This document shows positions 1 through 64,000 of a DNA stretch of 64,000 nt, one piece after another (positions within the stretch are counted from its first letter, which is position 1; every line of letters starts with the position of its first letter). The notes beneath the pieces were generated by a model. It did not search any database, was not told the DNA's origin, and saw only the letters and a program-made list of their open reading frames with translations. The stretch comes from Spirochaetaceae bacterium (lineage in GTDB: Bacteria; Spirochaetota; Spirochaetia; WTKD01): positions 124,001 through 188,000 of the forward strand of contig WTKD01000005.1 of assembly GCA_011524535.1 (NCBI GenBank), in the 5' to 3' direction. A program made the position numbers and the translations under genes.

Positions 1-125
1 ATCTCGGACAAAGACAGTACAATGATGCATTAGCCGCTTTCCTATCAGCACGAGGGGATAGAGGCATCGCAATATACAATGATTTGTATATTGATAAATT
101 GCTTATACAAAACAGCGCAAACTAG
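1..125 (+). CDS. C-terminal fragment of a probable TPR protein (5' end outside window)
   Basis: The window opens inside this gene; only the last 40 codons and a TAG stop at 123-125 are present. The residues LGQRQYNDALAAFLSA have the G-x-x-x-Y-x-x-A-L-x-x-F spacing of a tetratricopeptide helix pair, so this is probably the end of a TPR protein. It converges on the membrane-protein gene at 147-773. The function cannot be judged from this fragment. Confidence 0.6.
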   Translation, partial: LGQRQYNDALAAFLSARGDRGIAIYNDLYIDKLLIQNSAN

Positions 126-142
126 TATATATAAAGAATCCT

Positions 143-167
143 AGGATTATTGTATATCAATAATCCT
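143..167. terminator. Inverted repeat between convergent genes, possible bidirectional terminator
   Basis: AGGATTATTG (143-152) and CAATAATCCT (158-167) are a perfect 10-bp inverted repeat around a 5-nt TATAT loop. It lies just past the stop of the left partial gene and contains the TAA stop (147-149) of the minus-strand gene. There is no long T-run on either side, so termination is likely but not certain. A second short palindrome, AATCCTAGGATT, overlaps its left arm. Confidence 0.4.
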
Positions 168-773
168 TAGAAAATAAGGATTCCAGACAAGGAAATACTC
201 TACTGCGTAGATACCAACAACAAGGAATATGAGATATTTCCCGCGAGAAATCGATTGTCCTAATCCAGATTTTTTCATACCACGCCATTGGATCACTGCC
301 AGTTTTTTCGCTATGTACAAGAAGAAAACCGAACAAATAATCGAATAAGAAAATAATATAAAGAGATGTGTATAAGAAAAAGGAATAAAAAATATAAACA
401 ACACACACAACACATAGGTCACAACAGACTGTGCAAGAATATAGCTGGTAGTTTGCTTATCGATCCATGAAGAATATCGATCCTGCAAGACATGGACTGC
501 ATACATCAAACCAGAATTACAGACGAGTGATACAGCAAGTACTACAAAAGCACCCAGTATAGGATAGCGTTCTGGATAGCCTAGCAGCATACCGATTAAA
601 AAATGTACCAAGACATGTACGGCAACTATAAGACTTTCTACGATCAATAGCCCGGCATATCTCTGAATCGAAGCTTTCCGCGTACGCACCCCAAAAAACT
701 CGTAAACATCATATCCCAGCATCACCAATCCTTGAACAAAAAATAATACCGCTAAAGGGGGGATAACACTCAT
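147..773 (-). CDS. Multi-pass membrane protein, possible remote RnfA/RnfE-like subunit
   Basis: 208 residues, almost entirely hydrophobic, with about six predicted membrane segments, the size and topology of the RnfA/RnfE/NqrD/NqrE family. The stretch around residues 11-40 (hydrophobic helix, then FFGVRTRK) has the spacing of the RnfA N-terminus (helix, then FMGVSKK), but the typical glycines and the membrane cysteines are not conserved. Its ATG lies 3 nt after the stop of the RnfD-like gene, so it is the last gene of that operon. The RnfA/E assignment is a hypothesis from context and hydropathy; it could be an unrelated membrane protein. Confidence 0.5.
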   Translation of the reverse strand: MSVIPPLAVLFFVQGLVMLGYDVYEFFGVRTRKASIQRYAGLLIVESLIVAVHVLVHFLIGMLLGYPERYPILGAFVVLAVSLVCNSGLMYAVHVLQDRYSSWIDKQTTSYILAQSVVTYVLCVLFIFFIPFSYTHLFILFSYSIICSVFFLYIAKKLAVIQWRGMKKSGLGQSISRGKYLIFLVVGIYAVEYFLVWNPYFLRIIDIQ

Positions 774-776
774 GCC

Positions 777-1829
777 CTATGTAAGTTCCCATTTCCCATA
801 TTTTTTGCGTGTATTCAAAAAAACGTAATAATCCCATAGAGGAACTAATAGCGCCGGCAAAAATAGCGCAAAAATTGTGCCATCACTCGTGGACCCAAAC
901 AATCGAAACAATGCCGCCAGGCTTCCAAATAAACATCCAAACAGAATATTGCCACGTAGATTTTTGGAAGTGATTGTCGGATCTCCAACAAAAAACAACA
1001 ATGCAAACAAATACCCCCCATTTAGTACGTGATGGAGTATATCGCCTTGGAACAATCCTAACCCACTGGACAATCCATCAAACGCGTATATTGGGGCTAC
1101 AAAACTCAGTAATCCTAGCATCACCGGTACTGTGTGAGTTCCTGTATACACAAACAATATGATAGATACCGCCAGCACAAGTAACGAATACTGTTCAGCT
1201 ATGGTTCCTGCTGTGACTCCAAACAGGTGAATAACTAACTGTTCCGGGATCGCTAGGAATGCGAATTGCGCAAATGTGGCTTGAGCGTTTTGAATGAACA
1301 AACCAATCCAGCTTGGTATTTCAGTTATTTCAGCACTTGTTCCAAGAAAAAAACGTTCGGCTAACGGAGTTGCGCTAGTTGCCACATCAAAGAACCAATA
1401 CGATGGAGTTACGTAAGAATTTTGTAATATATTGGGAAAAAAGGCGTAGAGCACCAACAATGTTGTTATCGATACATCACAAATAGGTTGATGCTCAGAA
1501 GTAAATGTCCACTGAGTTAACACATGAATACTCAGCATGACAAGTAACGTCAGTAGCAAAGGAGTAGCGGGAGGAATACAGGCCACGATAAGGAGTCCCC
1601 TATACACACTACGCTCCCACAAGAAATGTATGTTCAACACACGATACAAAATAACATCGGTGAGCAACAAAACTATTGGAATAATTACCGCCCGCAGCAC
1701 CGCCAACACACCGAATTGATAACACCCAATAACTACTAATACTCCAACAGCAAAACATTTCAATCGATATACGCTGCTGCTGTTATTTCCGTAATGCACA
1801 AAGGGCATGTTTGACATACGCCTATTCAC
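777..1829 (-). CDS. RnfD/NqrB-family membrane protein with a flavinylation-like motif
   Basis: 350 residues with about nine membrane segments. Residues 148-154 read DVATSAT, close to the D-x-x-[ST]-G-A-[ST] site at which RnfD/NqrB proteins carry covalent FMN; Thr154 would be the acceptor. The late motif FVGDPTIT is also of RnfD/NqrB type. The protein would be an inner-membrane electron carrier in an ion-pumping oxidoreductase. It starts at GTG 1829, overlapping the stop of the RnfC-like gene by 4 nt; ATG at 1817 is an alternative start. Sequence divergence from ordinary RnfD is high. No RnfG, RnfB or ordinary RnfA/E gene adjoins it inside the window. Confidence 0.7.
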   Translation of the reverse strand: MNRRMSNMPFVHYGNNSSSVYRLKCFAVGVLVVIGCYQFGVLAVLRAVIIPIVLLLTDVILYRVLNIHFLWERSVYRGLLIVACIPPATPLLLTLLVMLSIHVLTQWTFTSEHQPICDVSITTLLVLYAFFPNILQNSYVTPSYWFFDVATSATPLAERFFLGTSAEITEIPSWIGLFIQNAQATFAQFAFLAIPEQLVIHLFGVTAGTIAEQYSLLVLAVSIILFVYTGTHTVPVMLGLLSFVAPIYAFDGLSSGLGLFQGDILHHVLNGGYLFALLFFVGDPTITSKNLRGNILFGCLFGSLAALFRLFGSTSDGTIFALFLPALLVPLWDYYVFLNTRKKYGKWELT

Positions 1830-3037
1830 ATCTTTTTTCCCTTTGATTCCATGAGTAATTGCTTATTTCGAGTAATTTGTTGGGTCAACGGAATACGTGA
1901 AGGGCAGACATATGAACATAACCCGCAAGATATACACCGATCGATATGCATATCTCTTAAGTATGAAGTATTTTCAGATTCTATCAAATTGTACAGAATA
2001 TTTGGCTCTAGATGCGCTGGGCATATCGTTGTACACAATCCACAAGAAATGCATGGCCTAACCGTATCGGTTTCGACTCGTTTATGTATCGAAATAGAAT
2101 GTATAGATTGATCTAATGGTTGATTGAGGTTCTCGATCTCAATACCTGTGAACATTCCATTAAGAACAATTTTCGAGTCTGTACTGGAAGTGTACATTTC
2201 AGATTCGGCAAGCAAGTCCGACAAAGAGGATCCGATATGAGCACATAAAAATCGCTCTTTGGTGAGTGCATCACCATATACAAACACGGTCTGCTTTTGA
2301 ACCGGGCGTTGATACAAAATCGCTTCGAGTATCTGCATCAATGATTCAAAAGAAACAACCTTTGACCGCTGTTCCGCAACCTTACAAGACCATTTCAATA
2401 AAAAATCATTGCAATAAGGGATTCCCTTGTATCTTGGAACAACTTTCACAAAACATCCTTGTTGATTACGGGATTGCATCTCCTTTTCGATTGAACCACG
2501 TACATTTTTTATGGCTTCATCAAGGCATAAAAACACGCGTTCTGTTTGAAAAAGATGTTTGATAAATGGTATATGCTGGATGAAAAATTTTTGATATTCC
2601 TGAAACAATGCAATATTATGCCTCAGACCAGGCTCTGATTCACATACATCAATAATGATAGCTTCTGTTCCAGAAGGATCAGGGAGCGTCGTCACTCCAG
2701 AGTGTTTTAGAAATGTGATATGATCTTCTATTGAAATAAGCTCCCATTCTTTGAAAGGTTCTCTCCGGTCGTAGAACTCGAATCGTCCCTTCAACAAAAT
2801 TTCAATGATCTCAATTTCATGACCAAAGGAATGAATGGCAGAAGATATACGAGTGATAACCCCAGGAATAGAGGCATGGACACTGGGAAATATCTCATCT
2901 TTCGTTAGGCGTTGCCCCTCGCGAACTTCCATTCCTTCTTCGATGCTTCGATCCCTAGACTTGGGAGGCAAAACAATCCTAGCTATAGAAGGAATCGCTG
3001 TTTGTTTACGGGGCGCGTGAATATTTTGTAATAACAC
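1826..3037 (-). CDS. RnfC-like protein with two [4Fe-4S] motifs and a degenerate NADH-binding region
   Basis: 403 residues. The N-terminal part (about 1-80) matches the RnfC barrel-sandwich domain (PSVHASIPGVITRI corresponds to the usual SAPVHASVSG region). The C-terminus has two ferredoxin motifs, Cys329/332/335/339 and Cys368/371/374/378, each CxxCxxCxxxCP; the second is followed by SRIPL, typical of RnfC. In the middle the glycine-rich GLGGAAFP loop that holds FMN/NADH in canonical RnfC is absent (here GVTTLPDPSG, residues 114-123) and the ECEP motif reads ESEP. It may pass electrons between Fe-S proteins without binding NADH itself. GTG start at 3037 overlaps the upstream stop. Confidence 0.75.
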   Translation of the reverse strand: MLLQNIHAPRKQTAIPSIARIVLPPKSRDRSIEEGMEVREGQRLTKDEIFPSVHASIPGVITRISSAIHSFGHEIEIIEILLKGRFEFYDRREPFKEWELISIEDHITFLKHSGVTTLPDPSGTEAIIIDVCESEPGLRHNIALFQEYQKFFIQHIPFIKHLFQTERVFLCLDEAIKNVRGSIEKEMQSRNQQGCFVKVVPRYKGIPYCNDFLLKWSCKVAEQRSKVVSFESLMQILEAILYQRPVQKQTVFVYGDALTKERFLCAHIGSSLSDLLAESEMYTSSTDSKIVLNGMFTGIEIENLNQPLDQSIHSISIHKRVETDTVRPCISCGLCTTICPAHLEPNILYNLIESENTSYLRDMHIDRCISCGLCSYVCPSRIPLTQQITRNKQLLMESKGKKM

Positions 3038-4476
3038 TATTTACTCGCAATCTTTCTAAAGAAACCATTTCTTGACAAAAAAGTCACATGGCGAAAATTT
3101 ATTCGCCAGACATACGCCATCGTATGTAATTGCAGCATTGCAATAAATACAAGCCACAACAATCCATATATCCACATAGGAACGAATAAAGAAATCTGCT
3201 GCATGCGCGTTCCAATTTCTTGCATATTCGATATCCCCGGCAAAAGATTTGCTCCATTATATGGTGTAAGAGAAGCATATAACAGACCTTTCCACTGATC
3301 ATCAAAGCTAACCGTTTCAAATTCTACAGAAATTCCATACTCATCATTGACGGTGAATGTCGGCATAGATAAACCCGAGAGATTTTTACTTTCCTTGAAT
3401 GTGTAGCCAAACATCAAAGAATGCTGGTATTTTACGTGTTGCAGAAAAGCATCTCTCGTCAAGGTAGTCGTTTCCCCTAGATAATTCGATGACCTTGTGG
3501 CAGTATCAGCCTCCAATAAAAAAAATCTGGTGCCCAATAGAAGAAATAGCAGTCCCGAAAAAAGCAATAGTTTTTTATCAAGAATTTTTCTATTTCCGTT
3601 TTTCACGAAATTATGCCCAACAAAAAGGGTGTGATCTCGTCGCGCAACATGCTCACGCCGTAATACCAAAGCAAATATAATTGTTGCCAGGGTCGCACAG
3701 TATAGAATTCCAATATGTGTACGCACAAGATCATTGGACAGTTGTATTATAAAAATCACAGTACCCAAAAATATTATTCCAAGGAAGTAATGCCCTATTC
3801 GCCATTTGAATTTACGATGCAATTCTTGTGGCTGGTCCACAAATAATCCTGAAAAAGAAAACAAAACAAATTGCATTAGAAGCGACAACAACAAAGTAGT
3901 CTCTATAGTGAATACAGGAGAAACGCATATAAACATAGCATACGCTGGCAAAAACCAATAACGCACTCTTTTGTACACAAAAAAAGTTATTGTCGATATC
4001 GCTATAGCAAACCAGAGCGATGCATAAGAAATATCCGCGGATTCAAACTCCCATTCGAGTGAGGGAAACTGGGTATTTATGTGTTCAGAAATCCATTGCC
4101 GAGATACATTATCATCAAAAAAAATCCACTCGTATCCCCCTGCTTGAAATAGGCTGGCAAAATCCCGAATGTATGGATCGATACGCGGATCATCTTGATC
4201 ATAGGTAGCAAAAATTGCCCCAAGGGTTCTGGTTTCCACCTGAGGGAAGGTTTGAAAATATACCTCGGTAGTATCAATAGATAACACTGGAGAAATTTCT
4301 TTTATAGTGTGAAAATAATTGGCAACTTCCTTGCTAGAATCAAGAACCCTAACCGGTGTAAAGGAAGAAAATTGGGATATATCGCGCTTGGGCGCAGTAG
4401 CGTAAAGCACGCAGGCACATGCATACAATACAAGGCTTACCAAGCACAGTTGATACTTCCAAGATGAACGTACCAT
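3037..4476 (-). CDS. Membrane protein of unknown function in the Rnf-like operon
   Basis: 479 residues. One hydrophobic helix at about 7-27 is followed by a polar, probably periplasmic domain of some 120 residues (28-148), then roughly six membrane segments between 150 and 320, another polar domain (320-430) and a last helix near 432-455. No known motif or cysteine cluster is seen. It lies 6 nt after the DUF212 gene and overlaps the RnfC-like gene by one base, so it is translated with them. Periplasmic domains on a membrane core would suit an accessory or coupling subunit of the redox complex; this is inference. Confidence 0.6.
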   Translation of the reverse strand: MVRSSWKYQLCLVSLVLYACACVLYATAPKRDISQFSSFTPVRVLDSSKEVANYFHTIKEISPVLSIDTTEVYFQTFPQVETRTLGAIFATYDQDDPRIDPYIRDFASLFQAGGYEWIFFDDNVSRQWISEHINTQFPSLEWEFESADISYASLWFAIAISTITFFVYKRVRYWFLPAYAMFICVSPVFTIETTLLLSLLMQFVLFSFSGLFVDQPQELHRKFKWRIGHYFLGIIFLGTVIFIIQLSNDLVRTHIGILYCATLATIIFALVLRREHVARRDHTLFVGHNFVKNGNRKILDKKLLLFSGLLFLLLGTRFFLLEADTATRSSNYLGETTTLTRDAFLQHVKYQHSLMFGYTFKESKNLSGLSMPTFTVNDEYGISVEFETVSFDDQWKGLLYASLTPYNGANLLPGISNMQEIGTRMQQISLFVPMWIYGLLWLVFIAMLQLHTMAYVWRINFRHVTFLSRNGFFRKIASK

Positions 4477-4482
4477 AGCATT

Positions 4483-4953
4483 TCAAGATAGGAACAAAAC
4501 CCCAATCGCAGATAAAAAACCCAAACTCACGCCAACCACAACCTCTAGGGGTTTATGCCCCTTGAGTTCTTTCAGTTTTTTCTTAAGTTTGAAGGTGTCG
4601 TGAGAATCTGCCAGTGTTTTGCTTATCTCGTTTATATGGCGGATGACTTCACCAACCGAGTATCGAATTCCGAGAGAATCTCTTATGGTAATAGCAGCAA
4701 ATCCCAAACTTAATGCAAATAGATATGATCTGACTCCCACTGCAAATCCGATGTACGTGGTGAGAGCCGTAACCAGCGCCGAGTGACTGGAAGGCATTCC
4801 ACCAGTATACCAAAAGAAAATCCGTACCCATGATTTGGATGGATTCTTGATTTTTATAACAGACGCCTTTATTGCTTGAGTTATAGACCAAGCAGCCCCA
4901 ATTGCATAGAAAATCCTTATGTCTCCATCTACTAGTCCAAGTTGGTTATACAT
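4483..4953 (-). CDS. DUF212 (YuiD-like, divergent PAP2) membrane protein
   Basis: 156 residues with four hydrophobic segments. The motif GGMPSSHSA (about residues 52-60) followed by a conserved RDSLGIRYSVG block identifies the DUF212 family, a divergent branch of the PAP2/acid-phosphatase superfamily whose substrate is not established. The protein is full length for the family. It heads the Rnf-like operon. Its start is only 32 bp from the divergent pseudouridine synthase; a TATAAT box on the minus strand (4978-4973) could be its -10, leaving a very short leader. Confidence 0.85.
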   Translation of the reverse strand: MYNQLGLVDGDIRIFYAIGAAWSITQAIKASVIKIKNPSKSWVRIFFWYTGGMPSSHSALVTALTTYIGFAVGVRSYLFALSLGFAAITIRDSLGIRYSVGEVIRHINEISKTLADSHDTFKLKKKLKELKGHKPLEVVVGVSLGFLSAIGVLFLS

Positions 4954-4985
4954 GTCTAATAACGCTGATTTTATTATACTAAATT

Positions 4986-5909
4986 ATGCAAATTTGCGTA
5001 CATACTACTCAAGCGGGGAGAAGATTCGACAAATATGTGCGTATGTGCTTGCCACATCTACCCCTCTCTTTGATCTATCGGCTCATACGTACCGCAAAAA
5101 TATCCTGTAATGAAAAAAAAACATCCCTCAACTACCTAATACAGCCCGGTGATGTAATCACTATTCCCGATACGCCCCATGCAAATGGGGCATCATCTAC
5201 ATCTTTCATACAATCAGATACGGTCACCCAAACTCCCGTCGATCTTCCATACATGGAGCTCTGGAAAAATAAATCTATTGTAGCCGTTTCAAAACATACC
5301 GGTGTCACTATACAAACATCGTTTCTTGATTCCTTACAGCAATACGCCCTGAGCAATGAAAAACATGCGTTTCATCCGCATCCTGTGCATCGATTGGATA
5401 CAAAAACAAGTGGTGTGCTGTTAATTTCTCGTAATCTAGCGGCATCACAAACGTTCAATGCTCTATTTCACGATAGAAAAATAATAAAACAATATCTATG
5501 TCTCGTTGAAGGAAGGATATCCAAACCAACCAACCTCACAGACATAGTATTTCGTGACAAACAAAGGGCTATTACGCAAATCCTTTCCGATCCAAACCCA
5601 ATGGGGGTTGAAGCTTCTACCAACATAACACCCCTATCCTACAACAAGAGACATAATGTAAGTTTGATCACATGTATTATACACACTGGACGAACACACC
5701 AAATAAGGGCTCAAACCTCGCATATTGGACATCCTATAGTGGGTGATAGAAAATATGACAGTACATGGAAATCTTCCTATTACGCCCTCCACGCGCATCG
5801 CTACACCATTCCAAAAAACAAATGCACCCCTGCGATCACTATTGAGGCTCCCATCCCACAACATATGCGAAATGTGCTACTATACTTTCACATGAACAAA
5901 CATCTATGA
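4986..5909 (+). CDS. RluA-family 23S rRNA pseudouridine synthase (RluC/RluD-like)
   Basis: 307 residues. An N-terminal S4 RNA-binding domain (about 10-62) is followed by the RluA catalytic domain with HRLDTKTSG at 135-143; Asp138 is the expected catalytic aspartate. The C-terminal HTGRTHQIRAQTSHIGHPIVGD block is also typical. The enzyme isomerises uridines in large-subunit rRNA; which sites cannot be told from sequence alone. It overlaps the next gene by ATGA. The sequence TATACT lies 6 nt before the ATG, so any leader would be very short. Confidence 0.88.
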   Translation: MQICVHTTQAGRRFDKYVRMCLPHLPLSLIYRLIRTAKISCNEKKTSLNYLIQPGDVITIPDTPHANGASSTSFIQSDTVTQTPVDLPYMELWKNKSIVAVSKHTGVTIQTSFLDSLQQYALSNEKHAFHPHPVHRLDTKTSGVLLISRNLAASQTFNALFHDRKIIKQYLCLVEGRISKPTNLTDIVFRDKQRAITQILSDPNPMGVEASTNITPLSYNKRHNVSLITCIIHTGRTHQIRAQTSHIGHPIVGDRKYDSTWKSSYYALHAHRYTIPKNKCTPAITIEAPIPQHMRNVLLYFHMNKHL

Positions 5910-6805
5910 AACGCGAAACATTTTCACCAAAAAAACAGTTCATAAAAAAATTGCTTTCTCGATTCTCTGGAAAGAGTGTTGTGGGGTTGGTGGGCAAGAG
6001 TGGAAGCGGAAAAAGTTTCCGAGCCCTACTCCTTGTTGAAAAATATGGTTTTGATGTTGTTATTGACGATGGATTGATCATACAAAATCAATCAATCGTT
6101 ACGGGAAGAACCGCAAAAAGTGCATCAAACTATCTCGAAGCTGTTCGTATCGCCCTGTTCGAGGACCCCCTCCACCGCAAAAAGGCAATCAATGCCCTAA
6201 AGACAATATCATGGAAAAGACTTCTCCTTCTCGGCACTTCGAAAAAGTTAATATATACCATAGCAGAAACTCTAAATCTCCCCATTCCGAAAAAATTTAT
6301 TCAAATTACCGACATTGCGACAAAAAATGAAATCGACATCGCAAGACGATTACGAGACGTGAAAAAATTACATTCTGTACCTGTCCCTCAGATCGAAATA
6401 AAAAAGAATGTACCAAGCAAATTAAGAGATAGTATTCGTTCATTCATTTATCGATACCTCCCGGGGAAACAATCCTCTTTACAACCGCAAAAAAAATACG
6501 AGCACAGCGTCATTATTCCCACCTACGCCACAATGAAAGGGCTTTCAATACATGATTCTGCTCTCTCCCAGATTCTCATACACTGTGTACAAGAATTTGA
6601 CTCTACATTCGTTGTCAATAAAATCCTCCTACACAACACAAAAAATGTAGGAATAGATGTGAACCTTGAGATAAAAGTGTCATTCAGATATGATCTGAAC
6701 GTGTCCATGCATGGATTACGGGAATATATTATCATGCAAGTCCAAAAATTTGTTAGTATATATATAAACAAACTAAGTATTACTATAAAATCTGTAGAGG
6801 GGTAG
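5906..6805 (+). CDS. P-loop protein with an Asp23-like C-terminal domain
   Basis: 299 residues. Residues 27-37 form a Walker A loop (GLVGKSGSGKS), followed by an IDDG at 53-56, the arrangement seen at the HPr-kinase-type P-loop (loop, then a paired Asp about 18 residues on). No HPrK signature or N-terminal domain is present. The last ~95 residues (205-299) look like the Asp23/Gls24 (DUF322) fold: an amphipathic helix, two strands with alternating Val, then VQ..V and a terminal VEG-type strand. The ATG overlaps the stop of the pseudouridine synthase gene. Role unknown; an envelope-stress or regulatory ATPase is possible. Confidence 0.6.
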   Translation: MKRETFSPKKQFIKKLLSRFSGKSVVGLVGKSGSGKSFRALLLVEKYGFDVVIDDGLIIQNQSIVTGRTAKSASNYLEAVRIALFEDPLHRKKAINALKTISWKRLLLLGTSKKLIYTIAETLNLPIPKKFIQITDIATKNEIDIARRLRDVKKLHSVPVPQIEIKKNVPSKLRDSIRSFIYRYLPGKQSSLQPQKKYEHSVIIPTYATMKGLSIHDSALSQILIHCVQEFDSTFVVNKILLHNTKNVGIDVNLEIKVSFRYDLNVSMHGLREYIIMQVQKFVSIYINKLSITIKSVEG

Positions 6806-6852
6806 TCCTCTGATACATTTTTAGGACAAATATAACCACTGTGAGGTCAGCT

Positions 6853-8037
6853 ATGCGTACAGTTATAATAACTTTAACAATAGTATTTGCAGCATTTTTG
6901 TTGCCCGCCCAATCACCTGGCAGCGAATTTATAGAATATACTTCTGAACATTTTCTTATTCGAGTTGAATCGAATATAACCACTGCGAGGAATATATCAT
7001 TACAGCTGGAAGCTATGTATACATTCTTCAATCAATACTTCCGATTCCCTGAAAAGAGTAGTGGATTACCGTTGAAAGTCACTATTCTGAATAGTAAACC
7101 GGAGTTTGATGCTTATCTACGCCCGATTATTCAACGCCAATACAATGGCTATGTATACCTCCACTACGGGGTGGAAAGTCGAAATGAACTTGTAGGATTC
7201 GTCAGTAATTTGCAAGAAGTCACTGTATCTCTCGTGCAACAGGCTTTTCAACAATATCTGAAGCACCATATCAAGAATCCTCCTCTATGGATCAGTGAAG
7301 GATTTGGAGGTTATATAAGAGATGCGCAATTCGATGCACAAACCCAGCAGATTAATTTTGTTGAAAAATCTGAGACCGCAGAATCAATACAAATATCCTT
7401 GGATGAAAATGTAAACTATTCCTTATTGCCCATGAATACCGTTCTTTCTATGACGCGTGAATCGCTCGCTGCAAACAACACATCTTTCTACACTACAATC
7501 TGGGCTCTCTTTTCATATCTGTTGAACGACGCCCCACCCCATCACTCACGAATCCTTTGGGATTCAATCGCATACCTCTCCTCATCAGCCTCAGCGGCAG
7601 ACAATCTGAACAAATTAGGTGAACGAGTCTATAGTTGGATAGACTATTCCTCTTTGGACCGAAATATTCTTGCCTATGTACAAAACTATGAAACTCCATA
7701 CACCCTCCTTGGTAAAGGTCAAAGTCTCATGCAAGAAAATAAATACGCAGAAGCCGAAGAAATTTTCAAGCGTGTGACAGAAATTCAGCCATCTGGAGTA
7801 GGGGGATATTACTACCTTGGTTATGCAAACTATCACCAGGGCAAATACGACAGTGCTATCGTTTTTTATGAACAAGCACAAACATACGGTCTCGATGCCA
7901 ACCTCGGCAATCTAGCTATCGCTCTTGCTTACCACTCAATGGGTGATACAGATCGTGCCATTGATGTTATAAATTTGGTTGAACCTAGTAGCAAACATTA
8001 TGCACGTTCACAAGAATTATTGCGTGAATGGAATTAA
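6853..8037 (+). CDS. Secreted peptidase-MA-like protein with C-terminal TPRs, probably inactive
   Basis: 394 residues from ATG 6853, which has GAGGT just upstream; an in-frame GTG at 6841 is less likely. A signal peptide ends near FLLPAQS (about residue 20). The first half resembles gluzincin peptidases of the MA-like/DUF1570 type: the WISEGFGGYI motif is present, but the preceding helix, where HExxH should lie, reads LVQQAFQQYL, so the zinc ligands and catalytic Glu are missing. Residues ~290-390 hold two or three TPR units (YAEAEEIFKRVTEIQP). It probably works as a periplasmic binding or scaffold protein rather than as a protease. Confidence 0.65.
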   Translation: MRTVIITLTIVFAAFLLPAQSPGSEFIEYTSEHFLIRVESNITTARNISLQLEAMYTFFNQYFRFPEKSSGLPLKVTILNSKPEFDAYLRPIIQRQYNGYVYLHYGVESRNELVGFVSNLQEVTVSLVQQAFQQYLKHHIKNPPLWISEGFGGYIRDAQFDAQTQQINFVEKSETAESIQISLDENVNYSLLPMNTVLSMTRESLAANNTSFYTTIWALFSYLLNDAPPHHSRILWDSIAYLSSSASAADNLNKLGERVYSWIDYSSLDRNILAYVQNYETPYTLLGKGQSLMQENKYAEAEEIFKRVTEIQPSGVGGYYYLGYANYHQGKYDSAIVFYEQAQTYGLDANLGNLAIALAYHSMGDTDRAIDVINLVEPSSKHYARSQELLREWN

Positions 8038-8078
8038 ACCTTCGAATATCCGTAGTATATGTTCGCTCGAAGAGAAGA

Positions 8079-9155
8079 TTAATGTTCTCTTTGGGCGAAT
8101 AATTGCATGGCCTTGCTTATAAATGTATTGGGTGGTATAAGTGGCTCGAGCAACGTTTTTATCCTTAGTCGAATAATAGATTGTTCTATTCTTCTTTTTG
8201 AACCCTTCATCTCAAAGAGCATAGGTTTACACAAAATATAGATTATTCGGCCATTCCTAATACTCTGGGATTTTATGTTTTTTTTATGTGCAGCAACCCA
8301 ATCACCTTGGTCCGAGGATTGATTCAAAAAATACTGTTCGCATTCCATTAAATCCCGAGCCCAAGATTCGTATGCCCCAGTATCCTTTCTCAAGAATTCG
8401 TCGATATTTGGAAGTAAATATGTTAAGAGCCCCGTTTCATACATCTCCATAAAAATTTGCGCAAATACTGGTGAAGCAAGAATTTTGATAAACTCCTCTG
8501 TCAACCTTGACTCCGAAATATGCTGCAGGAGATGTCCTGACTGTAGGATTTTCTTCTTTAATTTTCCAGCATAGCTAAGGTTCAAACTCTTGCTATATTT
8601 CACAGCTCTAATCAAACGTACTGGATCTTCCACAAAAATAGTGCTCAATGGAATAAGAGGCCTCAAGATTCTGCCCTCAATATCATCCATCGCATTCACA
8701 AAATCAAGAATAGTATTTTCTATGGGTGAATAATACAATGAGTTTACTGTAAAATCCCTACGATATACATCTTCATGAATATCTCCCCATCTCTGTGCAT
8801 TGCTGTGAGACAAGGTCGCCCTAAACGTGGCAACCTCTACATGAATATTACCAAATAAAACATGAACCAATAAAAAGCGTCTTCCAATGATGTGGGCTTC
8901 CCGAAACAATGAGGATATCCTCTCGGGCGAGGCGCTGGTCACCACATCAAAATCTTTTGGGGTATTTCCCAACAGGAGATCGCGCACCGAGCCACCCACA
9001 ACGTAAGCCTCAAAATTTCTCTTTACTAGTTGTTGGATAACCTGAACAGCTTCCCATCTAATAAGGTCTTTCGACAATTGGTGTTCTTGAGGAGTATATA
9101 TTCGAGCGCTGCGAACAATTTCCCCCTTTGGCGAGGTTATATATCTATATTTCAT
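8079..9155 (-). CDS. pcnB: Poly(A) polymerase / CCA-adding-type nucleotidyltransferase
   Basis: 358 residues. The class II nucleotidyltransferase core is clear: GGSVRDLLLG (54-63) and DFD (68-70, the two metal-binding aspartates), then IIGRRFLLVHV at 89-99, the segment proposed to distinguish poly(A) polymerases from CCA-adding enzymes. It therefore probably adds poly(A) tails to RNA, but it could serve as the tRNA CCA enzyme; the tRNA in this window does not encode CCA, so such an enzyme must exist in the cell. Its ATG overlaps the stop of the Mrp gene (ATGA). Confidence 0.8.
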   Translation of the reverse strand: MKYRYITSPKGEIVRSARIYTPQEHQLSKDLIRWEAVQVIQQLVKRNFEAYVVGGSVRDLLLGNTPKDFDVVTSASPERISSLFREAHIIGRRFLLVHVLFGNIHVEVATFRATLSHSNAQRWGDIHEDVYRRDFTVNSLYYSPIENTILDFVNAMDDIEGRILRPLIPLSTIFVEDPVRLIRAVKYSKSLNLSYAGKLKKKILQSGHLLQHISESRLTEEFIKILASPVFAQIFMEMYETGLLTYLLPNIDEFLRKDTGAYESWARDLMECEQYFLNQSSDQGDWVAAHKKNIKSQSIRNGRIIYILCKPMLFEMKGSKRRIEQSIIRLRIKTLLEPLIPPNTFISKAMQLFAQREH

Positions 9156-9910
9156 ATCTGATTACACGCATGATATACACTATCAACAAGAGAGGTAGAT
9201 AGTATATTTTGCTCCATCTGTACCATTCGTGGAGATTTCTGCATAAGTCGGGGATCTACACATATTTCCCCCAAATACGGGACCGAATATCGTGATGCAA
9301 GAGCCCGCCCTGCCCCACTGCCAAAAAGATGAATGTCATCTGTATCTGAAAAATTCTCTATCACCCCGATAACCGGAAGTTCAACCTTTTTTGCGTAGGC
9401 AATGCTCCGACCTGCGTCTAAACAAGCAATTTCTTGGGGTGTAGTAACAACAATGCACCCGGCTACACGTTGAAATTCCTCTGAAAGGGTCATGATCTCA
9501 TCTCCAGTCCCTGGGGGGGTATCCACCAACAAAATGGAATCATCCTCCCACAAAACATCATTCAAAAGTTGTCGAATAAGACCTATCTTCATTGGTCCGC
9601 GCCATACGAACGCAATATCGCTACCATATCCCAAAGCACCTACACTTGCAATCTGTATCCCTTCTTGCGAAGTAAGGGGTATGATTCGTTCATCCTTGGT
9701 TTCAAAGACTTGATCTTGTATATCGAACATATGAGGAGTATTGGGTCCGTGTATGTCTATATCAAGAATAGCAATATTGGAAGCGCGAGCCTTCATTGCA
9801 CAGGCAAGCAAGGCCGTTATCGTGCTTTTACCAACCCCACCTTTCCCGCTAACGATCGGAATTACCGCATTGATAGTGTCAGGAAAACGTTTGCTTTTTC
9901 TTGTTTGCAT
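9152..9910 (-). CDS. Mrp/ApbC-family P-loop ATPase without the CPxC motif
   Basis: 252 residues. Residues 23-30 are KGGVGKST, the deviant Walker A of the Mrp/MinD group; DIDIHGPNTPHM and VDTPPGTGDE are Mrp signatures. Mrp/ApbC/NBP35 proteins are Fe-S cluster carriers or scaffolds and normally have a CPxC pair after ENMSYF. Here that place reads ENFSDTDDIHLFGSGAG (185-201) with no cysteine, so a bridging cluster cannot be held in the usual way. It is cotranscribed with the nucleotidyltransferase gene. Confidence 0.82.
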   Translation of the reverse strand: MQTRKSKRFPDTINAVIPIVSGKGGVGKSTITALLACAMKARASNIAILDIDIHGPNTPHMFDIQDQVFETKDERIIPLTSQEGIQIASVGALGYGSDIAFVWRGPMKIGLIRQLLNDVLWEDDSILLVDTPPGTGDEIMTLSEEFQRVAGCIVVTTPQEIACLDAGRSIAYAKKVELPVIGVIENFSDTDDIHLFGSGAGRALASRYSVPYLGEICVDPRLMQKSPRMVQMEQNILSTSLVDSVYHACNQI

Positions 9911-10555
9911 CTGGTGTTTGATACCATTCCTCTACAATAGGGGCCGAGACCAACTATAATATACATTAACAATAAACAATATGACCGTTATAAACAAACC
10001 GCGGAGATAGCCCATTGCGTCAATTTCATAGGAGCTGTTCTACATTCTCATCAGAACGAATACTATCCCACTTCACATGACGGCACACATCCATAGTGAC
10101 CATCCATATTCAAAACCTGTATTGTAGATAACCAGCCGATACGTATCGCTTGGAAAAACCAAAAAAAGAATCGATCCAAAATTTCTATATCTTCAAATAC
10201 GACCTAGCAATCTAGGAAAAAGACATAGGACATCTCAAATGGCCTAGTTTCACTCGAACAGATCTCCCAGGTCGCCATAGCGCATCTTATGGAATTTCAA
10301 TCTTAAAAACAAAGGAAAATAAGCATTCCTACCCTGCTCACGAGAATATAGTGAGCATTTAAGAGAAGACAGGCAGAAACAAGTAAGAACCCTCGTCTCA
10401 AATGTCTTATTACAATTTACTACTGAGAACGGATTTTGGTCACCGAGTATATAGATTTTTAAGCGCTACTACTAGATATTTCTGTCTCTCCATACAAAAA
10501 AAGACCGAGGCTCCTCTTCCATAGAATTTCAAATTAATAGAGCAAATCTTTGTTA
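9911..10555. other. 645-bp stretch without a recognised gene
   Basis: No convincing reading frame is seen on either strand. A GCTCAC/GTGAGC inverted repeat (about 10337-10358) and a CCTAG-CAAT-CTAGG repeat (about 10203-10216) are present. The last ~55 bp before 10556 resemble the sequence downstream of the paralogous gene at 11903 (CCATAGA-x-TTTC-x-AAATTAATA), so the tandem duplication reaches past the stop codons. The signatures of tmRNA, RNase P RNA and SRP RNA were looked for and not found. Confidence 0.5.
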
Positions 10556-11635
10556 TTAAAACTGAGCCCTAAATCCTAGGCTTATATTCGTTACGGAATA
10601 TTCTGGTTGATAGGACATTCCCAATTGGGAAGTAAACCATCCCGAAGAAAAACCCAAACCACCAAAGGCCCTCACTCCCAATATTTTTCCAACGCTGTTT
10701 TTTTGTTCTATCTTTGCCTTCTGATCTGTAACTCCAAAGTCAATCCCAGCTCCAGTTGTTAATGACGTATTTGAAAAATACGTGGATATTCCGAGGTATG
10801 GTTCAATAAAACCTAGAAGATTCCAGCCACCTTGCACCATAAGTTCAACCACATGAGTATTTAGATTGATCCAGGTCTGTGGATATGCTTTCCCGTAATT
10901 ATACCCCGCTTCCGACAATTCCGCCTTAGAGTCACTGTCAGCCATAAGATTGTTGCTTCCTACAAAATCCAGACCATAATGCAAATAATTATACCCAGCC
11001 CCTGCGCTGATCTCTGGTATAAACACAGAATCAGGTTTCACCAACTGATATCTAGTATCTACGCCAAAAAGAAGATAATTTGCATTCGCAACACCATTTT
11101 CCTCAGCGACAGAAAGACCAATGTAACCAAATTTAATCCCAAAATCGAGAGGAATTGTATCTGGTCCTCCAATACGAACATCCAAGGAATATCCTGGAAG
11201 AAAATAGACTCCTCCACCGTCTTCCGATATATCTTCAATGTCATTGAAGTTAAGTAGTGCAAGCAAATCTTCAGAGTTTTCATCGCTTCCTATTGCCCTT
11301 GATGGACGAAATGAAGACCCAAGGGTAAGACCAATTCCATAATGTGGAGTTGAGGAAACAATGGGGCCAATGTATGGATCGCTCCAATTGTTTCCCATCA
11401 ATGCTGTCATAACCGCAACCCTGTCAAAGGCTCCCACCCCAAAACCTGCTAATTCTGAGAGAAGCTCCTGAAAAGTAATGTTTTCATCATCATTATCATC
11501 TCCAAACTGTGAGTTGATGGCCGCGTTTTGATCCTGTGCATGTATTGCTGCTACTGCAAGAAACATCAAAAGTAACATGATGACGGGTATTCTAAAGGGA
11601 CCTGCGATATTTCTTACTTTTTTATGTCTAATCAT
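10556..11635 (-). CDS. Probable outer-membrane beta-barrel protein, tandem paralogue 1
   Basis: 359 residues with a signal peptide (hydrophobic 17-31, cleavage near AAIHAQ). The mature part alternates hydrophobic and polar residues in many short strands rich in Gly and aromatics and ends in GFRAQF with a terminal Phe, as expected for an outer-membrane barrel. It is a clear paralogue of the next gene: both share the AVMTA-MGN-WSD-YIGP block after a short acidic lead and the YQLVKP..F(I/V)PEISAG segment. No ligand can be predicted. The ribosome site AAGGAG lies in the loop of a small hairpin just before the ATG. Confidence 0.65.
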   Translation of the reverse strand: MIRHKKVRNIAGPFRIPVIMLLLMFLAVAAIHAQDQNAAINSQFGDDNDDENITFQELLSELAGFGVGAFDRVAVMTALMGNNWSDPYIGPIVSSTPHYGIGLTLGSSFRPSRAIGSDENSEDLLALLNFNDIEDISEDGGGVYFLPGYSLDVRIGGPDTIPLDFGIKFGYIGLSVAEENGVANANYLLFGVDTRYQLVKPDSVFIPEISAGAGYNYLHYGLDFVGSNNLMADSDSKAELSEAGYNYGKAYPQTWINLNTHVVELMVQGGWNLLGFIEPYLGISTYFSNTSLTTGAGIDFGVTDQKAKIEQKNSVGKILGVRAFGGLGFSSGWFTSQLGMSYQPEYSVTNISLGFRAQF

Positions 11636-11651
11636 TCCTAACTCCTTAGGA
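11636..11651 (-). promoter_or_regulatory. Ribosome-binding site inside a hairpin loop (paralogue 1)
   Basis: Read on the minus strand the 16 bases before the ATG are TCCTAAGGAGTTAGGA: a perfect 6-bp stem (TCCTAA/TTAGGA) closing a GGAG loop, which is the Shine-Dalgarno core. The paralogue's leader keeps the same layout (CTAA-GAGG-TTAG). The element may influence translation of these genes. Confidence 0.4.
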
Positions 11652-11902
11652 GCGTAAATTTTGAAAAATATTGCTCTTATTCTAAAATATGTAGTGAAGA
11701 TTCGAGAAAAAATAAGAAAGAATTGTATACGAACCTTTGTTTTGGAAACATCTTACTGGGCACATATACTCAAAACGAGTTGTGCTCACAATATAGGGTT
11801 TTTCTAAGGTTTACCATGAATGAATATTTGTACTCCCCACATATAAATAAAGGGTCCGCAGCCCCTCTTTCATAGATTTTCTAAATTAATAAGTTCGTAC
11901 TA

Positions 11903-12970
11903 TTACAACTGCACCCTAAAACCTGTACTCATACCTACTACGGTATCTTCTGGATGATATGATAGACCGAATTGGGCGTTAAACCAGGCTAAAGCAAATC
12001 CCAGCCCCCCAAAAACTCTCAATCCCAATGGTGTGCCAACGGTATCTTCTTCCCTTATTTCTATGCGATCTTCCACATCTCTTAGATCAATTCCGGCGGT
12101 AGATGCCAATGTAGTGTCTGAGAAATAAGCAGAAGCCCCTAGGTATGGTTTAATAACACCTAGAAAATTCCAGCCGCCCTGTACCATAAATTCAAGCACA
12201 TGTGTGTCTAGCTCAATCCAAGCGTATGGATATGCTTCCTGATTGGTATACCCTGCATTTGTCAATACAGCTCCAGAGCTATTTGTACCCACAAGGTTAT
12301 TTGTTCCTATGAAGTTCAGATCATATCTCAAAAAGCTATAACCAACCCCCGCACTGATTTCTGGTACAAATTCAAAGCTCGGTTTCACCAATTGATACCT
12401 AATATCCCCACCAACAAGAAAATAGTTTCCCTGCAAATCTCCATCTTCTAATTCTCCAAATAAAGGAAAATAGCCAACTTTAAATCCAACATCAAATGGA
12501 ACCGCTTCTATTCCTCCAATACGAACATCCAAAGAATATCCTGGAATGAAATAGCTCCCTCCAATCTCTCCAGCCGCTTCTTCCAGTTCATCGAAACCAA
12601 GTAGTGAAAACAGACCTTTAGGATCGACAGCCTCTCCCAACGATCCGGTTGAACGAAATGAAGATCCAAGAGTAAGACCTATGCCAAAATGAGGAATTGG
12701 AGAAATAACAGGACCAATGTATGAATCGCTCCATTTATTCCCCATCATTGCTGTCATAACCGCAGCGCTGTCAAATGCAGCTACTCCCCGGGTTGTTAAG
12801 TCTTCGAGCAACGACTGAAAATCATCCTCTCCATTGCCAAAATATGATTCGATAGCCGCATTATCGTTCTGTGCATGTACTGACATTATTGCAAAGAATA
12901 TAAAAAGTAACATTATGATAGGTATTCTAAAGAAGAATCTACTATTATTCGTTTTTTTGTTTCCGATCAT
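11903..12970 (-). CDS. Probable outer-membrane beta-barrel protein, tandem paralogue 2
   Basis: 355 residues, paralogous to the gene at 10556-11635 over the whole length, including signal peptide (cleavage near SVHAQ), the MTAMMGNKWSDSYIGP block, FIPGYSLDVRIGG and YQLVKPSFEFVPEISAG. It ends in GFRVQL rather than Phe. Divergence is greatest in the acidic segments, which would be loops or turns. SD AGAGG precedes the ATG. The two genes are 267 bp apart and may be transcribed separately; the gap contains an inverted AAAGGG/CCCTTT-type repeat near 11850 that could end transcription. Confidence 0.65.
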   Translation of the reverse strand: MIGNKKTNNSRFFFRIPIIMLLFIFFAIMSVHAQNDNAAIESYFGNGEDDFQSLLEDLTTRGVAAFDSAAVMTAMMGNKWSDSYIGPVISPIPHFGIGLTLGSSFRSTGSLGEAVDPKGLFSLLGFDELEEAAGEIGGSYFIPGYSLDVRIGGIEAVPFDVGFKVGYFPLFGELEDGDLQGNYFLVGGDIRYQLVKPSFEFVPEISAGVGYSFLRYDLNFIGTNNLVGTNSSGAVLTNAGYTNQEAYPYAWIELDTHVLEFMVQGGWNFLGVIKPYLGASAYFSDTTLASTAGIDLRDVEDRIEIREEDTVGTPLGLRVFGGLGFALAWFNAQFGLSYHPEDTVVGMSTGFRVQL

Positions 12971-12972
12971 TG

Positions 12973-12984
12973 CTAACCTCTTAG
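12973..12984 (-). promoter_or_regulatory. Ribosome-binding site inside a hairpin loop (paralogue 2)
   Basis: On the minus strand CTAAGAGGTTAG forms a 4-bp stem (CTAA/TTAG) with GAGG, the Shine-Dalgarno core, as its loop, 2 nt before the ATG at 12970. It matches the longer hairpin before the paralogue at 11635 in position and design. Confidence 0.35.
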
Positions 12985-13243
12985 ATTATAAATTTCAAAA
13001 TGATATTTTTTGCTCGTTCCAATCACAAAAAGTAAATTTATCACACTCAGTATATTTTAGCAAGAAGAAAAAACTCCTTAATACATAAAAAATAGCGAAT
13101 AGAAAGAATGGATAATTCTCTTTCCCATTACACCCAAGTCCTCGATGATTCTCAATAGAGCTACAAAAAAGACAAAAATACACCGAATGAGATATATACC
13201 TAGTGTTGTTTAGAAAAAAAAAGAAGTATACACTGCAAAAGTT

Positions 13244-14002
13244 ATGCAAACCAGAGCGAAATTTTTTTTGATAATATTCTTATTCTTGTCCGCATCCCTG
13301 TATGCATACCCGGCGTATAACGTAGGGTCCGGTATTGCTACCTATCTGATAGCTCCTACTTCAACAGAATTAAGAGAAAAATTTAACAATGTTTCTAACG
13401 ATGACGCAAACGATGCTTACAAATACCTTGCTGCGGCTCCCTTGTCTATACAGTCGATCCGAATATATGGACAATTTGAGTTATTCCTTACAAGAAGAAA
13501 TGCATTATTTCTATCCTACGCGTATTCCGATGAACTCCAATTAAAGGACATTAGCTACGAGGACGACGATGATTTTGCCTTTCTTACAAGTAACACAAAT
13601 TCACATCACATCGATCTTGGATATGTCCATATGATTCCAATTTCGAGATATCTAGAACTCAGAGCTGGCCTATTTGCGGCAACCGCATTTCAATTCCAAA
13701 CCATAGATTTAACTACCAACAATAGTACTCAGGCTAATTGGAAAGATGAGATGTTTCCAGCAATAGGGGGTGGTGTCACTGTAGGAGCTAATCTAGTCCT
13801 CAGCCGTAGGTTTCGATTAGGTGCTCACGTAAACGCTACAGCACTCTGGCGACTGAATTATATGGAAGGTATCATTCCAGATATGGGCAATATCGCTATA
13901 AGTTCTGAGGATATGGACAATCATTTGTCTGAAGTTCACCGGCTATTCGAAACATCTAGCATACGTCTGCTCGTCTCGTATCTTATTGGCCCTCTCGATT
14001 AG
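13244..14002 (+). CDS. Probable outer-membrane beta-barrel protein
   Basis: 252 residues with a signal peptide cleaved near SASLYA-YPAYN (about residue 21). The rest alternates in beta-strand fashion (for example IRIYGQFELFL, ELRAGLFAATAFQF, RFRLGAHVNATALWRL) with acidic turns, as in small outer-membrane barrels. It is not obviously a paralogue of the two preceding genes. No strong Shine-Dalgarno sequence is seen; a weak TTGTTT-N15-TATACA promoter (13206-13232) lies just upstream. It overlaps the convergent C11 peptidase gene by 4 bp. Confidence 0.55.
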   Translation: MQTRAKFFLIIFLFLSASLYAYPAYNVGSGIATYLIAPTSTELREKFNNVSNDDANDAYKYLAAAPLSIQSIRIYGQFELFLTRRNALFLSYAYSDELQLKDISYEDDDDFAFLTSNTNSHHIDLGYVHMIPISRYLELRAGLFAATAFQFQTIDLTTNNSTQANWKDEMFPAIGGGVTVGANLVLSRRFRLGAHVNATALWRLNYMEGIIPDMGNIAISSEDMDNHLSEVHRLFETSSIRLLVSYLIGPLD

Positions 14003-15315
14003 TCGATAAATAGCTCTTTCAGAAAACCATCTCCACTCCAGCGTGTATCGGAGATAAAAGATGACGCAGTAGACCCTGTCTTTTTGTAATAGTTATCATA
14101 TTCCGATATTGCTGCATTCGAGAGTTTTCCAAGATACAATGACATCCCACCTGGATGAGATGGCCCATCAGGTTCTTTTGCAATCACTACCCTTGATATA
14201 GCATTCTCTAAATTTTCAACAAGCAATTGTTCTTCAGAAGATAATTCATTGAATAAAAAAGAAGCTCGTAACACTTGCAAGAAATTATATACATCTACAT
14301 GGGCATCACCCTCACCTGCATCATCTTCAATCCATAATGTCGTTTTTGGAAAAAGATTCGATCTGTTCAATAACAATGACCGCAATTCCTCTTTCAGAAT
14401 TTCATCCCCTAAAAAATCATCAAACCCAGCAAGCAAATTATCCCAATCGGTTGCAAATGAACCAATCCTACTGGGCAACACCGCGGAATATGGGAAAAAA
14501 TCACCGTAGGTGTCATTATAAATTCTAACGATAAAGCGTGCGACCGTTAAAATTTCGCGATCTGACTGAACAATCGATTCAATTACCGTGCTATAATCCC
14601 ATCCAGTGATCCTGACATTTTCCTGTGATGCAATAAATATAGATGGTGTGTTCTTTAACTCATATATCACTTCTATATTTGCACCTATACAGGCATCGAG
14701 AGCAATAATATCAATACTTGAAGAAGAAAAAACCTTTCCTAACTCGGTGATTGTAAGATTGGTTTGTATATCTCCGGCGCTATCATAGGCAATCCCACGA
14801 AAAACGTTGGGAGCATATCCATCAGAGGACAGCGATTTGTACCCATCTCCATGCCCCCACAATACCATCAATTTTTTATGATCGGAATAATTATCTTCTA
14901 TATAGGATGTGAATCCCTTGAGTGTCTCCTCCTGACCCATATCAAGCTCCTCCCTGGCATTTACTGTCAGACCAAGTCTTGGTATTGCAATTTCCGTTCT
15001 TATTCCATTAGAAATTCTGTAGGCTCGTGTATCACTCCAGTCTGATGTATCGCTTGGATCAGAATATGCGGTGGCATACCGATCAACAAGTACTATGGTT
15101 ACCACATCATCCGATTTGACATCTTCAATTTCTCTGATGTCCTCCATAACCACTCTATGTAGATCATGAAAATCAGCGGACATATACAATCCAATAACCC
15201 AAGGGTCGACTGTTTGTCTTCCTTGTACCTGACAAGAGAGAAATACAAGGAGGCTAAAAAAGAGCGAGGTGTATTTCAGGTTCCTCCCCAAAAAATCCAA
15301 TATATCATCGCGCAC
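13999..15315 (-). CDS. Clostripain-family (peptidase C11) lipoprotein 1
   Basis: 438 residues from GTG 15315, chosen because AGAGGTGG lies 5 nt upstream; an ATG at 15336 would add seven residues. The signal sequence ends in the lipobox LVFLSC (Cys28). The C11 catalytic pair is intact: His155 in LWGHGDGY and Cys209 in ALDACIGAN. Clostripain-type enzymes are Arg/Lys-directed cysteine proteases. As a lipoprotein it would act at the cell envelope. It lies downstream of the paralogue at 15346, 30 bp away on the same strand. Confidence 0.85.
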   Translation of the reverse strand: MRDDILDFLGRNLKYTSLFFSLLVFLSCQVQGRQTVDPWVIGLYMSADFHDLHRVVMEDIREIEDVKSDDVVTIVLVDRYATAYSDPSDTSDWSDTRAYRISNGIRTEIAIPRLGLTVNAREELDMGQEETLKGFTSYIEDNYSDHKKLMVLWGHGDGYKSLSSDGYAPNVFRGIAYDSAGDIQTNLTITELGKVFSSSSIDIIALDACIGANIEVIYELKNTPSIFIASQENVRITGWDYSTVIESIVQSDREILTVARFIVRIYNDTYGDFFPYSAVLPSRIGSFATDWDNLLAGFDDFLGDEILKEELRSLLLNRSNLFPKTTLWIEDDAGEGDAHVDVYNFLQVLRASFLFNELSSEEQLLVENLENAISRVVIAKEPDGPSHPGGMSLYLGKLSNAAISEYDNYYKKTGSTASSFISDTRWSGDGFLKELFID

Positions 15316-15345
15316 GAAATCCACCTCTTGCATCATTCAGAATAT

Positions 15346-16740
15346 TCATCGAGCATATAGCAGGTAATAGAGAAGCCCGCTTCTATTTCTGATATCTGGA
15401 ACCCAATCAGAATCAGCAACAAATGCCAATGGGTAGCTAACCGATTCACCCCGAATATAATAATATCCGTGCGGATAGTTAGATATCGAACCGTTTTCAT
15501 TTACGAGTGTGAGCGCAATGGATAAACCACTCGAACGAGAATTTCCTACACTGTGTGCCCATTGTGCGATGATGGCCTCCTCCATTGCCTCTTGGAGCTC
15601 TCCTGCTTCTATTCGCACTCCTGTAGAAAGAAACGAAGCATCGCTGTCCTGAAGCCTACTTCCAAAATGTACCGCTAGATCATGAAGATCGAGACTGAAC
15701 ATCCCAGGCAAAACAACTATGTCCTCTACATTGGTGAATAATTCTACAAGCAATTCTTCTCGAGCCCCTCTATCGTTCATAACTGTTTCCGACAACGCCC
15801 TCGAAAAATCATTCAATTCGTGATAAACCCAGTCCATTTTACTAAGATCTATCGCTCCAATGGTAGAATAAGCATTTTCCTTGTAGCGATCTTCGAATGC
15901 AGAAACAACCGACCTGCCCAAATCCTCTGGGCTACCCGATGTAACCATAAATTTTAGCAACAAATAATCATATTCCCACCCGTCAGCAAGTTCCAAATCA
16001 GGAGAAGCAACAAACACGTCTGCTGAATTCCTTAGTTCATAGGCAACCTCGATATTCCCCCCCAAGCAGGAGTCAAAACCAACAAGAGATATATCATGCT
16101 CATTGAGAGTGGTTGCTATCGATTGTGTGTATAAAGCATCGAAATTATCTGAATAGTCATAAGAAACAAGTTTTGTCAGCTCCTCTTCTTCCTCTTCTTC
16201 TAAATTACGAAAACCACTCCCATGCCCCCAAAAAACGATTCCGACATGATCGCTGTCATATCGATTTGTTCCATCTTTTATAAAAGCCTGTAATGTATCT
16301 GGGTCCCCCATGTTCAGTTCAACATCCTGTCCAAGATCCAACCCTAGTTCTACAGAAGTAAGTTGTTGAGAAACAAAAAAATCAGAATCTATCTCATCAT
16401 GTTGTATTTCATACAACCGAGTACCGGTCCAATCTCCATTTGCTGTACTGTAGCCTGGGGCCCGATCAATAAGAACCAATACCTTGACCCCATGTTGTGA
16501 GAAATCAAAGGCAGCTTCAAGTTCATTGATATCCTCAATCGCATATGGTTCCAGATCGTTGTCTGCACTCATATAGATTAACAAAGTCCACGATTCTTTA
16601 TGAAATTCTGATGATTTAAACAAAGAAGCATCGAACTCAAAATCATCGCTACCTATTTGTCTTATTTCGGGTTCTGTAATTCTAGAGTCGCAGGCAAAGA
16701 TCAACGCACCAAATAATATTATTATGATAAACACTTTCAT
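15346..16740 (-). CDS. Clostripain-family (peptidase C11) lipoprotein 2
   Basis: 464 residues. The signal peptide ends in the lipobox LIFAC (Cys17). C11 motifs: LLIYMSADNDLEPYA (53-67), His173 in FWGHGSGF and Cys225 in GFDSCLGGN. A run of seven glutamates (181-187) directly after the His motif is an insertion in the loop beside the active site. It is paralogous to the gene at 13999, suggesting tandem duplication followed by divergence. Cotranscription from the COG3014 gene upstream (46-bp gap) is possible. Confidence 0.87.
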   Translation of the reverse strand: MKVFIIIILFGALIFACDSRITEPEIRQIGSDDFEFDASLFKSSEFHKESWTLLIYMSADNDLEPYAIEDINELEAAFDFSQHGVKVLVLIDRAPGYSTANGDWTGTRLYEIQHDEIDSDFFVSQQLTSVELGLDLGQDVELNMGDPDTLQAFIKDGTNRYDSDHVGIVFWGHGSGFRNLEEEEEEELTKLVSYDYSDNFDALYTQSIATTLNEHDISLVGFDSCLGGNIEVAYELRNSADVFVASPDLELADGWEYDYLLLKFMVTSGSPEDLGRSVVSAFEDRYKENAYSTIGAIDLSKMDWVYHELNDFSRALSETVMNDRGAREELLVELFTNVEDIVVLPGMFSLDLHDLAVHFGSRLQDSDASFLSTGVRIEAGELQEAMEEAIIAQWAHSVGNSRSSGLSIALTLVNENGSISNYPHGYYYIRGESVSYPLAFVADSDWVPDIRNRSGLLYYLLYAR

Positions 16741-16786
16741 ATGTATCAGAATAGCGTAGCATCTTTAAAAAGTCAAATTTATTTAA

Positions 16787-18217
16787 TTATTTAATATCAA
16801 TAAAAAGGCTAACTACTTCGTCTTTTGAAATTTCTCGTTGTTCACTGTATAAGAGATTCATAGCCTCATCATAATACTCGACGCGAACACTATTGGTTGG
16901 GTTTTCTAGTACATATTTACCCGCAAAGACCTTGCCAGGAAAATAGCGAGAAATTCGAATGTCTGCGATTGCATTTGAAGCAATGCCGATGTCTAGGGCA
17001 AGACTTCCTAATTTAGCCAATGAGGAATAGTCACTCTCAGACTCTTCCATAGAATTTGCAACGCTTGATACAACACTACTTGTAATCGATTTCAAAATGG
17101 CGCTGATGAAAGCTCTAGCAAATATAAATGGAAACTCTGCTTCGTATTCATTTTCAAATTCTTGGCTCACATCATCGAGCAATGCAGGACTATATTGCTC
17201 AACCCCATTTATAAAGAATTTAATATACGCGACGGCTGTGTTTCGTGTTTCTAAGACTGGAACCGCAAAATGAAATGACCACGCCGGTCCAAGCTGTTTT
17301 GCCAGAATTGCATCAGCGGTCACAATGCCGCGTACGAGATCTAAATCACTGGTATCATCCACCAAAAAGCGAACCCCATTTGAGTCACCCACAACCAATA
17401 CGCTTAACTGCCTTTTTATAGGGGTGGTCCCTGCGAATACAACAACAGAATGATCTACAGATGAACTCAGATCTACAAGATCCGATGGGAGTGCATCGGT
17501 TCCTTGCTGCGCGCCATGAGCAACAAGGAATGCTTCATAATCGATTCGGGCATCATCCATTCGCGCATCACTAAGATACACAAGAGAACTTAAAAAACGT
17601 GCAAAAGGAGAATCGTATGGAGAATACGCATCTACATCTATCGAAACATATTGTTCTTCTTGGGAATGTATGGTATCGATTCTATCGTAAAAACGATCTT
17701 CGAGGGTTCTTAACTTAATGTCTAATCTTCGAACTTCAACAAGACTTCCGTCCAAATCGTTCTTCATTAGATATGATAGTATGAGAAGAATACTCACAAA
17801 TATTTCTTCATACCGCATCGATTCGTACATTAATTCGCTTTCATTACGAAGATATCCAACAAATCGTTCTTGAGCAGAAACCCCGTAGAAACGTTCGATG
17901 AGCTCTTCGGCTGCGTGTAACTGTTCTATCGCTTTATCGTAGTCACCAGCATAAAAAGAGACAGTTCCACTTTCCACAAAATAAATAATGGAATCTTGCT
18001 CTTTATACAATCTCTCTCGGTTGCTTTCTATCTCCTGGCTTGCCTCCACATACGATTTTTCTGCGACCAGAGCATCAATGGGCTCAAAATCAGCATTGCG
18101 TGTGGAGGTGCAGCCAAAAAGGAAGATACTTAAAAATATTAAGCTACAATAGGTGCAAAAAGTTATTGAATATTCTCTTGCCTGATTTCTTTTTTTATCT
18201 TCGTAGAACCAATCCAT
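16787..18217 (-). CDS. COG3014-like lipoprotein with TPR-type N-terminal half
   Basis: 476 residues. A long N-terminal tail precedes a hydrophobic segment and lipobox LFGC (Cys36). The stretch VSFYAGDYDKAIEQLHAAEELIERFYG is TPR-like. Domain order and the partner gene point to COG3014, lipoproteins found next to LpoB-like genes in several Gram-negative groups; their role is not well defined. The ATG at 18217 lies 55 bp inside the upstream gene; no ATG, GTG or TTG closer to the signal sequence is present, so the long tail or a rare start codon must be accepted. Confidence 0.65.
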   Translation of the reverse strand: MDWFYEDKKRNQAREYSITFCTYCSLIFLSIFLFGCTSTRNADFEPIDALVAEKSYVEASQEIESNRERLYKEQDSIIYFVESGTVSFYAGDYDKAIEQLHAAEELIERFYGVSAQERFVGYLRNESELMYESMRYEEIFVSILLILSYLMKNDLDGSLVEVRRLDIKLRTLEDRFYDRIDTIHSQEEQYVSIDVDAYSPYDSPFARFLSSLVYLSDARMDDARIDYEAFLVAHGAQQGTDALPSDLVDLSSSVDHSVVVFAGTTPIKRQLSVLVVGDSNGVRFLVDDTSDLDLVRGIVTADAILAKQLGPAWSFHFAVPVLETRNTAVAYIKFFINGVEQYSPALLDDVSQEFENEYEAEFPFIFARAFISAILKSITSSVVSSVANSMEESESDYSSLAKLGSLALDIGIASNAIADIRISRYFPGKVFAGKYVLENPTNSVRVEYYDEAMNLLYSEQREISKDEVVSLFIDIK

Positions 18218-18768
18218 ACCTTTCTATTCGATTCTATATCTATAAGCTCTACATCCACTTGGTACAACACAACCTTCTGTCCAACCACTGCATCGGTTTG
18301 AGAAGTAATCACACCAATCATCATAAAATCCGCTCCAGTTTCTTCTCGAATCAACGCCCTTGTTTCTTCCGATGCTTGATCTTGTTGATCTACTCTTTCG
18401 GTTCGAATGTTTATCCTCTCCAAGGCAGAGGCAACAACCTCAATGCGGGTGCTGTTAACCATTTCACGCTCTATATCTTTTACAAATGACTCTATGCTGA
18501 TATGTTCGCTACTTTCGTTGCGCATGTTACCTACAATAACTACCGGACGCCTAGATTCGGAAGCACCAAACTCAAATAACCAGCCTCCGTTTACGAGATC
18601 GGTTGAAATTGTTTCGGCAACAATCCTACTATCTGCATCATTCCATTTCCCACTGAGGTCAACCGTTGTATCTGTATCGGTTCGCGTTATAGATCGCTCT
18701 GTATGTCCATACGATACACAGGAAAATAACCCCATCAATGCTATAAAAATCACAATATAATACTTCAT
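18163..18768 (-). CDS. LpoB-like lipoprotein (penicillin-binding-protein activator family)
   Basis: 201 residues from ATG 18768; a further upstream ATG at 18852 would put 28 polar residues before the signal peptide and was rejected. Lipobox GLFSC (Cys16). The segment DLSGKWNDADSRIVAETI is the signature of the LpoB/COG3417 family, and the following strand-helix pattern (RPVVIVGNMRNESSEHI, ADFMMIGVITSQTD) fits its fold. E. coli LpoB is an outer-membrane lipoprotein that activates PBP1b; whether that holds here is unknown. It precedes and overlaps the COG3014-like gene. Confidence 0.8.
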   Translation of the reverse strand: MKYYIVIFIALMGLFSCVSYGHTERSITRTDTDTTVDLSGKWNDADSRIVAETISTDLVNGGWLFEFGASESRRPVVIVGNMRNESSEHISIESFVKDIEREMVNSTRIEVVASALERINIRTERVDQQDQASEETRALIREETGADFMMIGVITSQTDAVVGQKVVLYQVDVELIDIESNRKVWIGSTKIKKEIRQENIQ

Positions 18769-18850
18769 ACTCTGCAAATGATACACATTTACGCCATTTT
18801 TGTCATTTAAACATCTAGAAAATCCATAAAAATTTCTATACAATTCTCTC

Positions 18851-19816
18851 ATGAGAGTCGTATTGCTGTTGCTTTTCTTTGGATTGCTACATTCTTTACT
18901 CTTTGCAGGTGGTTCTCAAATCGGCCCTCAAAATGGAGAGGTCTTGGTTCTGCTCCCTCAAAGAAACGATTTTCATTCCCAACTTATGCTCGATGCAATC
19001 CGAACGAGAGCCTTGAAGGATAGCATAGGTGTACAGGTTGGCTTTTTTGAACAATCGGATCCCACTGACGTGGCCTCTACCTTTCTTTCCTCCTCCAAAC
19101 AATATCGAGCTATGATCGTCCTGATGGATGAAGAATCAGGAGAATACACGCAACAACTAGTAGAAGATTCTCAAGAAAACAATACCCCAATTATCTTTTC
19201 AGGTTTTTGGTCCGAAGAACTGGAAGAAGTAGAATATTTTGTTGGATCAACGCTGGATGAAAGAGAAATTCTGAAAGAATATATGCTAGATATTTCCAAA
19301 GACAATCCAATAAGCGCAGGATTATTTCTTAGAAACTTAGGTACTCAAAAAATTGAATTCCTTCTTGATGATGCGTACGAACCTGAAATTCTTTCCTATT
19401 TTGATCCTTTTGACATTCAGGAAATACTCCTTGGAAAGGACGTATCCATCAATAATCTATCACTAATATTAGAAGCCACCATCCTTGAAACTTCAATACC
19501 GCCCACTTTGTTGATAGCCGAAACAGCACTTACAGCAGTATATGCCGCACAATTTCTCCGTAATAATCAATTAGAAGGATCCATTCCTCTAATTAGCTTG
19601 GAAATAAATCCTGATATCATCTCATTGATGGAAGAAAAACGTATCCATGCCGCCATGTATACAGATGCTTATACGCTTGGAACCGCTGTTATGGATGTTG
19701 CCTATGGGGTGCTATCAAAAAGAAAGGATATACCCATTCCAGATACTCTAACTCAAATGATTGAATCAGAAGAAGCTAGCAATATGTGGCCTGACCCTCT
19801 TGTGTATCCAAGATAA
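18851..19816 (+). CDS. Periplasmic-binding-fold protein (sugar-binding type), no transporter nearby
   Basis: 321 residues with an N-terminal signal sequence (hydrophobic to about residue 20, LLFAGGS). Two Rossmann-like halves can be traced: EVLVLLPQRNDFHSQLMLDAIRT at the start, then a later PTLLIAETALTAVYAAQFL and HAAMYTDAYTLGTAVMDVAYGVL, which resembles the hinge and C-terminal part of LacI/ribose-binding type proteins. No permease or ATPase gene lies beside it, so it may sense or deliver a ligand for a component encoded elsewhere. It shares one base with the next lipoprotein gene. Confidence 0.6.
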   Translation: MRVVLLLLFFGLLHSLLFAGGSQIGPQNGEVLVLLPQRNDFHSQLMLDAIRTRALKDSIGVQVGFFEQSDPTDVASTFLSSSKQYRAMIVLMDEESGEYTQQLVEDSQENNTPIIFSGFWSEELEEVEYFVGSTLDEREILKEYMLDISKDNPISAGLFLRNLGTQKIEFLLDDAYEPEILSYFDPFDIQEILLGKDVSINNLSLILEATILETSIPPTLLIAETALTAVYAAQFLRNNQLEGSIPLISLEINPDIISLMEEKRIHAAMYTDAYTLGTAVMDVAYGVLSKRKDIPIPDTLTQMIESEEASNMWPDPLVYPR

Positions 19817-20331
19817 TGATCAAAATATTCTTATACGTACTACTTAGTGTTTACAGCTTATATTCCTGCCAAACAACCGAACCTTCCATAGATGCCTTAT
19901 CGGATACTGAACCTTCAGCCACAGAATCGGTGCCCAGGTTTGTCAGAGAAATTGCCTTCAATAGCAATCAATTAACCCTCACCGTAATTGTCGAGAGTGA
20001 AGGCTCAGCAATCACCGAGAGCGTTCTACTCGAACGTTTTGCACTTGAGCGAACACAAGCATTGGATACAATCATTACAACAGCAAATCAATATTCGCAG
20101 GACGATGCTTTGGAAGGAGAAGAAGCAAATGCTACCTTAGAAAAGGTCCAGGAAATATGGACAGACTACCTACGTATTCGACAATACACATCGACTCAAC
20201 AAGGAAGTGCTTATTTACAAGCGAGCATCAATATATCTAGCTTTCTAGAAGCACTTGACCCTCTTCAATTATCAACAGAATACCTCTCTGCAATAACTAT
20301 TGCCTTGAGTCAGTACACCAGTGAACAATAA
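19816..20331 (+). CDS. Small lipoprotein of unknown function
   Basis: 171 residues; signal sequence with lipobox SLYSC (Cys18), then a Ser/Thr/Glu-rich linker and a soluble domain of about 130 residues that looks mostly helical after residue 70. The start ATG shares its A with the TAA stop of the binding-protein gene, so the two are translationally coupled and probably work together at the envelope. No family recognised. It converges on the phosphoglycerate kinase gene with only one base between the stops. Confidence 0.6.
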   Translation: MIKIFLYVLLSVYSLYSCQTTEPSIDALSDTEPSATESVPRFVREIAFNSNQLTLTVIVESEGSAITESVLLERFALERTQALDTIITTANQYSQDDALEGEEANATLEKVQEIWTDYLRIRQYTSTQQGSAYLQASINISSFLEALDPLQLSTEYLSAITIALSQYTSEQ

Positions 20332-20332
20332 T

Positions 20333-21634
20333 TTATCTCCGTACAGCGCCATTATGCGAAATCGGATGATCTATGTTCTGGTGTGCTGTTTTCAATGATT
20401 CGATAAGCGGTAAATGAACGCCAGAAACATATCTTAGCATCGCACCCCCACCTGTGCTTACATAGTTAAAATTCGATAGTTTTGAAAACTTTTTAAGAGC
20501 CGCGACACTGTCTCCACCGCCGATAATTGTATAGGCAGGAGAACAAGCAATAGCGTCCCACAATACTCGAGTTCCCCTAGCTCCCGCCTCTTCCTCATAA
20601 CACCCGACCGGGCCATTTATCACTATAGTATTTGCTTCTGATACTATCTTTGTAAACAATGCGATACTTTCGGTACCAATATCGTAACAAAAATTGTGGA
20701 AATGAAAGTCTGAAATATTAATCGATGTGTATTCTTGACCAATGGCACATATGAGGTCTACGGGCAAAATGATTCTATCTGAAAATTTCTTCAATATTCG
20801 TTTAGCAAGGGGTAGGAAAGAGAATGCTTGAATACGATTCAGAAATCGAAGATAGTCCTCATGAAAATGAATACCCTGCGCATACAACATCACCATAGCC
20901 GGCAGCCCACCACACAGGACTTTATCGACAATATTGTTTTCAAAGGCTGGTTCAATAACAGAAAATGCATCAGAAACCTTTGCCCCCCCCAATAAAAAAT
21001 GACAAGGAGTTCTTTCTAAGGAATGCGTAACATTCAAAGCCTCGATTTCTTTTTGGAACTGTATTCCTATCGCCGATGGCAATAGCTCCTGGAATGCCAA
21101 AATAGATGGGGATCTACGATGAGCTGCGGAAAATGCATCAATTACTACACAATCAAATAATGGAGCCAAATTTCGAATGAGATAGGTTTCGGTCATACGC
21201 TCAACCGATAGATGAACTACTTCATCGAATACCGATATTTCTTCTGAAAGATAGCGAAGATTATCTAAAAGTAACACTTCGCCTGGTTTCAATTTTGCGA
21301 TACATTCTCTCGCATAGGGCCCTGCAATATCATCGATAAATCGAACGGGTTTACCTATGTTTGATTCGATAATCTTTGCATGTTCCGAAAGGCTGCAAAC
21401 ATTCACATAATCAATAGTATCTCCTTGATGAGCAATGATCACAACTGCTGCATCACGTTCGCACAGGTAATGCAAACTTGCCATACTTTCAATGATTCGG
21501 GATTTATCTGCAATTTTCTTTGTTCTCCGATCCAAGGGAACATTGATATCTATACGCAGTAGAACTTTCTTTTTGAAAACATCGATGTTGACAAGTTCTG
21601 TGAACACGGAGTTAGACAAGCTCAAGGTATTCAT
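20333..21634 (-). CDS. pgk: Archaeal-type phosphoglycerate kinase
   Basis: 433 residues from ATG 21634; an upstream in-frame ATG at 21694 lies within the preceding gene. RIDINVPLD, the AHQG motif, DAFSAAHRRSPS, GGAKVSDAF, IINGPVG-like INGPVGCYE and GGGDS...VSTGGGAMLRYVSG are all PGK motifs, and DAFSAAHRRSPS, AHQGD and LAPLFD are closer to archaeal PGK than to the common bacterial form. It catalyses ATP formation from 1,3-bisphosphoglycerate. It follows the type II GAPDH-like gene with a 23-bp overlap. Confidence 0.85.
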   Translation of the reverse strand: MNTLSLSNSVFTELVNIDVFKKKVLLRIDINVPLDRRTKKIADKSRIIESMASLHYLCERDAAVVIIAHQGDTIDYVNVCSLSEHAKIIESNIGKPVRFIDDIAGPYARECIAKLKPGEVLLLDNLRYLSEEISVFDEVVHLSVERMTETYLIRNLAPLFDCVVIDAFSAAHRRSPSILAFQELLPSAIGIQFQKEIEALNVTHSLERTPCHFLLGGAKVSDAFSVIEPAFENNIVDKVLCGGLPAMVMLYAQGIHFHEDYLRFLNRIQAFSFLPLAKRILKKFSDRIILPVDLICAIGQEYTSINISDFHFHNFCYDIGTESIALFTKIVSEANTIVINGPVGCYEEEAGARGTRVLWDAIACSPAYTIIGGGDSVAALKKFSKLSNFNYVSTGGGAMLRYVSGVHLPLIESLKTAHQNIDHPISHNGAVRR

Positions 21635-22625
21635 TTGTGCGAAGAATAGCCGTCGTATTATTCTTCTGCAGAGCACACGATGCGCGTATTGCATCTATGC
21701 ATTCAGGGATGATTATGCCTTCAGGAAGCATGCCGATGCTAAAAAATACATCATTTCCCATACATTGAATGCTGTCTTCCCATACAAATACTTCATGCAG
21801 ATCGTTTCGTAATGCGCTAAGATTATTAGCATAATTAAACAAAGAAGCATCTCCATGAAATCCCTGTTCGGTTTTTCCTACACGTATACGCTTATCGTCT
21901 TTAAGAAGATCCCCAAATTGTTCTTCTGTCATCGGTTTAGTCGTTGACATATGCAAAGATATCAAATGACCGTAGGATGTGGGAATATATATAAGAGTGC
22001 TCATGGCCTGGATATGGGGTATGAATTGCATTGTCTTATTCGCATGCAGGTGGGTAGTCGCATCGATCTCCATCGAATTCATAAGTCCTTGTGTATGGCT
22101 CCCCGGAGAGGCGTTCCGATGCATAACCGTAGCGGTGAGTCGCTCAATACGAACCGCTCTATCAACGACATCAACGACGCGCAACATACCTACAAGACTT
22201 GGTTGAGGTAATTGCAAGAATTGCTTTCCCCGTCCTTTTTCGTAATTAATATAAGAATGAAAATAGCATTGCGATACTAATTCATCTTCCCCACTTTGAA
22301 AAATGGCATGCTTTTTACCTCTTTCATACAACACCCTGTTTTGTTCACCCACACCAGGGGAAGACATGTCCACAATAATATCCGCTTCTCGAACAAGATC
22401 GGCTATCGTTCCAGAGGTCGGTATATCTTTATCTGCAAACATCTCTACATTTTCATGCGAAGAACCAAAGAAAGCATAGGGCATACCCCTCTCTTTTAAA
22501 GAGCGAACCGCCAACGTATACGAATTGTCGGAAACTCCTATCAATTCCATGTCTTTTTGCACAATGATGTCATCCGCCACGCGTTGCCCCATAGTGCCAA
22601 ATCCAACTACTCCAACCTTAACCAT
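21612..22625 (-). CDS. Type II (archaeal-type) GAPDH-like protein lacking the catalytic cysteine
   Basis: 337 residues. N-terminal Rossmann motif GVVGFGTMGQRVAD, the IVDMSSPGVGEQN segment, FQSGEDE and the C-terminal IIIPECIDAIRAS are those of archaeal type II glyceraldehyde-3-phosphate dehydrogenase. The active-site SCNTT is replaced: residues 140-146 read PQPSLVG, so the nucleophilic cysteine aligns with Pro142. Flanking sequence stays in register (RVVDVVDRAVRIERLTATVMHR), so this is not a frameshift. Normal thioester chemistry is impossible; it may bind a sugar phosphate, act on another substrate or regulate. SD AAGGAGG precedes ATG 22625. Confidence 0.75.
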   Translation of the reverse strand: MVKVGVVGFGTMGQRVADDIIVQKDMELIGVSDNSYTLAVRSLKERGMPYAFFGSSHENVEMFADKDIPTSGTIADLVREADIIVDMSSPGVGEQNRVLYERGKKHAIFQSGEDELVSQCYFHSYINYEKGRGKQFLQLPQPSLVGMLRVVDVVDRAVRIERLTATVMHRNASPGSHTQGLMNSMEIDATTHLHANKTMQFIPHIQAMSTLIYIPTSYGHLISLHMSTTKPMTEEQFGDLLKDDKRIRVGKTEQGFHGDASLFNYANNLSALRNDLHEVFVWEDSIQCMGNDVFFSIGMLPEGIIIPECIDAIRASCALQKNNTTAILRTNEYLELV

Positions 22626-22629
22626 ACCC

Positions 22630-23586
22630 TTACACCTCCTTATATGCGTGCATTATTTTTTCGGCCAATGCCTTTCCAGTTAATGAAAATCGTTCTGCTA
22701 GATAACCCATGTCACCTACCTCACCAAATGTTCCCTGTATACCGCATCGAATTACGGTGACAGGGCACGACTCACTGACAAATTCTACAATAGCTCCACC
22801 CAAACCGCCAACCGCTTGATGATTTTCACATGTCACCAATAATGCATGATTCTTAGCGACATGCCGCAATGTGGCCTCATCGATGGGTTTGATACTATAA
22901 AAATCATATACAGACGCTGAAATGCCTTTCTGTAAAAGAATATCTGCCGCTTCCAAGCAGGCGCACAGAGAAAGCATCCCCGCTCCCAAGAAGCACACGT
23001 CTCGACCAGAGCGGAGGCATAGTGAAGAGCCTATTGGTGCTTCTATATCTTCGTTGTATAACGTTCGCTTCTCTCGCCGAGGTAGGCGAATATAGTAGGT
23101 TGCATCTGCAAGAATAGCTTGCTCCAATACATCTGCCAATATGTATCGATCCGTTGGTTCGGTCACTACTGTATCAGGAATAACACGCATCAATGCTACG
23201 TCTTCAAAACACATATGTGTCGCCCCGTTGTATGTTGCGTACACACCAGGATCACTACCAATGATGGTAATCGGGTTTTTTCCCAACCCTGAGGAAACGA
23301 ATGTCTGATCGTAGCACCGACGTGATGCGAAAGAAGCAAAACTATGCACCACGGGAATCAGTCCCATCGCACTCATCCCGGACGCAATACCAATCATATT
23401 CGCCTCTGCAACACCAACATTGACTATGCGTTCGGGAAACATAGCCTCAATAGCTTCAAATCCATGTGCATACATAAGATCTGCCTGAATCAAAACGATT
23501 TTCTCGTGTTTTTTCATCAAAGCAATCATGACTTCTGCATAAGCCTGTCGCATTTCTATATCTTGTTCGAGTGGTTTAACTGTCAT
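22630..23586 (-). CDS. Transketolase, C-terminal (pyrimidine-binding/C) subunit
   Basis: 318 residues from ATG 23586, which overlaps the stop of the N-terminal subunit by 11 nt (coupled translation); two earlier in-frame starts lie further inside that gene. The sequence VGVAEANMIGIASGMSAMGLIPVVHSFASF carries the catalytic Glu of the TPP pyrimidine site and YCHQ-like phosphate-binding residues follow. The split N/C arrangement is common in archaea and several bacteria. The pair moves two-carbon units between sugar phosphates. Confidence 0.88.
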   Translation of the reverse strand: MTVKPLEQDIEMRQAYAEVMIALMKKHEKIVLIQADLMYAHGFEAIEAMFPERIVNVGVAEANMIGIASGMSAMGLIPVVHSFASFASRRCYDQTFVSSGLGKNPITIIGSDPGVYATYNGATHMCFEDVALMRVIPDTVVTEPTDRYILADVLEQAILADATYYIRLPRREKRTLYNEDIEAPIGSSLCLRSGRDVCFLGAGMLSLCACLEAADILLQKGISASVYDFYSIKPIDEATLRHVAKNHALLVTCENHQAVGGLGGAIVEFVSESCPVTVIRCGIQGTFGEVGDMGYLAERFSLTGKALAEKIMHAYKEV

Positions 23587-24454
23587 AGTGAATATGGGTA
23601 GCACATAGGGTTATATCTTTTTTTGAAACGTTCAAATGATGTGAAACTCGACGCCCTTCCAAGTCTGGATGCCCCTTCCCCTTGATCGTATCGCAAATAA
23701 TCATCTGCGGTCTTTTCGCAGTTGCGCCAAGCTCTCTGAGTTCTTCTATCGTATTATATAAGGCTTGAAAATCATGTCCGTCAATTCTTCGCGTTATCCA
23801 TCCAAAACTATTCCATTTTGCTTCAAGGTCTTCCAAGTCCATAACGTTTTTGGTTGGACCATCTATTTGAAACTTATTGCAGTCTACAAATCCCATGAGA
23901 TTACCGAGTCCAAAATGGGCACAAGACATCGCGGCTTCCCATGTCTGACCTTCGTCGCATTCCCCATCGCTCAATAATGCATACACATGCAAATTTGACT
24001 TTTTTATCCGGGCAGCGTAAGCCATTCCTATCGCCATAGACAATCCTTGCCCCAACGATCCTGTGGTACAATCAACCCCTGGAGTTAAGAGATGATCAAC
24101 ATGGCTTGGTAAACGAGTTCCCCCTCGGTTCATCGTCCAAAGAAGGGAAGAATCAAAAAAGCCCCTGCGAGCGAGAATACTATATAGACATGGTCCTGCA
24201 TGGCCTTTCGAAAGCACAAATCGATCTCTTTCTGGATCTTCTGGATGCTCTGCATCTACGCATAGATATAGCTCGTATAAGATAACGAGTATCTCCACCA
24301 CAGACAAAGATCCTCCCATATGCCCAAGTCCAGCTTCGGCAATCATGGTGACTATATCTATCCTGGTTTTCTTTGCCAAAGAAACTAGTCGCTTTTCAAG
24401 CTCTTCAGAATATTCTGTTTTCTTGTTTGACAGAGTTTTTGACGAGTTGTACAT
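23576..24454 (-). CDS. Transketolase, N-terminal (TPP-binding) subunit
   Basis: 292 residues. LGHMGGSLSVVEILVILY, DRFVLSKGHAGPCLYSIL, GSLGQGLSMAIGMAYAARI and the TPP motif SDGECDEGQTWEAAM...N are all present. It corresponds to the first half of ordinary transketolase and pairs with the gene at 22630. It starts 19 bp after the tRNA-Leu gene, whose transcript probably also carries it. Confidence 0.9.
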   Translation of the reverse strand: MYNSSKTLSNKKTEYSEELEKRLVSLAKKTRIDIVTMIAEAGLGHMGGSLSVVEILVILYELYLCVDAEHPEDPERDRFVLSKGHAGPCLYSILARRGFFDSSLLWTMNRGGTRLPSHVDHLLTPGVDCTTGSLGQGLSMAIGMAYAARIKKSNLHVYALLSDGECDEGQTWEAAMSCAHFGLGNLMGFVDCNKFQIDGPTKNVMDLEDLEAKWNSFGWITRRIDGHDFQALYNTIEELRELGATAKRPQMIICDTIKGKGHPDLEGRRVSHHLNVSKKDITLCATHIHYDS

Positions 24455-24473
24455 ACTCAGATCACGAAGTTAT

Positions 24474-24557
24474 TGCCGGCGGGGAGATTCGAACTCCCAC
24501 AAGATTGCTCTCGGTAGATTTTGAGTCTACTGCGTCTACCAGTTCCGCCACGCCGGC
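24474..24557 (-). tRNA. tRNA-Leu (anticodon CAA)
   Basis: 84 nt. Acceptor arms GCCGGCG/CGCCGGC pair over 7 bp with discriminator A; the anticodon stem GTAGA/TCTAC closes the loop CTCAAAA (anticodon CAA); the T arm is GGGAG-TTCGAAT-CTCCC; a long variable arm makes it class II, as for leucine. CCA is not encoded. It lies 3 bp from the stop of the UMP kinase gene and 19 bp before the transketolase gene, so it is embedded in a protein-coding transcript. Confidence 0.95.
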
Positions 24558-24560
24558 CTA

Positions 24561-25250
24561 TCAGCCAATCACCGTTCCTATTGCTACAGTGTTCGTGACA
24601 CCACCTACAATATCTCTAATGATATCAGGATTCTGACCATTTGCAATATATACACGTAATAAATTCTCACTCGCTAGTTTCGATGCAATCGGATCGAATG
24701 GGGCATGAAGTCCGGGTTTCCAAGAAAGATCTTGAAATAACCGAAAATATTGATCCCAACTCAGCTCATCGATCGGCGCAGCATCAGAATATGTCCTTGG
24801 GTCCTTGTCATATATGTGTGAAACATTTGAAAAGTTGTATACCGCTCCCGCATTACTCTTCTGTGCTAAATATACACTCACCGTATCTGTAGAGAATCCT
24901 GGTTTCCACCCCCCCATAACAACAAATTGAGAATCATGTATTGCAAAAGCCTCATCTGGCGAACATGGTACTGGCATAGGTGCATCAAGAAGAGCTGCTA
25001 GGATACTTGCATTCACCCGTGTTGCAGCTATGCCTAAAAGGTCAAGTGTATCATGATCAACCTCGGGGGAGACTACTCGAAGACTTTGTTGATATTCTCT
25101 GGCAATCGATCCGCCGCCAACAACGATGTATATCCGGACATCCCTATCTCGCACATCATGCAGCAAACGTCGAAATTGATCTATATAAGATTCCGAGATG
25201 CCGTCTGGGCAAATCAGTGATCCACCAAGAGAAAACACAAAAGTACGCAT
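24561..25250 (-). CDS. pyrH: Archaeal-type UMP kinase
   Basis: 229 residues of the amino-acid-kinase fold. FSLGGSL (residues 6-12), VVGGGSIAREYQ and KDPRTYSDA fit uridylate kinase; the length and the DTLDLLGIAATRVNASILAALL segment are nearer the archaeal UMP kinase subgroup than E. coli PyrH. It phosphorylates UMP to UDP. It stands between the ADP-ribosylglycohydrolase-like gene (16-bp gap) and tRNA-Leu. Confidence 0.85.
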   Translation of the reverse strand: MRTFVFSLGGSLICPDGISESYIDQFRRLLHDVRDRDVRIYIVVGGGSIAREYQQSLRVVSPEVDHDTLDLLGIAATRVNASILAALLDAPMPVPCSPDEAFAIHDSQFVVMGGWKPGFSTDTVSVYLAQKSNAGAVYNFSNVSHIYDKDPRTYSDAAPIDELSWDQYFRLFQDLSWKPGLHAPFDPIASKLASENLLRVYIANGQNPDIIRDIVGGVTNTVAIGTVIG

Positions 25251-25266
25251 GATTACTCTGAATAAG

Positions 25267-26181
25267 CTATCGAACCAGCAGGAAAGATATATCCTTCCGT
25301 ATTGCTTCTAAATCCTGCAATCCATCAATCCACGATTTTCTAACGCTATCAACACCAAAAAAAGCCCCCATCGCCATAGAATACAAAAGGCTTCTACCAG
25401 AAATATCCCCCCCTGCACGCAGGTTCTCATGATGTCCTCGTATAGGATCATCCTTATACTTTGCTATCAAGTGAATAATGCCTGGCAAAGAACCATCGAT
25501 GCCACAGGCGTTTCCAAACTTTTCAATGGCAAGGCGGGTATCCTGTTGAACCGATTCCAAGCCACCCTCAACAAGTGGTCGTATCAAATCTGAAATCGGT
25601 GCGTCTTTTGACCCTAGAGCTTCAAAAGGGTGTTCTCCTTTCAAACAAGAAACAACAAGAAAACACCCCAAGGAAATACTATCTGTGATGAAGGGGGAAT
25701 TGTAAAAACATCCAGCCTCTGATTGCGCCATACTCGTAAGGGCTTCTGCGTCAGAAGGGTGCAACAATACAAGGGGTGCAAACCGCGATGCCCCCGCCAT
25801 ATCGGCAAGCATCTTTTTTGGAGCTTTAAATGAGGTTACCTCTTTACTTAAACGTTTGAATGCGGCTTTCGAGGCGTGATCTTTGTAACCATTATAAGTA
25901 TCAAAAAAATTACTCCAATGTGCAGAGTACGTATCAAGTGAAAACTGCCTATTTGAGCTAACCAAATAACCAAGCAGGTTCCGAACATGGTCACCGTAAT
26001 GCGAAAATTCGCCGGCCTCTTTCCCGGTTAAATATCCTTTCTCTGGATGAGCCGCCAATTCATCCTTCGTAGACTCAATAATGGTGTCTACTTTCCCAAA
26101 ATCATAAATCCATTCCGCTTTTAAAGAGAATGCATCGGCTGCAAAAACGGAAATCAACATGTCACTTGTTTTATCAAACAT
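25267..26181 (-). CDS. ADP-ribosylglycohydrolase-family protein with altered metal sites
   Basis: 304 residues, mostly helical. The family frame is visible in order: SVFAADAF (usually GALLGDALG), SHYGDHVRNLLGYL (place of TDDT), MAGASRFAPLVLL (GxxMRxxPLG) and GGDISGRSLLYSMAMGAFFG (usually GGDTDTxA). Of the metal-binding aspartates, TDDT is reduced to GDH and GGDTD to GGDIS, so di-magnesium binding and ADP-ribose removal are doubtful. SD AGGA precedes ATG 26181. It may be an inactive or re-purposed member. Confidence 0.7.
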   Translation of the reverse strand: MFDKTSDMLISVFAADAFSLKAEWIYDFGKVDTIIESTKDELAAHPEKGYLTGKEAGEFSHYGDHVRNLLGYLVSSNRQFSLDTYSAHWSNFFDTYNGYKDHASKAAFKRLSKEVTSFKAPKKMLADMAGASRFAPLVLLHPSDAEALTSMAQSEAGCFYNSPFITDSISLGCFLVVSCLKGEHPFEALGSKDAPISDLIRPLVEGGLESVQQDTRLAIEKFGNACGIDGSLPGIIHLIAKYKDDPIRGHHENLRAGGDISGRSLLYSMAMGAFFGVDSVRKSWIDGLQDLEAIRKDISFLLVR

Positions 26182-26211
26182 GCTGCATCCTAAGAGTCTG
26201 TATGAGTCCTG

Positions 26212-26958
26212 TCAACACAAATTCGCTAACGATTGTCCCACAAACAATGTCAGAGCGGTACAGGCTGTTTCGGTTCTGAGTATTCTTGGTCCAAATGAAA
26301 CTTCAATCGGATTCATAGCATTGATAAGAGAATCTTCATCATTTGTCCAGCCTCGCTCTGGACCAATACAAACAAGTACAGGAGGCGATAGTTTGAGAGA
26401 TTTATTTACACTCCTCGAAGATTCAACGCCATTGATAATCGTTCCATACATCGTTCTCTGTTCAGATTCATCGCGATAATTCACCGATGAGAAAAAGGCT
26501 TTGAGGGAATTGTGAATAAATATCTTTGATTCTCCAGGATATCCTGATTGCATAATTCCTTCATGCTGACAACGACTAGCCAAATCCGTGGTCCACAATT
26601 TTGACTGTTTATAACTCTTTTCAACCAATGCCCCGAAGACAAAATGTATGCCTTGCACACCAATCGTTGTAAGATCCTTGATAACCCGCTTTGCGACCAG
26701 AGGGCGCGGATGACCAACAAGGACATCGATCGGAAGTTGATGCGTATTTTGCTGCTCTTTGCGCCAATCTGCCGAAATATCTATACGAGATTTTTCGATT
26801 CTCTCAATAGTCCCCGTTCCGAGATAGTGTTCTGCACACCCTATCTTCACACTATCTCCCACGCCTAGCTTAAGAATATTCATTATATGAGAATATTCAT
26901 TGGTATTAGATTCTATCCGATAAAGTTCTTTTTTTTTCCTAAAATACAGTATATTCAT
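26212..26958 (-). CDS. rsmE: 16S rRNA (uracil-1498-N3)-methyltransferase
   Basis: 248 residues. An N-terminal PUA-like part is followed by a SPOUT methyltransferase; IGPERGWTNDE and FGPRILRTETAC near the C-terminus are the RsmE signatures that form the knotted SAM site. It methylates U1498 of 16S rRNA (E. coli numbering). It is 57 bp from the methyltransferase upstream and 30 bp from the next gene downstream. The length is normal. Confidence 0.9.
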   Translation of the reverse strand: MNILYFRKKKELYRIESNTNEYSHIMNILKLGVGDSVKIGCAEHYLGTGTIERIEKSRIDISADWRKEQQNTHQLPIDVLVGHPRPLVAKRVIKDLTTIGVQGIHFVFGALVEKSYKQSKLWTTDLASRCQHEGIMQSGYPGESKIFIHNSLKAFFSSVNYRDESEQRTMYGTIINGVESSRSVNKSLKLSPPVLVCIGPERGWTNDEDSLINAMNPIEVSFGPRILRTETACTALTLFVGQSLANLC

Positions 26959-27015
26959 ATGAGTAATTGGCTTCTATCACACATTGCTCTTAATTTGCAT
27001 TCCATGTTCAGCTAT

Positions 27016-27585
27016 CTAACGTTTTTGGGCAATGAGCACAATAGAATCGTCTGTTTCCATTTCTGCATAAGATTCCAAAAGCAATACATCACTATAATTA
27101 TTCGCTATCTCCCAAAGTAATTCCTTTGTGTAATACATACACCCAAATTCATCTCGTTCACTTGTGTCTCCCTTCCAAAAACTATGGCATAGGATACCCC
27201 TGCTCGTCAAAATATCTATCTGCCTCTGAAACGATAGATGCAATTCTTCTCTTGTTAGATGTTGTAAAACCTTGTTTGAATATATTGCATCAAACTGGTC
27301 CTTGGTATTCAGATCTATCGCATTTAATAATATAACCGATGTCCCAGGATTATTTTTTCTATATATTTCCAAAAACGCCTCTGAAAGGTCCGAGCCAGTG
27401 GCAATATATGTTTCTGATAATATATCTAAGTCAACTCCTGGCCCCATCCCGAGCTCAAGGATGCTTCGATTAGTAGGAAGATATCTGCGGAGTAGCCTAA
27501 TAAGGTACCTCCCATCGTAGCCACGCGAACGACGAATGTAGTCCTTGGCAAGTTTTTCGTTTGCGTATGGATTTTCAAATGACAT
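27016..27585 (-). CDS. Class I SAM-dependent methyltransferase, substrate unknown
   Basis: 189 residues from ATG 27585 with SD GAGGAG 5 nt upstream; an in-frame GTG at 27591 was not preferred. ILELGMGPGVDLDIL (motif I), ATGSDLSEAFL (motif II) and FDAIYSNKVLQHLT (motif IV) show the SAM-binding Rossmann fold of the UbiE/Methyltransf_11 type. No substrate-specific motif is seen. It follows the ABC transporter genes by 76 bp and precedes rsmE. Confidence 0.8.
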   Translation of the reverse strand: MSFENPYANEKLAKDYIRRSRGYDGRYLIRLLRRYLPTNRSILELGMGPGVDLDILSETYIATGSDLSEAFLEIYRKNNPGTSVILLNAIDLNTKDQFDAIYSNKVLQHLTREELHLSFQRQIDILTSRGILCHSFWKGDTSERDEFGCMYYTKELLWEIANNYSDVLLLESYAEMETDDSIVLIAQKR

Positions 27586-27661
27586 AATCACTCCTCATAT
27601 CAATCTACCCGCGCGCCTACCTCATACACATCTATGAGCTTCGCATTAAAGTAGCAGCCTA

Positions 27662-28720
27662 TTAGGCTCGCATAATGTGCACATGTTCGTTCGGAAAATG
27701 AACCGCAACCTGCTCTCCTACAGAAAGCTTCCTCTGGGGGGATACGTTCGCATGTACACGTGCGTCGTCAACAGCAATAATCATGGTTCTTTTGCTTCCC
27801 CGTTCCTTCACGGCAACAATTTCTCCCTTAAGGGTGTTCTTTTTCCGTGAACCAGGAGCAAGAACATCTACAAAGTCTGGATGACAGGTAAAGACACCTT
27901 TTTGCAAAGTTTCATGAGGCTGTCCAGAAGCATCATGCAAATATATAGTCTTGCCATTGTGTTCAATTGTGTTCTCGTTTATTCTACGGAACGATAATGC
28001 ATTCTTGTTGCCCAACAATACCGCCACAGCAGTGTGCACAGGGCGATGAAACACATTTAGAGACGAGTCAAACTGAAGAAGCGAAGAATCGTATAGGACA
28101 CCAATTTTTTGTGAAAGCATCATAGCCTCAACCGGGTTATGAGTAACTAGAATCGCAGAAGATCCGCTTTCTTCGCATAGAACTCGGAATACTTCGTACA
28201 TGTCTTCACGAAGATGTGTGTCAAAGGCTGAGAAAGGTTCGTCGAGGAGTACAACAGCCTTGTTTAAAATGAACGTTCTGGCAAATGCCACTCGCTGCTG
28301 TTGCCCATGCGACAACGTCTTTGGATAGTCATTTAATTTATCCGCTATTTTAAGCGTGTTAGCAAAAAAATCTACGCGTCGGTTTTGCTCCGCACGAGGA
28401 ACTCCCTGCATACGAAGCCCAAAAGCAATGTTTTCATGTACCGTCAAAAATGGAAATAGGGTCAAATCTTGGAAAATCATACCAATTGGACGCTTCTCCG
28501 GAGGCATATCATTCAGCATCCTTCCATTAACCGCCACCGAGCCAGCGTTTGGTTGGAGAAGCCCTACAATAACTTTCAACAGGCTCGTCTTTCCCTCTCC
28601 AGAAGCCCCTAGAAAAGCAACTATCTCACGTTGACCCACATCAAAATCGACACCTGAGAATACCGGCTTTCCATTAAAGGATTTCATAAGGCCCCTAACG
28701 GACAACACATTATTCTTCAT
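27662..28720 (-). CDS. ABC transporter ATPase with TOBE domain (FbpC/PotA type)
   Basis: 353 residues from ATG 28720, which overlaps the upstream permease stop as ATGA. Walker A GASGEGKTS, signature LSHGQQQRVAFAR, Walker B VVLLDEPFSAFD and the H-loop VTHNPVEA are intact. Residues after ~240 form a TOBE-type domain (NKNALSFRR..., KGEIVAVKERGSKR). It would energise uptake for the two permeases upstream. E. coli YnjD, the ATPase of the matching system, is only about 217 residues, so this longer FbpC/PotA-like ATPase is a difference. Confidence 0.9.
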   Translation of the reverse strand: MKNNVLSVRGLMKSFNGKPVFSGVDFDVGQREIVAFLGASGEGKTSLLKVIVGLLQPNAGSVAVNGRMLNDMPPEKRPIGMIFQDLTLFPFLTVHENIAFGLRMQGVPRAEQNRRVDFFANTLKIADKLNDYPKTLSHGQQQRVAFARTFILNKAVVLLDEPFSAFDTHLREDMYEVFRVLCEESGSSAILVTHNPVEAMMLSQKIGVLYDSSLLQFDSSLNVFHRPVHTAVAVLLGNKNALSFRRINENTIEHNGKTIYLHDASGQPHETLQKGVFTCHPDFVDVLAPGSRKKNTLKGEIVAVKERGSKRTMIIAVDDARVHANVSPQRKLSVGEQVAVHFPNEHVHIMRA

Positions 28721-29484
28721 ACCAGCCATGGGACCCACCTAAAATACCATCTGTGCACAAAGGCAACACCTAGTAGAGGTACAAGAAACACCCATGCCAC
28801 AGCACCAGCGAGCGGAAAATTCCCGGAATATACAAAACTTATAAACTGTGTGGTTATTGTTGGTATTCTTCCTCCTGCGATGACCACATTTGGCACGTAC
28901 TGATGCCATGACAAAAAGAATACCATGGTCATAGTGTACATCAAAGATGGCATCATCATTGGCATATATACATGCATCACCCTGTTTATCCAGCCAATAC
29001 CCATTGCCCGTGACTGATCCCCCATCGTCAAAACATCTGATTGAATGCTTCCTTTCAACACGTAAATACTAAACGGCAAGGCTATAAGAATGTGGACAAG
29101 TATCAATCCCACATACGTGCCGGTTAATCCGATACGTAGAAAAAATCGAAATAATCCAAACGTGACCGCCAGAGGAGGCATAAAAAACGATGCCACAAGA
29201 ATATGGTCCGATATCGGATATCGCTTGACCACAAAAACTATAGGAAATGCCAGTCCTGTTGTAAACAAAGCGACAAGGATCGCAACCAAAAGACTGTTAA
29301 AAACTGAAACCCCAAGATTGTATCGAGGAGAAAATATCGCCCACCACGATTCCAAGGTGAATTCCTTTGGCAGAAGTTCAGGATACAGCCATTCTTTTCC
29401 AAAAGTAAATAAGCCACTCACCAAAAGTGGCAAAAGTGTTGTGATTGCTAACATTATAACTATCAGCACATACCATCGTTTCAT
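28717..29484 (-). CDS. ABC transporter permease (second half of YnjC-like pair)
   Basis: 255 residues with about six membrane helices. The BPD_transp_1 EAA-type loop is around residues 148-168 (DQSRAMGIGWINRVMHVYMPMMMPS), where the permease contacts the ATPase. It overlaps the upstream permease and the downstream ATPase genes by ATGA, so the four genes are coupled. In E. coli the two permease halves are fused in YnjC. Confidence 0.88.
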   Translation of the reverse strand: MKRWYVLIVIMLAITTLLPLLVSGLFTFGKEWLYPELLPKEFTLESWWAIFSPRYNLGVSVFNSLLVAILVALFTTGLAFPIVFVVKRYPISDHILVASFFMPPLAVTFGLFRFFLRIGLTGTYVGLILVHILIALPFSIYVLKGSIQSDVLTMGDQSRAMGIGWINRVMHVYMPMMMPSLMYTMTMVFFLSWHQYVPNVVIAGGRIPTITTQFISFVYSGNFPLAGAVAWVFLVPLLGVAFVHRWYFRWVPWLV

Positions 29485-30305
29485 CGTTTTCTTACATCTA
29501 GGCGTTTACACAACTGCCATAGGATGACGGCAATTCCTGCAACCAACAATGCCCCCCCATAAACGAGCAGCATCGCTGCAAATGAAGATTGTTTCACCTC
29601 TCTATTTGCGCTGCCAAAGAGTTCCATAATGTGTACCGACAAGAGTCGTGGTTTACTAGTCCCAGCTATATAACCCACTTCATAGCCAAAATAATTGTAC
29701 GTAAACAAGATGATGGCGAGGGGGATGGTTGTTGTTGTCATCATTGGGGCAAAGACATGAAGGATCGATTTTCTCACCGTTGCACCACACACTCGCGCAG
29801 CATTAAGGTATCTGTCGCCAATTCTTCTAAATCGAGAAAGATACAGCATGTAGGAGAAAGGAATTTGTTTCCATATATATCCCAGCACAATAGAAAGTCC
29901 GGTGGTATTATGTATAAGATCGGGCATTGATTCCTGGACCTGTTCTCCAAAAATCAACGTAATGCTACGAACGAGTAGCCCATGGCTAGAAAAAAAAACC
30001 AACACAAAAAAAGCCACCAAGGCATAGGGGATAGCAAACATGCACTGGATGATATCCACAACCCCATGCTGTTTATACAACCAAAAAAATGAAGCCAACG
30101 AAAAGCCACATACAACAGAAATTATAGTCGCACACACCGCCACCCAAATGGTGTATATATAAGAAGGAATTAATTGGGTTAATAACTCTTGGAAGACAAC
30201 CGCTGATGTCATAAAGGAAGATTTAACAAGAAATAGCATGGGAAGAAGTACAATAGATCCCAACAGCAACACCGCTACAACATAGGATAGTGTAGATCTA
30301 GTCAT
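29481..30305 (-). CDS. ABC transporter permease (first half of YnjC-like pair)
   Basis: 274 residues from ATG 30305 (ATGA overlap with the binding-protein gene); an ATG at 30350 would lie inside that gene. Six membrane helices, with the EAA loop RIGDRYLNAARVCGATVRKSILH around residues 175-197. It forms the membrane channel with the permease at 28717. Confidence 0.88.
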   Translation of the reverse strand: MTRSTLSYVVAVLLLGSIVLLPMLFLVKSSFMTSAVVFQELLTQLIPSYIYTIWVAVCATIISVVCGFSLASFFWLYKQHGVVDIIQCMFAIPYALVAFFVLVFFSSHGLLVRSITLIFGEQVQESMPDLIHNTTGLSIVLGYIWKQIPFSYMLYLSRFRRIGDRYLNAARVCGATVRKSILHVFAPMMTTTTIPLAIILFTYNYFGYEVGYIAGTSKPRLLSVHIMELFGSANREVKQSSFAAMLLVYGGALLVAGIAVILWQLCKRLDVRKR

Positions 30306-31549
30306 TGGCGGTAATTGTGAGCCCAATCTTTTTCTAACGCAGTTACCCAATCAGCCCCAACTTCTGGCAAACGTACACGGGATAATGTGTCCGGAGATAC
30401 CGAAGCTGGATGTGTAGGGATTGCTTCAAAGTTTTCCACCCACTGCTTTGGCAGTTGATCAAAAGACAAGACGCTGAGATCACCCCAATATTTCAATTTT
30501 TCCAGTTGGACCTCTGGACTAAGAATAAGATTGGCGGCAACAAGAGCAGCAGGAATATTCTTTGCATTGATTGGAATACCTACAAAATGAATATTTCCTA
30601 TGGTCCCACTCTCCAGAACAAAGGCACGAGCGGTGTCGGGAAATCTTCCATCTTCTATTTTCTGAACGATTTCGTTCGCCTGATAGGACATACTTATATC
30701 CACAGTTCCATTTGCAAATAATTCATCCAGTTGAAGCATGCTTGTCGGATAGAATTCACCTTTTTTCCATAAATACTCTTTCATAATGTCTAACACACGA
30801 AAACCCTGGTCACGTATTGGTTCATAGGCCTCGTCGGAAAAAGGGATAAGCATTGCCTGATGTCCATCAAGTGCATGATAAAAAACATGTCTAATGAATG
30901 CAGATCCAACAAAATCCGGCGGGGCTGGATAGGTAAATCGTCCAGGATTTGCACGTATCCAACGTAATAAGGATTCAAACGTACTTGGTGGTTCATCCAT
31001 ACGAGCGCTATCGTATACAAATACAAATTGTGCCGCACCATAGGGGCTTTCATAGCCATCAATCGGATACCCAAAATCATATTGATAATCCAGTGAATCT
31101 TCTGCGAGGTATTGTGTATTTGGCAATATATCCAGATACGGACCGAATAATAAATTACTCTCTCGAAGAGATTTGAAGTTTTCTCCGTTAATCCACAATA
31201 GGTCAGATTGTCCAGGCTGATCCGGCGCAACATCCACCTCACTCTCAATGCGTGATACCACAAGTGCAATATCAACTACTAGCTCAACATATAGATCGAT
31301 ATCGTATAGCTCTTTCAATCTATCCCCTATAGATTCATATACAAATGAGTTTATCACATCTGAGCCACCCCACATCGACCAACGCAACTCACTTCCGCGC
31401 GCATCATCGACTATCTCGTCCCAAGATTTATTCTCAATACTGTAGCCGATTTCCTCTGCAGCACACCCAGCTAAGAATGCTATTACCCCACACAGAAATA
31501 TCGAAATTAGGCGAAATCTTATTATTCGCATACGAGTAGAATTTTTCAT
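30302..31549 (-). CDS. YnjB-type ABC transporter substrate-binding lipoprotein
   Basis: 415 residues from ATG 31549. The signal peptide ends in lipobox FLAGC. Blocks characteristic of YnjB/COG4134 are clear: WSMWGGSDVINSFV, DLLWINGENFKSL, ESPYGAAQFVFVYDSA and GRFTYPAPPDFVGSAFIRHV. The substrate of this family is not established (iron/thiamine/spermidine-type fold). It heads the four-gene transporter and lies 37 bp after the alkyl-DHAP synthase gene. Confidence 0.85.
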   Translation of the reverse strand: MKNSTRMRIIRFRLISIFLCGVIAFLAGCAAEEIGYSIENKSWDEIVDDARGSELRWSMWGGSDVINSFVYESIGDRLKELYDIDLYVELVVDIALVVSRIESEVDVAPDQPGQSDLLWINGENFKSLRESNLLFGPYLDILPNTQYLAEDSLDYQYDFGYPIDGYESPYGAAQFVFVYDSARMDEPPSTFESLLRWIRANPGRFTYPAPPDFVGSAFIRHVFYHALDGHQAMLIPFSDEAYEPIRDQGFRVLDIMKEYLWKKGEFYPTSMLQLDELFANGTVDISMSYQANEIVQKIEDGRFPDTARAFVLESGTIGNIHFVGIPINAKNIPAALVAANLILSPEVQLEKLKYWGDLSVLSFDQLPKQWVENFEAIPTHPASVSPDTLSRVRLPEVGADWVTALEKDWAHNYRQ

Positions 31550-31586
31550 AACAATCACGTTCAGCTACTACACATACTGCAATGCT

Positions 31587-33329
31587 TCAAGCAAAAGCAT
31601 TATTTTTCACTCCAAAAATATTCTTTGGATCTATTGTTTTTTTTGCATTTCGCAACATTTCGATCGAAGGTTCTGAATGAACTTGATCAATGAATGACGC
31701 TCTAAGTTTCCCCACCCCATGATGGTGTGATAGACTTCCACCATTATCAAGAATAACTTGCCGCAAATGTCGTTCAACATCTGAAAATACCTCTATACTC
31801 GACCCCTGAAATCCTTCCGTGGAAAATGCATGAGTAAAATAGATACAGACCCCACTGGGGTATATTTGTGTAATTCGTGGCGAAATATAGGGCCTCCCAG
31901 GCAATCCAAATTCTTTGTGTTTTTTAATCGCCTCTTCTCGAACGCTTTCACAAACAACACTTATCTTATTCCAAGGAACTGTCGTTTCGTATGTTTCAGA
32001 AATAATATGAAATTGTGCAAGAAAATCGCGTATATATGCTATCAGATAGGTCAGTAAATAACCGCCTCGCCCGTTCGATGCTCCCGCATGTATCCCTCCG
32101 TGGCGCTTCACTAATTTGTTCACCCGCTGCTTTTGTTCTTCTACCTCTGATGCAGCTCCTTCATACACTATTGTTGCTACCGCAATGGACTTCAAATCCA
32201 TATGTCGTATCTTTTCAAGTACAAAACGCTGTAATTTGCTCTTTATTGCTCCCATGCGAGACGAAGCGGGTTTAAGAGCCTGAGCAAACCTAAACTGCCA
32301 ATTATCAACCAAACGAATGCTTGCGGGAGGGGTGCCCGAAGCCTGTAAATCGCGCATAAACGCCGTACCTCTATGAAAATCTGAAAACACCACGGATTCG
32401 TATTCGCTATTTTCTGGTAATCTTCGAATGCGTATAACGACCTTAGTTATAAGTCCAAAATTCCCCTCAGACCCAAATAACAATTGTTGTACATCGCTGC
32501 CTGTAGACTGTCTTGCGGAACTTGCGCGCGTCGTTATCTCTCCTTTTGGAGTGATACAATGTATACGCTCGACTAGTTCTTCAATATTCCCATATCTGTT
32601 TTTCTTCATACCGCTCGCGTTGGTAGATACCCAGCCCCCAAGTGTTGAAAGCTCGATGCTATCGGGTTCATGTCCAAACATATACCCATGTTCCTGAAGC
32701 GCCTTTTCCAATTCAATACCAGACATTCCTGCTTGAACACAGGCCAGGTTGTTTTCAAAATCAATCCACTCTATCGAATTCATGCGCCGAACATCGAGGG
32801 AAACAACCATTCGTGATTCATCTGTTGGAACTTGCAATGCACAGCTGACATTAGTACCTCCGCCATACGGGATAAGGCAGACATCGTGCTCATGTGCAAG
32901 TTCAATCAGCTTTTTTCCGCTGTCTTCATTTTCACAGAAGAAAACCATATCAACCACACGATCTAGCTTGTCGTACATCACCTTCATATAATCATCAACA
33001 GGCGTCTGACCATGACTGCGAATGGTTCTCTCTTCATTATCAAACGTGTATAGAGATTCATCAAAAAAGCTCTTGATAGCCTTCAAAAAAGTTTCATTGA
33101 TATTCGGTTCAACGATGGGTTTTTCGACTTCTTGAAGAGTATCTGAAATATTTACCGATATGTCCAAACCTTCATTCACAAAATCCATAAAACGTGGCAA
33201 TTCTAATCCAGAAATTGGATAGCGATCCCCTTTAACCACTGCAATCCCTTTTTCATTCAAGAAAAATTCAGTGTCATCAAATCCCCATTTATGAGGATAT
33301 CGTTTTCCAATTTTTAGTTCACTACTCAT
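31587..33329 (-). CDS. Alkyldihydroxyacetonephosphate synthase-like FAD enzyme
   Basis: 580 residues from ATG 33329 (GGGAG upstream; overlaps the preceding stop as ATGAGTAG); an ATG at 33353 is less likely. FAD_binding_4 motif PYGGGTNVSCAL, GHEPDSIELSTLGGWVST and SGMKKNRYGNIEEL, and the C-terminal SLSHHHGVGKLR are those of AGPS, which replaces the acyl chain of acyl-DHAP by a fatty alcohol to make ether lipids. AGPS-type enzymes are best known in eukaryotes and scattered bacteria; anaerobic bacteria often make plasmalogens another way. Its neighbour HMG-CoA reductase also serves lipid synthesis. Confidence 0.85.
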   Translation of the reverse strand: MSSELKIGKRYPHKWGFDDTEFFLNEKGIAVVKGDRYPISGLELPRFMDFVNEGLDISVNISDTLQEVEKPIVEPNINETFLKAIKSFFDESLYTFDNEERTIRSHGQTPVDDYMKVMYDKLDRVVDMVFFCENEDSGKKLIELAHEHDVCLIPYGGGTNVSCALQVPTDESRMVVSLDVRRMNSIEWIDFENNLACVQAGMSGIELEKALQEHGYMFGHEPDSIELSTLGGWVSTNASGMKKNRYGNIEELVERIHCITPKGEITTRASSARQSTGSDVQQLLFGSEGNFGLITKVVIRIRRLPENSEYESVVFSDFHRGTAFMRDLQASGTPPASIRLVDNWQFRFAQALKPASSRMGAIKSKLQRFVLEKIRHMDLKSIAVATIVYEGAASEVEEQKQRVNKLVKRHGGIHAGASNGRGGYLLTYLIAYIRDFLAQFHIISETYETTVPWNKISVVCESVREEAIKKHKEFGLPGRPYISPRITQIYPSGVCIYFTHAFSTEGFQGSSIEVFSDVERHLRQVILDNGGSLSHHHGVGKLRASFIDQVHSEPSIEMLRNAKKTIDPKNIFGVKNNAFA

Positions 33330-34497
33330 CCTTTTTTCTCCCATATATTTCATGCGCTTGCGAAAAAGTTCCAGAACTTATCGCAGATAACAATGATAGC
33401 TCCAAACACAATGCTGAAGCTGCAATGATTTCTGCAAACTTTTTTGATGCATGTTCCCCTTCACTACACCCAAGAAGTTCTAGATTTTTTCTTTGCATTG
33501 GCAGTCGAGTTCCTCCACCAACGGTCCCTACGGTTAAAGAGGGGGTGGTAACATATACTTCCAATTCGGAATCTGAAAGGATCAATTGCGTATGACCCAA
33601 TGCATTTTCTGCCACACATGCAATATCTTGCCCCGTAGCCAAATATATAGCAGCAAGTGAGTTAGAGATATGCAAATGATTTCCTAGTGAACCGGCAAGA
33701 TGAGCCAATGGCAATGAAACCATATGAAGCAAATAGGCGGTTTTTTCACTTACTTGTAGTACTCGTTTTAATACATTTCGTGAAATCTTGGCATGGGCAA
33801 CAACAGAATGTCCCCGGCCCTTCAAGAGATTTCTCGAAGAAGGTTTTTTATCACTATTGAATCCTGATTCGAGAAGATACGTCACTGGAAAATGATTTAC
33901 CATGTATTTACACGCTGCTTCGGTTGCAATAGTAACCATATTCTGACCAGCAGCATTGCCCGTTTCATAAATCATGTCTAATACGGCCCATCTATGCACC
34001 AAATAAGGATCTATACGAATAAGTTTACCGTATCGAGTAGTCGATTCGGCGACTTCTTTCAGTTTTTGGGTGTTTTTTGATACCCACTGTATAAACTCTT
34101 GAGCTTCTTTTGCACTGCTAAACACGAAGGCTGGGCTCCGACTCAATTCCTGTCGAACATATTGTGTTTGAATCCCTCCGCACATTGAAGTTGCAAGCAT
34201 TCCACGACACATGGACATCACAAGGGCTCCCTCCAAAGTACATAAAGGCACTGCAAATCGCCCACGAGCATAGGTTCCTTCTATGTGCAAAGGACTAGCC
34301 ACCGCCATGGGGACAGGAATGAATCCAGCATGATATTCAATTATACCCTGGAGTTGTTCTGGTTCTGGATATATCGTTTCCGAATAGTCTATCCCTAGAC
34401 GTTCTTCGAGCCATTTTTGTCTTCGTTTTGTATCTGTAGCTTCATACCCGGCAAAGGGCTTCTTGAGTGGACGATGATCGATATGTTCGGAACTCAT
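33322..34497 (-). CDS. HMG-CoA reductase, class I-like
   Basis: 391 residues. Catalytic residues expected for the class I enzyme can be placed: Glu89 (PLCTLEGAL), Lys217-Lys218 (DKKPSSRN, followed by GRGHSVV), Asp291 (ATGQDIA) and His382 (QAHEIYGR). The cofactor motif is TGNAAGQNMVT (179-189) where animal enzymes have DAMGMNM; the AAGQNM form also occurs in bacterial class I-like members. It makes mevalonate from HMG-CoA, the committed step for isoprenoids by the mevalonate route. The other enzymes of that route are not in the window. SD GGGG lies 8 nt before the ATG. Confidence 0.85.
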   Translation of the reverse strand: MSSEHIDHRPLKKPFAGYEATDTKRRQKWLEERLGIDYSETIYPEPEQLQGIIEYHAGFIPVPMAVASPLHIEGTYARGRFAVPLCTLEGALVMSMCRGMLATSMCGGIQTQYVRQELSRSPAFVFSSAKEAQEFIQWVSKNTQKLKEVAESTTRYGKLIRIDPYLVHRWAVLDMIYETGNAAGQNMVTIATEAACKYMVNHFPVTYLLESGFNSDKKPSSRNLLKGRGHSVVAHAKISRNVLKRVLQVSEKTAYLLHMVSLPLAHLAGSLGNHLHISNSLAAIYLATGQDIACVAENALGHTQLILSDSELEVYVTTPSLTVGTVGGGTRLPMQRKNLELLGCSEGEHASKKFAEIIAASALCLELSLLSAISSGTFSQAHEIYGRKKDE

Positions 34498-34524
34498 GTA
34501 AGAACCCCATGGATTAAAAATTAG

Positions 34525-35052
34525 TTAGGAAAATTCCTCACAAACTGTAATTACTTTCTGTATTGCATAATCATAAAAGGTAGTTGGTATGCTGTCAAGA
34601 ATCTGAAATGGATACGCAACCCCCACAGTTCGAATACCTGGGAAGGACGCAAGAAATTTGTCATAAGTTCCTCCTCCTCGACCAATCCTGTCGCCTTTTT
34701 TCGTAAAGGCTCGCCCAGGAACAACACACAGCAAATCTTGTGCATGCCCAAGAACATGCACTGGAACCATCGGCAGAAACTCCACTGCTTCAGAATTACT
34801 TTGTTTTGCAATGTGTACCGATATACCACGAATCCTACAAGCCGAATGCAATCTATCAAGGTCTACTTCATCGGGTAATGCTTGATAAGACAACAATCGT
34901 CGAATCCTCCCCAGTCCCTCTACGTAGACAATAAGAGCACTACACAAGTCAGCGTCTAGCAAATGCTTATTTGGAATATCTCGACACATATGAGCAATGC
35001 TATTCCGAATATTGATTTTTCTTTCTACTACCGTATCTACAGAACGTTCCAC
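34525..35052 (-). CDS. 5-formyltetrahydrofolate cyclo-ligase
   Basis: 175 residues from GTG 35052. RIGRGGGTYDKFL near residue 122 is the family signature (usually RLGYGGGYYDR), and the LVVP..F-like CVVPGRAFTKKGDR precedes it. It converts 5-formyl-THF to 5,10-methenyl-THF with ATP. No clear Shine-Dalgarno sequence is seen. It is 18 bp after msrA and 27 bp before the HMG-CoA reductase gene. Confidence 0.85.
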   Translation of the reverse strand: MERSVDTVVERKINIRNSIAHMCRDIPNKHLLDADLCSALIVYVEGLGRIRRLLSYQALPDEVDLDRLHSACRIRGISVHIAKQSNSEAVEFLPMVPVHVLGHAQDLLCVVPGRAFTKKGDRIGRGGGTYDKFLASFPGIRTVGVAYPFQILDSIPTTFYDYAIQKVITVCEEFS

Positions 35053-35070
35053 ATCGGAGAAAATTTTTTG

Positions 35071-35670
35071 CTACCCATCAAGAGACAATTTTTCTAATTT
35101 TGGTCTAATAACCAATTGGCAATACCCTGCATAAGGATGTTTATGATAATAGTCCTGATGATATTCTTCAGCTTTATAGAACACATCGAGTGGTTGAATT
35201 TGGGTTACGATGGGTTTCGAAAGCGCTCCTTGTGCTACTTCACGAGATTGATCAATGATCTCACGTTGTTGCTCAGCTTCATAAAAAATAGCCGAACGAT
35301 ACTGAACCCCAACATCAGCCCCCTGCCTATCGACAGAGGTCGGATCGTGTACCCGCCAAAACCAATCGAGTACTTCAGACAAAGAAATGATCGAAGAATC
35401 AAACGATATCCTCACAACTTCGATGTGGCCAGTTGTTCCTTGCACTACTTCATCATAGCTTGGATATTTTGTGTCTCCCCCTGCATACCCGGACACAGAT
35501 CCAAGGACGCCATCGACCCGTTCATACATCGCTTCAACACACCAAAAACAGCCTCCCCCCAGTACAATATGCTCGATATTTTTATTTTCATCATTTGTAG
35601 TTTGGGCATTCATACTCAAACATACAGCAACAATCAAAAAGAGTATAGAAATACGACGTGTAATCGACAT
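35071..35670 (-). CDS. msrA: Peptide methionine-S-sulfoxide reductase, exported
   Basis: 199 residues from ATG 35670, which has AAGGAG 6 nt upstream; an earlier start at 35730 lacks a ribosome site. A signal peptide (to about residue 22, SMNAQ) precedes the MsrA domain with the catalytic Cys41 in GGGCFWC and the YPSYDEVVQGTTGHIEVV and EEYHQDYY motifs. It repairs oxidised methionine in the periplasm. It is the first gene of the long minus-strand run. Confidence 0.93.
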   Translation of the reverse strand: MSITRRISILFLIVAVCLSMNAQTTNDENKNIEHIVLGGGCFWCVEAMYERVDGVLGSVSGYAGGDTKYPSYDEVVQGTTGHIEVVRISFDSSIISLSEVLDWFWRVHDPTSVDRQGADVGVQYRSAIFYEAEQQREIIDQSREVAQGALSKPIVTQIQPLDVFYKAEEYHQDYYHKHPYAGYCQLVIRPKLEKLSLDG

Positions 35671-35710
35671 AGGATTCTCCTTATGTACAGGATGACATAA
35701 TTTCCTTAAC

Positions 35711-35740
35711 TTGACTAACACCCAAACCAAAGTTCATAAT
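35711..35740 (+). promoter_or_regulatory. Sigma-70-type promoter for the acyltransferase-enolase pair
   Basis: TTGACT (35711-35716) and CATAAT (35735-35740) are separated by 18 bp, giving a good -35/-10 match. The expected start of transcription is about 7 nt downstream, just before ATG 35754, so the leader would be very short. Confidence 0.5.
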
Positions 35741-35753
35741 AAGACCTACTTGT

Positions 35754-37987
<2,234 letters not shown>

Positions 37988-38017
37988 AAACCTATTTTAC
38001 ACTTTTTAAAAACAATA

Positions 38018-38055
38018 AGCGTGAGCATATTACAGTTCACGCTATTTTTTTATTT
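38018..38055. terminator. Rho-independent terminator, bidirectional
   Basis: AGCGTGA (38018-38024) and TCACGCT (38037-38043) form a perfect 7-bp stem with a 12-nt loop, followed on the plus strand by ATTTTTTTATTTTT. It ends enolase transcription and, read the other way, also that of the HTH gene at 38056 (stem followed by TATTGTTTTT). Confidence 0.85.
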
Positions 38056-38604
38056 TTACGCAACGTTGTATCGTTGATCGATTACGTTTGGAAGTTCTTC
38101 CGCGTCGGTAATCAATATTAACTCACAATTAGAAATAATTTCATTATTCTGTAATTGTTCTATGTATTCGGTTAATAAATCAACAACATCTTCACCAACT
38201 GTAGAAGCATCGATCAACACAAACTCTGGATTGTGTGCAGAAATCGCACGCATGGCTTGCCGAGGAGTGTTAACTCTGTACAATTCGATCGAATGCTTCT
38301 TATCAAGAAAAGAATCAACATTGTGAAAAAGATCGTTATTGTCAGTAACCAGCACTATACTTGCCTTCTGAAGATTCTCAGGTGACTGTAAGTACTCGAG
38401 CAATTCCTCAGGAATCCGCATATTGTTTTCTACAAGAAATTGAACAAGATCATTAGGATAAATCCTATATTGTCCTCCAGGTGTGACAAACGCTTTTATG
38501 GTTCCTTTTCTTATCCAATTTATAGCCGTTTGGTTTACAACTCCGCATATGTTCGCTACTTCCAATGCAGAATACAGTTTTGTCTTTTTTCTCTTCCTAG
38601 ACAT
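38056..38604 (-). CDS. HTH (MerR/excisionase-type) protein with a short receiver-like domain
   Basis: 182 residues from ATG 38604, which has AAGGAG 6 nt upstream; an earlier ATG at 38691 lies in rpsI. Residues 11-55 form a MerR/excisionase-like HTH (LYSALEVANICGVVNQTAINWIRKG...FVTPGGQYRIY). The rest (80-182) starts as a CheY-type receiver (IVLVTDNND, then FVLIDAS with the acceptor-position Asp), but ends after the fourth strand, so the conserved Lys and last helix are missing. It is the third gene of the rplM-rpsI operon, 10 bp after rpsI. A DNA-binding regulator is likely; phosphorylation is doubtful. Confidence 0.7.
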   Translation of the reverse strand: MSRKRKKTKLYSALEVANICGVVNQTAINWIRKGTIKAFVTPGGQYRIYPNDLVQFLVENNMRIPEELLEYLQSPENLQKASIVLVTDNNDLFHNVDSFLDKKHSIELYRVNTPRQAMRAISAHNPEFVLIDASTVGEDVVDLLTEYIEQLQNNEIISNCELILITDAEELPNVIDQRYNVA

Positions 38605-38614
38605 GAATATCTCC

Positions 38615-38998
38615 TTACCTTTTAGAGAATTGGAATTTCCTCCTGGCGCCCCTTTGTCCATACTTCTTTCTCTCAACCATTCGAGAGTCACGTGTTAAGA
38701 ATTTTCCAGCACGTAGTACTTTAAAATTTTCTTCGGTCACCTTTGCAAAGGCTCGAGCTATACCATGTCTAACAGCTCCAGCTTGCCCAGAAATTCCTCC
38801 ACCCTTTACATTCACGTATATAGCGTACTTTTTACCTTTTGTAACTGCATTAAACACTTCTTGAATAAAAATTTGGTGACGTTTCACAGGAAAATAGTCT
38901 TCCAGACTACGCGAATTGATTGTTAGTCCCTCACCTTTACCCAAAAAAACTCGGGCAATCGATGTTTTTCTCCGCCCGACAGCAACTGTTTTTGTCAT
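38615..38998 (-). CDS. rpsI: Ribosomal protein S9
   Basis: 127 residues. The sequence TVAVGRRKTSIARVFLGKGEG at the start and the basic tail (KKYGQRGARRKFQFSKR) are typical of S9; the last Lys-Arg reaches the P-site. It lies 1 bp after rplM, as in most bacteria. Confidence 0.97.
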   Translation of the reverse strand: MTKTVAVGRRKTSIARVFLGKGEGLTINSRSLEDYFPVKRHQIFIQEVFNAVTKGKKYAIYVNVKGGGISGQAGAVRHGIARAFAKVTEENFKVLRAGKFLTRDSRMVERKKYGQRGARRKFQFSKR

Positions 38999-38999
38999 A

Positions 39000-39422
39000 T
39001 TATATACCTACCTCCATAGGCTTTTGCGCTTGGTGCACATGTTCAGACCCGCTGTACACATGGAGAGCTTTAAACATGCGTCGACCAAGTTTTGTTTTTG
39101 GGAGCATCCCCTTTACGGATGCTTCCATAGGAAATGTCGGCTTTCTTTTTATCACCGATGCATAAGCTTCTTCTCGCAACGAACCCATATACGGACTGTG
39201 CGAGTAGTATATTTTATTTGAATATTTCCTTCCTGTAAGGATTGCCTTCGAAGCATTAATTATCACGACATTATCGTTCATAAAAACATGCGGAGTATAA
39301 TCTGGTCGGCATTTTCCTTGCAGTATACGAGCCACAACGCTTGCAACCCTTCCTAACGGTTTTCCTTCGGCATCAATGATATGCCATTTAACATCTGGGT
39401 CGTGGTTGAATTTGGTCTCCAT
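39000..39422 (-). CDS. rplM: Ribosomal protein L13
   Basis: 140 residues. WHIIDAEGKPLGRVASVVARIL, the VVIINASKAILTGRK segment and the ASVKGMLPKTKLGRRMFKALHVY block are L13 signatures. SD GAGAGGTG precedes ATG 39422. It is the first gene of the operon with rpsI and the HTH gene. Confidence 0.97.
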   Translation of the reverse strand: METKFNHDPDVKWHIIDAEGKPLGRVASVVARILQGKCRPDYTPHVFMNDNVVIINASKAILTGRKYSNKIYYSHSPYMGSLREEAYASVIKRKPTFPMEASVKGMLPKTKLGRRMFKALHVYSGSEHVHQAQKPMEVGI

Positions 39423-39486
39423 AATACACCTCTCTTCTACAAAAAATGATATAGAATCTCATAATTAATATTAAATTCTAATATAT

Positions 39487-39714
39487 CTATATTTGCATAT
39501 TTTCTCTTTTTTCTTCTTTTTTTGCAAGAAGTCTATCTTTTAACACCATACTACCGGCTACAACAAACAAGAGGCCAAAAAAAGCGAGCATTACAGGAAG
39601 GAAACCCTTCAAAAAAGTCAAAACTTCATTTGTCCACTGCGGCCCCCAAGAAATCGGTACACTAAGCCACAAGGAAACTAGTACAAATACTATTCCTAGT
39701 AAAATCGATATCAC
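39487..39714 (-). CDS. Small two-helix membrane protein
   Basis: 75 residues from GTG 39714, supported by AGGGG 8 nt upstream. Two hydrophobic helices (about 3-18 and 37-57) with a short hairpin and a basic, Lys/Glu-rich cytoplasmic tail. No family recognised. It stands alone between the aminotransferase-like gene (82 bp upstream) and rplM (64 bp downstream). Confidence 0.55.
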   Translation of the reverse strand: MISILLGIVFVLVSLWLSVPISWGPQWTNEVLTFLKGFLPVMLAFFGLLFVVAGSMVLKDRLLAKKEEKRENMQI

Positions 39715-39796
39715 TTGAAATCCCCTTTGTTATGTCTACGCTCCAACCCACGAAATGCTACAGCTAGAACGTTTAGCTTTTATTATACGATTTGTG

Positions 39797-40618
39797 CTAT
39801 GTCATGCACAGTTTTGTAGCCCTATTCCAACAACGTACCATGCTATGTGATATGTGTAAAGGAAAACATACTTGGGGTGTATTTGGAGACAACTGTATCC
39901 CCTGTGAGTGATACATTTTGTATATATGTGTATATTCAGTATCTTTTTTCTTATACAGGGCGTATCTTCCATGGCGATCCCATAGCTCGTTTGGTATGAC
40001 AAGGGATTCAAGAGATGAAATAGTGTTGGATTCCCTTTGAAGAAAATTAATTCGCTTGAGCGTTTCACAAATCCCTGTTACTTCTATGGGAGTAAGTATA
40101 TGTTTACAATAAGAGACTTCTTTTTTCGAAAAAAGAATGACGTATTGATTGCTCCAGTTGAATGGAACCATGACAAGTAAATAATCTTTTGAAGAAAGAG
40201 AATTTCTATCCTTTGCACCAAAAAAATAATATACCGCTGTGTTTTCCTTGGTCAGTGAGACATCCGGTGCTATATCGCCAGTCTTTTTTGTGGCATCGAT
40301 AGCCAAAATGAATTCTTCTTCCTTTTCAATACCACTATAGGGCTGCTGTGGTACCCTCACAACCTCTTGCACATGCCATCCTGGAAACAACATTGCCCCC
40401 AAGCTCACAAGTCCTTTTATTCGAAAATAAGCATTGCTTTGCCCCCACAGTCCCTTTTCTGCGGTATTCTTTATCATATGTAAAAGTTTTTTTGGCTTGT
40501 GTCCAAGAATTGCCTTCCCATCATCAAGCCAAAAATCATAGAACCTCTTCCCTTCCCTAGTATAAAGATAGTATTCGCGCGCTCTATGAAATTCTATCTG
40601 TATCATCCTATTATCCAT
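39797..40618 (-). CDS. Shrunken class III aminotransferase-like protein, probably not catalytic
   Basis: 273 residues. The first ~60 residues (YLYTREGKRFYDFWLDDGKAILGHKP) match the start of class III PLP aminotransferases such as glutamate-1-semialdehyde aminomutase, and the C-terminal YHSQGIQLSPNTPQVCFPLHISH resembles their end. The large central domain with the PLP lysine and its Asp partner is not recognisable and the whole is about 150 residues short. It overlaps the helicase gene by 8 bp. Function unknown; possibly a derived, non-enzymatic relative. Confidence 0.6.
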   Translation of the reverse strand: MDNRMIQIEFHRAREYYLYTREGKRFYDFWLDDGKAILGHKPKKLLHMIKNTAEKGLWGQSNAYFRIKGLVSLGAMLFPGWHVQEVVRVPQQPYSGIEKEEEFILAIDATKKTGDIAPDVSLTKENTAVYYFFGAKDRNSLSSKDYLLVMVPFNWSNQYVILFSKKEVSYCKHILTPIEVTGICETLKRINFLQRESNTISSLESLVIPNELWDRHGRYALYKKKDTEYTHIYKMYHSQGIQLSPNTPQVCFPLHISHSMVRCWNRATKLCMT

Positions 40619-42665
40619 CTAATTTAACAAGGTCTTTAACATATTTGGGAACAAATTCACCCCTTCGCCCATTAAAAAATGACACACGAATATATTCTTC
40701 TCCATAGCGTAGTTCGACATGCTCAACGCGTCCGGATCCATACTCAGAATGATACACCATCTCCCCTACGGACCATGAATGAGAAACTCGGTGTCCTGGC
40801 ATTGTGGAGCGGTTCTGTGCATACAGCGATGGATCTATTTCCTCCATAAACCGGGAAATTGTTTGATATTCTTGACGACCATGCACCATTCGTAATTGAG
40901 TTGATGTAATCGTGAGAGATAGTTGTGCCCTTGTACATGCCACATAGAATAAGCGACGTTCTTCTTCTAGTTCCTCCGGATAGGTCCGAATAGGAAACAG
41001 CCCTTCATTCATACCCGTAAGGAACACATGATCAAATTCAAGCCCCTTTGCCTTATGGATGGTCATAAGGTGGACCCTTGAGTCTTGCACATGCTCGGTT
41101 TCGACGCTATCTAGCGCAAATTGTTCTAGCAATGCTTGAACCCCAGTCATGTTTGGCTCAAACGAATCACAAAGCCGCATGAATTCATCTATGTTCTCTT
41201 GTTTTAATTCAGATTTTATATGTTCTGCGTATAAAGATCCCAAACCGGATTGCCGGAGAATATGCTGCACAAGGTTCGACAATTTTTCACAATTATTCAA
41301 ATAACGTGGTAATTCATCAAATAATTCCAGAAGAACCTGTGCTTTTTTTGCACTTGTCCTATGGTTTTTTGTTGCTTCAAGCAGAGTATTACCGGTTTCT
41401 TCTGAGATATCGATAATAGTTTGAATGCTTTTTGCCCCTATCTTTCTACTTGGTTTGTTTATTATTCTCATAAAAGATACAACATCTCGGGGATTCAAAA
41501 ATAGAGAAAAAACAGACATCAAATCCTTTATCTCCTCTCTATCCCAAAACCTAAGCGTCCCAACGATTTGATAGGGAATATGCTCGTGCGCTAACTGGGA
41601 TTCAAAAAGACGAGATTGAGCATTTGTTCTATAAAATATCGCAATGGTTCCCGATCTATATTCTTCTATAATTTTCTGAATACAAAAACGTGCTTCCAAC
41701 ACATCATCATTTAGTAATGCAAACTGTGGTTTTTCACCCGTTTTCTGGGTTCCTTTCAATGTTTTTGTATGTCTATCGCTATTATGCGATATGCTATTAC
41801 CTGCAAAATTCAAAATTTCATCTGTGGATCGATAGTTGGTCTCCAATCTAAAGATAGAACAAGGAGTGAAATGATGTGGGAAATCTATTATATTTCGTAT
41901 TTCAGCGCCTCGAAATGAATAAATCGATTGGTCATCATCGCCAACTACACACAAGCTATTTTTTTCACCTAACAGTAATTGTAAAAAAATGAATTGAGCA
42001 TAATTTGTATCTTGATATTCGTCTACAAGAATCGTAGTACATTGTCTATGGACCGCTTCACGAATTTCCTCATATTCACGAAGCGCCAATATAGGACGGA
42101 GTATGAGATCGCCGAAATCAACCGCCTGTGAGTTATGCAGACGTTTCTGATAACTAGCATACACCTGCCTAAATTCTGGATTTTTATTTACATGTTCAAG
42201 ACTATCTTCGGGTGTCAATGCACGATCCTTTGCGAGAGAAATTAATTTACTCCATCCAACTATGGTAGCACGTGGGTGATCTGGGAATTCTTGTTGTAAT
42301 AGCTGTACGCTATCGGTCGTGTCATAAATTACGAAATTCTGAGAAAGCCCCAATGTACGTGCATATCTTCGCAGGAACCGTGCCCCAAAAGAATGAAACG
42401 TACCTAGAGAAATCGATATATGTTCTCCAAGCAGCTGATCAATCCGCTCACGCATTTCACGAGCCGCCTTATTTGTGAACGTAAGCGCAAGTATATTCTG
42501 TGGAAAGACCTTTTGTTCCGCAAGAAGTCTGGCAATACGAATGGTTATCGTCCTTGTTTTTCCTGCTCCTGCTCCTGCCAAAATGAGCAAAAATCGCTCA
42601 TCTGAAAACACAGCGGTCCGTTGCTCTGAGTTCAGAGACGTATATATGTCATCGATAGCATTCAT
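40611..42665 (-). CDS. UvrD/Rep/PcrA-type superfamily 1 DNA helicase
   Basis: 684 residues from ATG 42665; a GTG 33 bases upstream is an alternative start. LNSEQRTAVF (Q motif), Walker A AGAGAGKTRT, DEYQDTN, VGDDDQSIYSFRGA, the NYRST motif and a late HLMTIHKAKGLEFDHVFL block are the SF1A helicase motifs. It unwinds DNA 3' to 5' in repair or replication restart. Which of UvrD, Rep or PcrA it equals cannot be settled from sequence alone. It is longer than 650 residues, as expected. Confidence 0.93.
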   Translation of the reverse strand: MNAIDDIYTSLNSEQRTAVFSDERFLLILAGAGAGKTRTITIRIARLLAEQKVFPQNILALTFTNKAAREMRERIDQLLGEHISISLGTFHSFGARFLRRYARTLGLSQNFVIYDTTDSVQLLQQEFPDHPRATIVGWSKLISLAKDRALTPEDSLEHVNKNPEFRQVYASYQKRLHNSQAVDFGDLILRPILALREYEEIREAVHRQCTTILVDEYQDTNYAQFIFLQLLLGEKNSLCVVGDDDQSIYSFRGAEIRNIIDFPHHFTPCSIFRLETNYRSTDEILNFAGNSISHNSDRHTKTLKGTQKTGEKPQFALLNDDVLEARFCIQKIIEEYRSGTIAIFYRTNAQSRLFESQLAHEHIPYQIVGTLRFWDREEIKDLMSVFSLFLNPRDVVSFMRIINKPSRKIGAKSIQTIIDISEETGNTLLEATKNHRTSAKKAQVLLELFDELPRYLNNCEKLSNLVQHILRQSGLGSLYAEHIKSELKQENIDEFMRLCDSFEPNMTGVQALLEQFALDSVETEHVQDSRVHLMTIHKAKGLEFDHVFLTGMNEGLFPIRTYPEELEEERRLFYVACTRAQLSLTITSTQLRMVHGRQEYQTISRFMEEIDPSLYAQNRSTMPGHRVSHSWSVGEMVYHSEYGSGRVEHVELRYGEEYIRVSFFNGRRGEFVPKYVKDLVKLDG

Positions 42666-42809
42666 CGTAAGTAATGGCTCCCTAGGGGTCGTATCCACAG
42701 GAGTTTGGTCCTTTCCAAAAAAGAAATTGTCACCAACCTGCAGAGATTATTCTTTATTATATAAAATTATGCATCGCTTGGGGTTTTCTAGAATATTCAT
42801 AATAAGCCG

Positions 42810-43889
42810 CTACTGTAAATAATTCAATTGGAGGGTATATTGATTGTTCGAGATGTCTCGATCCCAAAAAATTGAAAACACATTGCTCCCCTCTTTGAGT
42901 TGCAATCGCCTGTCTTCATACAATAATTCAACTCCCCCGCCATTGGTTAGAGCAACATAGTTTAGTTCTTCGGCAATCATAACAAGCTCTTCTCCCGTTT
43001 CAACGAGTTTCTCTTCAGAGCCCGCATCTCTGCTTAAGTATACATAGCTAGGTGCTTGCATACGTAATGTTATGAACGTAGGGTTTTGTACTGTGTCTCG
43101 GGCGACTATTGGTACAACTTCTATAACAGAACCACCATCAAACGGCTGTTGTGTTATCGAATTAGAAAATTCGGTTTTATTCAAGGGAACATCGAGGGCA
43201 TTAATCCCTATCATCCTGCTGAATCTAAGAATCGCTGATTGCCCGGATGTATTGGTGTCGCGAAGGAATGCTGACATTTCATCCACTCCATCCCCATCAA
43301 AATCTACGAGTTGAACCGATTGTGGACTCAATTCAATCTGCCTCTCTTCATAGGTCAGAAAAACCGCATTTTCCTCGATAGTAACACCAAATGGAAAAGT
43401 GCGATCATCAACCGTAATTTGTAACATAGACTTGTCGGTGTAGACCTGCTCTACAATGCGATCATCGTTCAATATTTCAATGTACCCACGGGAGCTTTCT
43501 GTGTTATTAAAAGAAGAAAAATACAACAGTATCGCTGAGTAATTTGAATACAGAAAATATCCTGCTCCCAACCCAATAAGAATAAAAATCACGAACCATA
43601 ACACCCATCTCTTGCGTGGAGGTGTGAGAAGTTCTTCTATAGGAACCGGTTGTTCTTGCAAAACTTCATTGTGAAATCGCTGAATAATTTCTGACCCCGT
43701 AAAGCCCAGGTATTCTGAATATACTCGCAAATGCCCTATTAAATAAGACCTTGCAGGAAAAACCTCGTGCTGCCCATTCTCTAAAGCATCCAGATATTTT
43801 TGAGCAATACGCGTTTCTTGTGCAAGAAACTGAAGCGAAAGCCCCATTTCCAAGCGGCGCTCTCGTAATATTGTTCCAACTGTGTGCAT
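42810..43889 (-). CDS. RodZ-like protein (HTH, one membrane helix, C-terminal domain)
   Basis: 359 residues. An N-terminal HTH_25 domain (LRERRLEMGLSLQFLAQETRIAQKYLDALE, about 8-38) is followed by a basic segment, one membrane helix (95-113, WVLWFVIFILIGLGAGYFL) and a large periplasmic part ending in a beta-rich domain like DUF4115 (QLKEGSNVFSIFW). RodZ links MreB to the elongation machinery. The periplasmic segment is longer than usual. It lies 6 bp after the LolA-like gene. Confidence 0.72.
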   Translation of the reverse strand: MHTVGTILRERRLEMGLSLQFLAQETRIAQKYLDALENGQHEVFPARSYLIGHLRVYSEYLGFTGSEIIQRFHNEVLQEQPVPIEELLTPPRKRWVLWFVIFILIGLGAGYFLYSNYSAILLYFSSFNNTESSRGYIEILNDDRIVEQVYTDKSMLQITVDDRTFPFGVTIEENAVFLTYEERQIELSPQSVQLVDFDGDGVDEMSAFLRDTNTSGQSAILRFSRMIGINALDVPLNKTEFSNSITQQPFDGGSVIEVVPIVARDTVQNPTFITLRMQAPSYVYLSRDAGSEEKLVETGEELVMIAEELNYVALTNGGGVELLYEDRRLQLKEGSNVFSIFWDRDISNNQYTLQLNYLQ

Positions 43890-43895
43890 AACTAT

Positions 43896-44570
43896 TTATT
43901 CAAACAAGAAATTCTCACTAACACTGGCATTCCCCGGTGGCTCGTAATCAAAATAAGCTTTGGTAAGGTTATTGTTTATAGATATATTATTGTAAATCAG
44001 TGTTATTTCTTTGTAATTTGCTGTTGTCGCCTCGACCCTACGAATTATCAAATCTTCTCCGACATAGAGGTTGAGTTGACGTAATCCATCTGTTTTATTT
44101 TTCCAAGTCAACCTGAGAGCGTATACACGTATGCCGGGAATCTCAGGTAGAGCTTGCGGCTCTGCTCCACTAATGTATGCCATACTAAACTTTTCTTGAA
44201 TTAGCCGCAATCCTTCCGGCGTAGTGATACCCAAAAAGGAAGATCCTCCCCCTTTGCCATACTTCTGCTCCAAAACAAAATTACTCTGAGGAATATATGT
44301 CAACAATTTTTCTCCATTTATGACAATTTCCTGACCAGGCGGGGAAGAAAATGTAATGCGCAAGTATTCTGGTTGAAGAAAAGCGAGCAAACCCCTCTGA
44401 GTTCTATCGCCTGTATACACTTCTATATCAGCGGTGTAATCATTGATAGAGGCATGTCTCTGCGATACTCTTTCAAATAAATCACTGGCAGTCAAAATTT
44501 CCTGAGCTGATAGTCCACCAACCAAAAAAAACAGTAGGACCCCAACACTATACCGAATGAAACTATCCAT
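43896..44570 (-). CDS. LolA-like periplasmic lipoprotein carrier
   Basis: 224 residues from ATG 44570 (GGAG 7 nt upstream); ATG 44582 is also possible. The signal peptide ends at GGLSAQE. The mature protein is beta-rich with LLAFLQPEYLRITFSSPPGQEIVINGEKLLTYIPQ, the pattern of the LolA fold. LolA carries lipoproteins across the periplasm, consistent with the many lipoproteins here. Sequence similarity is modest, so a LolA-superfamily relative is also possible. Confidence 0.72.
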   Translation of the reverse strand: MDSFIRYSVGVLLFFLVGGLSAQEILTASDLFERVSQRHASINDYTADIEVYTGDRTQRGLLAFLQPEYLRITFSSPPGQEIVINGEKLLTYIPQSNFVLEQKYGKGGGSSFLGITTPEGLRLIQEKFSMAYISGAEPQALPEIPGIRVYALRLTWKNKTDGLRQLNLYVGEDLIIRRVEATTANYKEITLIYNNISINNNLTKAYFDYEPPGNASVSENFLFE

Positions 44571-44597
44571 TATATTCTCCATAATTATACCAAGGCT

Positions 44598-45725
44598 TTA
44601 CGGGAGACCTCGTAACATCTCCTCGGCGATTTTTGTTCCTAATACTCGAAAAACCGCCAGCACCGTACTGGATGAGTTGGCTCCATCACCGCGCTGAGTC
44701 CGGCGAATGGATAATAATTCAGCACCGGTTCTCCTATCGTACACATCAACGGATGCATTCAGTTCAACCGAATATCCACCAGCAGATTCTTCAAAACTCA
44801 TAATTTTTGCCGTACCGTAGGCAACTCTATCTGCATCACTGGAGGTGAACACTTCGCTAAGAGAAAGCGTTTCTACTTCTCCCTTTACCGGAATGATAGA
44901 AACAACAAATCCAGCTTCAGACAGGATTTGCACTATTCCGGTCGCGGTATTTTCGCCTTCTATAATCGAATCCGATATGTCGGTATCTTGCACATACACA
45001 TTCATGCTGTATTCTGCTGCCTGAGAAACTATTGCTATCCGTATCAACGTTCTTTGCGCATCTATTATGGAGGCTAGCTGTTCAACCGTTTCCTCATTGA
45101 TTGAAGCGGAAGAAAGCACCCCTGCTTCTTCAGGAAAAATGGGCGTTAATGCATTCTCAGCGGCAATACTTACAAAAATACGATGAGTTCCCGTTGCTGG
45201 AGGTGTCGTCAGATTTATTTGGGCGTACCCCTCTGCATCGGTTCTCACAAAAACGGTAGACACTACTTCTTCCCCATCCGCTTCTTGGAGGGTTTCTTCA
45301 ACACTCACTAGGGTATTGGCAAGAGGTAACTCTCTACTCACCACCTGGATAACTAATGGTTCTTCGTATGATCTCGCTACTAACCCACCAGAAGGGATAG
45401 AAGAAACCTTGTACACTAAAGAAGAAAAAATCTCCTCAAGAGCCTGTGTGCTATAGGAAATTTCATTCGTGTACACCTCTGGCTCCGATTGTGCCAGCGC
45501 TAGGATGGTGGCATAATTTTGAATATCGCTCTCAATATCATTTGGAGTCTGGCTAAGTTTCTCAGAAAGTTCTACTATACGCTCAGCACGTGCTTTTTTC
45601 TCCATTCCATCCGCATCTAACGCGTCCGCCCCATCGTCTCTCCAAGACGAAGTCACACAAGATACCAAAAAAATCACTATCAATACTGGCAGAGAAATAT
45701 ATTTAAAGAAAAACAAATAACCCAT
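44598..45725 (-). CDS. Lipoprotein of unknown function
   Basis: 375 residues from ATG 45725 (GGAAA just upstream); ATG 45737 is an alternative start. Lipobox VFLVSC (Cys23). A helical N-terminal part is followed by a carboxypeptidase-regulatory-like beta domain (TVFVRTDAEGYAQINLTTPP, about 160-190) and a C-terminal alpha/beta domain with conserved-looking VYDRRTGAELLSIRRTQRG. The final part resembles LPP20/CsgG-type lipoproteins in outline only. It heads an operon with the LolA-like and RodZ-like genes. Role unknown. Confidence 0.6.
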   Translation of the reverse strand: MGYLFFFKYISLPVLIVIFLVSCVTSSWRDDGADALDADGMEKKARAERIVELSEKLSQTPNDIESDIQNYATILALAQSEPEVYTNEISYSTQALEEIFSSLVYKVSSIPSGGLVARSYEEPLVIQVVSRELPLANTLVSVEETLQEADGEEVVSTVFVRTDAEGYAQINLTTPPATGTHRIFVSIAAENALTPIFPEEAGVLSSASINEETVEQLASIIDAQRTLIRIAIVSQAAEYSMNVYVQDTDISDSIIEGENTATGIVQILSEAGFVVSIIPVKGEVETLSLSEVFTSSDADRVAYGTAKIMSFEESAGGYSVELNASVDVYDRRTGAELLSIRRTQRGDGANSSSTVLAVFRVLGTKIAEEMLRGLP

Positions 45726-45858
45726 TTTCCAAAACATTATATACAATATTTGGCATTATGTATCATTCCAGAGGCTTTTCTGAATCTTTTTACTGCTCAA
45801 GACTACTATTCCCTATCAACTCATTGCCAAAAAAAATCTCAAGTAATACTGTTTCAGC

Positions 45859-46968
45859 ATGCGCATGACTCAAGCAAAAATCCATCTCTCCAATTTGATT
45901 GGTAACTTGAGGAGCATAAAAAAACTGATAAGAAAAAAATCAAACGCATTAATTTCTGCGGCCGTAAAATCAAACGCATACGGTCATGATATACGTATAG
46001 TAACAAAATCTCTCCTGCGGGCGGAAGTAGATAGTTTTGTAGTTGCAAATACTCATGAAGCCCTTCTTCTTCGAGAATTTGGTGTGAATCTACCCATCTA
46101 TCTCTGTAGCCTTCCCCACCCAAATGAATTTCCAGATTTAATAGCACATTCAGTCATTCCCATGATAGACGATATCGGTTTGGCTCAGAATTTGGATAAA
46201 GCTGCTCGCAATGCTCACAAAAAAATACAAGTACATATGAAAATTGATACTGGCATGGGACGTATAGGGTGCCTGCCAAAAAACGCTCTAGAATTACGGA
46301 AGAAAATAGAATTTTGTCGACATTTGGAGTATAGCGGAACAGCCACGCATATGAGTTCAGCAGATTCGAACAAGAAATTCACAGAAGAACAATGCGCCAT
46401 ATTTAGAGACACTTGTGATATGATTCGCCAATCTGGACATTCTCTTGGAATGATTCACATCGCAAACAGTGCAACCACATTACAATATACCCAATCAATA
46501 AAGGATATTAGTCACATGGTTAGAATAGGTCTGATGCTTTACGGGTATAGCCCAGTTGCTGATACTACCATTCCTCTCAAACCCGTTATGGAATTATCTT
46601 CACATATTGTCTCGATCAAACGTATGCCGAAGGATTCCTCTATCTCTTATGGAGCAGAATTCAAAACAAAAAAAGAAACATCTATCGCAATCATCCCCTG
46701 TGGGTATGGAGATGGAATCCCGAGGATTCTTGGTAACAAAGGTAGTGTTTCTATACGGGGAACCAGATACCCTATTGTGGGTCGACTGTGCATGGACCAT
46801 TTGATGGTTGATATTGGATCAGATCCTATACCCCGCTATACACCTGTCACAATCTTTGGTCCTGATCAAGGAGCCCCTACAGCATTAGACATCGCACGTT
46901 TATGCAATACCATTCCTTATGAAATAACCTGCGGAATTTCTACTACGGTACCAAGAATCGCTGTCTGA
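45859..46968 (+). CDS. alr: Alanine racemase
   Basis: 369 residues. The PLP lysine is Lys37 in AAVKSNAYGH; KIDTGMGRIGC, HIANSAT, RIGLMLYG and the C-terminal GRLCMDHLMVDI with the catalytic Tyr region (SISYGAEF) are all present. It supplies D-alanine for peptidoglycan. The start at 45859 is ATG; ATG 45865 is an alternative. It stands alone, convergent with mutY. Confidence 0.95.
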   Translation: MRMTQAKIHLSNLIGNLRSIKKLIRKKSNALISAAVKSNAYGHDIRIVTKSLLRAEVDSFVVANTHEALLLREFGVNLPIYLCSLPHPNEFPDLIAHSVIPMIDDIGLAQNLDKAARNAHKKIQVHMKIDTGMGRIGCLPKNALELRKKIEFCRHLEYSGTATHMSSADSNKKFTEEQCAIFRDTCDMIRQSGHSLGMIHIANSATTLQYTQSIKDISHMVRIGLMLYGYSPVADTTIPLKPVMELSSHIVSIKRMPKDSSISYGAEFKTKKETSIAIIPCGYGDGIPRILGNKGSVSIRGTRYPIVGRLCMDHLMVDIGSDPIPRYTPVTIFGPDQGAPTALDIARLCNTIPYEITCGISTTVPRIAV

Positions 46969-47026
46969 TGATCATTGTTGAATGTGATGTAAACCAATGA
47001 CAAATGGCGGTTGGGTCAGCCCATTC

Positions 47027-47881
47027 TTACTCGGCGCGAATTGAGTATACCCCATTTTCCTGAACAAGGAACCCTTCTTCTTCCAGTGTCTCCAAGATAG
47101 TCTTAAATTCTTCTTCTGATTTATTGAATCGTTGGGTGAGTAATGAACTATACGATACCTTGTTCATCTGAGTGAGACACTTCAAAATCGCTCCTCGCAC
47201 CTGTCTGTTACTTCCTTCAAAACGAGATTGTTTTGTGTAATGACGACTCTTTTTATTCGGATTGCTATGCAAATTTTGACCCAGATGAGCTCCCCAATCC
47301 ATCAAAGAGCCATACCATTTCCGTGGAGATTGTTCTTGCATACATAGATCATTTAATTCACAAATCGATCCATCATCAATTGCTTCTGATGTATCCGAAA
47401 AAAAATGATGGATATAGACGCGACGGATATTTGTATCGATAAAAGAAACAACAGTATCAAAGGCGAATGCCGCAATAGCTCCGGAAGTATATGCGCCTAC
47501 CCCTGGCAGAGTCTTGAGTGTCACGTTATCTGCAGGTATCTTCCCCCCATGTGTCGTAACAATTTCTTTTGCACATTCATGCAAGAATTTTGCTCGTCGA
47601 TTGTACCCCAACCCTTGCCATAACTCCAATACGGTGCGAAAATCTGCTCTGGCAAGCGCCGCAACATTTGGAAGTCTTCTAACGAATAATAAGAATTTAT
47701 CAATAACACGCGAAACCTGCGTCTGTTGCAACATAAATTCTGATACCAACACGTAATAAGGATTTGGGTTAGCACGCCAAGGCATTTCTCGCCCGTCCCG
47801 CATGAGAGAATAATGAGAATAAACAATCTCTCTAAATGTTTCGATAGTTTTTCGGTTTCCTGCTACATCATCCAATGTCAC
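47027..47881 (-). CDS. mutY: MutY-type A/G-specific adenine glycosylase without the Fe-S cluster
   Basis: 284 residues. HhH-GPD fold with MLQQTQV (catalytic Glu48 precedes it), LPGVGAYTSGAI and catalytic Asp149 (FIDTNIRRV). The usual C-x6-C-x2-C-x5-C cluster site after MDLGA is missing: residues 196-225 (WGAHLGQNLHSNPN...RFEGSNRQ) contain no cysteine. The NUDIX-like domain that reads 8-oxoG is also absent; a short winged-helix-like tail follows instead. It removes A opposite 8-oxoG or G. Clusterless MutY forms are known in some bacteria. GTG start, 6 bp after trpS. Confidence 0.85.
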   Translation of the reverse strand: MTLDDVAGNRKTIETFREIVYSHYSLMRDGREMPWRANPNPYYVLVSEFMLQQTQVSRVIDKFLLFVRRLPNVAALARADFRTVLELWQGLGYNRRAKFLHECAKEIVTTHGGKIPADNVTLKTLPGVGAYTSGAIAAFAFDTVVSFIDTNIRRVYIHHFFSDTSEAIDDGSICELNDLCMQEQSPRKWYGSLMDWGAHLGQNLHSNPNKKSRHYTKQSRFEGSNRQVRGAILKCLTQMNKVSYSSLLTQRFNKSEEEFKTILETLEEEGFLVQENGVYSIRAE

Positions 47882-47887
47882 GAATGA

Positions 47888-48907
47888 TCACCACATCCCA
47901 AGCTCATTCCACGTGTGATGGTATCCCATTGCTTCACCTACCATATCCAGTGTAATGCTAGCTTCTTCTTGCATGCGCCTGGTTCCATGCACAAGAATCT
48001 CTTTGAGATACTCTTTGTTTTTCATTAATTCCACTCGTTTTTTTCGAATAGGAGCCAAAAATTGATTCAGTGCATTGAATAGAGTGTCCTTCACTTCTCT
48101 GTCGCTCACTGTACCCTGCCGATATCTAGATTTTAAATCTTCAACTTCCTCTTTGTTAGGATTAAACACATCGTGGTATATAAAAACAGGGTTTCTCTCA
48201 ACCGTTCCCGGAATATCGGCTCTAATTCGCTTTGGATCGGTATACATTCTCGCAACTTTTTTCTTCAGCGATTCTTCTGATTCAGAGAGAAGTATACTAT
48301 TTCCAAGGGATTTTGACATTTTCGCCTTATTATCTGTTCCCACCAACACAGGAACATCGGATATCAAGGCCTTTGGAATAGGAAAAACTTCTTCGTATAG
48401 TTTATTGAAACGCCTCGCTATTTCGCGCGTGATTTCAATGTGAGATTCATTGTCTTTGCCAATCGGAACAAGATGAGCGCGCGGCAATAGAATATCAGCA
48501 CTCTGCAGTACTGGATATCCGAGTAACCCATAGGGAATTTCATTAAGATGGACAGCCTGAGCCATGTCTTTTATCGAAGGAATCCTCTGTAACCGCGGCA
48601 CCGAAACAAGCATGGAAAAAAGAAGTTGAAGTCTATACACCTCGGGAATCGCAGATTGTAAATATATTGTCGATTTTTCTGGGTCGATGCCACAACCGAT
48701 ATAATCGGCCAGCATTTCATAGGTGTGATCACTAATCGCATGGATATCTGCGACCCCGGGTCGAGTCGTTAACATATGAAGATCTGCAACAATAAAGAAA
48801 CACTCATATGAGTCTTGTAAAGCAACCCGATTTTGTATTGATCCAACATAATGACCCAAATGCAAGGCTCCTGTAGGTCTGTCTCCTGTCAAAATACGAA
48901 GTTTCAT
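47888..48907 (-). CDS. trpS: Tryptophanyl-tRNA synthetase
   Basis: 339 residues from ATG 48907, one base after the upstream stop; an earlier GTG is within that gene. GDRPTGALHLGHYVG contains the HIGH-type signature (HLGH) and KMSKS is present in the middle. It charges tRNA-Trp. Its length is normal for the bacterial enzyme. It belongs to the run that starts with the pyruvate dehydrogenase genes. Confidence 0.96.
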   Translation of the reverse strand: MKLRILTGDRPTGALHLGHYVGSIQNRVALQDSYECFFIVADLHMLTTRPGVADIHAISDHTYEMLADYIGCGIDPEKSTIYLQSAIPEVYRLQLLFSMLVSVPRLQRIPSIKDMAQAVHLNEIPYGLLGYPVLQSADILLPRAHLVPIGKDNESHIEITREIARRFNKLYEEVFPIPKALISDVPVLVGTDNKAKMSKSLGNSILLSESEESLKKKVARMYTDPKRIRADIPGTVERNPVFIYHDVFNPNKEEVEDLKSRYRQGTVSDREVKDTLFNALNQFLAPIRKKRVELMKNKEYLKEILVHGTRRMQEEASITLDMVGEAMGYHHTWNELGMW

Positions 48908-48908
48908 C

Positions 48909-49970
48909 TCAGTTCTTTCGCTCCATAAATACACCAAGCCTGCTGAGGGCATTTGTATTAGAAAGCACTATTTTTATACACATGGTCAAAGGAACCGCCA
49001 AGAACATTCCTGCAATATCCCACATCAGTCCCCAACTAACAAGAGCTAGCAAAATAAAAAAAGGATTTAGATTCAACTGATCGCCCATGACCTTCGGTTC
49101 GATGATATTCCCAAGAACGAGTTGTATGCTGGAAACCAAAGCTGCTACAGCAATCACGACGGGATAATTAGGAGTAAATTGCGAAAAAGCGTATATGGAT
49201 ATGATTCCAGAAATAAGGATTGACCCAATGTACGGTATGAAATTAAACAAGAAAGTAAGAATCATCCACAGGAGTGCGTTCGGAACGCTAAATGAAAGAC
49301 AAACAATTAACACCAACACCGATGTCAGGAGGCTTATCAACAATTTTATACTTGCATATCGAAACACAGACTTGTATATTCTCCGAAGAACAACAAAATA
49401 TCCTACTCTATTCGGATTTCCCTCAAGAGCCTTTTGCAAACCGCCTTGAATGCTTTGAATTTCCAATAAAATAAAAAACAAAAAGAACAAAGTCAGTCCA
49501 AAATATCTTAAGACTTCAAAAGAGGCGTTCGAAACACTCACTACAAGCGACGAAAGTTGCCCAAGTAGTTCTCGAGTATTAATTACATCGCCTTCAAATT
49601 CAAAGCCCTCAAATATGCGCGCTGCACCAGCAAGAACAAGATCACTTAATTCAGATATCACCTCTTGAAGTTCGGGTAAATCTTCGAGCAATGTTTGTAT
49701 TCCTGCAAAAAATATCACACCAAACAACACTCCAAGTGAAAGTATCACAGCTATAATCAACAACACTGATACAAGTTTTGGTATTCTCAAAGTATCCAAA
49801 AAATAAGCAATTGGTCGAGAAAGTACCGCCAAAAGCATGGCAATACCAAGAGGAATCAATACCGTTCGGGCTACCCGTAGGACAAACCCAACAACACATA
49901 TTGATAAAAATAAGAGTAATGAAATAATTGTTGACCGGTTGCTTTGGAAACTTAATTTCTTTCTTTCCAT
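48909..49970 (-). CDS. PerM/AI-2E family membrane protein
   Basis: 353 residues, about eight membrane helices, with the conserved FNFIPYIGSILISGIISIYA segment (about 248-268) and LGNIIEPKVMGDQLNLNPFFILLAL near the C-terminus. Family members export varied small molecules or autoinducer-2; the substrate here is unknown. It is 6 bp after the dihydrolipoamide dehydrogenase gene and 1 bp before trpS. Confidence 0.88.
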   Translation of the reverse strand: MERKKLSFQSNRSTIISLLLFLSICVVGFVLRVARTVLIPLGIAMLLAVLSRPIAYFLDTLRIPKLVSVLLIIAVILSLGVLFGVIFFAGIQTLLEDLPELQEVISELSDLVLAGAARIFEGFEFEGDVINTRELLGQLSSLVVSVSNASFEVLRYFGLTLFFLFFILLEIQSIQGGLQKALEGNPNRVGYFVVLRRIYKSVFRYASIKLLISLLTSVLVLIVCLSFSVPNALLWMILTFLFNFIPYIGSILISGIISIYAFSQFTPNYPVVIAVAALVSSIQLVLGNIIEPKVMGDQLNLNPFFILLALVSWGLMWDIAGMFLAVPLTMCIKIVLSNTNALSRLGVFMERKN

Positions 49971-49976
49971 AAGAAA

Positions 49977-51374
49977 TCAGATATGTATAGCAGAGCCACC
50001 AACCGATTTTGATACTTCAAGTACAGTTTCACTAATTGTTGGGTGTGCATGAATCATCTTTGCGATGTCTTCGGGCAGTAATTCAGATTGCTTTGCGAGC
50101 AATAAAGAATGTATTATCTCTGTAGCTTCTTTTCCCATTACGTGACATCCTAATATTTCGTTCGTTTGCTCATCTGTCAAAATTTTGACAAAACCTTCTG
50201 AGGCTCCCACTGCTATGGATTTTCCAGCTCCACGATACGGAAATATCTTTTTTGTATAAGGACGTTTCGATTGTTCTAGATCTCTTTCTTTTTTTCCAAA
50301 ACTAGCAACTTGAGGCTCGGAGTATACCGCTGAAGGGATAAGGTCTAGATCAACCCCTGTTTCCGAAGATTTCCCAGCGATGTGTTCGACTACCATCTCC
50401 CCTTCCTTGCTAGCAACATGGGCTAACGCGGGGGTATTTACAACATCACCTATTGCAAAAATTGATGGAACTTTTGTTTGGTAGTAATCACCGACCGGTA
50501 TATATCCTTTGTCTGTCTCAAGGTCAACGTTTTCAAGCCCAATATCATTTGTATTTGGAACACGTCCAACCCCAACAAGAACCGAGTCTACTTCCAAAAC
50601 CGATTGTTTATTGCCAGAAGTCAGCGGGATAGTCAAACCATCCTTCTTGATCGTGGGTGTTCCAGCCTTGGTTGACAATATTATCTGAATCCCTTGGCTT
50701 TCAAGTTGTTTTTTGAATTCTTCTGCGAGCTCCGAATCTTCGTTTGGAAGTACTCGCGGCAGCATTTCAATAAGTATAACTTCAACACCAAAAGCATTTG
50801 CAACAAAAGCGAACTCTACTCCTATCGCACCCGCTCCCAAGATTGCCAACTTTTTTGGTAACTTGGTCAGTGAAAGCATATCCGTTGAAGAAAGGATGCG
50901 TGAACCATCGAATGCATACCCAGGAATCTCTCTTGGACTCGATCCCGTTGCAATAATAATATTTTTTGCAGTAATTGAAGATTTCTTTTTATTGGTATCG
51001 GTAATATCTATCGTATCTTTGGAGGATATCCGAGCAGAGGCATCATAGTAATCTATCTTATTTCTCCGAATCAGTCCCTGCACTCCTTTAGAGAGGGTCT
51101 CAGCAACCACTCGAGATTCTGCATGTACCTTGGAATATTCAAACGCTGTTGTATCTATTTTCAATCCCCATTTATCAGTTTTTAAAACCTTTCGATAGGT
51201 ATCAGCACTGTGAATAAGAGATTTTGAGGGTATGCATCCCCAATTGAGGCATACGCCCCCTGGACGATATTTTTCTATGAGAGCAACCGACAAACCGAGC
51301 TGTCTTGCTCGAATCCCCGCAACGTATCCCCCGGGACCAGCGCCTATTATTGCTATATCATACTTTTTACTCAT
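49977..51374 (-). CDS. lpdA: Dihydrolipoamide dehydrogenase (E3)
   Basis: 465 residues. FAD motif IIGAGPGGYVAGI, redox disulfide Cys42-Cys47 in CLNWGCIPSK, NAD motif LAILGAGAIGVEFA, and the active-site HAHPTISE near the C-terminus. It re-oxidises lipoyl groups of the E2 subunit and makes NADH. No lipoyl domain is attached. Fourth gene of the PDH operon. Confidence 0.96.
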   Translation of the reverse strand: MSKKYDIAIIGAGPGGYVAGIRARQLGLSVALIEKYRPGGVCLNWGCIPSKSLIHSADTYRKVLKTDKWGLKIDTTAFEYSKVHAESRVVAETLSKGVQGLIRRNKIDYYDASARISSKDTIDITDTNKKKSSITAKNIIIATGSSPREIPGYAFDGSRILSSTDMLSLTKLPKKLAILGAGAIGVEFAFVANAFGVEVILIEMLPRVLPNEDSELAEEFKKQLESQGIQIILSTKAGTPTIKKDGLTIPLTSGNKQSVLEVDSVLVGVGRVPNTNDIGLENVDLETDKGYIPVGDYYQTKVPSIFAIGDVVNTPALAHVASKEGEMVVEHIAGKSSETGVDLDLIPSAVYSEPQVASFGKKERDLEQSKRPYTKKIFPYRGAGKSIAVGASEGFVKILTDEQTNEILGCHVMGKEATEIIHSLLLAKQSELLPEDIAKMIHAHPTISETVLEVSKSVGGSAIHI

Positions 51375-51389
51375 CCGTATCTCCTAAAT

Positions 51390-52601
51390 CTAAAATAGAA
51401 TTTGCATTGGGTCTTCCATCGCTGCTTTCAGATACGCGATAAATCGCCCCGCCTCAGCCCCATCAAGTACACGATGATCGCAAGAAAGAGTGACCTTCAT
51501 AATAGGTCGTATGGAAATTTCGCCCTTTTCATCTACGACTGGGGTTTGTTTTGTTTGCCCGATTGCCAATATAGCCACACCAGGTGGATTAATAATCGCA
51601 GAGAATTCTTCAACTCCAAACGAACCCAAATTACTTATTGTGAATGTTGCTCCGGTATAGTCTCCTGGGCGAAGAGTCCCTTCATTTACTTTTTCTATCA
51701 AAACGGAAAGTTCTGAATCGATATCTACAATTCCTTTGTTCCCACAATCACGCACAATAGGGGTAAGCAGTCCATTTCCTCGGTCTACTGCGGTTCCAAT
51801 ATCTATGCTTCCGTATATTTTTATGGTATCTCCTTGCCAAGATGCGTTTGCCATTGGATGCTTTTTAAGCGCTTCAGCAACAAACTTAAGGAAAAAGGCA
51901 TTCATTCCTACTTTATTTTTTTGTCTTTTCTTATTAAAACTTGCCCTTGCTGCAATAATCCTGGTCATATCGATACTAACCTTGAGATAGTAATGAGGCG
52001 CAGCGAATTTTGATTCGGACAAACGTCTGGCAATAGCCGCTCGGGTTCCGGTGACAGGAATCTCGGTGTCACCTTGAACACTGGAGGTACGGGATGGTTG
52101 AGGTTGATACGCTTCGATATCTCTTTTTATGATTTTTCCGTTTGGTCCGCTGCCTTGCACAGAAGAAATATCTATCCCTTGTATAGAAGCAAGTTTTCTA
52201 GCCAAAGGAGAAGCCTTCTTTGTCTTTGCGCTCTCTCCAATCGGACTAGGAGCCGTTGAGTTTAGCCCTGAAGTGGCTGGCGTCGTATCAGCTTGAGCTT
52301 CCGAAGCATTCGTTTGTGAAGAACTTGACTCAGGAGAAGGTAATAAATGTGCATAGTCCTCACCTTTAGAGCCTAGAATAGCTATAACGTCTCCTACCTT
52401 TGCACTATTCCCTTTATCTTTTATGATCGCTATAATCTCACCCTTTTGGTTAGATTCATAGTCCATACTTGCTTTGTCCGTCTCAACCTCGCACAAAACA
52501 TCTCCCACTGCGATCACATCTCCAACGCTTTTCTTCCATTCAAGAATTACCCCTTCATCCATCGTAGGAGAAAGAGCAACCATCTGTACTAATTCTGCCA
52601 T
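51390..52601 (-). CDS. Dihydrolipoamide acetyltransferase (E2)
   Basis: 403 residues. One lipoyl domain (1-77, Lys43 in ETDKAS), an Ala/Ser/Pro/Thr-rich linker, an E3/E1-binding domain (about 133-168, PLARKLASIQGIDISSVQGSGPNGKI...) and the catalytic domain with the C-terminal HRVLDG (His376, Asp380). It transfers acetyl groups to CoA. The single lipoyl domain is typical of the E1alpha/E1beta-type complex. Confidence 0.95.
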   Translation of the reverse strand: MAELVQMVALSPTMDEGVILEWKKSVGDVIAVGDVLCEVETDKASMDYESNQKGEIIAIIKDKGNSAKVGDVIAILGSKGEDYAHLLPSPESSSSQTNASEAQADTTPATSGLNSTAPSPIGESAKTKKASPLARKLASIQGIDISSVQGSGPNGKIIKRDIEAYQPQPSRTSSVQGDTEIPVTGTRAAIARRLSESKFAAPHYYLKVSIDMTRIIAARASFNKKRQKNKVGMNAFFLKFVAEALKKHPMANASWQGDTIKIYGSIDIGTAVDRGNGLLTPIVRDCGNKGIVDIDSELSVLIEKVNEGTLRPGDYTGATFTISNLGSFGVEEFSAIINPPGVAILAIGQTKQTPVVDEKGEISIRPIMKVTLSCDHRVLDGAEAGRFIAYLKAAMEDPMQILF

Positions 52602-52618
52602 ATTACCTCTTTCCTATA

Positions 52619-53596
52619 TTATTTATAGCATACTTGTTTTGCTGCATTGACGATTTTCTCAACCGTTGGTTGAGCCGCCAATTCTAATGTATGATTGTAG
52701 GGCATCGGAACATGTTCCGATGAAATCAGGGCAACCGGTGCATCAAGATCGAAAAAACAGCGTTGTGAAATGACTGAAACCACATGGCTACCCACACTAC
52801 ACATGGGCCAAGATTCATCCACCACTACCGCACGATTCGTTTTTTGAACCGTTTGTTCGATCGTCTCTTCATCAAGAGGGCTCAAAGAACGTAAATCGAC
52901 AACTTCAACCGATATTCCTTCGGTAGCCAATATGTCTGCAGCTTCCAGAACCATTCGTAGTGGTTTCCCATGAACGATAATACTCACATCCTTCCCTTCT
53001 CGTTTCACATCCGCTTTACCAAAAGGAACAAGGTACTCTTCTTCTGGCACCTCACCTTTCCAACCATAAGCCAATTCCGATTCAAGGACGACCACTGGAT
53101 TATTGTCACGTATTGCTGATTTTATAAGACCCTTGGCGTCATAGGCGGTTGAAGGAGCAACTACCTTCAGGCCTGGAATATGTACAAAAAATGATTGTAG
53201 AGCCTGTGAATGCTGTGAAGAAAGGTATTCAGCCGGACCGTTTGGTCCTCGAAACACTATCGGACATGAAAATTGTCCGCCAGACATGTATCGCATTTTT
53301 GCAGCATTATTTATAACCTGATCCAGGGCCAACAGCGCGAAGTTAAATGTCATCCACTCAACTATCGGTCGCAACCCCGCCAAGGCAGCCCCAACACCGA
53401 GTCCCGTAAAACCCAATTCGGTTATTGGTGTATCTTTTATTCTCATGTCGCCGTACTTTTCAAGAAGTCCACGACTTACTTTATACGCTCCATTATATTC
53501 AGCAACTTCTTCTCCAATGAGAAACACTCTCTCATCACGAGTCATTTCCTCATCGATCGCCTGTCTTATCGCGTCTCTAATTGTAATTTCTGCCAT
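52619..53596 (-). CDS. pdhB: Pyruvate dehydrogenase E1 component, beta subunit
   Basis: 325 residues from ATG 53596; earlier starts lie in the E1alpha gene. MAEITIRDAIRQAIDEEM, the GEEVAEYNGAYKVS segment, NAAKMRYMSGGQ and VVDLRSLSPLDEE match the beta subunit. With the alpha subunit it decarboxylates pyruvate using TPP. Found 10 bp after pdhA. Confidence 0.95.
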   Translation of the reverse strand: MAEITIRDAIRQAIDEEMTRDERVFLIGEEVAEYNGAYKVSRGLLEKYGDMRIKDTPITELGFTGLGVGAALAGLRPIVEWMTFNFALLALDQVINNAAKMRYMSGGQFSCPIVFRGPNGPAEYLSSQHSQALQSFFVHIPGLKVVAPSTAYDAKGLIKSAIRDNNPVVVLESELAYGWKGEVPEEEYLVPFGKADVKREGKDVSIIVHGKPLRMVLEAADILATEGISVEVVDLRSLSPLDEETIEQTVQKTNRAVVVDESWPMCSVGSHVVSVISQRCFFDLDAPVALISSEHVPMPYNHTLELAAQPTVEKIVNAAKQVCYK

Positions 53597-53606
53597 ACGT
53601 TTTGTC

Positions 53607-54584
53607 TCAGTCTGAAAACACGTCTTCATACAAAGACGATATCGGTGGTTCATTGCTTTCCTCAGAAAATGTGACCGCTGACTCAACTATCTCCTTGATT
53701 TCTTCTTCTAATGTTTCATATGCTTTTTTTGTTGTCATTTTCTCTTTCACCATATGCTTGAATAATTGCTGGATTGGGTCTTTCTCCTTGTATGCCTGCA
53801 ATTCATCCTTGCTTCTATACTTCGCTGGATCACTCATGGAATGCCCTCTGTACCGATATGTCTTTACGTGCATTATGCAGGCTTCGTGTTCTTTTCTGGC
53901 TCTTTCAACTGCTTTTGACGTTTTGGTATACACATCAAAATAGTCCATACCATCAACAAGATACCCCGGAAGCCCATATCCTGCAGCCTTTTTTTCGTAT
54001 TCAGTGATGCTCGATACTCGACTAACCGCCGTTCCCATTCCATATTCATTATTTTCTACAATAAATAGCACCGGCAATTGCCAGATTTTGGCGAGGTTTA
54101 TACTCTCATGAAATGCTCCTTGATGTATTGCCCCATCACCAAAAAAGCAAAGAGTCACTCCTGTTTCATTGAGATATCTTTGCTTGAAGGCGGTACCAAT
54201 AGCTACGGGTATTTGTCCACCTACTATGCCATTCCCACCAAAAAACTTTTTTTCGACATCGAACAAATGCATGGATCCACCTTTACCCTTCGAACAACCC
54301 GTCTCCTTCCCATACAATTCCGCCATCACCGCTCCAGGATCCATTCCAAGACCAAGTGCGTGCCCATGATCGCGATATGATGTGAGGATGTAATCCTTAC
54401 TAGGATCCGTCGCACTAATTGTTCCCATCGCAACCGCTTCTTGTCCGCTGTACAAATGACAAAAACCACCTATCTTCCTCAGCCCATACAGCTGTGCGCT
54501 TCTCTCTTCAAACACGCGTATTAGAAGCATCTTCCGCAAAACTTCGCCTAATGTTTCTTTATCTTTTTGTATTGAATATGCCAT
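53607..54584 (-). CDS. pdhA: Pyruvate dehydrogenase E1 component, alpha subunit
   Basis: 325 residues. The TPP motif GDGAIHQGAFHESINLAK...ENN, GGNGIVGGQIPVAIG and the phosphorylation-loop-like YRYRGHSMSDPAKYRS are present. First gene of a tight operon (gaps up to 17 bp) that runs on through E1beta, E2, E3, the PerM-like gene, trpS and mutY. The 336-bp region upstream is the only place for its promoter; no good -35/-10 pair was found. Confidence 0.95.
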   Translation of the reverse strand: MAYSIQKDKETLGEVLRKMLLIRVFEERSAQLYGLRKIGGFCHLYSGQEAVAMGTISATDPSKDYILTSYRDHGHALGLGMDPGAVMAELYGKETGCSKGKGGSMHLFDVEKKFFGGNGIVGGQIPVAIGTAFKQRYLNETGVTLCFFGDGAIHQGAFHESINLAKIWQLPVLFIVENNEYGMGTAVSRVSSITEYEKKAAGYGLPGYLVDGMDYFDVYTKTSKAVERARKEHEACIMHVKTYRYRGHSMSDPAKYRSKDELQAYKEKDPIQQLFKHMVKEKMTTKKAYETLEEEIKEIVESAVTFSEESNEPPISSLYEDVFSD

Positions 54585-54920
54585 GTAATTTCTTAAACCT
54601 CACTGTTTTCCCCCAAGAAGTTGTGTTGCCTTCTCTCCATCTTGTATTTCTTGCATTGACAAAAAAATCCATCACCACAAGTCCTACACACCCCGGTTAC
54701 ATCCACAAATTTATCAAATATCGTAACCACCTACTTTCGTATGACATTATTCTACAAACATTGCCACAGTTTTGCAAAGAATATCCTTCTGTATGCCACG
54801 CAATGGGCATTCTTGATATATTTTATGCGTTTTACTTCAAATAAAAAAACTTCCTTACCGTTTCTATCTAAGGAGGATATTTTACTGACTATATACTCAA
54901 GCGAAATCTATTGGTCATAC
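54585..54920. other. 336-bp intergenic stretch between the PDH operon and a convergent-side lipoprotein gene
   Basis: Both flanking genes are on the minus strand. The stretch holds the upstream region of pdhA and the downstream region of the GLUG lipoprotein. A plus-strand frame runs across most of it without a ribosome site or recognised motif, and no RNA gene or clear promoter was found. Confidence 0.4.
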
Positions 54921-56618
54921 TTAGGGTGCACTTGGTAGGCCCCTCAAGGAAGGATATTTATCGCTACTGGAATAACTCCACTTGTCTGATGTAAATCCTG
55001 ACCAATTACTCAAAGACGTCGCCTCGGATTCATTGATAGACTGAGCCCCAATAACTGGATTACCCCCCGATATAGCGAACCCATCGGCGTCAGTAACCGT
55101 GCTACGTGAAGAATAAAAAGTATTCGACGCAAAAAAATGAGTTCCTCCCTCGGCTTCTCCGAGAATCTGGTGCAGTGTTGTTTGCTCTGGAAGATTATTC
55201 TGTTGACTTCTCGATCTTGTGATATTTCCGCGCATATAAACTTTTTCCATACTACCGGGGGAATTCTGCCCCGCCGCCCCAGCAATACCGCCGACCTTGA
55301 TCCCTCCTTCTATATCTCCATCGACAAATGCGTTTTTTATGAATGAAAGATCGATCATTCGACCTATTATACCCCCTACATTTGAATGCCCTACAACCCT
55401 ACCATTAAAAAAAACACTCTCCAGTGATGAATTCTGCACAAGACCCGCTATTCCTCCAATATCAACATTCAAATCGGAATCTTCTGCCAATAGAGAGACC
55501 GCACTATGTGCAAAAAGAACTTTACCATTAACTATTTCTCCGAAAATCCCGCCAACATAGGGCCCTTCACTACTCACATTTCCTTCTACAAACACTTTTT
55601 CTGCAAACCCCCCTACCATCCGGCCTCCAAGAATACCGATATATTCGAACCCATCGATCACAGTGACTCCTCCAATGGATACGTTTTCGATATCAGGGTA
55701 AGTATTATTGCCATCTCCAAAAATTTCACCCACAAGAACCCCTATCTTTTCGACCCCATTCCTTGTTTCATCGAGGTCGATAACTGCATTTTTCATGCGT
55801 ATGTTTTTAAAGCCTTCTTTAGGGTTCACATTATAGAATCGTGCAGCCCCAAATAATCCATGGTACATCGTCTGTGCATCTGTCTTAATTTTGAATCCAT
55901 CTATTTCATACCCTCCCCCATCATATTGCCCTCTGAATTCTGAACCTCCGGTTCCCAAAGGTGAGAACCCTTGCTCTGACAATCCGAATGTACCCAACTC
56001 AGGAAATAAAATGTCAGATTGCTGCACATATGCCCCTGTAAGATCCAAACGAATCGAATTAAGGTCTTGCCAAGTATATACCTTAGTAATTGGCATCACA
56101 GGTTTTACAATGGTTTCTTTCAAAATTTCATTCTCTGAAACAAAAAGTGTTATTTCTATCGAAATTTGCTTTGTATTCTCAAGGATATTGTCACCCCCGG
56201 ACTCTTCCCATTCTGCAACAGAAAATGTGTCAGTACTCGAACTATCATTCAATCCAAAATAGGTGGTGTTTGCTGATATTTGTTTGTTGGACAAAGAATA
56301 CACGCTTGTCGATGAATTATCCTGGACGCCCTGAATCTCTGCAGAAAGCGAGTACGTAAATGCTCCGTTATTCACCTGATCAGAGTATTCATCTGATAAT
56401 GAAACAGAGAAAAGGTAGTCATTCTCAATATCCGCACGTGTGAATACCGACTGACCTCCTAAAAGAGTTTCATGTGACTTGTAGGAAACGCTGAGAACAT
56501 CTTCTTCTCCCCCAATTACTGAGTCATTTCCCGCAGTGCCTGGAATATCGATACAAGAAACAAGAAAGAAAACAATAAAAATTTCGAGTATATAGAAAAA
56601 AAGTTTTTTTAACCTCAT
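54921..56618 (-). CDS. Large lipoprotein with GLUG-type repeats
   Basis: 565 residues. Signal peptide with lipobox FFLVSC (Cys22). From about residue 200 on, short repeats of the GLUG type occur (VGGIIGRMIDLSFIKNAF, VGGIAGAAGQN, VGGIFGEIVNG, VGGIAGLVQNSS), each with a glycine-rich strand followed by a polar stretch, expected to stack as a right-handed beta-helix. Such proteins are usually surface adhesins or carbohydrate-binding proteins in anaerobes. The N-terminal 180 residues are a separate beta-rich domain. No anchoring partner in the window. Confidence 0.75.
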   Translation of the reverse strand: MRLKKLFFYILEIFIVFFLVSCIDIPGTAGNDSVIGGEEDVLSVSYKSHETLLGGQSVFTRADIENDYLFSVSLSDEYSDQVNNGAFTYSLSAEIQGVQDNSSTSVYSLSNKQISANTTYFGLNDSSSTDTFSVAEWEESGGDNILENTKQISIEITLFVSENEILKETIVKPVMPITKVYTWQDLNSIRLDLTGAYVQQSDILFPELGTFGLSEQGFSPLGTGGSEFRGQYDGGGYEIDGFKIKTDAQTMYHGLFGAARFYNVNPKEGFKNIRMKNAVIDLDETRNGVEKIGVLVGEIFGDGNNTYPDIENVSIGGVTVIDGFEYIGILGGRMVGGFAEKVFVEGNVSSEGPYVGGIFGEIVNGKVLFAHSAVSLLAEDSDLNVDIGGIAGLVQNSSLESVFFNGRVVGHSNVGGIIGRMIDLSFIKNAFVDGDIEGGIKVGGIAGAAGQNSPGSMEKVYMRGNITRSRSQQNNLPEQTTLHQILGEAEGGTHFFASNTFYSSRSTVTDADGFAISGGNPVIGAQSINESEATSLSNWSGFTSDKWSYSSSDKYPSLRGLPSAP

Positions 56619-56671
56619 AAATTATTTATCTCCAAAAAATTTTATAAGTCTATTTAAATAAAAGCAAGATG

Positions 56672-56703
56672 TTCACCTTTTCATCAGCACTATCCTGTAT
56701 AAT
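56672..56703 (+). promoter_or_regulatory. Possible promoter of the nqr operon
   Basis: A perfect TATAAT (56698-56703) lies 85 bp before the nqrB start. The nearest -35-like hexamer is TTCACC (56672-56677) with a 20-bp spacer, longer than usual, so the -10 is the better supported half. Confidence 0.35.
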
Positions 56704-56788
56704 TGCATGTGAATAGACATAAATGTTATTCTGTACTCTGTAGTCGAACTCATATTTCACTGTTCTACTAATAAGACTTGGAGGTCAG

Positions 56789-57760
56789 ATGTTTCAAAAA
56801 CAAAAGGTCATGAGGAGAGTCCTATATTCTCTCATACCAGTATATTTATTCTCAATATACTTGTATGGATGGAGAGTCCTCGCACTTTCTGCCGTAGTTT
56901 TTTTCTGCGGAATCCTTGCGGAATATATAATGACAAAGAGAAGAAACAAAAAGGTTTCAGAGGCAGTGCTCGTCACTTGCGCCCTGTTTGTTCTTTCTTT
57001 GCCCCCTACAGCACCTTTGTGGATAGCCGCTGTAGGCATAGTGTTTGGTGTCGTCCTGATTAAGGAGGCCTATGGAGGCTTCGGTAGGAATATTTTCAAT
57101 CCAGCCATCGGAGGAAGATTATTCATATATTTAACATTCCCATCCATTTTGGCCATTTCCTGGATGGTGCCAGGAGTCTTTGGTCAATCGGGAATAGTCG
57201 GTGTAGATGCTCTAACTGCTGCAACCCCCTTGCAACAATTTAGACAAGGAGCCATTCCCGAACTCTCACAATTATTGCTCGGATTACGAGCTGGATCGAT
57301 TGGAGAAAGCAGTATTATCCTACTCCTCGGAGCAGCAATCTATATGATTGTGACAAAAACGGCAAATTGGAGACTCATAAGCTCAACACTGTTCAGTGGC
57401 TATGTCTTTGCGTTCTTGTTTATCACAACAGGACTATTGCCGGGCATAGACCCAGATCAATACACATTAGGACAAGAATTGTACATCGCCTTGTTGTTTG
57501 TGTTTTCAGGTAGCATTTTCTATTGTGCTGTGTATATGTGTACCGATCCAATAAGTGCTCCCAATAAACCCCAATCACAATTTGTATACGGGGCAATCAT
57601 TGGACTTGTAACGATGCTTATTCGAACTTTTTCTTTGTTTCCCGAAGGAACCAGCTTCGCCATCATAATTGGAAACACATTTGCTTCTTTTTTGGATGAA
57701 ATTTTTCAGAAAAAGAAAGCTTCAAAGACAAAAAAATCTGTTGCGAAGGAGGTCGCATGA
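56789..57760 (+). CDS. nqrB: Na+-translocating NADH:quinone reductase subunit B (NqrB/RnfD family)
   Basis: 323 residues, shorter than typical NqrB (about 410) and close to RnfD. About nine membrane helices. GGFGRNIFNPA (96-106) and the flavinylation site DALTAAT (140-146, FMN on Thr146) identify the family. SD GGAGG is 4 nt before ATG 56789. First gene of an operon with nqrCDEF. There is no nqrA upstream: the preceding gene is a lipoprotein on the other strand. Confidence 0.88.
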   Translation: MFQKQKVMRRVLYSLIPVYLFSIYLYGWRVLALSAVVFFCGILAEYIMTKRRNKKVSEAVLVTCALFVLSLPPTAPLWIAAVGIVFGVVLIKEAYGGFGRNIFNPAIGGRLFIYLTFPSILAISWMVPGVFGQSGIVGVDALTAATPLQQFRQGAIPELSQLLLGLRAGSIGESSIILLLGAAIYMIVTKTANWRLISSTLFSGYVFAFLFITTGLLPGIDPDQYTLGQELYIALLFVFSGSIFYCAVYMCTDPISAPNKPQSQFVYGAIIGLVTMLIRTFSLFPEGTSFAIIIGNTFASFLDEIFQKKKASKTKKSVAKEVA

Positions 57761-58368
57761 AACAAGGCTTAACCTATACAGTAATATTTACATTTATATT
57801 TTGTTTCTTGTTTGTATTCATACTCGCTTTTGTAAATCAATCAACTCGAGCCTATGTACTTGCAAATCAAGAACTTGCGTTCAAACGAACATTGCTGAGT
57901 TCCTTAGACATAGAAGCAAGTACCGATCAAGATGTGCAAGAAAGGTATGCAGAACTGGAAAGACTTCCTATTGGTGACACAATCTTGTATAGAGCATCCA
58001 TCGATAACTCAGTAATCTATGCGAAGCAATTTAGCGGCGCTGGATTATGGGGCACAATCAGTGGAATTCTCGCTGTCACCGAAGATTTGTCACAAGTAGT
58101 TAATATGCGAGTCATTGCACACAATGAAACACCAGGACTCGGAGGGCGAATCGATGAAGAATGGTTTCAGGAACAACTCAGTGGAGAGCGTATTGTAGAT
58201 CTTGAGATAGATGTGACAAAAGCAAACCCTGGAGATCCTGGTGATAGCGACAAAACAAACGGCGAAATCGATGCAATAACGGGTGCAACACGAACCAGTG
58301 ATGCAATTGCAGTTATTCTATACGATGAATTGCAATTGATATCTAGTGCAATCAGGGGAGGACTGTAA
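57757..58368 (+). CDS. nqrC: Na+-translocating NADH:quinone reductase subunit C (NqrC/RnfG family)
   Basis: 203 residues. One N-terminal membrane helix (about 7-27) and a periplasmic FMN-binding domain with DAITGAT (172-178; FMN on Thr178), preceded by HNETPGLGGRI. The domain is shorter than in Vibrio NqrC. It overlaps nqrB by 4 bp (ATGA) and nqrD by one base. Confidence 0.92.
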   Translation: MKQGLTYTVIFTFIFCFLFVFILAFVNQSTRAYVLANQELAFKRTLLSSLDIEASTDQDVQERYAELERLPIGDTILYRASIDNSVIYAKQFSGAGLWGTISGILAVTEDLSQVVNMRVIAHNETPGLGGRIDEEWFQEQLSGERIVDLEIDVTKANPGDPGDSDKTNGEIDAITGATRTSDAIAVILYDELQLISSAIRGGL

Positions 58369-58970
58369 TGAATAAAGGTATATTCATAGAAAACGTATGG
58401 AGATCAAACCCCATCTTCATGCAAGTCCTCGGGATTTGTTCAGCTCTTGCTGTCACAAACCTCCTAACAAACACGTTTACTATGACGATTGGAGTCACCG
58501 TTACCACTGGATTATCAAGTTTAACCGTCTCTATATTCAAATCGCTCATCCCTCGAAGAGTCAGAATGATAATTCAGGTACTCATTATTTCATTTTATGT
58601 GATTATTGTTGATCTCCTGTTACAAACATTCTTTCCGGATATCTCAAAGAGCTTGGGACCTTATGTAGGACTCATAATCACAAATTGTATAATAATGGGT
58701 CGTGCGGAAGCTTGCGCAATTTCAAGTCCTCCAGGAACAGCCCTTTGGGATGGTCTGACTGCGGGCTTTGGGTACATGGCTGTGCTGATGTGTATAGCAT
58801 TCTTCCGAGAATTATTGGGATTTGGTACATTGTTTGGAATACGAATAATTCCAGCAGAAATATTTCTCCCTTGGACGATCATGGTCACACCCCCAAGCGC
58901 CTTTTTCTTATTAGGAATCATTATTTGGATCGTAAAACCTATATTAAAAAAACAAGGAGTTGAAGTATGA
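58368..58970 (+). CDS. nqrD: Na+-translocating NADH:quinone reductase subunit D
   Basis: 200 residues with six membrane helices. NPIFMQVLGICSALAVTNLL, the YVGLIITNCIIMGRAEA segment (with the cysteine that binds the inter-subunit Fe centre) and LPWTIMVTPPSAFFLLGIIIW are typical of NqrD/RnfE. It pairs with NqrE in the membrane. Confidence 0.93.
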   Translation: MNKGIFIENVWRSNPIFMQVLGICSALAVTNLLTNTFTMTIGVTVTTGLSSLTVSIFKSLIPRRVRMIIQVLIISFYVIIVDLLLQTFFPDISKSLGPYVGLIITNCIIMGRAEACAISSPPGTALWDGLTAGFGYMAVLMCIAFFRELLGFGTLFGIRIIPAEIFLPWTIMVTPPSAFFLLGIIIWIVKPILKKQGVEV

Positions 58971-59560
58971 CCCCCGATATATCCGCATTTTCACTATTGA
59001 TTGGAGCTGTTTTCACCAGTAACATACTTTTGGCTAACTACCTTGGTATGTGCTCATTTATCGCGATTTCGCGAGATATCAATTCATCGAATGGATTAGG
59101 AATGGCTGTCACCTTGGTTTTGACCATAACAGGTCTAATAAACTGGCTAATACTTCAATACATTCTTATACCGCTGGGAATAATATACCTACGATATATT
59201 GTCTTCATCGTTGTCATTGCAGCAGTGGTTCAAATGCTCGAAATGATAATCGATAGGCTTTCACAGAGTTTGTATATGCAATTAGGTATTTATCTCCCCT
59301 TGATCACGGTAAACTGCGCAATACTTGGAGTCGCCTTGTTCATTGAGATACGCCAGTATAATTTCTTGCAGACTCTTGCCTATTCGGTGGGGTCAGGGCT
59401 TGGCTGGTGGTTGGCGATTATTCTGCTTGCCGCTATACGAAAAAAGACCGACAAGAGTCCAGTTCCTGAAGGTCTTAAAGGAACCGGTATTACCATGATC
59501 ACTATCGGTGTTATGGCAATGGGCTTTTTGGGATTTTCTGGAATGCTAGCGGTCCAATAG
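58967..59560 (+). CDS. nqrE: Na+-translocating NADH:quinone reductase subunit E
   Basis: 197 residues with six membrane helices. SNILLANYLGMCSFIAISRD and YLPLITVNCAILGVALF contain the conserved membrane cysteines shared with RnfA. Pseudo-symmetry with NqrD is evident. It overlaps nqrD by 4 bp and precedes nqrF by 9 bp. Confidence 0.93.
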   Translation: MTPDISAFSLLIGAVFTSNILLANYLGMCSFIAISRDINSSNGLGMAVTLVLTITGLINWLILQYILIPLGIIYLRYIVFIVVIAAVVQMLEMIIDRLSQSLYMQLGIYLPLITVNCAILGVALFIEIRQYNFLQTLAYSVGSGLGWWLAIILLAAIRKKTDKSPVPEGLKGTGITMITIGVMAMGFLGFSGMLAVQ

Positions 59561-59569
59561 GAGAATAAC

Positions 59570-60682
59570 ATGGAAGTAATACTAACATCTGTATATATCG
59601 CAGGAATCAGCGCCATCCTGTCTATGATAATCTACGTGACCGACAAGATCGTAAACAACTATGGCGATGTTCTTATAGATATTAACAACCAAACCAAAGA
59701 GCTCACCGTTAAAGGAGGAGCTTCTTTGTTGTCGACATTGGGAGAACAACGAATATTTATTCCATCTGCTTGCGGTGGAAAAGGTACATGTGGGGCTTGT
59801 AAGGTGGTGGTTACCAGCGATATCGGTCCTGTCATGCCCACCGAGCTGCCCTATCTGTCTCCAGAAGAATTGAAAATTTCAACAAGACTGGCTTGCCAGG
59901 TAAAACTGAAAACCAATGTAGAGATAGCGATACCCGATGAATTGTTCAATATTCAGCAATACTCGGCAAAAGTAAAAAGCATTGAACAACTTACCTACGA
60001 CATTCGCGAAGTACGTTTGGCATTGCCCGAAGGTACAGACATTACATACAAATCCGGGCAATATTGTCAGTTTGAAGTCCCTCCGTATAGAAAAGTGAAA
60101 GAATCAACCTTTCGCGCTTACTCTATGTCATCAAATCCGCAAGACAAAGAAAACGTGGAATTCATTATTCGCCTAGTTCCTGAAGGTGTTGTTACAACCT
60201 ACGTTCACGAACTATTAGAGATGAATCAAGAGATAAATATCACTGGACCCTTTGGAGATTTTCATGTGAGAGATACCGATGCAGTTATGGTCTGTGTCGC
60301 TGGTGGGTCTGGTATGGCACCATTTAAAAGTATATTCAACGATATGCTAAACCAATCTACGTTCACCGATCGTGAAATTTGGTACTTTTTTGGTGCTTTA
60401 ACGACCAAAGACATGTACTATCTTGATTGGCTCTGGGATCTAGACAAAAAATATGAAAACTTTCACTTTGTCCCGGCTCTCTCAAAGCCTCAAGAAGGAG
60501 AACAATGGAACGGGGAAGTCGGACTTATTACCGACGTCATGGATAAATATCTTAAAAAAGAAATCACCGGAAAGAGAGAGGGATATCTCTGCGGTAGCCC
60601 AGGAATGTTAGACGCCTGTATGGATGTCATGAAAAAAAACGATATGGATCCCGAAAAAATATATTTCGATAAATTCGCCTAG
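59570..60682 (+). CDS. nqrF: Na+-translocating NADH:quinone reductase subunit F
   Basis: 370 residues, about 30 short of Vibrio NqrF. One N-terminal membrane helix, a [2Fe-2S] ferredoxin domain (Cys68, Cys74, Cys77, Cys109) and an FAD/NADH-binding oxidoreductase part with RAYSMSSNP (FAD) and VAGGSGMAPFKS (NAD). It oxidises NADH and feeds electrons into the complex. Last gene of the operon; its stop lies 4 bp from that of the convergent hydrolase. Confidence 0.93.
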   Translation: MEVILTSVYIAGISAILSMIIYVTDKIVNNYGDVLIDINNQTKELTVKGGASLLSTLGEQRIFIPSACGGKGTCGACKVVVTSDIGPVMPTELPYLSPEELKISTRLACQVKLKTNVEIAIPDELFNIQQYSAKVKSIEQLTYDIREVRLALPEGTDITYKSGQYCQFEVPPYRKVKESTFRAYSMSSNPQDKENVEFIIRLVPEGVVTTYVHELLEMNQEINITGPFGDFHVRDTDAVMVCVAGGSGMAPFKSIFNDMLNQSTFTDREIWYFFGALTTKDMYYLDWLWDLDKKYENFHFVPALSKPQEGEQWNGEVGLITDVMDKYLKKEITGKREGYLCGSPGMLDACMDVMKKNDMDPEKIYFDKFA

Positions 60683-60686
60683 GCGC

Positions 60687-61862
60687 TTATTCGTATACCG
60701 AACGAAAAAAATCTACAATCGTTTCGGTCATTTGGTTGAAATGGGGATTGTACGTAGTTCTTAGGATATAAGAAGTTATATCTGAATCGGTTTCGTACTC
60801 CCCATACCATATTTTATCAGACGAGACATCTGGAAAAACTACTCCACCCCCTCCTAAAAGTGCACCTTCTATTCCATACAATTCATTATCAGGTGAGGCA
60901 AGTAAACTCACGTGTGACTGGTTTATGATCTGATCCCTCGCTGAGAATGGAGATATGATGGTTTCATCTTCTAAACTCTCTGAAATACTATTGCTGTACG
61001 TTAACAGTTTTTTATCTGGACCTTGCACTTTCTCCTGAAAAAACATCCGCGCATATTCAGAGTCTATGGTTGTATCCACATCGGTCAAAACCATAAATAC
61101 CGGCCTCTTAATATCCTTGTTTCGCATGGTCCTTTGGAACTCTCGAGTTAAATAATGAAACTGTGTGACCGCATTTGTTGTTCGCGAGTTATACCGTATC
61201 GGGGATATTTCTTCATCTTGGGATAACCATTGTGTAAACATGCCTACCATCGGCGAAAGATAGAGGAGCAAGTCTTCTGGTACTCTATAGGCAGGTGCAA
61301 ATACCAATAAGCCACTTATCTCTGGATTTCTTTCTAGCAATATTGTTGCAATGATTCCACCCATCGAATACCCTCCCAGATACAAAGGTTCTGAAGACTC
61401 CATCAATAAGGCATCTATGTGTGCCTGCGCTTCATCTAACCAGGATTTCCAAGAAACATCCAACATTGCCTCTGGTCTAGAGCCATGACCAGAAAGAAGA
61501 ATTCCCCGAGTATCAAATCCAGCCTGGGAAAGGGCAAGCCCCGCCTCTCGCCACAGATAGGTCGAATCGGTAAACCCATGAATCAGAAGAAATCTTCCAA
61601 AATAGCCTTCACTTCGATCAGCGAAATACTGAAAGGGTTCTACTAAAGATACTTCATATGATAAATCGTGTTCATCTAGAACCACTTGTTTTGTCTTTGT
61701 TAAATATGTTGAAACGGCCAATTGATATGTATCAAAATCACCAGAATACAGAGGAAAAGGATCTGTATTGATTTCATTCTCTGAAGTTCGACAAGTTGCA
61801 TATATAAGAACAACACCAACAAAGAAGAACATCACCAAGATTCTCACTACAAAACTGTGCAT
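60687..61862 (-). CDS. Alpha/beta-hydrolase lipoprotein 1
   Basis: 391 residues. Signal sequence with Cys24 (IYATC, a weak lipobox). Alpha/beta-hydrolase: LLIHGFTDSTYLWRE (oxyanion region), nucleophile elbow GGYSMGG, acid in VLTDVDTTID and His in INQSHVSLL. The fold fits monoacylglycerol lipase or carboxylesterase relatives; the substrate is unknown. It is paralogous to the gene at 61960 (same RGILLSGHGS/T and RTTYNPHF blocks). Confidence 0.78.
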   Translation of the reverse strand: MHSFVVRILVMFFFVGVVLIYATCRTSENEINTDPFPLYSGDFDTYQLAVSTYLTKTKQVVLDEHDLSYEVSLVEPFQYFADRSEGYFGRFLLIHGFTDSTYLWREAGLALSQAGFDTRGILLSGHGSRPEAMLDVSWKSWLDEAQAHIDALLMESSEPLYLGGYSMGGIIATILLERNPEISGLLVFAPAYRVPEDLLLYLSPMVGMFTQWLSQDEEISPIRYNSRTTNAVTQFHYLTREFQRTMRNKDIKRPVFMVLTDVDTTIDSEYARMFFQEKVQGPDKKLLTYSNSISESLEDETIISPFSARDQIINQSHVSLLASPDNELYGIEGALLGGGGVVFPDVSSDKIWYGEYETDSDITSYILRTTYNPHFNQMTETIVDFFRSVYE

Positions 61863-61959
61863 AGAAACCTCCCTGGTTATCTTGAAAAGATGTGCAACCG
61901 TACCACAAATATTAGCCGATGGTCAACGGAGGAGATTCTTCTTCTCTATGGCTATTGCA

Positions 61960-63117
61960 TTAAGAGTTCTGCTGAAAAAATTCTGCAACGAGTCGAACTA
62001 ATACATCAAAATGGGGATTATACGTAGTACGCATGGTGCATCTATCAACACCCTCCGAAAAACCATCTTCGAGGAACCAAACTTCATCAAAATCTTTCTT
62101 ATTCTTTAAAAAGTATTCCTTATTAGACTGCATAATTTCGCCTTCTTTTCCAAAAACAGGATTACGAACTGAGTTAAGCAGGCTAATGTGTGATTGTGTA
62201 ATAATCCGTTCTTCTGGAACAAAAGATGATACGATCTCTTCATTTTTATAGGGTTCAAGAACAAAATGACTGTAAGTAATCAATTTTTTTCTCGATCTTA
62301 TCTCTTCATCAAAAAATTTCCGCACATAATCTACATCTATGCGATTATCCGCAGTCGTAAGCGCCATGAATACGGGTGTTTTAAGAGGGGCAAATTTGAT
62401 AAGTTCTTTGAATTCTTTCAGAAGAAGATACACTTCTCTTGCTCCACTTACTGGAAACGAGTTATATCTCACAGGATTTACTTCTTCTTTTTTTTCCAGC
62501 CAATCGGTAAAAAAGCCGACAAAATCAACAAAGCTAAGATAAGGCCCTAACAGAACTTCATAGGCTGGAACAACCGTCAATAAACCGTCTATTGCTGGAT
62601 TTCGTATGGCTATGATAGAAGCAATGAGTGCTCCCATCGAGTTCCCCCCTATATACAAAGGCTCTTCAGATTCTTCTAGCATACCATCAACATGAGCCTG
62701 CACTTCTGCTAACCAGGACTGTGCACTGGCATGCCGGAGATCCGATGGATGTGTCCCATGTCCAGACAACAAAATTCCACGCACATCGAACCCATACTCT
62801 GTTAATTCTTGTGCAAATTCTTTCCAAACATAACTCGTTCCTGTGATTCCATGTATCATCAAGAATCGTCCATGATTTTCCTTCTCGAGAGGGCTCTTGT
62901 ATTCAAAAGGTAAAATCAGTTGGATATCTTTTTCCTTATCCCTTTCGTCTATTTCTTTCTTGAATTCATTTAAATGTCTAAAAGCCGCTGTTTGATATTC
63001 CTCAAAGTCCAATTCAGGAGACTCATGATTATTTATATTAGGACTATCATATGTATTTGCTGTTACACAACCAATCAATAAAGCAAAAATAAGAGAAACG
63101 TGTATATAATAGTTCAC
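61960..63117 (-). CDS. Alpha/beta-hydrolase lipoprotein 2
   Basis: 385 residues. Lipobox LLIGC (Cys17). Motifs as in the downstream paralogue: FLMIHGITGTSYVWKE, elbow GGNSMGA, acid in ALTTADNRID, His in ITQSHISLL, then RTTYNPHF. The pair probably arose by tandem duplication and both should face the periplasm or cell surface. A 97-bp gap separates them. Confidence 0.78.
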   Translation of the reverse strand: MNYYIHVSLIFALLIGCVTANTYDSPNINNHESPELDFEEYQTAAFRHLNEFKKEIDERDKEKDIQLILPFEYKSPLEKENHGRFLMIHGITGTSYVWKEFAQELTEYGFDVRGILLSGHGTHPSDLRHASAQSWLAEVQAHVDGMLEESEEPLYIGGNSMGALIASIIAIRNPAIDGLLTVVPAYEVLLGPYLSFVDFVGFFTDWLEKKEEVNPVRYNSFPVSGAREVYLLLKEFKELIKFAPLKTPVFMALTTADNRIDVDYVRKFFDEEIRSRKKLITYSHFVLEPYKNEEIVSSFVPEERIITQSHISLLNSVRNPVFGKEGEIMQSNKEYFLKNKKDFDEVWFLEDGFSEGVDRCTMRTTYNPHFDVLVRLVAEFFQQNS

Positions 63118-63218
63118 ATAACAATGTTATTTAATTTAATTATTTTGTCAATGATCTACTAGCATCTCATACTCGCAAAACATTACTTTAGCCATTTAAT
63201 GTGCTCTATTACGAATTG

Positions 63219-63224
63219 TATAAT
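63219..63224 (+). promoter_or_regulatory. Possible -10 box for the shikimate-kinase-like gene
   Basis: A perfect TATAAT at 63219-63224 places transcription start near 63231. This argues against the ATG at 63238 as start codon and for the one at 63259. No good -35 is seen. Confidence 0.3.
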
Positions 63225-63258
63225 TATAACTATTGGAATGAAAAAGAATTTTGATAAA

Positions 63259-63810
63259 ATGTGGTATATGATCATCTCCCTTGTAGGCATGAAACATGTT
63301 GGAAAATCTACACTACTGGCCAAATTGAAAAAAGATGGCTCTTGTATAGACCTAGACGATGAAATTGAAGGCGCATACCAAAAGAAAAACAAAATACACA
63401 AAAGCACTCGGGAAATATATTCAATACTTGGTGCAAAAGCCTTTCGGGCTTACGAATCCACCATCCTAGAGGACATCTGTAAGCAATTGCAACTCGACCC
63501 AGTTCCTCTCGTTTTTCTAGCTACCGGAGGAGGTATTGCAGAATATGAACCATCTATGTGTATCCTACAAAAACACACACGGATAATTCACCTCCTTAGC
63601 GATGTCGAAACAATCTGGAAACGGATTATAGAAAATGGAATACCAGCCTATGTATCGAGTCAAACAAAAGAAGAATTTCTTGAGATCATGAAAACGCGTA
63701 CAAAGATATACAGTGCCTATACTTCCCACACAATCAATGCAAACCTACCCGTCACATCCCAAAGAAGAGAAGTTTTGTCCTTAGCAAGGAAAGAGAAAGA
63801 ATCCAATTAG
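63259..63810 (+). CDS. Shikimate kinase-like protein
   Basis: 183 residues from ATG 63259; ATGs at 63238 and 63268 are alternatives. P-loop GMKHVGKST (residues 10-18), DLDDEIE (substrate Asp), the GAKAFRAYES segment and ATGGGIAE (typical LATGGGxV) match AroK/AroL. The lid (residues around KTRTKIYSAY) is present. It phosphorylates shikimate in aromatic amino acid synthesis; family relatives such as gluconate kinase are less likely. No other aro gene lies beside it in the window. Confidence 0.8.
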   Translation: MWYMIISLVGMKHVGKSTLLAKLKKDGSCIDLDDEIEGAYQKKNKIHKSTREIYSILGAKAFRAYESTILEDICKQLQLDPVPLVFLATGGGIAEYEPSMCILQKHTRIIHLLSDVETIWKRIIENGIPAYVSSQTKEEFLEIMKTRTKIYSAYTSHTINANLPVTSQRREVLSLARKEKESN

Positions 63811-63852
63811 AAATACTGTAACTCGAGTTTGTTCACCGAATTAGGGAACAGG

Positions 63853-64000
63853 TCATTCCTTTTTTATCAGGAGACTTTTTCCGTCAAGGCTTAATTTCAG
63901 TGGATCATCTGGGTATTCATCGTGCTCTTTTAATAGGTTCAAATGCACCGAATCCCCTTGCGACTCCAATAATAATGCCACTTCAAACAAAGGAATTCGA
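63853..64000 (-). CDS. C-terminal fragment of an unidentified protein (5' end outside window)
   Basis: On the minus strand an open frame enters from the right edge and ends with TGA at 63853-63855. The 48 or so visible residues (IPLFEVALLLESQG..., ending SLLIKKE) resemble the end of a folded globular protein, but no family can be named. It converges on the shikimate-kinase-like gene. Confidence 0.45.
   Translation of the reverse strand, partial: RIPLFEVALLLESQGDSVHLNLLKEHDEYPDDPLKLSLDGKSLLIKKE

What the first reader, a model, noticed from the sequence alone, without database searches (positions are those of the whole stretch)
21612..22625. Type II GAPDH-like protein with proline in place of the catalytic cysteine
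The frame, the Rossmann N-terminus and the C-terminal signatures are kept, while the SCNTT motif reads PQPSL (residues 140-144). It is still coupled to an archaeal-type PGK and a transketolase. A dehydrogenase without its nucleophile cannot form the acyl-enzyme, so it may have a new substrate, a non-acylating reduction, or a regulatory role.
Basis: partly seen in the sequence, partly recalled or inferred. Interest (0 to 1): 0.65.

Follow-up and report, generated by a model that had tools for sequence, protein, structure and literature searches.

The report
Cysteine-less GAPDH-like protein in spirochaete operon
A small-genome spirochaete carries a folded, NAD-binding relative of the sugar enzyme GAPDH that has lost the cysteine needed for its chemistry while its operon partners look intact, and its closest relatives appear to belong not to glycolysis but to an apparently undescribed route for breaking down inositol.

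Summary
Window 21612-22625 (-) encodes a 337-residue type II GAPDH-like protein in which the catalytic Cys (Cys140 of 1cf2) is Pro142 and TSCNTT reads PQPSLV. All 104 homologues examined keep the Cys. It is not a local frameshift or sequencing slip: 76 of 174 conserved positions are changed, concentrated in the catalytic domain, while the NAD fold, the catalytic His (H220) and a confident AF2 fold remain. The genome has a normal gap-pgk-tpi operon and a normal transketolase elsewhere, so glycolysis is unaffected.

The glycolytic framing is wrong. In other bacteria the same families (type II 'GAPDH', PGK lacking a phosphate-binding Arg, split transketolase) sit beside iolG/E/D/B, malate racemase and malic enzyme. 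I infer a transketolase branch of inositol breakdown: 5-dehydro-2-deoxygluconate -> D-malate semialdehyde -> malyl phosphate -> D-malate. The window genome lacks detectable inositol and malate genes but keeps transketolase N/C, the Cys-less protein and PGK as one operon.

Best reading: a selected, non-acylating, NAD-binding derivative, either a re-tooled oxidoreductase or a pseudoenzyme partner. Its reaction is unknown. No close relative is held, so present-day selection could not be measured.

The parts
21612..22625 (-). Cys-less type II GAPDH-like protein, 337 aa
   Evidence: NF003251 280 bits (cut-off 185); TIGR01546 217 bits (below its cut-off 232.9); phmmer to 2czc/1cf2/1b7g/2yyy; AF2 pLDDT 86, pTM 0.89
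22191..22208 (-). codons 140-145, PQPSLV in place of TSCNTT; Pro142 (22200-22202) replaces the catalytic Cys
21966..21968 (-). codon for H220, equivalent to catalytic base His219 of 1cf2, retained
   Evidence: alignment; invariant column in A1
22116..22121 (-). codons 169-170, HR in place of the RR pair (R167-R168 of 1cf2): first Arg lost, second kept
20333..21634 (-). archaeal-type PGK-like kinase; longest ORF starts at 21694, likely start ATG at 21634, overlapping the GAPDH-like gene by 23 bases; carries HQGDTIDY in place of HQG(R/K)P
   Evidence: homologues align from about this start
22630..23604 (-). transketolase C-terminal subunit
   Evidence: PF02779, PF02780
23576..24454 (-). transketolase N-terminal subunit (overlaps the C-subunit gene)
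   Evidence: PF00456

Best explanation
The protein descends from the dehydrogenase of a transketolase-type inositol module. In this lineage the inositol and malate genes are not found, but the transketolase N/C, dehydrogenase-like and PGK-like genes stay together as one tight operon. The dehydrogenase-like protein keeps its fold, NAD site and catalytic His but has lost the Cys, the surrounding motif and parts of the substrate loop. It therefore cannot make an acyl-enzyme or acyl phosphate. I think it most likely acts as a non-acylating NAD-dependent oxidoreductase (His-assisted hydride transfer on an alcohol or carbonyl compound) in a re-purposed pathway with transketolase and the PGK-like kinase. 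Shown by sequence: the Cys loss, the retained NAD motif and His, the intact catalytic motifs of the partners, and the ancestry. Inferred: that it is expressed, that selection keeps it, and that it catalyses hydride transfer. Its substrate is not known.
For: Cys to Pro with gapless alignment; 104/104 homologues keep Cys, so the loss is derived. Changes concentrate in the catalytic domain: 54/95 conserved positions changed against 22/79 in the NAD-binding parts (Fisher p=1e-4). 76/174 changed in this protein against 49/248 in its three operon partners (p=2e-7; partner counts come from a smaller set of relatives). Branch to relatives is 3.0 times the relative-to-relative distance, against 1.3-1.7 for the partners. 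NAD motif GxGxxGxR, D33, H220 and R170 kept. Confident GAPDH fold, TM 0.87-0.90 to solved type II structures. An ORF drifting neutrally by 20% or 30% in amino acids stays stop-free in only 4% or 1% of simulations, indels not counted. Partners keep catalytic motifs. Separate normal gap, pgk and tkt genes exist.
Against: No substrate or activity evidence. A GAPDH without its Cys is not known to me to gain another oxidoreductase activity. The kinase partner would have no obvious source of acyl phosphate. The substrate loop 173-183 is modelled with low confidence, though the loop is also weak in the intact relative. No close relative is held, so selection today is untested.
Confidence: 0.42

Rival explanations
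1. Pseudoenzyme partner: the protein has no catalytic role but is kept as a structural, NAD-sensing or stabilising partner of the transketolase or PGK-like kinase, or its reading frame is kept for translational coupling to the overlapping PGK gene.
For: Fold and NAD site kept while catalytic residues are lost. The gene order is tight, and the PGK start overlaps the end of this gene by about 23 bases.
Against: The catalytic His and R170 are still present; coupling alone would not preserve Rossmann residues. No evidence of a complex.
Confidence: 0.28
2. Remnant under relaxed selection: after loss of the inositol genes in a 1.42-Mb genome, the dehydrogenase is drifting and will be lost.
For: Small genome, no inositol or malate-racemase genes detected, longest branch of the four operon genes, conserved positions widely changed.
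Against: Uninterrupted ORF in frame after very large divergence; neutral simulation makes this unlikely over a long time. Partners show no sign of decay. NAD-domain positions are preferentially kept. Recent relaxation is not excluded.
Confidence: 0.24
3. The acylating activity survives with another nucleophile, for example Cys120 or Ser143 next to the site.
For: Cys120 is unique to this protein among conserved columns (V in relatives) and Ser143 sits beside the lost Cys.
Against: The aligned Cys position is Pro with no gap; the surrounding N-T-T and the first substrate-loop Arg are lost too.
Confidence: 0.06

Closest known systems
Type II (archaeal-type) phosphorylating GAPDH, solved as 1cf2, 2czc, 1b7g, 2yyy
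   Same: Fold, length, Rossmann motif, catalytic His position, NF003251 model match
   Different: No catalytic Cys, no SCNTT, first Arg of the RR pair and His/Arg of the substrate loop lost; below the TIGR01546 cut-off; organism has a separate normal type I GAPDH
Type II 'GAPDH' of bacterial inositol operons (e.g. Clostridium magnum L138, Clostridiaceae L196, Spirochaetia L142-like loci)
   Same: Nearest homologues (about 40-45% identity), same neighbours PGK-like and split transketolase
   Different: They keep LTSCNTTG and HTPVTHGH, and lie with iolG/E/D/B, malate racemase and malic enzyme, none of which was found in the window genome
Sulfo-transketolase pathway of sulfoquinovose (PMC11659671)
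   Same: Split transketolase acting on a modified ketose in anaerobes, the closest known logic for the inferred inositol route
   Different: Different substrate; I know of no type II GAPDH or PGK step in it
Classical iolC/iolJ inositol pathway
   Same: Shares iolG, iolE, iolD, iolB
   Different: In the operons read in full here no iolC or iolJ was seen; the transketolase/dehydrogenase/kinase genes are in that place

Membership tests
Type II phosphorylating GAPDH | Catalytic Cys in SCNTT | tested here: not met
   Pro142, PQPSLV
Type II phosphorylating GAPDH | Catalytic base His (His219 of 1cf2) | tested here: met
   H220 aligned, invariant in A1
Type II phosphorylating GAPDH | Rossmann NAD(P)-binding motif GxGxxGxR | tested here: met
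   GFGTMGQR; G8, G10, G13, R15 invariant
Type II phosphorylating GAPDH | Substrate-loop residues (RR..D, HR, SHQ) | tested here: not met
   HR..S, TQ, THLH
Type II phosphorylating GAPDH | Fold | tested here: met
   AF2 pLDDT 86; TM 0.87-0.90 to 2czc, 1b7g, 1cf2, 2yyy
Type II phosphorylating GAPDH | Curated model scores | tested here: inconclusive
   NF003251 passed, TIGR01546 not passed
Type II phosphorylating GAPDH | Glyceraldehyde 3-phosphate oxidation activity | not testable with these tools
   needs purified protein
Transketolase-type inositol module (inferred here) | Split transketolase and PGK with HQGD in place of HQG(R/K) | tested here: met
Transketolase-type inositol module (inferred here) | iolG/E/D/B in the genome | tested here: not met
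   tblastn of relatives' proteins against the reassembled genome: no iolB or iolE, only weak distant hits for iolD and iolG; genome is 96% complete
Transketolase-type inositol module (inferred here) | Malate racemase (LarA family) or malic enzyme or D-malate dehydrogenase | tested here: not met
   No Lar_N match, no malic enzyme; the D-malate-dehydrogenase-like hits are leuB and icd
Pseudoenzyme | Conserved fold with loss of an essential catalytic residue | tested here: met
Pseudoenzyme | Absence of catalytic activity | not testable with these tools
   needs assay

The most novel reading that the evidence does not exclude
Type II 'GAPDH' and its PGK partner in many anaerobic bacteria are a D-malate-semialdehyde dehydrogenase and a malyl-phosphate kinase in an undescribed transketolase branch of inositol breakdown, and in the window lineage this operon has been re-purposed again, its dehydrogenase turned into a non-acylating NAD enzyme working with transketolase and kinase in a further, unknown pathway.
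Probability: 0.27. Interest if true: 0.78.

Novelty: new variant of a known kind. Interest (0 to 1): 0.52.

Why it matters
An otherwise invariant nucleophile lost in a protein that still folds and stays in its operon is a clean case for asking how a dehydrogenase fold changes chemistry or becomes a pseudoenzyme. Following it up shows that genes annotated as glycolytic GAPDH and PGK in many anaerobes probably belong to inositol breakdown, which would correct annotations and predicts a testable four-step route giving ATP and D-malate.

Tried and rejected
Compensated frameshift at the motif: an alternative frame reads Thr-Ser there, but a frameshift-aware alignment to the family profile chose no frameshift even at low cost. 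Glycolytic role: rejected because a normal gap-pgk-tpi operon and a full-length tkt exist. D-malate dehydrogenase in the genome: hits proved to be leuB and icd. PyrH and ADP-ribosylglycohydrolase upstream as pathway members: PyrH is the only copy detected and so probably housekeeping. A single-sequence scan of named genomes found nothing; the alignment-based scan found 80 named loci. Literature searches for a transketolase, malate-semialdehyde or malate-racemase inositol route found none in the open-access library held; subscription papers are not covered.

Full report
Observation. The gene at 21612-22625 on the minus strand encodes 337 residues without interruption. It matches the NCBI model for type II GAPDH (NF003251, 280 bits, cut-off 185) but falls below the stricter TIGR01546 phosphorylating GAPDH cut-off (217 against 232.9). 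Gapless alignment to the solved archaeal enzymes places Pro142 at the catalytic Cys140 of 1cf2; the six residues TSCNTT of relatives read PQPSLV. The catalytic base His219 of 1cf2 corresponds to H220 and is retained; of the RR pair the first Arg is His169 and the second, R170, is retained.

How unusual it is. Among 104 homologues from the class, the phylum and 80 named bacterial and archaeal loci, all keep the Cys. Of 174 positions conserved in at least 90% of them, the window protein differs at 76; 54 of 95 in residues 139-302 but 22 of 79 outside (Fisher p about 1e-4). Its three operon partners differ at 49 of 248 such positions, counted on a smaller set of relatives. In trees, the window-to-relative distance divided by the relative-to-relative distance is 3.0 for this protein and 1.3 to 1.7 for the partners. 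No compensated frameshift explains the motif.

Is it a real protein. AF2 with the family alignment gives pLDDT 86.3 and pTM 0.89, and Foldseek finds the four archaeal structures first at TM 0.87-0.90. The model of an intact relative is alike; both start the active-site helix at the Cys/Pro position and both are weak at the loop near residues 173-180, more so in the window protein. A neutral substitution-only simulation leaves an unbroken frame in 3.8% of runs at 20% amino-acid change and 1% at 30%. This argues for past selection on the product; it does not exclude recent relaxation.

Genome context. The genome (1.42 Mb, 14 contigs, 96% complete) is the only held member of its order; relatives in the same class bear names such as Spirochaetia and Treponema. 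A normal type I gap with SNASCTTN, pgk and tpi lie together on C7 and a full-length transketolase on C2. The operon in the window is therefore a side operon: transketolase N, transketolase C, the Cys-less protein and PGK, with overlapping or nearly touching genes. Transketolase and PGK keep their catalytic motifs.

What the relatives do. In 80 named loci the type II 'GAPDH' lies with PGK in 77, iolE 37, LarA-family racemase 36, iolD 36, transketolase N 32 and C 31, iolG 31, iolB 30 and malic enzyme 27. In one operon, L196, NCBI models name iolD, iolE, iolG and 'nickel-dependent malate racemase, LarAH6 family' above cut-off; the iolB match is below cut-off. L143 has a tartrate-dehydrogenase-family protein in place of racemase and malic enzyme. 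In the operons read in full no iolC or iolJ was seen. All 98 PGKs in the tree lack Arg or Lys after HQG, 78 of them with Asp, whereas 2cun reads HQGKP. From pathway chemistry (my own reasoning): 5-dehydro-2-deoxygluconate has the D-threo ketose end that transketolase accepts; removing two carbons leaves D-malate semialdehyde, which a phosphorylating dehydrogenase and a kinase would turn into D-malate and ATP, and malate racemase plus malic enzyme would take to pyruvate. This is inference; no assay exists, and I found no paper describing it in the open-access library. Malate racemases of the LarA family are established (PMC7583248, PMC11770544).

Interpretation of the window protein. The ancestor very likely belonged to this module. 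The inositol genes, malate racemase and malic enzyme are not detectable in the window genome, so the remaining four genes must serve something else or be on the way out. Because the NAD site and catalytic His survive and the partners look intact, I favour a non-acylating NAD-dependent oxidoreductase, then a pseudoenzyme partner, then a remnant under relaxed selection. The evidence does not separate these firmly.

Limits. No close relative, so no dN/dS; no coordinates, so Cys120 could not be measured; 4% of the genome may be missing; partner statistics rest on few sequences for transketolase.

Noticed in passing
L138 6695-16977, L196 773-12052, L142 1421-12546, L143 7998-16917: Type II 'GAPDH', PGK with HQGD and split transketolase recur in inositol operons with malate racemase, malic enzyme or a tartrate/D-malate dehydrogenase family protein; suggests a transketolase branch of inositol catabolism giving D-malate.
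   Followed up: partly
L155 3-3943 region (same contig as L039): A Spirochaetales locus has transketolase N/C, GAPDH-like, PGK and a tartrate-dehydrogenase-family gene with a GntR regulator but no inositol genes nearby; the module may serve other ketose acids.
   Followed up: no
L195, L212, L152, L171: Some loci couple the same GAPDH-like/PGK pair to a HpcH-type aldolase, an Asp/Glu racemase-like protein and, in two, a fucose-isomerase-like protein, instead of inositol genes.
   Followed up: no
window 13999-16740: Two adjacent clostripain-family (Peptidase_C11) genes.
   Followed up: no
window 31587-34497: HMG-CoA reductase next to an FAD-linked oxidase (FAD_binding_4, FAD-oxidase_C).
   Followed up: no
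window 24561-25250: UMP kinase of the archaeal type (TIGR02076 above cut-off), the only copy detected in the genome.
   Followed up: partly
window 22630-24454, TKN residue 162: The thiamine-diphosphate motif of the transketolase N subunit reads SDGE instead of the GDGE of relatives.
   Followed up: no

Follow-up and report, generated by a model that had tools for sequence, protein, structure and literature searches.

Genes and features at the tRNA-Leu locus

We analyzed a 64-kb stretch (the window) from a spirochaete with a reduced genome of 1.42 Mb that is 96% complete. As the first-pass annotation had described, a UMP kinase, a tRNA-Leu, a split transketolase, a type II GAPDH-like protein and a PGK are encoded on one strand, with the tRNA between the UMP kinase and the rest.

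24561..25250, minus strand: UMP kinase gene (pyrH), archaeal/spirochaete type, outside the cassette (TIGR02076, class survey, tree)
24474..24557, minus strand: tRNA-Leu(CAA), directly behind the UMP kinase gene (ARAGORN and Rfam)
23576..24454, minus strand: tktN, thiamine-diphosphate-binding half of a split transketolase (Pfam and NCBIfam)
22630..23604, minus strand: tktC, pyrimidine-binding and C-terminal half of the split transketolase (Pfam and NCBIfam)
21612..22625, minus strand: gap2, type II GAPDH-like, C142P with SCNTT changed to QPSLV, fold intact (profiles, alignment, AlphaFold, Foldseek)
20333..21634, minus strand: pgk, PGK-like acyl-phosphate kinase of the cassette type with aspartate at the R65 position (Pfam/NCBIfam, residue table, tree)

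The four metabolic genes form a single compact block of uninterrupted frames that starts 20 bp beyond the tRNA-Leu. The PGK open reading frame runs from 20333 to 21694 with its 5' part inside gap2; translation probably begins at the ATG at 21634, so that pgk and the end of gap2 overlap. For tktC, an in-frame ATG at 23586 is a possible start. An enolase gene, previously placed at about 36.7 kb, was found at 36710-37987. The flanks in the window matched Pfam families for an ABC transporter, an FAD oxidase, HMG-CoA reductase and enolase, none with a link to inositol, and we set aside the idea that the wider neighborhood carries meaning for the block.

The UMP kinase passed the archaeal pyrH model TIGR02076 (189.9 bits; cutoff, 158.05). 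Of 60 class genomes, 51 encode a protein that scores above this cutoff, and in the tree the window protein clustered with spirochaete rows (99/98), away from three archaeal structures. A UMP kinase gene followed on the same strand by tRNA-Leu(CAA) recurs: the two are adjacent in all three genomes of family f19, they are neighbors in G018, G041, and G058, and they lie about 1.1 kb apart in G053 and G013.

The first-pass annotation had proposed that the block entered at the tRNA gene and had suggested looking for repeats of the tRNA end. The tRNA-Leu 3' end occurs only once in the 64-kb window. A Pfam scan of the genes between 18.9 and 38.0 kb, small open reading frames aside, showed no integrase; three of these genes (19816-20331, 28717-29484, and 35754-36695) had no match. 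The block is not unusual in base composition or in codon use. With no tRNA-end repeat, no integrase seen and a UMP kinase–tRNA-Leu(CAA) pair that recurs in other spirochaetes, we rejected tRNA-directed insertion.

A diverged copy of a bacterial four-gene cassette

We compared the block with 80 named bacterial loci, the best 80 of 445 confirmed candidates. In all 80 of these, gap2 and pgk were adjacent on one strand; tktN and tktC were also present in 36, while 44 were without the full pair. The order tktN-tktC-gap2-pgk was found in 5 of these 36 four-gene loci, 3 of them spirochaete records. Clostridium magnum (L131) and Sphaerochaeta halotolerans (L191), both non-pathogenic anaerobes, are examples of species with the cassette. 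The window has the same gene content, adjacency and single-strand arrangement. Trees built from hand-picked subsets placed the window gap2 (100/100) and pgk (99/96) inside the cassette group, and transketolase trees, which had no outgroup, also grouped the window genes with the bacterial cassette. The four window genes thus belong to this bacterial cassette, as a diverged copy.

The cassette is patchy in the class (24 of 394 genomes, this one included), so horizontal transfer between bacteria is likely; an archaeal donor is not shown. The first-pass annotation had held that the same order conserved across the phylum would count against its proposal, and this is so in part, the order recurring in those few loci of a patchy cassette. 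A scan of viral contigs with a window protein found no relative, and a plasmid search returned only relatives of about 28%, of another group.

Elsewhere in the genome, one contig (C7) encodes a bacterial GAPDH with an intact SCTTN motif and a bacterial PGK, and another (C2) carries a 668-amino-acid open frame with a transketolase pyrimidine-binding domain. Because of these genes, the window cluster is an extra set. The earlier view of a mosaic central pathway does not hold, since full bacterial GAPDH, PGK, and transketolase are also in the genome.

These results bear on the explanation first offered for the locus, that an archaeal gene block entered at the tRNA-Leu and runs part of glycolysis. 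The proteins do resemble archaeal ones at the family level, and the block starts just past the tRNA and is patchy in the class. However, the trees fall inside the bacterial cassette, the tRNA-end repeat and integrase were not seen, complete bacterial glycolytic enzymes are encoded elsewhere, and the GAPDH has no catalytic cysteine. We consider this explanation very improbable. An archaeal origin of the block is refuted in the main: UMP kinase groups with spirochaetes and the other four proteins with the bacterial cassette, and the cassette neighborhoods likewise led us to reject archaeal import. What survives of the description of all five as archaeal in form is that the families of the four metabolic proteins were first recognized in archaea; the UMP kinase type is normal for the class.

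Loss of the catalytic cysteine in the GAPDH-like protein

The window gap2 product scored 280.4 bits against NF003251 (cutoff, 185) and 217.4 against TIGR01546, under that model's cutoff of 232.9. Each of 97 homologues, and each of 8 more, has the catalytic cysteine, and a search of the phylum found no homologue without it. In the window copy this cysteine is lost and replaced by proline. We rejected a local frameshift masking the motif: by eye, the frames on both sides are in register and SCNTT occurs in no other frame. His220 aligns with the histidine of the archaeal LMH motif, a position which we take to be the histidine opposite the catalytic cysteine in type II GAPDH. The AlphaFold model was confident (pLDDT, 83.6; pTM, 0.87), and its top Foldseek matches were 2czc and 1b7g. 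The protein is about 30% identical to archaeal type II GAPDHs (2czc, 1b7g, 1cf2, and 2yyy) and has the same fold, His220 and NAD-binding half, but differs from them in the proline at the cysteine position and in a rebuilt region at residues 140 to 220.

We measured how many conserved cassette columns the window proteins keep, using alignments from which identical rows and rows below length or identity limits were excluded (97 gap2, 93 pgk, 35 tktN, and 37 tktC rows left). The gap2 product kept 61%, compared with 84% for pgk, 91% (64/70) for tktN and 89% (55/62) for tktC; housekeeping controls from the same genome kept 86% (UMP kinase), 87% (canonical PGK), and 95% (canonical GAPDH). The gap2 losses cluster at residues 140 to 220 (30/49 versus 22/86 columns). 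The terminal branch of gap2 (3.78) is not unusual by itself because the lineage is fast overall, the UMP kinase branch being 3.25 versus a median of 0.31. A gap2-specific speed-up cannot be read from branches of nearly equal length, and we therefore relied on conserved columns with housekeeping controls.

The window PGK matched PF00162 with 325 bits, and D23, N25, R38, H62, R121, R168, and K215 were all in place. The position of R65 (yeast numbering), presumably the basic residue of the 3-PG site, is different: it is Asp, Ser, or Gly in 93 of 93 cassette PGKs (Asp in the window) and Arg in 31 of 31 canonical PGKs. The nearest solved relative of the window protein, the Pyrococcus PGK 2cun, shares most active-site residues but has lysine at this position.

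Inositol and malate genes beside the cassette in relatives

Within the same best 80 of 445 loci, the neighbors of the cassette included LarA-like genes (46 loci), iolD (35), iolE (35), iolB (33), iolG (31), malic enzyme (30), and tartrate/D-malate dehydrogenase (4). A LarAH6-like, malic enzyme, or D-malate dehydrogenase gene lay near the cassette in 55 of these 80; racemase, malic enzyme, and D-malate dehydrogenase were all absent from the stored stretch in 25, and iolB, iolD, and iolE in 42, some stretches being short. Against NCBIfam, representatives of IolD, IolE, IolG, and TTC scored above cutoff and those of IolB, LarA, and malic enzyme under the curated cutoffs. The LarA-like representative (locus L191) had as its best match the nickel-dependent malate racemase LarAH6/MAR2, also below the curated cutoff; no racemase is present in the window genome.

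These loci share IolG, IolE, IolD, and IolB genes with the classical inositol pathway (IolG-E-D-B-C-J-A) but differ in having no close IolC in any of the best 80 of 445. IolC scored above cutoff in 1 of 23 cassette-plus-iol genomes (representing 23 of 25 loci with tktN, tktC and an iol gene, from the best 80 of 445). It was also rare (2 of 8) in IolD-bearing spirochaetes without a type II GAPDH over cutoff, so its absence is not diagnostic.

It could be argued that the cassette is everywhere a second, sugar-induced set for lower glycolysis from glyceraldehyde 3-phosphate and for pentose metabolism, with the malate genes incidental. The Pfam and NCBIfam family names suggest as much, and some class genomes do have second GAPDH copies. 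Yet the basic residue at R65 is missing from every cassette PGK compared, malate-related genes are found in most of the 80 neighborhoods and iolC in none, and four cassette-bearing class relatives (G024, G029, G045, and G057) have ordinary GAPDH and PGK as well, which makes this explanation quite improbable.

We propose instead that in relatives the cassette would act on the IolB product, 2-deoxy-5-keto-D-gluconate, an analogue of D-xylulose 5-phosphate with CH2-COO- replacing CH2-OPO3. TktNC would move the C5-C6 ketol unit onto glyceraldehyde 3-phosphate, so that xylulose 5-phosphate is formed and (R)-malate semialdehyde is left. The latter, a glyceraldehyde 3-phosphate analogue, would be converted by the "GAPDH" to malyl phosphate and by the "PGK" to D-malate and ATP, and D-malate could reach pyruvate through a racemase and malic enzyme or through D-malate dehydrogenase. 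The route depends on a stereochemical match. A similar known system is the sulfoglycolytic transketolase pathway with its split transketolase SqwGH. Its substrate, a sulfonated hexulose, is likewise a sugar acid resembling a phosphosugar, and after cleavage the C2 unit goes to glyceraldehyde 3-phosphate. The cassette is predicted to do likewise, but with 2-deoxy-5-keto-gluconate as the substrate and GAPDH- and PGK-like steps to D-malate following. Where the classical pathway yields DHAP and malonate semialdehyde, the predicted products here are D-malate, ATP, and xylulose 5-phosphate.

The companion enzymes tested are absent from the window genome: neither IolD nor IolC scored above cutoff, and Lar_N and the malic enzyme N-domain were not found, leaving it without the pairing of IolD and a D-malate-using enzyme that would mark the route. 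A partner may be absent from the assembly only, because the genome is 96% complete. One explanation is that inositol catabolism was lost and the cassette is decaying, dehydrogenase first, with nothing made from it. The missing companions, the lost gap2 active site and the reduced genome fit such decay. On the other hand, the block is still compact with none of its four frames interrupted, the pgk, tktN, and tktC products hold 84 to 91% of conserved columns, like the genome's housekeeping genes, codon use is normal, and the gap2 structure model is confident; we regard simple decay as unlikely, though the strongest of the alternatives.

We favor, with a probability of roughly 0.6, the reading of the block as an orphaned and diverged version of the bacterial cassette, which in relatives would lead from the IolB product to D-malate and in which the dehydrogenase has here been remodeled. 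The inositol partners would have been lost while the transketolase and kinase stayed under selection, and gap2, its active site rebuilt, would no longer make an acyl phosphate via a thioester. Most likely it acts on another transketolase aldehyde, either as a simple NAD(P)-dependent oxidoreductase or as a noncatalytic partner.

Our literature search, which reached few subscription papers and preprints, found no published inositol route with transketolase, malate racemase, or D-malate, and nothing on type II GAPDH together with transketolase. A look-up of the term in two inositol papers (PMC9430895 and PMC8355322) found no mention of transketolase. The Discussion of PMC7583248 names the in vivo roles of nickel malate racemases as an important remaining question.

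We think it somewhat better than an even bet that many anaerobes (Clostridia, Anaerolineae, spirochaetes, Thermotogae, Atribacteria, and others) degrade inositol by an undescribed transketolase/D-malate route and that this spirochaete keeps the cassette without the route, its GAPDH now cysteine free and with another function. If so, what is annotated as "archaeal glycolysis" would be a new energy-yielding inositol branch in gut and sediment anaerobes, a group of nickel malate racemases would gain an in vivo role, and iol clusters without iolC would be explained. The window itself adds a natural example of a GAPDH homologue that has retained its fold and operon and lost its nucleophile.

The gene cluster and its genome

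The genes that the first-pass annotation placed on one strand around a tRNA-Leu are present:

20333-25250, minus strand: UMP kinase, tRNA-Leu(CAA), tktN and tktC (split transketolase halves), gap2 (type II GAPDH homologue) and pgk (PGK homologue), tightly spaced, with small gaps or overlaps

The genome carrying the window (G000) is a 1.42-Mb assembly, 96% complete, of the spirochaete class, and its closest kinship with any of 60 relatives was at class level. Named spirochaete records and the first-pass annotation are the basis for taking this class as spirochaetal. Because it encodes an ordinary bacterial GAPDH (SCTTN intact), PGK and long-frame transketolase elsewhere, the window cluster is a second set, and the idea of a mosaic central pathway does not hold. 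The lineage evolves fast overall, with end branches of 3.25 in the UMP kinase tree (median, 0.31) and 1.79 in the canonical PGK tree (versus 0.32-0.54), so branch length is no proof of new function.

The window also encodes an HMG-CoA reductase (PF00368; 33322-34497), from which G000 probably has a mevalonate route, and two adjacent clostripain-family (Peptidase_C11) proteins with lipoprotein-like starts (13999-16740).

A bacterial cassette beside an old tRNA neighbour

Type II GAPDH was patchy, occurring in 24 of 394 genomes of the class and in 15 of the 392 compared across the phylum (G000 counted in both). We compared the best 80 of 445 confirmed candidate loci from a named genome collection, which came from Clostridia, Anaerolineae, Spirochaetota, Thermotogae, Atribacteria, Poribacteria, Planctomycetes and Kiritimatiellia. 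All 80 had a PGK of the same type within 500 bp of gap2 on the same strand, and 36 also had tktN and tktC, in the order gap2-pgk-tktN-tktC in 31 and in the window's order, tktN-tktC-gap2-pgk, in 5. The window gap2 fell within a 42-row cassette group (100/100), with the only four archaeal GAPDHs included, all structures, outside, and the window pgk fell within a 28-row cassette group (99/96), with the only archaeal PGK structure included outside. The split transketolase trees were built without an outgroup. The window cluster is an unusual member of a bacterial cassette, of which, or of its route, we found no description in the open-licence library searched.

The archaeal family types named in the first-pass annotation stand; archaeal import of the block is not supported. 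We rejected import of gap2 and pgk on the two trees and the bacterial neighbourhoods, and import of the UMP kinase because this type is usual in the class (above cut-off in 51 of 60 genomes); the window enzyme and 29 relatives formed one group that left out three archaeal structures (99/98). tRNA-Leu(CAA) directly follows the UMP kinase gene in three genomes of one family of relatives (G018, G041 and G058), and in G053 and G013 it lies downstream at a distance of ∼1.1 kb; one scan of 26 relatives, with short flanks, found the pair in 3. The window contains a single copy of the tRNA end, and the block's base composition and codon use were not unusual. Given these results, the tRNA is a long-standing neighbour of the UMP kinase and no demonstrated entry point for a block. 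The earlier observation was mostly right and its interpretation mostly not.

Cassette neighbours and a proposed D-malate route

To count neighbours, we clustered every ORF in the 80 loci (best 80 of 445). After gap2 and pgk, the commonest were LarA-like (46 loci), tktC (39), tktN (38), iolD (35), iolE (35), iolB (33), iolG (31) and malic enzyme (30), with sugar ABC transporter parts next in rank. Representatives scored above the NCBIfam cut-offs for IolD, IolE, IolG and the TTC tartrate/D-malate dehydrogenase family, and below them for IolB (105 of 205), malic enzyme and the LarA-like protein, whose top fit was malate racemase LarAH6 (389.7 of 500).

From Fischer projections, we reasoned that 2-deoxy-5-keto-D-gluconate, the IolB product, read from C6 would be a D-threo ketose, equivalent to D-xylulose 5-phosphate in which CH2-COO- replaces CH2-OPO3. 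Cleavage by transketolase would leave (R)-malate semialdehyde, the CH2-COO- analogue of glyceraldehyde 3-phosphate, and phosphorylating oxidation followed by a PGK-type step would yield D-malate and ATP. Ordinary malic enzyme does not take the D isomer of malate, which would account for the accompanying malate racemase or D-malate dehydrogenase; at least one gene of the racemase-like, malic enzyme and TTC types was present in 55 of these best 80 loci and, by hand count, in 28 of the 36 with tktN and tktC. The position of R65 in the 3-phosphoglycerate site is D, S or G in 93/93 cassette PGKs, R in 31/31 canonical PGKs and K in 2cun, which argues for a cassette PGK substrate other than 3-phosphoglycerate. 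We consider this route the likely role of the cassette in the relatives.

No close IolC was found in the best 80 loci (one 23% match), and IolC was above cut-off in 1 of 23 whole genomes with cassette and iol genes. Its lack is not diagnostic, since only 2 of 8 IolD-containing spirochaetes without type II GAPDH above cut-off have an IolC that scores above cut-off. G003, G009, G021, G035, G046 and G049, all of the spirochaete class, have IolD above cut-off but neither IolC nor type II GAPDH above cut-off; G049 has broken fragments.

Because 42 of the best 80 loci showed none of iolB, iolD and iolE in the stretch compared, the cassette may also handle this aldehyde when it comes from elsewhere. 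At L004/L032 (G029, contig C3), gap2-pgk without tkt adjoins genes that by eye resemble an HpaI-type aldolase and an L-fucose isomerase, possibly such a source.

The window copy

The catalytic Cys, present in 97/97 homologues and 8/8 further phylum matches, is Pro in the window gap2. This protein kept 83 of 135 columns at least 97% conserved (61%), compared with 66/79 for pgk, 64/70 for tktN and 55/62 for tktC, and with 38/44, 95/109 and 62/65 for the UMP kinase, canonical PGK and canonical GAPDH of G000. Losses clustered at residues 140 to 220 (30/49 versus 22/86 elsewhere; Fisher P = 9 × 10−5). The gap2 of another locus, L121, lacks 42 of these columns and keeps the Cys; that of L232 (G600), which keeps the Cys, reads SCYVTG where others have SCNTTG and sits on a long branch (1.62), is perhaps a second remodelled cassette dehydrogenase.

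At 96% completeness, G000 had no IolD or IolC above cut-off, and neither the LarA nor the malic enzyme N-domain was found. G000 has kept the cassette with the dehydrogenase nucleophile gone and the tested partners missing; in its present form, its copy therefore cannot carry out the proposed route. The main rival to a working cassette, to which we give about one chance in four, is that these losses mark a decaying relict. The AlphaFold model of the window gap2 was confident (pLDDT, 83.6; pTM, 0.87) except for a weak loop spanning residues 172 to 180, and its best structural matches were archaeal type II GAPDHs. In a working cassette, the transketolase and kinase would still act, and gap2 would move hydride without a thioester or be a structural partner. 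The cassette's likely role in the relatives outranks the window copy in importance and is directly testable.
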